Of a stretch of DNA of 27,823 bases, positions 1 through 27,823 are shown one piece after another. The stretch is from the IMG/VR virus record IMGVR_UViG_3300033571_002633, positions 1 to 27,823 of that record. One strand, given 5' to 3'. A model generated the notes under the pieces. That model did no database searches. It was given only the letters and a program-made list of their open reading frames with translations, and had not been told where the DNA came from. The stretch comes from a virus. The position numbers and the translations under genes are program-made. The stretch's first letter is position 1; each line of letters starts with the position of its first letter.

Positions 1-990
1 CAAGCAATTGGTAATGACGCGCGGCCCATTGTCTTTGATGAGGTCGAGGACGACAAGGCCGATGCCGACCGTCGTCATGCCATCATCCAGCTAATGCGTC
101 AGTCATCATCAGACACACGCGGATTAATCTTAAAAGGGAGCGCTAATCACGAGAGCCGTTCTTTCTCTGTGCGATCATCGTTTTTGCTGGCGTCCATCGG
201 TGTCGGTTTGACCGAGGCCGCCGACCTCACGCGCACAGCCGTTGTTACCTTACTGCCAAATGAGGCGTATAACTTAGAGGAGATGAAGAAGAACGAGGCC
301 CAGTTCAAAAAGCTACAGCAACTCACATTCGAAATCCCGCGCGACATGCCACAACGTCTTTTGGCTCGGCAGCTCAATAACATTTGGACATTGAGAAAAA
401 ACATCGAGACTTTCAAAGAGGTTATCGCAACATCAATGGCGAACCGACGCATTGGTGATCAGCTCGGAACCTTGTTGGCCGGAGCATATTCCTTAAGTTC
501 ACGTTTGCTCATTAGCCGCAGGGCGTGCGAGAAATATCTGGATGCGTATGACTGGTCCGACTTCACGTCCGTACAATCTGTGCGTGAAGACATCGCCTTA
601 CTCCATCACATTTGTGGTAGCATGATCAGGGTAGAGACTCGCAACGGCACGCAGGATCGCGCTATTGGCGAGATCATTCATGAGTTGATCAATCCTTACT
701 ACGATGCCGATATAACACCGGCAAAGGCTGCCGCGACTTTGGGGCGTTATGGGTTGAAAATTGAAGATGGAAATCTCGGCATCTGGGTAGCTACCAACGT
801 GATGCCATTGAATAAATTGATGCAAACATCTGTTTACGCGCACGGCTGGCAAAAGGTTTTACAGCGCAATCCGTCCTGTAGGAAAAGTGAGAAGAGCTTA
901 CGCTTTGGTGGGGAGGTTAGCAGGGCGATCTATTTGCCAATCGCCCAATGGCCCATTCATGACAAGGGAGAAGACAATGGCAAATCGTAA
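1..990 (+). CDS. Primase/helicase-like ATPase, C-terminal part (5' end cut by window)
   Basis: The reading frame is open from the first base, so this is the last 329 residues of a larger protein; the first ATG inside the window (94) is probably internal. Near the start is a hydrophobic stretch followed by acids (PIVFDEVE) that reads as a Walker B motif. After it comes a conserved-looking block (SSSDTRGLILKGSA, then FSVRSSFLLASIGVG) of the kind seen in the ATPase part of phage and plasmid primase/helicase proteins, where it would unwind DNA at the fork. The C-terminal ~150 residues look like an accessory helical and winged region. The Walker A motif would lie upstream, outside the window. The 3' end overlaps the next start by 14 bases. 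The ATPase reading rests on Walker B and general pattern; exact family not established. Confidence 0.6.
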   Translation, partial: QAIGNDARPIVFDEVEDDKADADRRHAIIQLMRQSSSDTRGLILKGSANHESRSFSVRSSFLLASIGVGLTEAADLTRTAVVTLLPNEAYNLEEMKKNEAQFKKLQQLTFEIPRDMPQRLLARQLNNIWTLRKNIETFKEVIATSMANRRIGDQLGTLLAGAYSLSSRLLISRRACEKYLDAYDWSDFTSVQSVREDIALLHHICGSMIRVETRNGTQDRAIGEIIHELINPYYDADITPAKAAATLGRYGLKIEDGNLGIWVATNVMPLNKLMQTSVYAHGWQKVLQRNPSCRKSEKSLRFGGEVSRAIYLPIAQWPIHDKGEDNGKS

Positions 991-1165
991 GTTTAAGAAC
1001 ATGCCAAGCCAGAACGTCCAGATGGCGGAGATCATGGTCAGCCAATGGACGGATGACAGGCTGAAGAAGGCTCAGGCAATAGAGCTGATCAGGGCATATG
1101 GCATCAATCCGTCAGAAGCTGAAGGAATCCTTGACCGTGAGCTGCGTAAAAGAAAGTGGAAGTGA
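977..1165 (+). CDS. Small basic helical protein, 62 aa, unknown function
   Basis: I chose the ATG at 977 because AGGGAG sits just upstream, and because the alternative in-frame ATG at 887 would overlap the preceding gene by over 100 bases. The protein is highly charged: a basic start (MANRKFKN), a central predicted helix (about residues 24-38), a turn (GINPSEAE) and a basic end (RELRKRKWK). The helix-turn-helix look suggests a small nucleic-acid-binding or replication accessory protein, but I do not recognise the family. It overlaps the upstream ATPase gene by 14 bases and ends 6 bases before the helicase start, so it is probably translated with both. Confidence 0.7.
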   Translation: MANRKFKNMPSQNVQMAEIMVSQWTDDRLKKAQAIELIRAYGINPSEAEGILDRELRKRKWK

Positions 1166-1171
1166 TGGCAC

Positions 1172-2653
1172 ATGGTGCAGCTTAGAGATTATCAAGAGCG
1201 CGCTATTGAGGCTGTCCGAGATAGCTTCAGGCAAGGGAATAAACGCACGCTATTGGTGAGTCCTACCGGCAGCGGCAAGACGCTAGCCTTCAGCTATATA
1301 GCCGCAGGCATGGCGCGCAACGATAAGCGCGTCGTCATTATCGCGCACAGGCGCGAACTTCTCACGCAGATCAGTAAGGCGCTGAAGAACGTGGGGGTTC
1401 GTCACGCCATTCTCGTAGCGGGAACAATGGGAGTGCCGCGCGCGAATGTCGTCGTTGCATCTGTGTTCACGTTGGCGCGTAGGTTAAAAAGATTTCCAGA
1501 ACCCGACCTGATCATCGGGGATGAGGCGCATCACTTCACGCCGGACTCAACATGGGGCAAGGTGGTTAATGCGTTTCCCAATGCCCGCGTACTAGGGGTT
1601 ACGGCCACGCCTGAGCGCCTTGACGGTAAGGGGCTGGGCCTTTTGTTTGATGATATGGTCATTGGCCCCACGGTCGCTGAGTTGACCGAGCAGGGGTTTT
1701 TATCACCTGCCGAAGTCTATGCGCCAAGCAAACCCGACTTGACGAGCACGCGCACCAGAATGGGTGACTACGTTACAAAGGACTTAGAAGAGACGATGGA
1801 TAAGCCGTCGATCACTGGCAGCGCCGTCGCTCACTACACTAAGCTTGCTCCCGGTCGCAGAGCTGTGGCCTTCTGCGTCAGTATCAAACACGCTAAGGAT
1901 GTCGCTGAGGACTTTCGTAACGCGGGCTATCATGCAAGTCATGTCGATGGGGGCATGGACGATAAAGAGCGCGACGGCATCCTTGCGAAATTCGAGGCCG
2001 GCGAGATCCAGATTCTGACGAGCTGCGACTTGATCAGCGAGGGCTTCGACCTTCCCGCCATCGAAGTTGCCATCTTACTCAGGCCGACGAAGAGCTTGTC
2101 GATGTATTTGCAGCAGGTGGGCAGGGCCATCAGGACATCTCCCGGTAAGCACAAGACAATCGTTCTTGACCATGCCGGTAATACGAAGATGCACGGCTTC
2201 ATTGATGAACATCGAGAGTGGGTGCTCACATCCGAAAGGGCGCGGAAGAAGCAGAGTGACGAGTCCGTTCCGTCTGTCCGAAGCTGCCCTGCATGTTTTG
2301 CTATGCACCGCCCATCCCCGGCCTGCCCGAAGTGTGGCCATGTCTATCAGTTGAAGTCCCGCAAGGTGCAGCAGGTGGAGGGTGAGCTAGTACAGATCAG
2401 CCGGGCTGAGGACGCAAAGCAGGCGGCAGCCGTATCAGATCTAAGCAGGCGCTTTACTATTTTAAGAAATATCGGAAGAAACAGGGGTTACTCGCATCCT
2501 GACAAGTGGGCGTTTAATGTAATCTGCGGTCAGGAGTCAGCCCGTCTCGCGAAGATACGGTCTGCCAACGGAGGCGTCACGACCAATGGTCTGACAGTTG
2601 AGGAAAGGTCGAAGATATGGAACGCGACGATTGGGATGGCGACGAGTTCGTAG
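1172..2653 (+). CDS. DEAD/DEAH-box superfamily 2 helicase with C-terminal zinc ribbon
   Basis: This is an ATP-dependent DNA or RNA translocase of helicase superfamily 2, expected to remodel DNA in phage replication or recombination. Visible motifs in order: RDYQ at residues 5-8, Walker A (SPTGSGKT, 30-37), motif Ia with AHRRELLTQ (58-66), DEAH (117-120), TATP motif III (144-147), and a motif VI-like QQVGRAIRT near residue 315. Two CxxC pairs (Cys372/375 and Cys385/388) form a likely zinc ribbon. A roughly 100-residue C-terminal tail follows. Its 493-residue length suits the stand-alone phage members of this family. The gene overlaps the next by 37 bases. It sits among replication/recombination genes, which fits a fork-remodelling or strand-separation role. 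The exact substrate cannot be read from sequence. Confidence 0.93.
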   Translation: MVQLRDYQERAIEAVRDSFRQGNKRTLLVSPTGSGKTLAFSYIAAGMARNDKRVVIIAHRRELLTQISKALKNVGVRHAILVAGTMGVPRANVVVASVFTLARRLKRFPEPDLIIGDEAHHFTPDSTWGKVVNAFPNARVLGVTATPERLDGKGLGLLFDDMVIGPTVAELTEQGFLSPAEVYAPSKPDLTSTRTRMGDYVTKDLEETMDKPSITGSAVAHYTKLAPGRRAVAFCVSIKHAKDVAEDFRNAGYHASHVDGGMDDKERDGILAKFEAGEIQILTSCDLISEGFDLPAIEVAILLRPTKSLSMYLQQVGRAIRTSPGKHKTIVLDHAGNTKMHGFIDEHREWVLTSERARKKQSDESVPSVRSCPACFAMHRPSPACPKCGHVYQLKSRKVQQVEGELVQISRAEDAKQAAAVSDLSRRFTILRNIGRNRGYSHPDKWAFNVICGQESARLAKIRSANGGVTTNGLTVEERSKIWNATIGMATSS

Positions 2654-2844
2654 AGGTTGCAATCCCCACTGAGCTTGTCAAGCGGGTGGTTAATGCAATT
2701 AGCGCCGTGATGCGGGAGTGGGAGCTGGAGCGGCGCGAGGACGGCGAGGAGTTCAACGCACTCATCGGCAGAAGCGCGGCTCACTTGGCGGTTCGCTTCA
2801 TTGACGACTGCATGGAGAAGATTCCGGGGGAGACAATGCAATGA
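2617..2844 (+). CDS. Small acidic helical protein, 75 aa, unknown function
   Basis: The start at 2617 lies inside the helicase gene, preceded by GAGGAAAGG as a ribosome site. The protein is acidic, with a start rich in Asp and Glu (MERDDWDGDEF), then two long predicted helices (about residues 18-45 and 50-68). No Cys, no membrane segment and no recognised motif are present. The end forms an ATGA overlap with the VRR-NUC gene, pointing to coupled translation. It may be an accessory or partner of the flanking helicase or nuclease; that is only a guess from position. Confidence 0.7.
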   Translation: MERDDWDGDEFVEVAIPTELVKRVVNAISAVMREWELERREDGEEFNALIGRSAAHLAVRFIDDCMEKIPGETMQ

Positions 2845-3161
2845 AAGAGGCGGTTATTCAGCAGGAGATCAGGCTTGCCCTTGGGCAGCGGGATGACATC
2901 ATGCTCTTTCGCATTAACGTGGGGAAGTTCCGCCCGCTTGATGGTGGCCCGCGTGTCATTCAGTCAGCGCCAGAGGGAACGCCCGATCTGTTAGGGGTTA
3001 TGTCACCGGGCCGAGCCTTCGCCATCGAGGTGAAGACAGGCAGCGGTAAGCAGGGCATCGCTCAAGTCGCATGGCAGAATGCGTGGGAAAAACGCGGCGG
3101 CCTGTATGTTTTGGCCCGATCCCTTGAGGATGTTTATCGCGGGCTTGACATTGAACCATAA
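2841..3161 (+). CDS. VRR-NUC domain nuclease
   Basis: At 106 residues this is a stand-alone VRR-NUC fold nuclease of the PD-(D/E)xK superfamily, a family that includes phage Holliday-junction or flap nucleases and the FAN1 catalytic domain. The signature is intact: Glu9 in the first helix, GTPD with Asp49, the ExK pair Glu63/Lys65 (IEVK), and a Gln-rich helix with Gln75 and Gln79. These would bind a divalent metal and cut branched DNA. It starts in an ATGA overlap with the preceding gene. Its 3' end contains the -35 element of a candidate promoter for the recombination operon. The structure-specific role is known for the family, not shown here. Confidence 0.92.
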   Translation: MKEAVIQQEIRLALGQRDDIMLFRINVGKFRPLDGGPRVIQSAPEGTPDLLGVMSPGRAFAIEVKTGSGKQGIAQVAWQNAWEKRGGLYVLARSLEDVYRGLDIEP

Positions 3162-3172
3162 GCGTATACATT
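3145..3172 (+). promoter_or_regulatory. Candidate sigma70-type promoter of the recombination operon
   Basis: A perfect TTGACA at 3145-3150 lies in the 3' end of the VRR-NUC gene. It is followed after 16 bases by TACATT (3167-3172), which matches 4 of 6 positions of the -10 consensus. The site sits just ahead of the exonuclease gene, in the longest gap of the left block. The -10 match is weak, so the call rests mainly on the -35 and the location. Confidence 0.4.
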
Positions 3173-3176
3173 AAGA

Positions 3177-3207
3177 ATACAACATAAAGACCGGAGGCAT
3201 ACAACAT
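3177..3207 (+). repeat. 9-bp direct repeat ATACAACAT, possible operator
   Basis: ATACAACAT occurs at 3177-3185 and again at 3199-3207, 22 bases apart, about two helical turns. The second copy contains the ATG of the exonuclease gene, and a strong ribosome site (CGGAGG) lies between the copies. A repressor bound here could block both transcription start and ribosome access. The small ribbon-helix-helix gene two reading frames downstream is the obvious candidate ligand, but that link is inference. Confidence 0.45.
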
Positions 3208-4141
3208 GGCTATCATTCCCGTTATGGGAGAAGCGCACTGGCATGAGTTGCGCGCGAAACACATTGGCGGCAGCGACGTAGCTGCATTGTTCGGGCTTTC
3301 CCCATTCACTAGCCGCTGGCAGTTGTGGATGGAGAAGGCGGGCAAGATTTCGCCTGAAGATCTGTCTGATAACAAAGCTGTCCAAGCCGGCACGTTCCTT
3401 GAAAGCGGCATCGCTAATTGGGCAGCGCATCGGTGGGCGATGGATATATCGAAGGTCAACGAATATTACACAGTCGATGACTGCCCCGGCATGGGCGCAT
3501 CCTTCGATTACATCACCGTTGATGGGGCTCCGATGGAAATCAAGTGGTCCGCTCGTGGGCATGGATGGCACTATTCGGGTGACGAAATCCTTGAAGCACC
3601 GGAGAGTTATCTCCTTCAAGTGCAGCACCAGCTGGCCTTTACGACATCTGATCATGCTTGGTTGGTCGCTCTGATTAATGATGAGCCTCGCCGCATGAAG
3701 ATCCCGCGCAATGAGAACATTATTGATGGGATCAAGTCGGAGATTTCCACGTTCTGGAGTTCTATCCATGAAGGTGAGGAGCCACCGATTGATTTTGAGA
3801 AGGACATGGACGCTCTAACCAAGCTCATGGGCACACTGCCAATGAGTGAGATCGAGCTAGACTCGGCTGATGCGCTGCTATTCCAAAAGTATAAGGCTGC
3901 CAAGGAGGATGAGAAAAAAGCTGCCCAGCGCGCGGACGAGGCCAAGGGTGAGCTGCTCATCAAGGTGCGCGCCAAGCTAGAGACGATGAACACGTCGAAA
4001 GATAAAGCTATCGCTAAGTGCGGCGACTATAAGCTGTCTGTCAGTGTAATTGAAGACAACCCCGGTAAGATCATCACGCCCGATATGGTCGGAACCTACA
4101 CTGGAAAGCGTTCGGGTTACACAAGGGTGAGTATCAGTTGA
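3206..4141 (+). CDS. YqaJ-family phage exonuclease (lambda Exo-like)
   Basis: This protein belongs to the YqaJ viral recombinase family, related to lambda exonuclease. Such enzymes degrade one strand of a duplex end to leave 3' single strands for an annealing partner. Seen in sequence: the N-terminal GGSDVAALFG (residues 21-30), Glu66, Asp101 in the SFDY segment, Glu111 and Lys113 (MEIKWS), and the Gln/His helix (LLQVQHQLA, residues 136-144). All expected catalytic residues of the PD-(D/E)xK core are present. A charged coiled-coil-like segment follows at about 225-260. Its 311 residues are normal for the family. The start has CGGAGG upstream. The stop overlaps the next start (TGATG), and a RecT gene follows, giving a complete exonuclease-annealase pair. 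Confidence 0.95.
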   Translation: MAIIPVMGEAHWHELRAKHIGGSDVAALFGLSPFTSRWQLWMEKAGKISPEDLSDNKAVQAGTFLESGIANWAAHRWAMDISKVNEYYTVDDCPGMGASFDYITVDGAPMEIKWSARGHGWHYSGDEILEAPESYLLQVQHQLAFTTSDHAWLVALINDEPRRMKIPRNENIIDGIKSEISTFWSSIHEGEEPPIDFEKDMDALTKLMGTLPMSEIELDSADALLFQKYKAAKEDEKKAAQRADEAKGELLIKVRAKLETMNTSKDKAIAKCGDYKLSVSVIEDNPGKIITPDMVGTYTGKRSGYTRVSIS

Positions 4142-4305
4142 TGAAAGATGTTGTCATGATGCGGTTGAACCGCGAGTTGCTGGCGAGGATGCGCAGTGTT
4201 GCCGCCCGCCACCCATTAAAGCCAAGCCTGCGTTCCGCAGTCGAGCGCGCTATTGAACTGATGATTGAAGATTTAGAAGAGGAAATTAAGAATGGAAACA
4301 AGTGA
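4141..4305 (+). CDS. Ribbon-helix-helix (Arc-like) protein, 54 aa
   Basis: This short gene sits between the exonuclease and RecT genes, overlapping the first by one base (TGATG) and the second by 14 bases. The pattern is that of a ribbon-helix-helix DNA-binding protein. There is a short strand (VVMMRLN, residues 4-10), a helix starting ELLARMRSVAARH (12-24), and a second helix beginning SLRSAVERAIELM (29-41) that ends in acids. Such proteins dimerise, insert the strand pair into the major groove, and often repress their own operon at short repeated half-sites. A 9-bp direct repeat at the operon start is a candidate site. No effector domain is attached. Confidence 0.75.
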   Translation: MKDVVMMRLNRELLARMRSVAARHPLKPSLRSAVERAIELMIEDLEEEIKNGNK

Positions 4306-5356
4306 CGCAGTTGCGCCGGTTAAGCCGATGCAGCGGTTTAAGCAGGAGTTGAGTGCTCGCGAAGATCATCTCCGTAAGCTGCTGCCTAACACCATGTCTG
4401 TAGATAAGTTCCAAGCGATTGTTGTAGCCGCTGTTGCTGACAACATGGAACTGCTTGAATGTGACCGAGGCTCCCTGCTCAAGGCGTGCCTGAGCGCCGC
4501 TGAGCTCGGCTTGTCGCTTAACAAGAGCATGGCTGAAGCTGACATCCTGAAGGTCTGGAATGGCAAAACTAGGAGCAGCGAGGCGCAGTTCCGCCCCCGC
4601 TATAAGGGATTGATGAAGCTTGCCTTGCAAGCAGGCGAAGTCTTGAAGATCGAAAGCCGTCTGGTGTACGCCAATGACGTGTTCGAGGTCGAAGAAGGTA
4701 TCGAACCACGCATCACCCACAAGCACGGCCTGTCTGATCGTGGCGGCATGGTCGGCGCGTACTGTGTGTGGAAGCTGAAGAACGGCGAGACCCAGTTCGA
4801 GATCATGAACAAGGATGAGATTCTTGCCGTCCGTGATCGCTCTTCTGCCAAGACCAAGGACGGTAACGTCGTCGGCCCTTGGAAGACTGACGAGGCTGAG
4901 ATGTGGCGCAAGACTGTGGTGCGTCGGGCCAGCAAGTACATGCCGCTATCGACCGAGGCGCAGCGTGCAGTGCAGGCTGACAACGAAGCTGACGGTATCG
5001 TCGATGCAGACGGCTTCTCAGGTTTCGTGAGCGACATCACACAGCCAGTGCCTGAGCCCACCACAGAGCGCGCACAGCGTCAGATCGCAGGCTTAGAGCA
5101 GAAGGTGGCTAAGAAGTCTGAACGTGCCCCTGTAGCGGCTCCTGAGCCAGATCCTGAGGTGACTATGCTGCACCCCGTTGTCGATGCCGATGGCATCACA
5201 GACTGGGACACATGGGCGTATGCCGCCTATGAAGCGGTATCACCGCTGCCCCCCGATGATCGTGAAGCATGGCAGGACATGCACATCGATCTGATTGCTG
5301 AGGCGGAGATGCTTGCGCCTCGCGCTATCAAGCCACTCAAAGACCTGTTTAACTAA
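4292..5356 (+). CDS. recT: RecT-family single-strand annealing protein
   Basis: RecT proteins coat the single strands made by the partner exonuclease and anneal them to complementary DNA, driving phage recombination. The family pattern is clear: an N-terminal helical region, a central block with GLSLNK then FRPRYKGLMKLALQAG (about residues 65-110), and a C-terminal EMWRKTVVRRASKYMPLS (about 206-223). The RecT core ends near residue 240. A further ~110 residues form a Pro/Ala/Glu-rich linker (PEPTTERAQ, then APVAAPEPDPE) and an acidic helical end, longer than many RecT proteins. The tail may contact the SSB-like protein encoded 11 bases downstream. The start overlaps the RHH gene by 14 bases, indicating translational coupling. 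Confidence 0.95.
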   Translation: METSDAVAPVKPMQRFKQELSAREDHLRKLLPNTMSVDKFQAIVVAAVADNMELLECDRGSLLKACLSAAELGLSLNKSMAEADILKVWNGKTRSSEAQFRPRYKGLMKLALQAGEVLKIESRLVYANDVFEVEEGIEPRITHKHGLSDRGGMVGAYCVWKLKNGETQFEIMNKDEILAVRDRSSAKTKDGNVVGPWKTDEAEMWRKTVVRRASKYMPLSTEAQRAVQADNEADGIVDADGFSGFVSDITQPVPEPTTERAQRQIAGLEQKVAKKSERAPVAAPEPDPEVTMLHPVVDADGITDWDTWAYAAYEAVSPLPPDDREAWQDMHIDLIAEAEMLAPRAIKPLKDLFN

Positions 5357-5367
5357 GGATAAAGTAA

Positions 5368-5667
5368 ATGAATAAAAAGCTTTATGATCTCGTCGTCAAG
5401 ACCGGCGAATACACAGATGGGCAAGGTCAGCCCAAGGGCCGGTTCAAGAACATCGGCGTTATGATGGAGGGTCAGAACGGCCCGTACATCCTGCTCGACC
5501 GCACGTTTAATCCAGCTGGCGTCGGCGGCAACGATGGGCGTGAGAACATTATCGTGTCGCTCTACGAGCCAAGGCAGGATAACCAGCAGCAGCCGTCGCC
5601 TGCACAGCCTAAGGCTAGCACTTATCAGCCGCAGCCTAGCGAAGTCGACGATTCGATTCCTTTTTGA
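5368..5667 (+). CDS. Putative SSB-like protein with acidic C-terminal tip
   Basis: At 99 residues, this has a predicted all-beta N-terminal ~70 residues (KTGEYTDGQGQPKGRFKNIG, then GPYILLDRTF), a Gln/Pro-rich flexible linker (about 70-93), and ends DDSIPF. Bacterial SSB proteins end in a nearly identical DDDIPF tip that recruits partner proteins, and have the same OB-fold/linker/tip layout. The domain is shorter than classical SSB and I cannot confirm an OB fold. It follows RecT by 11 bases with AAGGATAAAG as ribosome site, so it probably completes the exonuclease/annealase/SSB set. Its TGA is directly followed by the reverse-strand stop of the 1004-residue gene. Confidence 0.65.
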   Translation: MNKKLYDLVVKTGEYTDGQGQPKGRFKNIGVMMEGQNGPYILLDRTFNPAGVGGNDGRENIIVSLYEPRQDNQQQPSPAQPKASTYQPQPSEVDDSIPF

Positions 5668-8600
5668 TTATTCGGGGAAGGCGGCCTCAGTGTCGCCTTC
5701 CTCTTCTAAGAACGGATTCCCCTCCTGTTCTTCAACCATAATGTCACGCACGGTATCAATATACGCTTGCCGCTTCAGCTTCCCGACTTGATTTAGCCTC
5801 ATCTGTGGATAAAGCTCTGCCATCATGGCATCTCTCAAGACCTGTGAAGACGGCGGCTTGACCGCCTTTTCCATTTTCCCAGCGTTGATGTCAGCCTCAA
5901 ACTTCAGAGCGATTTCCTCCATCTCTGCTTCTAATTTCTTTTCCAGCTCCGCAGCTTTTGCAGCACTCCCGGCCTCTTGAGCCTTAACAATATCCGCAAG
6001 CATCTTACCCAAGCGTAGCGTATTGTTGCGCTCCGCTGTTCGCGTTGAATCTTTGATTTCTTTTCCAGCCTGCCTCGCTTGCATCTGACGGGCAATATCA
6101 GCCGACTGGAAGCCCGCTGCGCGCTTAAACTGCTCTGAGAAGTCCATTTCCTCAGCTGGTTTGACGAGCGTGCCGTAGCGCGTCCTGACGCCCTCCTGCG
6201 GGTACTGCACGAAGCCCTTAAGAATGTCAGTTGGTGCCTTACCAATGAATGGCGATACAGCGGCCACATAAGCACCAATTGGCTGCACCCCGGAATTACG
6301 ACGATCAAGATATTCTTGGACCTTCAGGACGCTGGTGGAGATTGCCGGGACAATGCTAAGGCCGTCTTCAAACTCAGGAATGATCGATGTGAAGCCGACG
6401 CGCTCACTGATGTTAAGGCCAAGCAATGCACGGGACGGCCCCCGAAGAATTGCTTCAGCATCACGACGAGATTCCGGGTCGCCACCAAACATCTCAGCCA
6501 GCATTCTCTGCGCTTCAGTGCGCATATCCAGCTTGCTTCCGTTCAACTTGTTATAAATATACTGGAAGATATTGATTGCGTCATCGCCAAATGGAATCGC
6601 AAACAACAAGCCGGCCACAGTCCACATCGTCATGATCGTGAACATGCCCGCTACTTTGCCTCGCGGACCCTGTTTGCGTAGATTTTCAGACAGTAAGAAC
6701 ATGACCTGTAGAGGGTATTGAGAAAACTGTAGAACAACCCCGCCGGGGCCGCGCATGATTGGAGGCTTCTCAATCTGGCCGCCCATGAACGTCGCTGTTT
6801 CCACCATGAATTCAGCAACATCAAAAGGATTTGAACCCTTCTCAATAATGATCTTGGCGCGCTCGTTTTCCTTGTAGGCTTCCTTCCAGTTTTTCAAAGC
6901 CTTCGGATCTTGGGCGTAACGATATGCCACAATAAATGCAGCTGCCTTGTTCATCTCTTCAGTTACCGAAATGACGCTGGAGCCGTATTGAAAATAGCGA
7001 TTAAACTTTTGCTTAAGTGCGCCACCGGGGCTTGCCATAACGCCGCTTTCAATTCCCATAAGCTCAGGATTTATTTGAGCCTGAATTGTTCCGCGCTTGT
7101 TTGCAAGAACAAGAGCGTCGCGCTCTTCTTCAGTTAAACCGGGGATCGCATATGGATTTACATGCAGCCCATATCCAACCTCACCACGGAAGCCGGCCAT
7201 GACTTGAGGCACCATTTTGTAAATATCAAGACCTGCTGATCTCTTCATAATCGTCATCTGCGGAGCCGTGATCGTCCATACCGACATGGCGTTCACAGCT
7301 GAAGAAGAGACACTCCCCCACATGGAACCAAAAAAACCAATCGTCCTAAGAGCGCGCAACATGACATGCTCAGGGGTATCGACATACTCGTCCCACTTCT
7401 CAGCATACTCACGCTCCGCCTTGTTCACATTGCGCTTCAAATCTTCAAACGCTGTAGAGTATTCTTGACGATACATCCGGTGCGAAACCGTCGATGCCAC
7501 GATGCGATTGTAATCTAAAAGCCGATCCGTGAAGTTGGTATCATAACCCGGAATGTCGCGAGATTGCCTCATGAAACCTGAGATAAGGTCTTCCATAAGC
7601 ACCGAGCGCACGCTTTTGGGAAGGTCGGTAATCACGCCACGCGCAACCTGCGCCGCGTTCGCCGCGCTCAGACCTCCAATGGTTTCTTGAGAAAACATAC
7701 CCCCCATCGTTCGGTCGAAATAATCCTTAACAATCTTACCGGCATTGGCGTCCATAAGATTCATCAACTTGTCCAAGCTGGAAAGATCATCAATAGAAAG
7801 ACGCTCATTTATGTCAGCAGCGCGACGGCTTACGATAACTTTGTAGCCTTCGCTGGCAGGATATTTTTTCTGAATTTCTGCAATCTTTTTATCAATGCCG
7901 GGATCAGGAATCGCCTTCGCGATCTTAGGGCCAACCAATTCCTTTAGCCACTGCATACTATCCAGCATGAAGAAAGCCCCACTATCGATTGTGCCATCGG
8001 GCCCATAGACCATGATGCGGGTGTCACCTGAGCGCATAAATGGGATGTATGAGGTCAGGCGCTGCGACTCAATGGCGTCAAATAGGCGCAGAAGTTCGTC
8101 GCGGAAATCTCCATCCGCCACTTCTCGCTCTATGCCCTGACGACTATATTCGCCATTGTAGCCAAGAGCGGCCATCTGTGACTTGGCATTTAGAGTATAG
8201 CGCGTGTCCAGATATTCCCGAACTTCATGAAGCATACGGGTTTCATTGGTGTTCAGTTTCAGAGTCTGGCCCGGCTTTGACAGCTCAGGAATAACGCGAC
8301 GCTCAATGCCGTCAGCGCCTTCACGCCGAATCTCACGGGTCTTAATAGCAAAGTTGCGACCAGTGTCACGAACAGCCGTTTTGGACAAACGAAGATATTC
8401 AACAACCGCATTAATCCGATCCTTGGATTCCTGCGGCATATTGTTCAATTCATGCAGCATGTCCTTATAGTCAGCCATAAGGAGATTACGCATTTTAGTT
8501 TTGTCATTCGTCGCTTTGTGCATTCGCGCAAAGAACTTGCTACGCCGGGCAACGGCTGTCGCTGGGCGAGCCCATGATGACTTAAATGAAATATTTTGCA

Positions 8601-8682
8601 CTGGATCTAAAAATACTGGCGGCTCTGGCGGATTTTTCAGCGCAACATCATCTATATCAAGGGAGCAGTTTGCACCTATCAT
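5668..8682 (-). CDS. Very large internal virion / polyvalent-type protein, 1004 aa
   Basis: This is the last gene of the late operon. It begins in a TAATG overlap with the 909-residue protein. It is largely helical, with a basic N-terminal part and two hydrophobic regions: about residues 450-480 (GFFGSMWGSVSSSAVNAMSV) and about 675-700 (FTIMTMWTVAGLLFAIPFG). The charged C-terminal ~170 residues look like coiled coil and end in acids. Size, hydrophobic stretches and position suit either a podoviral ejection protein that crosses the host envelope with the DNA or the terminal part of a phage polyvalent protein. The segment around 640-700 resembles the large polyvalent-associated domains as I remember them, but I cannot confirm this. 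No enzymatic motif was recognised. Its 3' end overlays the terminator hairpin of the opposing operon. Confidence 0.8.
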   Translation of the reverse strand: MIGANCSLDIDDVALKNPPEPPVFLDPVQNISFKSSWARPATAVARRSKFFARMHKATNDKTKMRNLLMADYKDMLHELNNMPQESKDRINAVVEYLRLSKTAVRDTGRNFAIKTREIRREGADGIERRVIPELSKPGQTLKLNTNETRMLHEVREYLDTRYTLNAKSQMAALGYNGEYSRQGIEREVADGDFRDELLRLFDAIESQRLTSYIPFMRSGDTRIMVYGPDGTIDSGAFFMLDSMQWLKELVGPKIAKAIPDPGIDKKIAEIQKKYPASEGYKVIVSRRAADINERLSIDDLSSLDKLMNLMDANAGKIVKDYFDRTMGGMFSQETIGGLSAANAAQVARGVITDLPKSVRSVLMEDLISGFMRQSRDIPGYDTNFTDRLLDYNRIVASTVSHRMYRQEYSTAFEDLKRNVNKAEREYAEKWDEYVDTPEHVMLRALRTIGFFGSMWGSVSSSAVNAMSVWTITAPQMTIMKRSAGLDIYKMVPQVMAGFRGEVGYGLHVNPYAIPGLTEEERDALVLANKRGTIQAQINPELMGIESGVMASPGGALKQKFNRYFQYGSSVISVTEEMNKAAAFIVAYRYAQDPKALKNWKEAYKENERAKIIIEKGSNPFDVAEFMVETATFMGGQIEKPPIMRGPGGVVLQFSQYPLQVMFLLSENLRKQGPRGKVAGMFTIMTMWTVAGLLFAIPFGDDAINIFQYIYNKLNGSKLDMRTEAQRMLAEMFGGDPESRRDAEAILRGPSRALLGLNISERVGFTSIIPEFEDGLSIVPAISTSVLKVQEYLDRRNSGVQPIGAYVAAVSPFIGKAPTDILKGFVQYPQEGVRTRYGTLVKPAEEMDFSEQFKRAAGFQSADIARQMQARQAGKEIKDSTRTAERNNTLRLGKMLADIVKAQEAGSAAKAAELEKKLEAEMEEIALKFEADINAGKMEKAVKPPSSQVLRDAMMAELYPQMRLNQVGKLKRQAYIDTVRDIMVEEQEGNPFLEEEGDTEAAFPE
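5674..5703 (+). terminator. Candidate terminator hairpin of the recombination operon
   Basis: Six bases after the SSB-like stop, a 12-bp stem can form: 5674-5685 pairs with 5692-5703 around a 6-base loop (CTCAGT). In the + strand RNA two of the pairs are G-U; in the - strand RNA those become C-A mismatches, so the full stem favours + strand transcripts. The perfect core is GGAAGGCG/CGCCTTCC. The following tail (TTCTAAG) is only weakly T-rich, so termination may be partial. Confidence 0.55.
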
Positions 8683-11411
8683 TAGTCACATCCTCGATTT
8701 TTTTTCTGTAGGTCAGCGCCCTCGGCGATGATCTTATCGTAGGGTTCTTGCGCCTTTGCAACCGCATTCCGCATCTGATCAGGCGTGCCGTTGAGGATGG
8801 CTTCCATTGCCTGTTTGTTGATTTCATACATATCAGGCTGCCGAGCACCGTCGCCATCCATGCTGCTATCCAAAACCTGCTCAGGGGTAAAGGGTTCGTT
8901 TGCAAACAGCTTTTCTTCAGTCGTCTGTTCAGCCGCCCTGCGGGCATACTTACTAAGAACGTCGGCAATAGCATCTCGTCCTGCGGCCTTCCCGTTTTTC
9001 TGGTTATAGAATGAACGAATGAACCGCTCGGTAATGGGGTCAAGCGGGTTGAACGCATCCTGCTGTGTGAGGAAGTCATTGATCTTCTGGCCGCGATTGC
9101 GAACATCACGCACAATCTTTGCAGCCTCAACAAGCTGCTCCGTTACATCCATTTCTGGCCGTATTCGGCCCTCAGCGACGCCATCGCGCATCGTGCGCCA
9201 TGTCGGAGCTACATCTTCAATCGCGCCGCCAATACTCTTAATGTTGTTGTCCTGAGATTCATCGAGCGCGTTGATAAGGTCAGCGTCGCCATAAGCGGAC
9301 GCCTTGATCGCGGTGCGCAGGCGGCGAGAACCTTCAGCAGACAGATTGCCTGTCTTGTCCAAAAATCCAGCCTGCTCCTGCGCTGGCAGTTTAGACAAGA
9401 AGCCACGAACAAAATCACGGTTAACCGCCTGATTAACATCCGGTGATGCCATAAGGCCCATGACATCAGCCGTCAGGGCAGCTGCGTCTGTACCAGCCTG
9501 CTCACTGGTGCTGAGGCGCAACTTCGTATCCATATTGCTTTCTCGGACAAACTTCGAGCGCTCCTCAGGTGTCATCGGATCAGTGCGGCGACGAACTAAA
9601 ACTGGGCGCTCATACCCGGATGTGTCAAAGCCCTGACTTTCAATGAATTTACGATACACCTCAGCCCTCTCAGGGGACTCAGCATACACCTTATTGATTG
9701 CCATGACGCGACCATTGCCGCTCTCGACGGTGTTATCAGGGCCAATTATGGGAGAACCGCGATCACTCTCAAGGCTTTCCCCAAGGCGCTCGGGGTCAAA
9801 GTTAGAAAAGATGTCCTGAACCTGCATATCAGTGGCAGCGCGGCTGCGGTCGCGGTTTTGCAGATCACCCGTAGCGGTGGCAAGATCGGCAGCATCGACA
9901 ACTTCAAATGCGGTATTTACCTTTGATCCACCGGGAGTTGTAACTGTGCGAACATTCTCTTGTGGTGGAGGTGGAAGTTCAGGCTCCCGTACAGGCTCAG
10001 TGATGACTGGCGCAGCGGTCGGCTCAGGCGCGGCGACAGGCGAAGGTGGCAGAGGCGCAACCACATCAGGCAAGCCTTCAGTAATATCCATACCAAAAGC
10101 CATGCCGCCCACTCCTTCTTCGGAGTCTGCGACGCCAACCTTCATTGCGGCTTGGATCTGATCTGGGTCTTCAGAGAATGTTAAGCCATCTACATCTGAC
10201 AGGACGATGCCGCCATCCTCGTCGAAGCCTTCAAACGTGTATTCCTGCGGGCCTGACGGCTCTTGTAGCGTGATTTTTCCGCCGACTGGGCCAAGCGCTT
10301 TGTTAAGAGCCTCCATGTCAGCCGGAGGCGGCGTGCTTGGAGCTGCGGCCTCCTCTTCAGCCTGAGACTCCCCAGAAAACTTTGATGCAACTTGAAGGCC
10401 CTTGTTGACTGCACCCAACGCAGCGCCCGGAACAAGTGTAGATATTGCCGTGACGCCAAGGTCGGAGGGTAGTTCATTAAAGTAATCTGCCCATGTCTTA
10501 TCAGGATTTGCAATCGCAGTGTCGATGGCGTTCTGCGTGATCGTTGCGACCAGTTCGGTCGGCAAGTCTTTGCCCAGATAGTTCCTTAGAAACTTAGTAA
10601 CACCTACTTTACCAAGGTTTTTAACGACCGCCCCCATTGGCAAGATTTCAGTGGCGACTTCGGTAGCTCCAGTTAACTGCGCAGCCAGTAATGCCTCCTC
10701 CTTCGTTCCACCACGATCCAAAACATTAAAGTATTGATCGGAGGCAGATAGCATACCAGCGGAAGCCAGAGCTGGCGTGGCGCTGCGAGTCAGTACAGAC
10801 GCTGCAACACCCGGAGCCATCTGCGCAAGTGACGACACCCCGCTGTAAATGCCCTCACCAATGATGGAATCAAACTCAGGTTTCGCGGCGGCTGCCTTAG
10901 ATTGCTGCGATAACCTGCGCTGTTCCCCGGGTGAGCGCGCGGCAACGGCACCATAAATTTCAGCGCGCCGCGCTTTTTCAGCGGCTTGGCGCGCACGCTG
11001 CTCAGGACTACCGAGGCCAATCGCCTGATTAATAATCTCACTGACACGCGGACCACTCGGTGATGGCGGTGGCGGTGTCTTTCCGCCAATACCAATCGTA
11101 TCAAGTAGGCTGTCCTGCAAAATCCGAGGGGCCGTTAATACCTTACCAGCCGTAACAAGGCCGCTTTCAATAACATCTCCCGGAGTAATCTGCTTTACTG
11201 CCTCTCTAACATTCTTAAGGCCAAGCATGAGATTTTGCCCAGCACCCTTTAATACGCTGGAGATCGAAGCCTCAGGCTTTTTAGGCGCGCTAATGGTTTC
11301 CGGTTTACGACCGGGAACGATCTCTCGCTCAATAGCAAGCTGAATCTGATATGAAGTCATGTTGTCCGGGAATTGGATATTCCCCCTACCCGGAACAAAA
11401 ACGACAGGCAT
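8682..11411 (-). CDS. Large virion-associated polyvalent protein with DdrB-like ParB domain
   Basis: At 909 residues, this starts with a short motif resembling the N-termini of other phage internal proteins (PDNMTSYQIQLAIEREI, residues 16-32). A helical, Ala/Gly-rich region follows to about 370, then a Pro-rich linker (about 440-490). Residues about 495-610 carry the DdrB-like ParB-superfamily pattern: NRDRSRAATDMQVQDIFSN, SPIIGPDN, ESGNGRVMAINK, PVLVRRRT, then SKFVRESNMD. That domain is typical of polyvalent proteins of phages and conjugative elements, thought to enter the cell with the DNA and act on it early. The C-terminal 300 residues are helical. Position in the ejection-protein cluster supports co-injection, which is inferred. 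Ribosome site AAAGGGG precedes the start. It is TAATG-coupled to the next gene. Confidence 0.8.
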   Translation of the reverse strand: MPVVFVPGRGNIQFPDNMTSYQIQLAIEREIVPGRKPETISAPKKPEASISSVLKGAGQNLMLGLKNVREAVKQITPGDVIESGLVTAGKVLTAPRILQDSLLDTIGIGGKTPPPPSPSGPRVSEIINQAIGLGSPEQRARQAAEKARRAEIYGAVAARSPGEQRRLSQQSKAAAAKPEFDSIIGEGIYSGVSSLAQMAPGVAASVLTRSATPALASAGMLSASDQYFNVLDRGGTKEEALLAAQLTGATEVATEILPMGAVVKNLGKVGVTKFLRNYLGKDLPTELVATITQNAIDTAIANPDKTWADYFNELPSDLGVTAISTLVPGAALGAVNKGLQVASKFSGESQAEEEAAAPSTPPPADMEALNKALGPVGGKITLQEPSGPQEYTFEGFDEDGGIVLSDVDGLTFSEDPDQIQAAMKVGVADSEEGVGGMAFGMDITEGLPDVVAPLPPSPVAAPEPTAAPVITEPVREPELPPPPQENVRTVTTPGGSKVNTAFEVVDAADLATATGDLQNRDRSRAATDMQVQDIFSNFDPERLGESLESDRGSPIIGPDNTVESGNGRVMAINKVYAESPERAEVYRKFIESQGFDTSGYERPVLVRRRTDPMTPEERSKFVRESNMDTKLRLSTSEQAGTDAAALTADVMGLMASPDVNQAVNRDFVRGFLSKLPAQEQAGFLDKTGNLSAEGSRRLRTAIKASAYGDADLINALDESQDNNIKSIGGAIEDVAPTWRTMRDGVAEGRIRPEMDVTEQLVEAAKIVRDVRNRGQKINDFLTQQDAFNPLDPITERFIRSFYNQKNGKAAGRDAIADVLSKYARRAAEQTTEEKLFANEPFTPEQVLDSSMDGDGARQPDMYEINKQAMEAILNGTPDQMRNAVAKAQEPYDKIIAEGADLQKKNRGCD

Positions 11412-11422
11412 CGACGACCCCT

Positions 11423-12544
11423 TTATTTAACTGGCTGTAGGCCCTTGCCGGGAATATACACGAAAGCAGCCTTTGGTGAAGCTGGTTTTGCCGGTAACGG
11501 ACTGGCCCTATTCAACGACTCAAGCTCAGTATCGATAGCTCTAATCGCGTCCTCAAGAGCCTTTTTCTGACTGGCAAATACGCCCGGTGTGTTAAGATCA
11601 ACTATCGCGGCACGGCGCTCCCTATTAAGCTGCGCAATTTTTGTCAGGCGCTGATTTTCAGTCATAGGCTTCCGGCCACCTCTGCCACCACTGCCACCAC
11701 CGCCGCCACCGCCGCCACCACTGCGAACAGGATTCAGCGTACGGAAGGTATCAGCCTTTTTATTCGCGAGAGTGGCTTCAGCAGTCTCAACTTCAAGATC
11801 GGCCAAGCGAAGCTGCTGAGGCAGTGTATTCACCGCGACCGCACTCTTAATAGCTTCATCGCGGGCTTGGCTCTCGGTCTTGCCAGCAGCAATAGCCGCG
11901 TTGTAAATGCTGACAGAACGATCCTGCGCTTCTTGCTTCGCCTTAATCTCGGCGAGGATCGTATTTTCCTCAGCCGCCTGAAGTCGTGAGCGCTTCTCGT
12001 CGCGCTTCAGTTTGGCTTCATCAAGCCCTTCAAGGCCGGCCTCCATGCCAGACGCCAGAGCTTGCACAAAATACGGGCTATTGCTCTTTGCCATTGCAAT
12101 GCCGGCGCGTGCCAGAGCATCCCATCCAGACCGCTTCTTATCTTTATCAAGTTCAGCCATTTCTCTTTGAGAGCGCTCGCGCTGAGCCTGAAGAATGGCC
12201 ATCACACGAGGGTCGGCCTGAGCGCCCTCAATGATGCCCATGAAGTTCTCAGCGCCAGTCCGCTGACTTTCAGAGCGACGTGTCAATTCATCGTCGATAC
12301 CCTTAACCCCAGTTGGGGCAAACCGCTGAGGAGCCCTCTGCATTAACATACGGGCGGGTGCGAACTCGTCATACTGAGACATCTGAGGAGCCACCACAGG
12401 GCTATCCAGAGGAATCCCCGGAAGGGGCGTGGATGGCGTCGCTTGAACTGGAGGGGGTGGGCGCATGAAGATTCCGCTTAAGCCCTGCTGCTGAGCCATA
12501 AGGGCGAGGGCGCGCCTGCGATCTTCTTCAGATATAAAGGCCAT
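11423..12544 (-). CDS. Helical internal virion protein with poly-glycine linker
   Basis: At 373 residues it has a Pro-rich N-terminal region (MRPPPPVQATPSTPLPG, residues 27-43), then long helices with coiled-coil character (about 100-265). A glycine tract follows (nine Gly in a row, then SGGRGG; DNA 11674-11722). A second helical hairpin near 290-350 begins with PMTENQRLTKIAQLNRERR. Composition and neighbours suit an ejection or internal core protein of a podovirus. No enzymatic motif was seen. It begins in a TAATG overlap with the upstream 312-residue gene and ends 11 bases before the 909-residue gene. Confidence 0.75.
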   Translation of the reverse strand: MAFISEEDRRRALALMAQQQGLSGIFMRPPPPVQATPSTPLPGIPLDSPVVAPQMSQYDEFAPARMLMQRAPQRFAPTGVKGIDDELTRRSESQRTGAENFMGIIEGAQADPRVMAILQAQRERSQREMAELDKDKKRSGWDALARAGIAMAKSNSPYFVQALASGMEAGLEGLDEAKLKRDEKRSRLQAAEENTILAEIKAKQEAQDRSVSIYNAAIAAGKTESQARDEAIKSAVAVNTLPQQLRLADLEVETAEATLANKKADTFRTLNPVRSGGGGGGGGGSGGRGGRKPMTENQRLTKIAQLNRERRAAIVDLNTPGVFASQKKALEDAIRAIDTELESLNRASPLPAKPASPKAAFVYIPGKGLQPVK

Positions 12545-13482
12545 TACTTAACATCCTTTAACCAACCAAGCCCGTGCATCGGATGCTTGATATTGCGCTT
12601 GCCATCAGCGGTGATCGGGCCGCCTTCCTTCCTCTTCCTGCCGAATAGACTTCCAAGAGCCCCAATGCCAGTGGCGATTGCGCCGATTGTAGACGCCGTT
12701 CTGTTTGGCCCCGGAGCGGTTTCATATCGCGTGCCAGCCCCACTTGCGCTTGGCGTACCGACAATATCTCCGAAGCGCTTGGCCTGCAAATAATCGTAAT
12801 CGCGCTGACCCTCCCAATCCTCGCGCATGAGATCCAGCGACCTCTGATCTAAGCCGCGCTGCGCAGCGCCAGCCACCTCAAGCGCCGCCGTATCTGTACC
12901 AGCCATCTCCTGAATGTCTCGGCCAAGCCCTGCCGCCCGCTCTGCTGCCGTGAGATAACGATTAGCCTCAGTGTTAAACTGACCCATCCCGCTCTCATAG
13001 CCCTTTTGAAGAGCCTCATTCTGAGCCGACAGAGCCGCAGCATTCGCATCACGAACTGCGCGGGCGGTAAACTCAGCGCTCCGGCTGCCGCCAAACGTGC
13101 CGCCGCCAATGAACGTGCGGTTCACCTGTGGTAAAAGATTCTCGTACAGGTTCCGGCCAGCCGCATCGCCAATGCCCGCAACAACGCTTTGGGTGTATGG
13201 GTTCATGTACTGCGAAGCGATGCCGGGGCTTGTGAAAGATCTCGTCGCCCCTGAAATGTAGTTGCCCGCAGCATTTGTGTACGGCTTGTACGCCCCGACG
13301 TTTTCGGATGTCATCCGATAGGCCTGAGTCTCCTGCGGAGAAAAAGCGGCAATACGCGGCCCAGCAGTATAGGGCTGATAGTCCGCGCTCGTGGCAGTGC
13401 CCGCCCTTTGAATGCTTTGAGTATAAGCATCGACAAGCCATTGAGGCAGCCTAGTCTCTGTGACGGTTTCTGTTACGGCCAT
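12544..13482 (-). CDS. Internal virion / DNA-ejection-like protein, 312 aa
   Basis: This is a mostly helical protein with a pattern I associate with podoviral internal virion proteins. Near residue 10 is LPQWLVDAYTQSIQRA, then YQPYTAGPRIAAFSPQE, then IGGGTFGGSRSAEFTARAV (about 125-143), followed by long Ala/Glu/Gln-rich helices. A glycine-rich hydrophobic stretch near 265-282 (IGAIATGIGALGSLFG) could insert in a membrane. The end is basic. Proteins of this type in P22-like phages form the conduit for DNA entry; assignment here is by pattern and position. It is coupled by TAATG at both ends. Confidence 0.75.
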   Translation of the reverse strand: MAVTETVTETRLPQWLVDAYTQSIQRAGTATSADYQPYTAGPRIAAFSPQETQAYRMTSENVGAYKPYTNAAGNYISGATRSFTSPGIASQYMNPYTQSVVAGIGDAAGRNLYENLLPQVNRTFIGGGTFGGSRSAEFTARAVRDANAAALSAQNEALQKGYESGMGQFNTEANRYLTAAERAAGLGRDIQEMAGTDTAALEVAGAAQRGLDQRSLDLMREDWEGQRDYDYLQAKRFGDIVGTPSASGAGTRYETAPGPNRTASTIGAIATGIGALGSLFGRKRKEGGPITADGKRNIKHPMHGLGWLKDVK

Positions 13483-15170
13483 TACACCAGCCCTCCAACG
13501 GCTTTGAGTATTGTATCTATCCCCTTTTGGGGTTTTGCAATCTTTTTAACTTCCTTACGTCCAGCCTGTTGACGCACCATTTGGCGCATTTTGTCAAGAC
13601 GCCGCACGCCCTCATCAGTCGAGCCATCCCCAAGATCGGCAACATCCTGCGCGCTCCAGACATATTCACCGTCCGAGAGCCAAGCAGGGATAAGATCTTC
13701 CTGACCGCTGCCAATCCCTGTGACCTTGCCGGGGCCGCGATGACCGCTACCTTTTTGATACTCCACGAGATGCTTTACCATATCTTCGTGGATTTCACCG
13801 CCTTCTTTTTTAACGGGAATGCTGGCAGGATTTACCATTGAAGCAGGCTCTCCGGTCTGGCTCGACTCCTTTGCGGTCAACGGGTCTTTCGTGAAGAACA
13901 AATACTCAGCCTCCTGATCCCCGCCCGAACGGCCATAGGTTGTCGGCGTGTAAGGATAATTTCCGCCAATCCCAACAGCCGAGACGGTCGGCCTCAGCGT
14001 GGTTTTCGTAAAGTTTATACCACTCGTGTCAGGCCGGCGAGCGCCGCCCCCGCCCCCTCCACCAGCGACCGCGCCACCCAAGAGCGAAGCAGCTGTCAGA
14101 TACTCAGATGCTCCCATGTTTGATGCGATGCGATCAAGCAAACTCTTATCTTCAGGAGTTACCTGTGCCAAATCAGGAGTTGCAGTTGACGCGATGGATG
14201 AGCCTAATGCAGCACCAACGCCCGGCAATAACAAGGGGGACACATCGCCAAAAGTTATCGGGGCGGCGTCTTTGGCTTTCACAATAATTTCGTCTGGAAA
14301 TGCCGTTGCGGGTGATGCGGCGGAAGCTGGAGCCGATTGCGTTTGCGTCGGAGCGGTGTTGGATAGTTGCGCGCTGTCAAAAAATGAGGGAACGATTGAT
14401 GACGCAAGGCCACCAACAGCCCCGCCAGCGGCTTGGTTTAAAAGGGACGACATGATTGCATTTACGACAATATCGTCCGCCGCTTGCGTTGCCGCCTGTG
14501 TAGCCGCTTGGCTAGCCGCTTGCGTTGCCGCTTGGCCAGTAGTCTGCCCGATTGTTTGCGTTGCCGCACCGGATGGCGACGGACCACCGGGCATTAGCGC
14601 GGCTGTGCCGCCAGCGATGCCAGCGCGGAGAAGTGTTGCCCCTAAACCACGGCCCTGTGCAGCGCTGGACGCAGTGGACCCGGCGGCAGCACCTAATGGC
14701 CCCCCTAAAAGGCCTCCAACAACGGGAAGGGCAATATCAGCAATCTTGCCAAGAACACTCTTGTTTCTTTTTTCGTTTGCGGCAACGGAGAACGCCCCCT
14801 CACCCGGAGCGGCTGTCTGAATTTGCCAATTTGCCTTATTGCCACCGCTTGCCGTTAGCGCCTTGGCCGCGTCAATCGCCTGTTGCGCCGCGTCATAACC
14901 CACGCCTTGCACTACAACTTCGCCAGTCGCTCTATTTACCAAGCGAACCTGTGTCTGCGGAGCAATAAAAATCTGGTTATTGCCCATCTTAGAAGTTGGA
15001 TTGCCTTTGTTGGAAAGAGGCGCGTCAAATGTCCTGTATTCACCGCCATAACCGCCAACATTAGGGGCTAAAATGCCCATGTTAAGCTGTGACGGACTAA
15101 AGTTGGCAATCTGCGCGATCTCTTCATCGGACATTCCCAGATTACGAAGTGCTTCAATATCTATTGCCAT
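13482..15170 (-). CDS. Ala/Gly-rich virion protein with conserved C-terminal motif
   Basis: At 562 residues it opens with a small helical motif (SDEEIAQIANFSPSQ, residues 14-28). It then has hydrophobic glycine-zipper-like stretches (about 150-205, with PVVGGLLGGPLGAAAG), a tandem (QAAT)n tract at 213-232, further Ala-rich stretches, and a seven-Gly run near residue 370. The C-terminal ~90 residues differ in character: GPGKVTGIGSGQEDLIP followed by AWLSDGEYVWSAQDVADLG and RRLDKMRQMVR, a motif I have seen near the end of many podoviral virion proteins. Glycine-zipper stretches are common in ejection proteins that enter membranes. Function is inferred from position and composition. It begins at TGATG and ends at TAATG. 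Confidence 0.75.
   Translation of the reverse strand: MAIDIEALRNLGMSDEEIAQIANFSPSQLNMGILAPNVGGYGGEYRTFDAPLSNKGNPTSKMGNNQIFIAPQTQVRLVNRATGEVVVQGVGYDAAQQAIDAAKALTASGGNKANWQIQTAAPGEGAFSVAANEKRNKSVLGKIADIALPVVGGLLGGPLGAAAGSTASSAAQGRGLGATLLRAGIAGGTAALMPGGPSPSGAATQTIGQTTGQAATQAASQAATQAATQAADDIVVNAIMSSLLNQAAGGAVGGLASSIVPSFFDSAQLSNTAPTQTQSAPASAASPATAFPDEIIVKAKDAAPITFGDVSPLLLPGVGAALGSSIASTATPDLAQVTPEDKSLLDRIASNMGASEYLTAASLLGGAVAGGGGGGGARRPDTSGINFTKTTLRPTVSAVGIGGNYPYTPTTYGRSGGDQEAEYLFFTKDPLTAKESSQTGEPASMVNPASIPVKKEGGEIHEDMVKHLVEYQKGSGHRGPGKVTGIGSGQEDLIPAWLSDGEYVWSAQDVADLGDGSTDEGVRRLDKMRQMVRQQAGRKEVKKIAKPQKGIDTILKAVGGLV
14475..14534 (-). repeat. Tandem 12-bp repeat, five units, encoding QAAT/QAAS
   Basis: Five imperfect 12-bp units (consensus CAAGCGGCAACG on the - strand) encode residues 213-232 of the 562-residue virion protein as QAAT, QAAS, QAAT, QAAT and QAAD. 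Third-position changes between units show that the repeat is not brand new. Copy number could change by slippage without breaking frame. Confidence 0.85.
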
Positions 15171-15442
15171 CAGGAGCCACCATCACTGCTATTCAGCATC
15201 TGTATAAACCGCATTGCCCAGATTTTCCAGTCATCAAACTGATATGGATTAGGAGCGCCGATTTCAGCTATCTTATTTATGGCCAACAATCCAGCCGCCC
15301 AGTCCTGCCAGTTGGCACCGGGCATCATCTGCGAAACGACGCCAAACTCCTGAATCTCAGTGTACATATAATCAGCCCAGTCGATGAACCGATCAATGCC
15401 GCGAGGATCAACGCCGATCATTTTAACTCTGATACCTTCCAT
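15170..15442 (-). CDS. Small virion-associated protein, 90 aa, unknown function
   Basis: This is an acidic, Trp-rich protein with the pattern FGVVSQMMPGANWQDWAAG (residues 33-51), then APNPYQFDDWKIWAMRFIQ (63-81). I recognise this as a conserved arrangement in small proteins next to podoviral tail genes but know no function for it. It starts 20 bases inside the end of the nozzle gene and ends in a TGATG overlap with the 562-residue gene, so it is translated with them. No membrane segment or Cys is present. Confidence 0.75.
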   Translation of the reverse strand: MEGIRVKMIGVDPRGIDRFIDWADYMYTEIQEFGVVSQMMPGANWQDWAAGLLAINKIAEIGAPNPYQFDDWKIWAMRFIQMLNSSDGGS

Positions 15443-17030
15443 CAGCCGGTTGAATGTGGCCTATAACCTGCCCCATCTGGTAATCCCCGCCAATCGTGTT
15501 GCTCTCAAATCTAAAGCGCATCTCTCTCCGCTGCTCCTTAAAGAACACTTGCTCCTTCTCTGGCGTTGTAGGCTGATCTGGGAACGTCATGATAGGGCCC
15601 CTCACCTCCGGCGAACGAGCATTGATACGCCCTGTGATTTGAACCGTCATGTCACCGGACTGCACGAAATCTGGCTCAATCATACTGACGTGGATCGCGC
15701 GAGATCGTGGCGGATCGGATGTCATTAGCGTTATGTCGCCAGTTTCAAAGTAACTTTGAATTGCATTGATCGTTGCCCCATCAACCTGGTCTACGCCAGT
15801 CTCATGACGCCAAATCTTATAGCGCGTAAACCCCGTGTCCGTAATGCGGAAATCACTATCGACTTCTGTGATGCGGCTATCGCTTGCCTCAGTGATGCGC
15901 AACTCTCCCTCGCCGGGAACAATAGGCTCAACCCCGGCAAGAAATGGGGACTGGAAAACCTGAGCGTAAACCCCCGCTGATCGACCATAGTTAGGAAGGG
16001 CTGTGTCATACCACGTACCTTCCCGGACGTTGTAGATAACCGCATGATTTGGCTCGGTGCTTTCACCCTTCGGGAAGCACCACCAGATCTCGCCAAAGCG
16101 CGGAACCTTGTAGGCAAACACTTTGTTGGCATAGGCGAAGTTCAAATTGTCGTAGAAGAAGTTAATGTTCAGGTCGTTCGGAACTTCACGGACGACGCCG
16201 TTATACATCAGGAAGCGGTCAATCCCGGCCCAATAATAAATACCGTCGAATTCGATGATCCCATTTGCCGCCAGAACCGAGCTTGCCGATGTGATCGTGT
16301 CAAACTTAAATACGTCGTCCCCGCCAGTATAATAAGCGCGGATCACGCTGTCTAGCGCCCAGAACAGCCCTGCCGGGTTCTGACCACCGCCACGAAGCGG
16401 GAGGCCCTTGACGATCTTCGAGGAGGCAATGAACGCATCACCCGCATCGCCCGTCGTGAAGTTCGTTGGATCATTCGCGTCCGACCACTTAATAAATCCG
16501 TTGCTGGAATACATAAACAGATACGGATGGAGGACGACGACGCCACCAGAAACCCCAGTCGTTGGGATCTCAGTTAGTGGAGCAGATCCATATATATTTC
16601 CAATATATGCCGGATAGTCTGTGCCGTTAGAAATGTCGAGAAGTGTCTCTGCGGCGTGAGCGATTACCACGCTTCCGCCGCCAGCCCCATCATTCATGGC
16701 ATCAAGCATCCAATTGAAGTTTCCGTTCGCGACATACCCAATTGGGCTGCGATCTATTGGAGCGCTCGTATTGCCAGTGGTGTCAATCGTAAATTGCTGG
16801 ACGCCATTCTCGCTGCCAACGTGGGTGTAAACAAAGTTGTTCAGAGCCTGTGTGTGGATTTGCCGGACGATTCCGTTCATGTAATTGCTTACCTGACGAT
16901 ACCCGCCGATCTTACGAGGCAGTCCGCGCTGAAAACGAACCCACTGCCCGTCAACGTAATAATCACCTTCGAGCTTCGTTCCGTCACGCTTAATGCCGGG
17001 TTTCGATTTTATGATGACAGGCTGCAACAT
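15423..17030 (-). CDS. Tail nozzle / packaged-DNA stabilisation protein (P22 gp10 / T7 gp12-like)
   Basis: At 535 residues and mostly beta, this resembles the podoviral proteins that close the tail tube and hold the DNA in. It opens with the typical GDYYVDGQWVRFQRGLPRKIGGY (only approximate boundaries, residues 23-45). Repeats of short strands with Trp and Tyr follow: FIKWSDANDPTNFTTGDA, GIYYWAGIDRFLMYNGVVRE and GEIWWCFPKGES. These suggest beta-propeller blades. The C-terminal part, with GDMTVQITGRINARSPE, is a further beta domain. The gene lies just after the DUF7936-like gene and near an adaptor gene, as in other podoviral tail modules. The fold is inferred from pattern. Confidence 0.8.
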   Translation of the reverse strand: MLQPVIIKSKPGIKRDGTKLEGDYYVDGQWVRFQRGLPRKIGGYRQVSNYMNGIVRQIHTQALNNFVYTHVGSENGVQQFTIDTTGNTSAPIDRSPIGYVANGNFNWMLDAMNDGAGGGSVVIAHAAETLLDISNGTDYPAYIGNIYGSAPLTEIPTTGVSGGVVVLHPYLFMYSSNGFIKWSDANDPTNFTTGDAGDAFIASSKIVKGLPLRGGGQNPAGLFWALDSVIRAYYTGGDDVFKFDTITSASSVLAANGIIEFDGIYYWAGIDRFLMYNGVVREVPNDLNINFFYDNLNFAYANKVFAYKVPRFGEIWWCFPKGESTEPNHAVIYNVREGTWYDTALPNYGRSAGVYAQVFQSPFLAGVEPIVPGEGELRITEASDSRITEVDSDFRITDTGFTRYKIWRHETGVDQVDGATINAIQSYFETGDITLMTSDPPRSRAIHVSMIEPDFVQSGDMTVQITGRINARSPEVRGPIMTFPDQPTTPEKEQVFFKEQRREMRFRFESNTIGGDYQMGQVIGHIQPADGRYQS

Positions 17031-17041
17031 TCACGTTCGCC

Positions 17042-17374
17042 TTAGCTAGCAGCCCACGGAAGGGCTGGCGTGACGACGGGCGGGTTAAGTTTATCGGCAA
17101 TCTGTTTTGCCACATTCGCCTCGTGGGCCGCGACCTGAGCCGAACCCATAGCGGCGTGAATCCAGCCCAAGGCCTGAGCTTTTGTAATGGACGTATATGG
17201 AATATGCGGCAGGCCCAAATTCAAGGCAATCTCTTGCATACCATAGGCGCTCCCAGACGCTATGCCGCTAACACCCCTTAACTTCCAATGGATGTTAAAG
17301 ACAACATTCGTCCGCCCGGCTTGCGTTGGATAAACTTCCATTTGGGCGATGTCCCATGCGTACGTGATTGCCAT
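17042..17374 (-). CDS. DUF7936-like phage tail-associated protein, 110 aa
   Basis: This protein has a beta-rich start (TYAWDIAQMEVYPTQAG, residues 4-20, then NVVFNIHWKLRGV) and a central IPYTSITKAQALGWIHAAMG. It ends in a short helix plus the Pro-rich tail PPVVTPALPW. It matches my memory of the small DUF7936 family found next to phage tail-fibre and tail genes, but that name needs confirmation. A role in fibre attachment or assembly is possible. It sits between the long fibre gene (12-base gap) and the nozzle gene (11-base gap). Confidence 0.7.
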   Translation of the reverse strand: MAITYAWDIAQMEVYPTQAGRTNVVFNIHWKLRGVSGIASGSAYGMQEIALNLGLPHIPYTSITKAQALGWIHAAMGSAQVAAHEANVAKQIADKLNPPVVTPALPWAAS

Positions 17375-17386
17375 TTATTGCCCCTA

Positions 17387-19498
17387 TTAGAAAGTCTGCA
17401 GAATAGTAACACTTAATACGCTATTGTTCCGGTCACCAGATGCCAGCGCGGCGACACCAAGGTTTCCAGACCGATTGGTCAATTGGATTTGGGAGCCACC
17501 AGATGGCGTTCCCGTTTGAAATGTTGTGCCGCCTGAAGTGGCAATGATGATTGGCGTTGCGGTGTTTTCGTATTGAACCACCGCCGTTCCACCATAGGTG
17601 TTATTGCGAATAAGCAAAAGCAGCCCTGACCCCTCAGCAATCGTCGTGGCCGTGCTGCTGTTAATTGTGACCGTCCCCACACCGGAGATTCCGCCATTAA
17701 CAACCAACCTTGGTGTTCCAGCTGATGGAGTTGCGGTCGTGTTAACATGCATAATCCCCGTGCTACCGATGCGAGCGCGCTCGACGGCATTAGTGCGAAA
17801 AATTATAGACCCCGCGCTTGAACATTCCAGTGTTACAGTTGTGGACGTTACAGCCAAAAAGCCCCATTGCGCGGAAGAGGTGCTGTCAGTAAACTGAATC
17901 GTCCCAGCAGCAGCGGTCAAATTTCCACGAATACGCATGGCGTATCCAAGGCCCGCAGTTGTGTCAGCGGATGCGATGTCGAGGCGGTAGCCCGGCGAAC
18001 TCGTCCCGATCCCGAAGTTTCCACTAGGGTCGATGCGCGCAGCCTCCACGCCACCTTTGGTAAATGCAATGGTGTCAGCGGCGGGGGAAAAAATGCCCGT
18101 ATTCGTATCACCCGTGAACGTGATAGACGGGGCCGCAGCAGAGCCGAGCGACATCGCAATACTGGTCGCACTTGCAGCGCCAAGGATCGGAGTAACGAGA
18201 GTCGGTGATGTCGCTCGCACAACGCTACCACTACCAGTTGACGTGGTAACGCCCGTGCCACCCTGAGCGACGCTTAAAGGAGTTGTCAGGCCGGTTAGGC
18301 TGGTAATATCACTGTTCGCGCCGCTCTTAGCCGCAGTGATTGCATTGCGAGCCGCAACATCATCAACAGCTATGAAGACCGCATTACCAACAGATGTTGC
18401 GCCAAGATTGGTACGTGCGCCGGAAGGCGTCGTAGCCCCCGTGCCGCCCTGAGAGACAAGGATCGGAAGTCCAATGCCGCCCGTGTCAGCGATAACGACA
18501 TCGGTGCCATTACAATAAAGAATGGAGCGAGAATCCCGAGCTACCGCAACGCCGGTTCCGGCGGCAGTCTTAACCGTCAGGGTGTAAGACCCTCCCGTTG
18601 TAGAGTTTCCTACCCAGTATTGTTGGATTGTCGCCGGGACGATGACCACCATATTCGTCGTGAGTACGCCGCTGAACTGATACGAGATTCGGTTAAGGTT
18701 TGCGCCAACTAGAGTATAGGGAGACGCTTGCCCGGTAAGGTCAATCGACACATAATCAAACAAGAACTCAGGGGCTTGACCGAACCCAATCGTAAAATAC
18801 TTTGATCCGTCGCAAACAATAATTGCGCTATCGCCGGGGTTGAATGCGGCTGAAGTCGTGCCGTTGATAAACTCACCGCCGGTTGTCGCCAATGAAATAG
18901 CTCCAGTCCCGCCGTTACGGACATGGAAAAACCAGTCATTGCCAACGGTCGATGCCGCCGGAAGAGTGATTGTTCCAGCGCCGCCGGTCCATAGAATTGC
19001 AGATGACCGATCAGATGGACCAGCGGTGTAGTTAACAGAAAGGCTACTCACAGCCATAGACTGATTAAGCGTTGTGTTGATCGCTTTAATGCCAGCGCCC
19101 ACCAGAGAGCCAGCCGTTGCCGACGATGTTCCTGCACCAAACTGCGTCGTGCGCCACAGGCCGGCAACCGTCGTATTCGTGCGCAGATACACCTGATATG
19201 CAAGACCGGGAGCAATGGAGACAATCGTGTTGCCAGCATTATCCGCAACCGTGAAGTTAAACGAGCCAGCGTTAAAGAAGAGGGCGGTCTCTCCGGGGCC
19301 TGCCTCATTCGCGGGGGGCATTCTGATTGTGAAGCCAGATCCGCTCGGCGTGACATCCATAATCTGTGCGACAATGTTCTGGTTTGTCGCGGTTTCCAAA
19401 GGCCATGAAAGCGTTACGTTCGCAGACAGGCTGATTGCCCGGTAGCTGACGGACGATGGATAGATGGTGGTTCCACCAAAGGTTTCTGTAAACGCCAT
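17387..19498 (-). CDS. Long tail fibre / appendage protein, 703 aa
   Basis: The protein is almost entirely beta, poor in charged residues, rich in Thr/Ser/Gly. It has an N-terminal ~150-residue domain (AISLSANVTLSWPLETAT, then TIRMPPANEAGPGETALFF) likely to anchor it to the tail. Two copies of the fibre linker follow (VSQGGTGATTPSGARTNLG near 350-370 and VAQGGTGVTTSTG near 415). The C-terminal part has repeated strands (SITFTGDTNTGIFSPAADTI, then GNFGIGTSSPGYRLDI), as in many receptor-binding fibres. No chaperone or peptidase domain is apparent at the end. It is likely the host-recognition fibre. It shares the GGTGA-type linker with the 231-residue protein at 23.1-23.8 kb. Confidence 0.9.
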   Translation of the reverse strand: MAFTETFGGTTIYPSSVSYRAISLSANVTLSWPLETATNQNIVAQIMDVTPSGSGFTIRMPPANEAGPGETALFFNAGSFNFTVADNAGNTIVSIAPGLAYQVYLRTNTTVAGLWRTTQFGAGTSSATAGSLVGAGIKAINTTLNQSMAVSSLSVNYTAGPSDRSSAILWTGGAGTITLPAASTVGNDWFFHVRNGGTGAISLATTGGEFINGTTSAAFNPGDSAIIVCDGSKYFTIGFGQAPEFLFDYVSIDLTGQASPYTLVGANLNRISYQFSGVLTTNMVVIVPATIQQYWVGNSTTGGSYTLTVKTAAGTGVAVARDSRSILYCNGTDVVIADTGGIGLPILVSQGGTGATTPSGARTNLGATSVGNAVFIAVDDVAARNAITAAKSGANSDITSLTGLTTPLSVAQGGTGVTTSTGSGSVVRATSPTLVTPILGAASATSIAMSLGSAAAPSITFTGDTNTGIFSPAADTIAFTKGGVEAARIDPSGNFGIGTSSPGYRLDIASADTTAGLGYAMRIRGNLTAAAGTIQFTDSTSSAQWGFLAVTSTTVTLECSSAGSIIFRTNAVERARIGSTGIMHVNTTATPSAGTPRLVVNGGISGVGTVTINSSTATTIAEGSGLLLLIRNNTYGGTAVVQYENTATPIIIATSGGTTFQTGTPSGGSQIQLTNRSGNLGVAALASGDRNNSVLSVTILQTF

Positions 19499-19499
19499 A

Positions 19500-20153
19500 T
19501 TAGTCTTCCCTGCGAATTATGCCACGATCAGAAATCTGCCGAATGTCCTCACCGTTAAGGGCCGCGACGCAACGATTATAGAACCCCTCCCAAGTTGCAA
19601 TGCGCTCGTCGTTTTTAAGGAACGGAGCCGTCTCAAGAAGAGTTGCGTAAAGCAGCGCGTTCGGCGCGTACTCAGTGAACCAGTTTGTCTGATTCGCATC
19701 ATCGAGCATTGGAGGAAGCTCGTTATACAAAATCTCCATTGGCAGTTCGCTGGCCGGGGTGGGGGCGATCAACCAATGTGAATAGTCATAATCCGCATAA
19801 AATCTTGGCGTTCCAGTTAAGTCTGGGTTTGGCCAGTAGCTTCTAATATATTCATAGGCGCGAGGGAAAACCTCAGATCGCGTATTGTTCCCAACCCCAG
19901 TTCCAATAGACATGCTGACGGTCTCACGCCAACGGTCAGGCTTTTCATAGACTGATTGGTTAGCAGTGAGTGACATGGTGACGACATTAACCGTCCCTTG
20001 AATTTTAAGCTCACGAGCAAGTCGGCGCTCGGCCATGCCAATAAGCGTCGGAAGCATATCATAAACAGTGGGGTCTGTTGCCAACGTCGCCCCGCGCTCA
20101 AGGTAGGCCCTGAGGTCATCGAGTAGGCTGTTATACGTCATCGCAGTTGGCAT
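19500..20153 (-). CDS. Head-to-tail adaptor / tail tube A-like protein
   Basis: At 217 residues, helical N- and C-terminal parts flank a beta-rich centre, the layout of P22 gp4 / T7 gp11-type adaptors that join portal to tail. The pattern is YNSLLDDLRAYLERG (residues 7-21), TDPTVYDMLPTLIGMAERRL, a strand-rich centre (PRFYADYDYSHWLIAPTP), then helices from APNALLYATLLETAPFL onward. ATAAGG lies upstream as ribosome site. The preceding 50 bases are A-rich on this strand and contain no clear promoter. It sits after the lysis cassette and before the fibre gene. A second adaptor-like protein is encoded at 24140-24823. Confidence 0.75.
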   Translation of the reverse strand: MPTAMTYNSLLDDLRAYLERGATLATDPTVYDMLPTLIGMAERRLARELKIQGTVNVVTMSLTANQSVYEKPDRWRETVSMSIGTGVGNNTRSEVFPRAYEYIRSYWPNPDLTGTPRFYADYDYSHWLIAPTPASELPMEILYNELPPMLDDANQTNWFTEYAPNALLYATLLETAPFLKNDERIATWEGFYNRCVAALNGEDIRQISDRGIIRRED

Positions 20154-20203
20154 GAGCCGACCTTATCGCATTTTTTTTGTTTTGAATAGATATACTTTAC
20201 ATG

Positions 20204-20551
20204 TCACTTGGACTTGACCGCCTGCCTCCAAGCTTCAACTGTCAGCCTATGGCGAAGGGCGCAATCGCCATACTTGGCAATTATATCCACCTCCCAAATA
20301 GCCCGATCAGGATCAGTTAGTACGGCAGGTGGTGCAGGGAGGGGCGGGCAGTTACTTGCCAGATTCGCTGGAGGCAGCGGCATTGGCGCGATTGATACCG
20401 CTTTCGAGCAGCCCGACAATACGAGGATCAGGAGTGCAGTCAGTAGGGACAGCAGGCAAAGTCTTGTATATCTCGCGGATCGTTTCTCGCTCTCCGGCGA
20501 CCACCACATCGGCTTGATCTCGTGCGGCTTGGTAAATAAAGGAAGCTTCAT
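20204..20551 (-). CDS. Rz1: Outer-membrane spanin lipoprotein (Rz1-like)
   Basis: The protein has a hydrophobic N-terminal segment (LCLLSLLTALLILVLSGC, residues 31-48) ending in a lipobox, with Cys48 as the predicted lipidated residue. A Pro-rich stretch follows (PMPLPPANL, then PPLPAPPAV), typical of o-spanins. It would sit in the outer membrane and pair with the inner-membrane Rz protein to fuse the membranes in the last lysis step. The start at 20551 has AAGGAAAG at proper spacing. The cytosolic N-terminal part before the signal is long (30 residues), so an internal start at Met15 is possible. The first 200 bases overlap the Rz gene in another frame, the classic Rz/Rz1 arrangement. Confidence 0.88.
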   Translation of the reverse strand: MKLPLFTKPHEIKPMWWSPESEKRSARYTRLCLLSLLTALLILVLSGCSKAVSIAPMPLPPANLASNCPPLPAPPAVLTDPDRAIWEVDIIAKYGDCALRHRLTVEAWRQAVKSK

Positions 20552-20711
20552 CTATCTTTCCTTGCATTTGCTGGCGCTGCTTTTCAGCTTTTTCCAGAGC
20601 CTTGGAATAGGCGGAATCGCATTGCCAATCTTTAATTGTCCAGCCAGCGGCAGCGCCAACAACAAGCGCGCCCACCGCCACATAGCCCATGATCGGATTA
20701 AACGGTAGCAT
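20352..20711 (-). CDS. Rz: Inner-membrane spanin (Rz-like)
   Basis: At 119 residues it has one N-terminal membrane span (MGYVAVGALVVGAAAGW, residues 8-24), then a charged helical periplasmic part with coiled-coil character (SAYSKALEKAEKQRQQMQGK, about 33-52), and a flexible end. This is the i-spanin layout. It works with the Rz1 lipoprotein encoded in an overlapping frame to fuse inner and outer membrane after the endolysin has cut the wall. AAGGATG lies upstream of the start, 16 bases after the endolysin stop. Assignment is strengthened by the overlapping lipoprotein gene and by following the endolysin. Confidence 0.88.
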   Translation of the reverse strand: MLPFNPIMGYVAVGALVVGAAAGWTIKDWQCDSAYSKALEKAEKQRQQMQGKIDEASFIYQAARDQADVVVAGERETIREIYKTLPAVPTDCTPDPRIVGLLESGINRANAAASSESGK

Positions 20712-20726
20712 TTTCGAAGCATCCTT

Positions 20727-21347
20727 TCAGGAGAGCCATGACGCGAATCTCTTGGTTTTCATGCGGCGGTCATCGAGGCCGTGCGGGTTCTTGCTGCCAT
20801 TAATCCGGGAGCTTAGTTCATGGATCGCAGCGTCGTTCACGCCCTTATCGCAGATCGACCACAACCTGTTCGTGTCAAAGAACCATAAGGCGCTTTCAAA
20901 ACAGAGTTCCGTCGCAACCAGATCAGGGTTCTTCATCACGTCTGGGCGACCGATATAGTCGGCAAAGGCTTGGTAGTTAGATTTTCCGGTGAGTTGCAAC
21001 GATCCACGTCCACGGAACTTCCAGCCATCCCCAGACGCCTCATCACCGTTGCCCATGCGGTTGGCATAGACGCGGTTAGCAATCCGCTCTGGCTGACGCT
21101 CATAATTTTTAGCCATGCCTTCAGTCGGGAAATACTTACCGAAGATCGTCCGCAACCCCTTCCAGCCGTAGTTCAGGTTTTCTTTGAACGTCTTGAAGTT
21201 GCCGCTTTCGTGCGCTGTTTGAGCAAAGAAATGCGCAGCCCGGTTGGGCGATAGTTTGTAATAGGCCGCCGCCGCCTTGAGTGTTCCCGGCCCAAACGCA
21301 CCATCTGCCGTTACTCCGATTTTCTTTTGCAGTTCAATCAGGCTCAT
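20727..21347 (-). CDS. Endolysin, glycoside hydrolase family 19
   Basis: This is a 206-residue muramidase/chitinase-like lysin of GH19, cutting the peptidoglycan glycan strand. The N-terminal ~32 residues (LQKKIGVTADGAFGPGTLKA) resemble half of a peptidoglycan-binding repeat. The catalytic part follows. The first Glu is Glu47 in AHESGNF and the second is Glu56 in KENLNYG. Then come YANRMGNGDEASGDGWKFRG and GSLQLTGKSNY, all typical of phage GH19 lysins. No signal peptide or membrane span is present, so release depends on the holin. The start forms an ATGA overlap with the holin-like gene, and spanin genes follow. Confidence 0.95.
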   Translation of the reverse strand: MSLIELQKKIGVTADGAFGPGTLKAAAAYYKLSPNRAAHFFAQTAHESGNFKTFKENLNYGWKGLRTIFGKYFPTEGMAKNYERQPERIANRVYANRMGNGDEASGDGWKFRGRGSLQLTGKSNYQAFADYIGRPDVMKNPDLVATELCFESALWFFDTNRLWSICDKGVNDAAIHELSSRINGSKNPHGLDDRRMKTKRFASWLS

Positions 21348-21751
21348 TTGCCAGCACCTCGCCAGTCAGGAAAATCTTCTTCCGTAACTTGCCCATCGCC
21401 ATTAGCGTCCCAGCGTAGATCGTGGCGGTACTTTTCCCAAGGCTCCATGTCGTCATCATCGTCGTTGTCGGATGGAGTGCCGGCTGGACGAGGAGCGGGT
21501 TCGGGGTCATCGTCAACTTCAGTGATCTGAAGCTCACCCTTCATGCCCATCAAGGTAGCATAGGAGCCAGCCACAGCACTCACAACAGATGTCATGACGT
21601 AGCCGAGAAGGCTAAAGACTTTCTCGTTATCCACATTTGCATTGAACATCCCAGCAACCATCGCGAGGGTGATCACGCCAATAACAAACGCCATTGTATA
21701 AGCCGCCACCATGAGGGCCTTGATGCGCGCCGTAATAAGCTGATCTTCCAT
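21344..21751 (-). CDS. Holin-like protein with C-terminal EF-hand loop
   Basis: It has two membrane spans (about residues 14-34 and 46-68, the second TSVVSAVAGSYATLMGM), then a Pro-rich and very acidic stretch (five Asp in a row at 97-101), and a terminal EF-hand-type loop. The loop is D115-A-N117-G-D119-G-Q121-V-T123-E-E-D126, with ligands at positions 1, 3, 5, 7, 9 and 12. Location directly before the endolysin, with an ATGA overlap, and the 2-span layout support a holin that permeabilises the inner membrane. The start has AAAGGGG upstream. An EF-hand on a holin is unusual. Position 12 is Asp rather than the common Glu, so Ca2+ affinity may be modest. Membrane orientation of the C-terminus is unknown. 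Confidence 0.8.
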   Translation of the reverse strand: MEDQLITARIKALMVAAYTMAFVIGVITLAMVAGMFNANVDNEKVFSLLGYVMTSVVSAVAGSYATLMGMKGELQITEVDDDPEPAPRPAGTPSDNDDDDDMEPWEKYRHDLRWDANGDGQVTEEDFPDWRGAGK

Positions 21752-21768
21752 TTATCTACCCCTTTGAA

Positions 21769-21999
21769 TTAATCCCCTTTGGAGTTGCCGTGCTGTCCTG
21801 AAAAGCACTTCCCACCTATGCGAAGCTGGGCCTCCATTGCGCATATACGATCATCCTGCTCTCGCTCATGCGCGTCATCGTCTTTTGCAAATCCACTGGC
21901 GGCCATAACTATAGATAATACCAAGGACGCCACCGCGACTGTGATCGTGACTGCGTTAGTCGAGATCTTCAGATCGTCTTCGCTTTCGCGGCTCATCAT
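21769..21999 (-). CDS. Small single-span membrane or exported protein, 76 aa
   Basis: The charged N-terminus (residues 1-12) is followed by a hydrophobic segment (TITVAVASLVLSIVMAASGF, about 18-37) and a short very acidic extracytoplasmic part with two cysteines (Cys53 and Cys65). Cleavage after Ala38 is possible, but so is a retained anchor. The N-terminus is net acidic, which is unusual for a signal peptide. It lies between the multi-pass membrane protein (ATGA overlap) and the holin-like gene. A role as antiholin, second holin or accessory lysis protein is a guess from location. Confidence 0.7.
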   Translation of the reverse strand: MMSRESEDDLKISTNAVTITVAVASLVLSIVMAASGFAKDDDAHEREQDDRICAMEAQLRIGGKCFSGQHGNSKGD

Positions 22000-22493
22000 T
22001 CAGCCAACTTGTTACGACGCGGCTTAATAGCCAGCGAAGCAGCGCGACCCCCAAAGCCATAGATAGCACGCTGCATACCATCCCCCAACAATCCCCACGC
22101 CAAGAGTAAAATCAAAATCCACCCCAATATGACGTTATTATACCAAAACAATACATCCGCATCATAACCTTTGCGGAAAAAAATATACACCACAGAGGTA
22201 GTCGCACCTGCTAAAAAGATACCGCCGCCAACGGCGCAGTATTTAGATGGGGGCTTCACTGTCACAAGGACGCATTGTCCTACGTAAACGCTAAGATAGA
22301 TAACTCCAAAAGAAAATGCGGCTATTATCTTCTCGTCAACGAAGAAATCATAGGCGCGCATAACTAATTCTCCGATAACTGCCACCAAACTTAATCTAGT
22401 TAATGCCCAATCGTAAGTATACGCACCTTTTAAAAGGCAAAGTATAGCGATGGGCCAAAAGAATAAGTTATAGGTGGCGGATATCGTCAACAT
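21996..22493 (-). CDS. Multi-pass membrane protein, 165 aa, unknown function
   Basis: Four to five predicted spans: about residues 5-22, 32-48, 56-77, 85-107 and 116-138, followed by a basic cytoplasmic tail (RAASLAIKPRRNKLAE). The DNA is visibly more AT-rich than its neighbours, and the codon choice looks different, which suggests later acquisition. I do not recognise the family. It begins 3 bases after the preceding small gene and ends in an ATGA overlap with the 76-residue gene, so it is expressed with the lysis cassette. It could be a lysis-timing factor or a superinfection-exclusion membrane protein; neither is shown. Confidence 0.75.
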   Translation of the reverse strand: MLTISATYNLFFWPIAILCLLKGAYTYDWALTRLSLVAVIGELVMRAYDFFVDEKIIAAFSFGVIYLSVYVGQCVLVTVKPPSKYCAVGGGIFLAGATTSVVYIFFRKGYDADVLFWYNNVILGWILILLLAWGLLGDGMQRAIYGFGGRAASLAIKPRRNKLAE

Positions 22494-22496
22494 GGA

Positions 22497-22655
22497 TCAC
22501 ACTTTTTTAGGTAACAACTTGCGGGCCTGATTTGCCAACTGCAACATGATCTGGGCCTCTGTCTCGATCTGATCAATCAGCCGGGCTAAGTCCATCTCAG
22601 GCACCATCACCTTAGCTGTTAAAGCTGCTTTTCCGGGGGGCTTTCCAAGAACCAT
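22497..22655 (-). CDS. Small helical protein, 52 aa, unknown function
   Basis: This short gene starts at 22655 with a strong AAGGAAAGG ribosome site. The protein has a basic start (GKPPGKAALTAK, residues 4-15), then a single long helix (MDLARLIDQIETEAQIMLQL, 21-40) with heptad-like hydrophobic spacing, and ends KLLPKKV. No domain is recognised. The long helix could dimerise as a coiled coil. It lies after the 76-base intergenic region and directly before the multi-pass membrane protein gene, so it is the first gene after the hairpin. Confidence 0.65.
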   Translation of the reverse strand: MVLGKPPGKAALTAKVMVPEMDLARLIDQIETEAQIMLQLANQARKLLPKKV

Positions 22656-22702
22656 AAAAATTCCTTTCCTTATAACGCTTCGTTAATAACACATCCATAA
22701 TA

Positions 22703-22731
22703 GGTCAACAACCCTCGTACGGTTGCTAACC
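22703..22731 (-). terminator. 11-bp hairpin directly after the Dps-like gene
   Basis: Starting at the base after the TAG stop, the - strand RNA can fold into an 11-bp stem (22731-22721 with 22713-22703) around a 7-base loop. Nine pairs are canonical and two are G-U; the same two positions would be A-C mismatches in + strand RNA. This points to an RNA structure of the late transcript. The tail (TATTATGG) is only weakly T-rich, so it may be a leaky terminator, or a stability or processing element. The rest of the gap, 22656-22702, shows no convincing promoter. Confidence 0.5.
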
Positions 22732-23094
22732 CTACCTTAAGTTTCTCAGCTTATAAATTGCAGAAAGATACACACTCGTCAGCGTGTCGATCAGATTTGC
22801 GACCGCCCTATTCCCCTTGCATATCCGCTCATGATTCTTTTCGATCCACTCAGCGTCAGCCTCGAAGCATTTTAGTGGATCTTTCTGCATTTCCTCTAAG
22901 GCTGGGATGTTGCCGATTAGATCATAGGCCCCTTGATACGCTTCAACCAGAGGGTCAATTGCATCAATGACAGCATCATAAAACTCTCCCAGTGCCATGT
23001 GCTTAGAAAAGCTACCTTCACCCTTGGCGCGCCAGTGCGAAAAGTGAGCGAGGTTGCGTGCATAAAAGACGCGAGAGATGAGTTGCTCGATCAT
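22732..23094 (-). CDS. Dps/ferritin-like helical protein, 120 aa
   Basis: The protein is entirely helical. Near the N-terminus it carries AHFSHWRAKG with His20-Trp21, then His32, then Asp47 and Glu51. The spacings (12, 15 and 4 residues) equal those of the Dps ferroxidase site: His51, His63, Asp78, Glu82 in E. coli Dps. The Trp after the first His is also conserved there. Dps proteins form dodecamers that oxidise and store iron and shield DNA. The fifth ligand, Asp67 of E. coli, is replaced by Gly36, with Glu37 next to it. The protein is shorter than Dps (about 160 residues) and lacks the basic DNA-binding tail. It may belong to an uncharacterised phage family (I recall DUF5856, unconfirmed). 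It begins in a TAATG overlap with the fibre-like gene. Confidence 0.6.
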   Translation of the reverse strand: MIEQLISRVFYARNLAHFSHWRAKGEGSFSKHMALGEFYDAVIDAIDPLVEAYQGAYDLIGNIPALEEMQKDPLKCFEADAEWIEKNHERICKGNRAVANLIDTLTSVYLSAIYKLRNLR

Positions 23095-23789
23095 TACGCG
23101 ATCCGCATCACAGGACAGATAATTGATGGAATAGCTGGGGGGATTGCGCCGGCTGCTGTGGCTTCAATTGTTACAGCTACGTTTTCAGGCAGCCACATAA
23201 TTTCAATGTACTGGCCTGCCGTAACAGTGTCAAAAAACGTCAAGCTAAACACGGTAGCGCCACCATCCGATAACTTTGGAACTGTGATAATCGTGGCTGA
23301 GTTGGGAATATTGGTTCCATTCTTGCGGAACCAGACAGTTGCGTCGTGGTCAGCACCGGAAGAGTTTACAAACTGAATACTTGGCGCAAACATGTACGTG
23401 CCAGCGGCAGTAATCGTAATTTGAGTGTTGGAAACCACATTGATACCAGTGCCTGTTAAATCAGTGTTGAATGTAACAGCTGTTGCGGCAGAGATGCTTC
23501 CAGTCTGATCGACCGTACTTAATGGCTCTCCAAAAGCCCGCCCAGCTAAGTCCGCAAAGGGGATTGTCGCAGCGGCTGTCATCGGCGATGTTCCACTACC
23601 CTTCACGTAGCCTGTAAGTGTAGCTGCCCCTGTTCCGCCATTAGCTACACCCAGTGTGCCGCTGAACGTGTCTGCAATAGAGGCCGCAGTCGCCTTTGCG
23701 CTAGCACCGGACTGAACAATCTCAAGAAGCTCGTTACCGGATAGCGGCAGTGTAGCAGCTGTAAGGTCTGTGATCTTTTTGTTTGCCAT
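23094..23789 (-). CDS. Short fibre / appendage protein with jelly-roll-like C-terminus
   Basis: The N-terminal part (MANKKITDLTAATLPLSGNE, then LGVANGGTGAATLTGYVKG) is the linker type of podoviral tail fibres and shares GGTGA with the 703-residue fibre. The C-terminal ~130 residues form a strand-rich domain: ITITAAGTYMFAPSIQFVN, ATVWFRKNGTNIP and TVTAGQYIEIMWLPEN. This is the strand order and phrasing of C1q/TNF-like jelly rolls that trimerise at the tips of virion appendages. It is likely a receptor-binding or decoration protein. It is coupled by TAATG at both ends, with the zinc protein upstream and the Dps-like gene downstream. Confidence 0.75.
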   Translation of the reverse strand: MANKKITDLTAATLPLSGNELLEIVQSGASAKATAASIADTFSGTLGVANGGTGAATLTGYVKGSGTSPMTAAATIPFADLAGRAFGEPLSTVDQTGSISAATAVTFNTDLTGTGINVVSNTQITITAAGTYMFAPSIQFVNSSGADHDATVWFRKNGTNIPNSATIITVPKLSDGGATVFSLTFFDTVTAGQYIEIMWLPENVAVTIEATAAGAIPPAIPSIICPVMRIA

Positions 23790-24139
23790 TATCTGAGCCC
23801 GTAAAGTTCATTGAGGGAGATCGAGTAAGCATTAGCAATATCTTCTTGCTCATTGGTCTGAGCATCCTGAGAGTCGGGCCTTGGATTCCGCAGAGGAACG
23901 GGGTCCGGCCTCAGAAGGAGACGTTTGTAATATGGCTGAGGAGCATCATCACAAGAAGCGCAAACGTAAAGGCTAAGCCCAACCGGGGCCGTGCCACCAC
24001 GATAGTCTTTCTTCTCACGCAGGTGCGCGTGCTGAACGAGGAATCCGCATCCGTCACAGATGGCAATCCCTTGGGGGCTTTTGGCGTCAAACTTCGGTTG
24101 AGTCCTGCGCTTGCGCCCACGTCCGAATCCGTACTGCAT
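23789..24139 (-). CDS. CxxC zinc-binding phage protein, 116 aa
   Basis: A basic start (MQYGFGRGRKRRTQPK) is followed by two CxxC pairs, Cys28/Cys31 and Cys60/Cys63, which probably bind one zinc ion. A Pro-rich segment (LRPDPVPLRNPRPDSQ, about 75-90) and a helical end follow. Proteins of this layout are common beside adaptor genes in podoviral structural modules; function unknown. The gene abuts the stop of the adaptor-like gene with no gap, and ends in a TAATG overlap with the fibre-like gene. Confidence 0.75.
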   Translation of the reverse strand: MQYGFGRGRKRRTQPKFDAKSPQGIAICDGCGFLVQHAHLREKKDYRGGTAPVGLSLYVCASCDDAPQPYYKRLLLRPDPVPLRNPRPDSQDAQTNEQEDIANAYSISLNELYGLR

Positions 24140-24823
24140 TTAATACCCCTGCATATCTATTGTGATGCGAAGAGGAACGCGCTCGCGATCCTCGGCGGCA
24201 GCGGCGGCGTAGGCTTTATCTGCAAGGCCCTGAAGGGGCTCAAACCTATCGGGTGCAAACTTCACAGATAGCTTTGCCGCAAGGCCAGAGGCGATTGCCT
24301 CCATCCATCGGTTCGGCGCGTCCATACTGTCAGTGAATGCTCCAGCGTCTTCCTGCACTTTCATTCGATGGTAGTACAGGGTGACGCCCGCGCCTTGCGG
24401 GACTTGCCATAGGTAAATGCGCGGCGTGCTCGTCCGCTGCAAATAGAATTGAAAGGGCCGCTGACCGGCCTGTGACTTATTTGGAATGGCATCATACTCA
24501 GCGCGACTGATTGCCTGCATCATCAGGTCGTTGGCTACACCGCCAGTGGTGATGCGAGTGTACGCCTGAAGGATATAAACGGTGTTAACCGGGAGGTCGT
24601 AATAGAGCGTTCCGGGGGTCAGGGGGATGCTCTGAAGATCTACGGCCCAGAGATTAGGTCCGTTATTAGCCCAATCCGAGAACAGGTAATTGATCGAGCG
24701 GCGCGCGCTATCTATGTCGTTAGATGATAGGGTCGAGGGAGGTCGTCCGATGCGCTCATACGCTTCGGTGATGATGTCGATCTGCTCGCTCGTTCCAAAC
24801 GTATAGGTTCCGCTCGTGGTCAT
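24140..24823 (-). CDS. Second adaptor / tail-completion-like protein (P22 gp4-like)
   Basis: At 227 residues it has the pattern SEQIDIITEAYERIGRPP (residues 11-28), SARRSINYLFSDWANNGPNL (about 39-58), then LTPGTLYYDLP. After a strand-rich middle it ends in helices (APNRWMEAIASGLAAKLSVK, then ADKAYAAAAAEDRER). Helix/strand/helix layout and the DWANNGPNLW motif suit the head-tail adaptor or packaged-DNA stabiliser type. It has the same architecture as the 217-residue protein at 19.5-20.2 kb, but little direct identity. It starts in an ATGA overlap with the 54-residue gene. Confidence 0.65.
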   Translation of the reverse strand: MTTSGTYTFGTSEQIDIITEAYERIGRPPSTLSSNDIDSARRSINYLFSDWANNGPNLWAVDLQSIPLTPGTLYYDLPVNTVYILQAYTRITTGGVANDLMMQAISRAEYDAIPNKSQAGQRPFQFYLQRTSTPRIYLWQVPQGAGVTLYYHRMKVQEDAGAFTDSMDAPNRWMEAIASGLAAKLSVKFAPDRFEPLQGLADKAYAAAAAEDRERVPLRITIDMQGY

Positions 24824-24984
24824 ATCTTCCTCGCCGCCTGCATGTTGGCCACCAATGAAGGATACTTGCTTCCTGACTTTTGAGCAATAGATTTAGCTTT
24901 TTGTTTTTGAGCTGGCGAGAGAGGCTTGGGATCACCTAAGCCTTTGGGGCGTGGTTTTTCCCAAACCTCTTTCTTTCCGCGCAT
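24820..24984 (-). CDS. Small basic phage protein, 54 aa
   Basis: The start ATG at 24984 overlaps the upstream TAA (TAATG), and the TGA overlaps the next ATG. The protein is basic, with LGDPKPLSPAQKQKAKSIAQ (residues 16-35) and a YPSLVANMQAARK end. I have seen this DPxPLSPAQK...YPxLVxNMxAARK pattern in small phage proteins near capsid and adaptor genes. No function is known to me. Translational coupling on both sides supports it as a real gene. Confidence 0.75.
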   Translation of the reverse strand: MRGKKEVWEKPRPKGLGDPKPLSPAQKQKAKSIAQKSGSKYPSLVANMQAARKI

Positions 24985-25154
24985 TAACCAGATGCCTTAG
25001 CGGACTTAGCGGGCTTGTCGGGCTTAGCGGGAACGTCAACGTCGAAGCCCAGCATTTTCTGTAGCTTTTCATCAGTGTAGTCCTCCCACTCCGCAGGGCT
25101 CAAGGAAATTTCTTGGCGTTCATCGGCTGCGTTTGTGTATGCTCGAGTAATCAT
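24984..25154 (-). CDS. Small acidic/Lys-tail protein, 56 aa, unknown function
   Basis: It begins at 25154 with AAAGGA upstream at good spacing. It has an acidic middle (SPAEWEDYTDEKLQKMLGFD, residues 19-38) and a low-complexity Lys/Ala/Pro tail (PAKPDKPAKSAKASG) encoded by short imperfect repeats. It ends in a TAATG overlap with the next gene. The tail could be a flexible anchor. Function is unknown. Confidence 0.7.
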   Translation of the reverse strand: MITRAYTNAADERQEISLSPAEWEDYTDEKLQKMLGFDVDVPAKPDKPAKSAKASG

Positions 25155-25187
25155 ATTTTATTCCTTTCATGACAATGTTGCGTTGGC

Positions 25188-27815
25188 TTACGCCTGCGCC
25201 TCTTTCCAATTCAACCGAACGCCGTTGAGGGTGACGGGTCCACCGCTATTATTATTAACCACAACATAAAGAATATCGGGACCGTCAGGATAAAATCCAG
25301 CTTGCGAATTTGGGACCGCGTTCGTCGTCCCTCCGCCAAGGATCGAGGTGCCAAGATCCCGGACGTTTCCAAGGTCGATGGAGTTGACGCCGCTGGAATA
25401 TAGTGCCGTGACAGACTCGCCTCCAGTGATGGTTGCAGCGTTATTTGTATTAACTGCGATCTGCGCGAGGGAGGATGAAATCTGAGACCCGGTAGCTACA
25501 GAGCCGAACGAGCCGCTAAACCCCGTGCAGAATCCGTTAAGAACTAAGTTAACAAGCAATGCACCGGACGAGACTGCAGCCATGTCTGAAAGCTGAAGCT
25601 GCATGCGATTGATAATTTCTTTTGCCCCCAGCAGTCCCGTAGTGCCATTATCAACCGATGGAGCCACGCGAATAGCCAAAATAGGCACGGTGGAGCCATT
25701 GGGAATTGTGATAGGGGCCGGCGTTCCATAGTTGAACACCAGCGATTTATCATCGTTAAACTGGCCGTCCATGATAACTGATGAGCCCCAGTGAGATAAC
25801 GAAGCAAGCGTGTCTGGAGAAGCAAATTCAACAGCCACCGGGGCCGTGGCGGAGTAGGTGAAGGACTTGGCTGTGGCCTGCCCCCCAGCCTGCGCACGAG
25901 CAACGACCGTAAAGCTGGTTGGGCTGGTTATCGTATATGATATGAATTCGACAACCCCAGTTGCACCAGCTTCCGACACCCTCATCGTGCCTGCAGGGGC
26001 AAAGCCAGCTGTGCTTGCGACGTTAATAATCGTGCCCGCCGCGCCAGTGTCAAGGCTAGAGGTCAAATGAGTAACCGCCGATGTGCCATTTGACTCATAG
26101 CGAGAAGCCATATTACCGGAGCGCATGTAGGCTTCGTACTGAGAATTGTTATTGGTTTGCTGATAAACGTAAGCGATTTGCCCGGTTTTGGTGCGAAGTC
26201 CCCAGCGAACAAAGCCTGCACCATACCAAGAGTAATCGATGTAGAACATCTGCATGCGGGTAAGGTCGATCTTATATCTTGATGGGCCCGTGCCATCAAG
26301 CCTATCGTCCCACTCAGATTGCGGAATGCGCGTGTCAACCGTCTTTGAAATGATGACGCCAGAGCCCGTAACATTGATCGTGGTGCCGCGATATTCCGGC
26401 GTGATAAGCATTTGCGTATCACTGATAATATTAAGAACACGGTAGGATTGGCCGCGAATAACAATAAAATTACCCGGCTTCAGTTCACTGCTATATGTGG
26501 TGCCCGAGCCGTTTACTATAGCTGATCCATTCGTAACCGTAGAAAGGCCTTTAATCTGGTTAACGCTCTGACGCCACACCGCGTATAAGGTTTGACCATT
26601 ATATTCAAAGAATAGGCCATTCTGAGTATCAAACATACCTATGCGATTAGATGATCCATACCACGTATCCGGGCTGACCCGGATTGGAAATCCTGTGGCG
26701 GGGGATGCGCTAGGCGTGTCATCTGCAGTATATGTCAACGACGTTGCTGTCGGAACGGAGAGAACCCTCCATGTCCCATTGTATGCGATCTGGTCACAAT
26801 TCGCGACAATGATCGTGGTCCCGACTGCTATATTATGAGCAAACCGGGTGTTGACCGTTACGGTCTTTCCAGATGATGTCACGTTTGTAACAAATAATGC
26901 GGGCTTCAGAGACGTGCCCGTTGAAAACTGAATGCCCTTGCCTGATTGATAGCGAAAGTATCGACGAGTTTGGCGAATAAGCTGCGAATTTGAAGCTCCC
27001 GACCCAGCCGAAAATGCTATGCCGCCATCAAATGAGCGCATCTCTGTATAGCCCGCAGGACGGGCGTAAAGCGTGAGGTTATCGGCTACGTTGGTTAGCG
27101 TGCCCGTGGGGGGTATGGGAACAACAAATGTAAAAGTGTTGTTGGTCGGGACGGTGGATACAACCCATGCCCCGTTAATGATGCCGCCAGCGCTCGAAGT
27201 CGTGCCACGGACATAAATAAAAGACCCCGGATTCAAGCCGTGAGCAGACGTCGTAGTGCAGGTGATCGTATTCCCCGCGTTCGTAAACGCGCCAGTCGAG
27301 GACAGTCCGATTCCGCAGCCGCTGTAGAAGAGGCCGGTATAAACATATGTTAGGGCCGCATTGAAGCAATTGCTGGCACCTACAGCGGCGGCAGTCGTTA
27401 CCGTCATTGTGTTTGTGCCACCGGAAACAGTCCACCACCAGCCATTGGCGTTAGGGTTGGCTGCGTTCTGGATAAAAATAGGCGTGTTTGCCGCAACCGT
27501 AAAAGTCCCGGCAATTGTCATTGTCGTACCAGAACCAGTGATCGAGCTGATTGTCAGGGGTGACTGCGGAATAAAGTATACGCTCTGCCGATTATTCTGG
27601 AGGCTAATGGTTTCCCACTTGGTGGGCTGCTGTCCGTATTCGAAGTCAGTGTCAATAAGTGCCTGCGGCGTGGAGATGCGCAGTTTACCCACTGGGTCTT
27701 GAGCAACAGGGGCTGGAGCAAAATACTGAGCGCCCGGAGTTCCTGAGCCGGGCACGCCGGAGGCCGGGATGTTACCGTTGGTTTCAGGATCGACAAGAGG
27801 AGACTGGCCAGACAT
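25188..27815 (-). CDS. Large beta-rich virion structural protein with repeated modules
   Basis: At 875 residues, with start at 27815 only 8 bases from the window edge; its ribosome site is partly outside. It begins with a Pro/Gly-rich stretch, then LRISTPQALIDTDFEYGQQP near residue 50, a phrase I associate with structural proteins of aquatic tailed phages. At least three beta modules follow, near residues 88-150, 175-235 and 305-365. Each has Thr/Val-rich strands, an HGL- or H-containing turn, an NG-W pair (NGWWWTV, NGAWVVS, NGTWRVL) and a following SVPT-like strand. A related fourth copy without the NG-W pair lies near 440-490. The C-terminal part contains SHWGSSVIMDGQFNDDKS. Composition is low in charge, as in exposed virion proteins. 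Which structure it belongs to (collar, appendage, tail) cannot be told. Confidence 0.75.
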   Translation of the reverse strand: MSGQSPLVDPETNGNIPASGVPGSGTPGAQYFAPAPVAQDPVGKLRISTPQALIDTDFEYGQQPTKWETISLQNNRQSVYFIPQSPLTISSITGSGTTMTIAGTFTVAANTPIFIQNAANPNANGWWWTVSGGTNTMTVTTAAAVGASNCFNAALTYVYTGLFYSGCGIGLSSTGAFTNAGNTITCTTTSAHGLNPGSFIYVRGTTSSAGGIINGAWVVSTVPTNNTFTFVVPIPPTGTLTNVADNLTLYARPAGYTEMRSFDGGIAFSAGSGASNSQLIRQTRRYFRYQSGKGIQFSTGTSLKPALFVTNVTSSGKTVTVNTRFAHNIAVGTTIIVANCDQIAYNGTWRVLSVPTATSLTYTADDTPSASPATGFPIRVSPDTWYGSSNRIGMFDTQNGLFFEYNGQTLYAVWRQSVNQIKGLSTVTNGSAIVNGSGTTYSSELKPGNFIVIRGQSYRVLNIISDTQMLITPEYRGTTINVTGSGVIISKTVDTRIPQSEWDDRLDGTGPSRYKIDLTRMQMFYIDYSWYGAGFVRWGLRTKTGQIAYVYQQTNNNSQYEAYMRSGNMASRYESNGTSAVTHLTSSLDTGAAGTIINVASTAGFAPAGTMRVSEAGATGVVEFISYTITSPTSFTVVARAQAGGQATAKSFTYSATAPVAVEFASPDTLASLSHWGSSVIMDGQFNDDKSLVFNYGTPAPITIPNGSTVPILAIRVAPSVDNGTTGLLGAKEIINRMQLQLSDMAAVSSGALLVNLVLNGFCTGFSGSFGSVATGSQISSSLAQIAVNTNNAATITGGESVTALYSSGVNSIDLGNVRDLGTSILGGGTTNAVPNSQAGFYPDGPDILYVVVNNNSGGPVTLNGVRLNWKEAQA

Positions 27816-27823
27816 ATTACAAC

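Follow-up and report, generated by a model that had tools for sequence, protein, structure and literature searches.

A minus-strand open reading frame of 120 codons with an ATG start (22732-23094), in a viral sequence record whose full 27,823 bases are here called the window, raises the question of whether a tailed phage encodes a mini-ferritin of the Dps type. The initial annotation of this DNA had pointed to positions 22942-23037, exactly codons 20-51 of the gene, as carrying His20-Trp21, His32, Asp47 and Glu51 with the spacing of the Dps ferroxidase site, and every residue that it named, including Gly36 and Glu37, is indeed present in the 120-residue product. We suggest that the product is probably a minimal Dps-like, metal-binding mini-ferritin, expressed late, and a putative ferroxidase. 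The original mini-ferritin reading is borne out in its predicted fold and metal residues, but not in its exact spacing as a general feature or in the proposed substitution by Glu37.

The plus strand of the window carries replication and recombination genes (primase, helicase, resolvase, RecE-like and RecT-like), and the minus strand carries structural, ejection, tail and lysis genes. The gene of interest lies among the structural, tail and lysis genes, in agreement with the late-gene setting originally assigned to it (Table 1), and is followed on its 3' side by three small genes, the endolysin and the two overlapping spanin genes. The one-base overlap at its start suggests, from the sequence, translational coupling with the upstream tail-fibre-like gene, which accompanies it in 72 of 80 close relatives. 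The closest non-identical relatives of the protein reach up to 88% identity, and in comparisons with twelve of them synonymous divergence is at or near saturation (pS 0.70-0.95), with nonsynonymous differences of 7-16%. The Caulobacter phages GB2A and RW each have a homologue that is about 50% identical. The late block closes with a 1004-residue open reading frame (window 5668-8682, minus strand) that has no match in PHROGs.

Table 1. Features of the Dps-like gene and its neighbours in the window.
Feature	Position	Strand	Basis
Dps-like DUF5856 / PHROG 858 protein, 120 aa, ~13.7 kDa, pI 5.8	22732..23094	-	Pfam, PHROG, AF2, PDB fold matches
Helix A, residues 2-21, with His17 and His20; first half of putative metal site	23032..23091	-	DSSP on model
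A-B loop, residues 25-28, Gly-Glu-Gly-Ser	23011..23022	-	GEG insert missing from 135/190 homologues
Helix B, residues 28-56, with His32, Tyr39, Asp47, Glu51 and Gly55; Gly at position 36	22927..23013	-	DSSP, invariant columns, profile alignment
Helix D, residues 96-118; Tyr114 and Leu116 invariant	22741..22809	-	DSSP on model, invariant columns
TAATG junction, upstream stop codon sharing one base with ATG	23092..23096	-	sequence
231-aa protein upstream, weakly tail-fibre-like	23094..23789	-	PHROG 33320, E 4e-4
Endolysin downstream, same late gene block	20727..21347	-	PHROG 181, E 3.5e-59
Spanin-like gene pair, overlapping, different frames, Rz/Rz1-type, downstream of endolysin	20204-20711	-	

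The family to which the window protein now adds a member was already known under uninformative or misleading names. It matches the Pfam model DUF5856 (PF19174) with 53.3 bits (curated cut-off 34.6, E 5.9e-14) and PHROG 858 at E 6.4e-14, and both models are matched by all 82 aligned members. PHROG 858 is labelled 'starvation-inducible transcriptional regulator', the name that RefSeq also gives to Ackermannviridae homologues, and the link of the family to Dps is already present in these PHROGs and RefSeq labels and in one publication that deals with a homologue from Kuttervirus. The label also appears for a protein in a 2024 paper on algal viruses, the prasinoviruses (PMC11408933). Our literature search found no biochemistry for any DUF5856 / PHROG 858 member, and the passages searched in the YerA41 and EspM4VN papers contain nothing on the family. 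Among bacteria, 4 of the 385 genomes scanned from a single class had a protein reaching the DUF5856 cut-off, and when bacterial genomes were scanned for the window subfamily, three metagenome-assembled contigs were the only matches. Tests of the five related viral records and of three MAGs detected no canonical ferritin or Dps.

Homologues were collected from viral contigs and annotated phages, giving 190 distinct sequences, or 34 representatives after thinning at 70% identity. His20, His32, Tyr39, Asp47, Glu51, Gly55, Tyr114 and Leu116 are invariant in all 190, so that the conservation of the four proposed ligands was confirmed, and His17 is present in each homologue row aligned there. Some of the viral-contig scans were seeded on peptides containing His32 and others on peptides containing Asp47 and Glu51, and hence could not miss their own seed residues; His20 is absent from every viral-contig seed, each scan leaves the remaining residues free, and the phage matches from unseeded tblastn, where aligned, likewise retain His20, His32, Asp47 and Glu51. 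The pattern HW-x10-H-x14-D-x3-E does not occur in 14,454 unrelated open reading frames (1.8 million residues), and H-x11-H-x14-D-x3-E occurs once in the same set. A chance resemblance to the Dps motif was rejected on the invariance of the residues in homologues and the absence of the HW pattern from unrelated frames.

The spacing itself, originally described as exactly that of Dps (12, 15 and 4), is general only in its last two values. The distances of 15 (His32-Asp47) and 4 (Asp47-Glu51) are constant throughout the homologues, but that between His20 and His32 is 9 in 135 of the 190, 13 in one, and 12 in the 54 that make up the window subfamily, where it results from a three-residue GEG insert in the A-B loop. 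Trp21 does not hold as part of the signature either, being replaced mostly by Leu and sometimes by Phe outside the window subfamily. The absence of the fifth ligand, already recognised at Gly36, extends to the entire family: position 36 is Gly, Gln, Arg or Asn in 190 of 190 and never acidic. The neighbouring Glu37 is no general stand-in, as it is not conserved and Lys is commoner than Glu at this position. A distant family in small alphaproteobacterial genomes (L317-L320) keeps the His, His, Asp and Glu with a spacing of 9 and lacks His17 and Tyr39.

The AlphaFold2 monomer model, built from an 82-sequence alignment, is a four-helix bundle (pLDDT 96.3, pTM 0.88). When this model was compared with the PDB by Foldseek, the best 50 matches listed were all Dps (two rows being a Dps-bacterioferritin chimera), and the Dps matches listed had TMq values of 0.67-0.80, relative to query length, and a probability of 1.00; E < 0.001 was reached by none among the matches listed. 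A homologue from Kuttervirus with the spacing of 9, predicted separately (pLDDT 92.4), again matched Dps. Judged by these models, the window protein almost certainly has a Dps-like fold, as had been anticipated when a ferritin-like bundle was proposed. In a search of viral predicted structures, there also appeared to be matches between Dps-like domains and segments of far larger phage proteins, which carry the names prohead protease, ParB/Sulfiredoxin or NUDIX hydrolase.

Profile comparisons point in the same direction. The family profile found the Dps-family protein NapA in the PDB at E 4e-4, and the DUF5856 model picks up one bacterial Dps at E 5e-4. Alignment by hhalign with 31 proteobacterial Dps proteins gave a probability of 90% over 40 ungapped columns and places His20, His32, Tyr39, Asp47 and Glu51 onto conserved Dps columns, while a global profile alignment brings the Tyr114/Leu116 region near the conserved Dps Trp-Met-Leu. 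At the fifth-ligand position, 29 of the 31 Dps proteins in the hhalign set have an acidic residue. Of the HMM searches that had been suggested as a check, against DUF5856 and the ferritin-like clan, the first gave a match; for the second, the window protein alone scored 12.1 bits against the ferritin domain PF00210 (cut-off 24.5, E 0.19), the best family member had E 0.0062, again with a score short of the cut-off, and NCBIfam Dps models gave single proteins only sub-threshold scores. As these single-protein scores are sub-threshold, the Dps link rests on the profile, fold and residue evidence. In bacterial genomes PF00210 matches were mostly not of the Dps type, the Dps motif being found at 1 of 30 loci.

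If the family labels were taken literally, the product would be a DNA-binding or regulatory protein, since PHROG 858, PHROG 3636 and the RefSeq product names call it a 'starvation-inducible transcriptional regulator' or 'DNA binding protein'. These names, however, look as if they were inherited from Dps naming, and domain searches of the protein detected no DNA-binding domain. Helices fill residues 2-118 of the 120, leaving neither an N- nor a C-terminal basic tail, which agrees with the original remark that the basic tail of Dps is lacking, and all 34 representatives are acidic (pI 4.6-6.5). The model of the window protein also has no helix of at least 4 residues between residues 57 and 72, where a BC helix would lie, and the BC helix is likewise missing from the model of the Kuttervirus homologue. 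We therefore regard a DNA-binding or regulatory role as highly improbable; DNA binding or coating is unlikely for a family that is acidic, tail-less and without the BC helix.

In known Dps proteins the ferroxidase site sits between two subunits, one of which supplies the two His and its neighbour the acidic ligands. With both half-sites invariant, the protein is predicted to pair about a two-fold axis and to hold metal at the interface, where the two His of one chain would meet the Asp and Glu of its partner. That His20, His32, Asp47 and Glu51 form a metal site is very likely, and such an interface site would bind Fe2+ or a similar metal. Supplied with an oxidant such as H2O2 (or oxygen), the site could oxidise Fe2+ and so withdraw iron from Fenton chemistry, which would spare the dying host, or the DNA and particles of the phage, some oxidative damage. 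Being acidic and without basic tails, the protein would handle metal rather than coat DNA. We consider ferroxidation or iron detoxification its reasonably probable main activity. Without the fifth ligand, the second metal site may be weaker or altered, and a Dps-type assembly is not assured on the models, as these lack the BC helix, which in Dps is near the two-fold axis; a 12-mer cage like that of Dps is conceivable but somewhat doubtful.

The same departures from Dps (the missing fifth ligand, the shortened loop and the absent BC helix), together with the extra invariant His17 beside His20, could mean that the ferritin-like fold now serves another activity, with a Mn, Zn or mixed-metal site, as a peroxidase or in binding a host enzyme, and that storage and the cage have been lost. 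The four best-known Dps ligands nevertheless stay in register, and they are also kept by the more distant relatives in cellular genomes, from which His17 and Tyr39 are missing, so we judge this unlikely. Equally unlikely in our view is that the protein is primarily a virion component near the portal, head or tail, as a metal carrier or structural accessory with a structural metal and no ferroxidation. An extreme version of this idea is the published 'Ferrojan horse', in which phage iron is used for entry. Gene order speaks for a virion component. In a neighbour survey of 98 loci (thinned at 90% identity), a portal gene lies upstream in 36, nearly always directly adjoining, and in 24 of these 36 it overlaps the DUF5856 gene by the four bases ATGA; an example portal gene that was scanned matches PHROG 156 at E 1e-118. 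Tail genes adjoin the DUF5856 gene in the window, and terminase, scaffold, tail and lysis genes are further neighbours among the loci. The portal pairing, at L299:707-3001 and 35 other loci, spans diverged phages. Against a virion component, the gene sits near a DNA primase gene in Ackermannviridae, and the family occurs in widely differing particle types.

Direct data on particles come from the Salmonella phage Sajous1, whose gp217 is a DUF5856 protein, judging from its position and from a match of 95% identity with the protein of Det7. Mass spectrometry of CsCl-purified Sajous1 virions yielded 10 spectra of gp217, beside 196 of gp214, but 924 of the major capsid protein, and the authors caution that low spectral counts may be contamination (PMC10892097). 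They predicted gp217 to be a ferritin or ferritin-like protein and proposed iron-assisted entry, yet Salmonella tonB and feoB mutants, deficient in TonB and FeoB, were infected about as well as the wild type (PMC10892097). Several Salmonella phage records also label the homologue a structural protein. Particle association of a DUF5856 protein is thus possible, with a published precedent in Sajous1. For the mini-ferritin that we favour, part or all of the protein may be incorporated into the particle or attached to it, given its co-location with genes for portal, tail and lysis and the detection of one homologue in purified virions; we nonetheless think it rather unlikely that the window protein is associated with the virion of its own phage.

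In Pfam this family still has no assigned function, and elsewhere it goes by the name of a transcriptional regulator, which the present evidence does not support. The ferritin prediction for one member, Sajous1 gp217, is already published, and the interest of the finding lies in a widespread putative phage metal protein with a defined site. Ligands that never vary in hundreds of viral genomes, and a gene often coupled to that of the portal, predict a metal-binding, probably iron-oxidising and possibly particle-borne protein, a prediction that bears on whether phages handle the iron and peroxide of their hosts or are iron carriers themselves. A bolder proposal is that in a very widespread family of phages a minimal mini-ferritin is a standard component of the particle or its portal, translated together with the portal protein and using a variant Dps ferroxidase site of four ligands. 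This strikes us as improbable; if it were true, phage particles would carry enzymatically loaded iron.

Compared with known systems, the window subfamily differs from most members of DUF5856 / PHROG 858 in having the GEG insert and Trp21. A described relative, gp217 of the Salmonella Kuttervirus Sajous1 (PMC10892097), belongs to the same family and has the same metal residues, but shares only about 30% identity with the window protein, has the spacing of 9 and lies among other neighbour genes. The 'Gratiaviridae' gut phages have DPS and manganese-catalase enzymes that are likewise phage-encoded and proposed to act against oxidative stress (PMC8008677). These DPS enzymes are described there as rare in gut phages (PMC8008677). 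From the Dps family proper (E. coli Dps, Listeria Dps and H. pylori NapA), with 150-170 residues, the window protein is set apart by its length of about 120, and DUF5856 by the loss of the fifth carboxylate ligand (Asp67 in E. coli) from all 190 homologues, by models without a BC helix or basic tails, by acidic representatives and by a spacing of 9 in most members. The window protein is like Dps in its fold, in the His/His/Asp/Glu set, in the Tyr at H+7 and in the end of the last helix.
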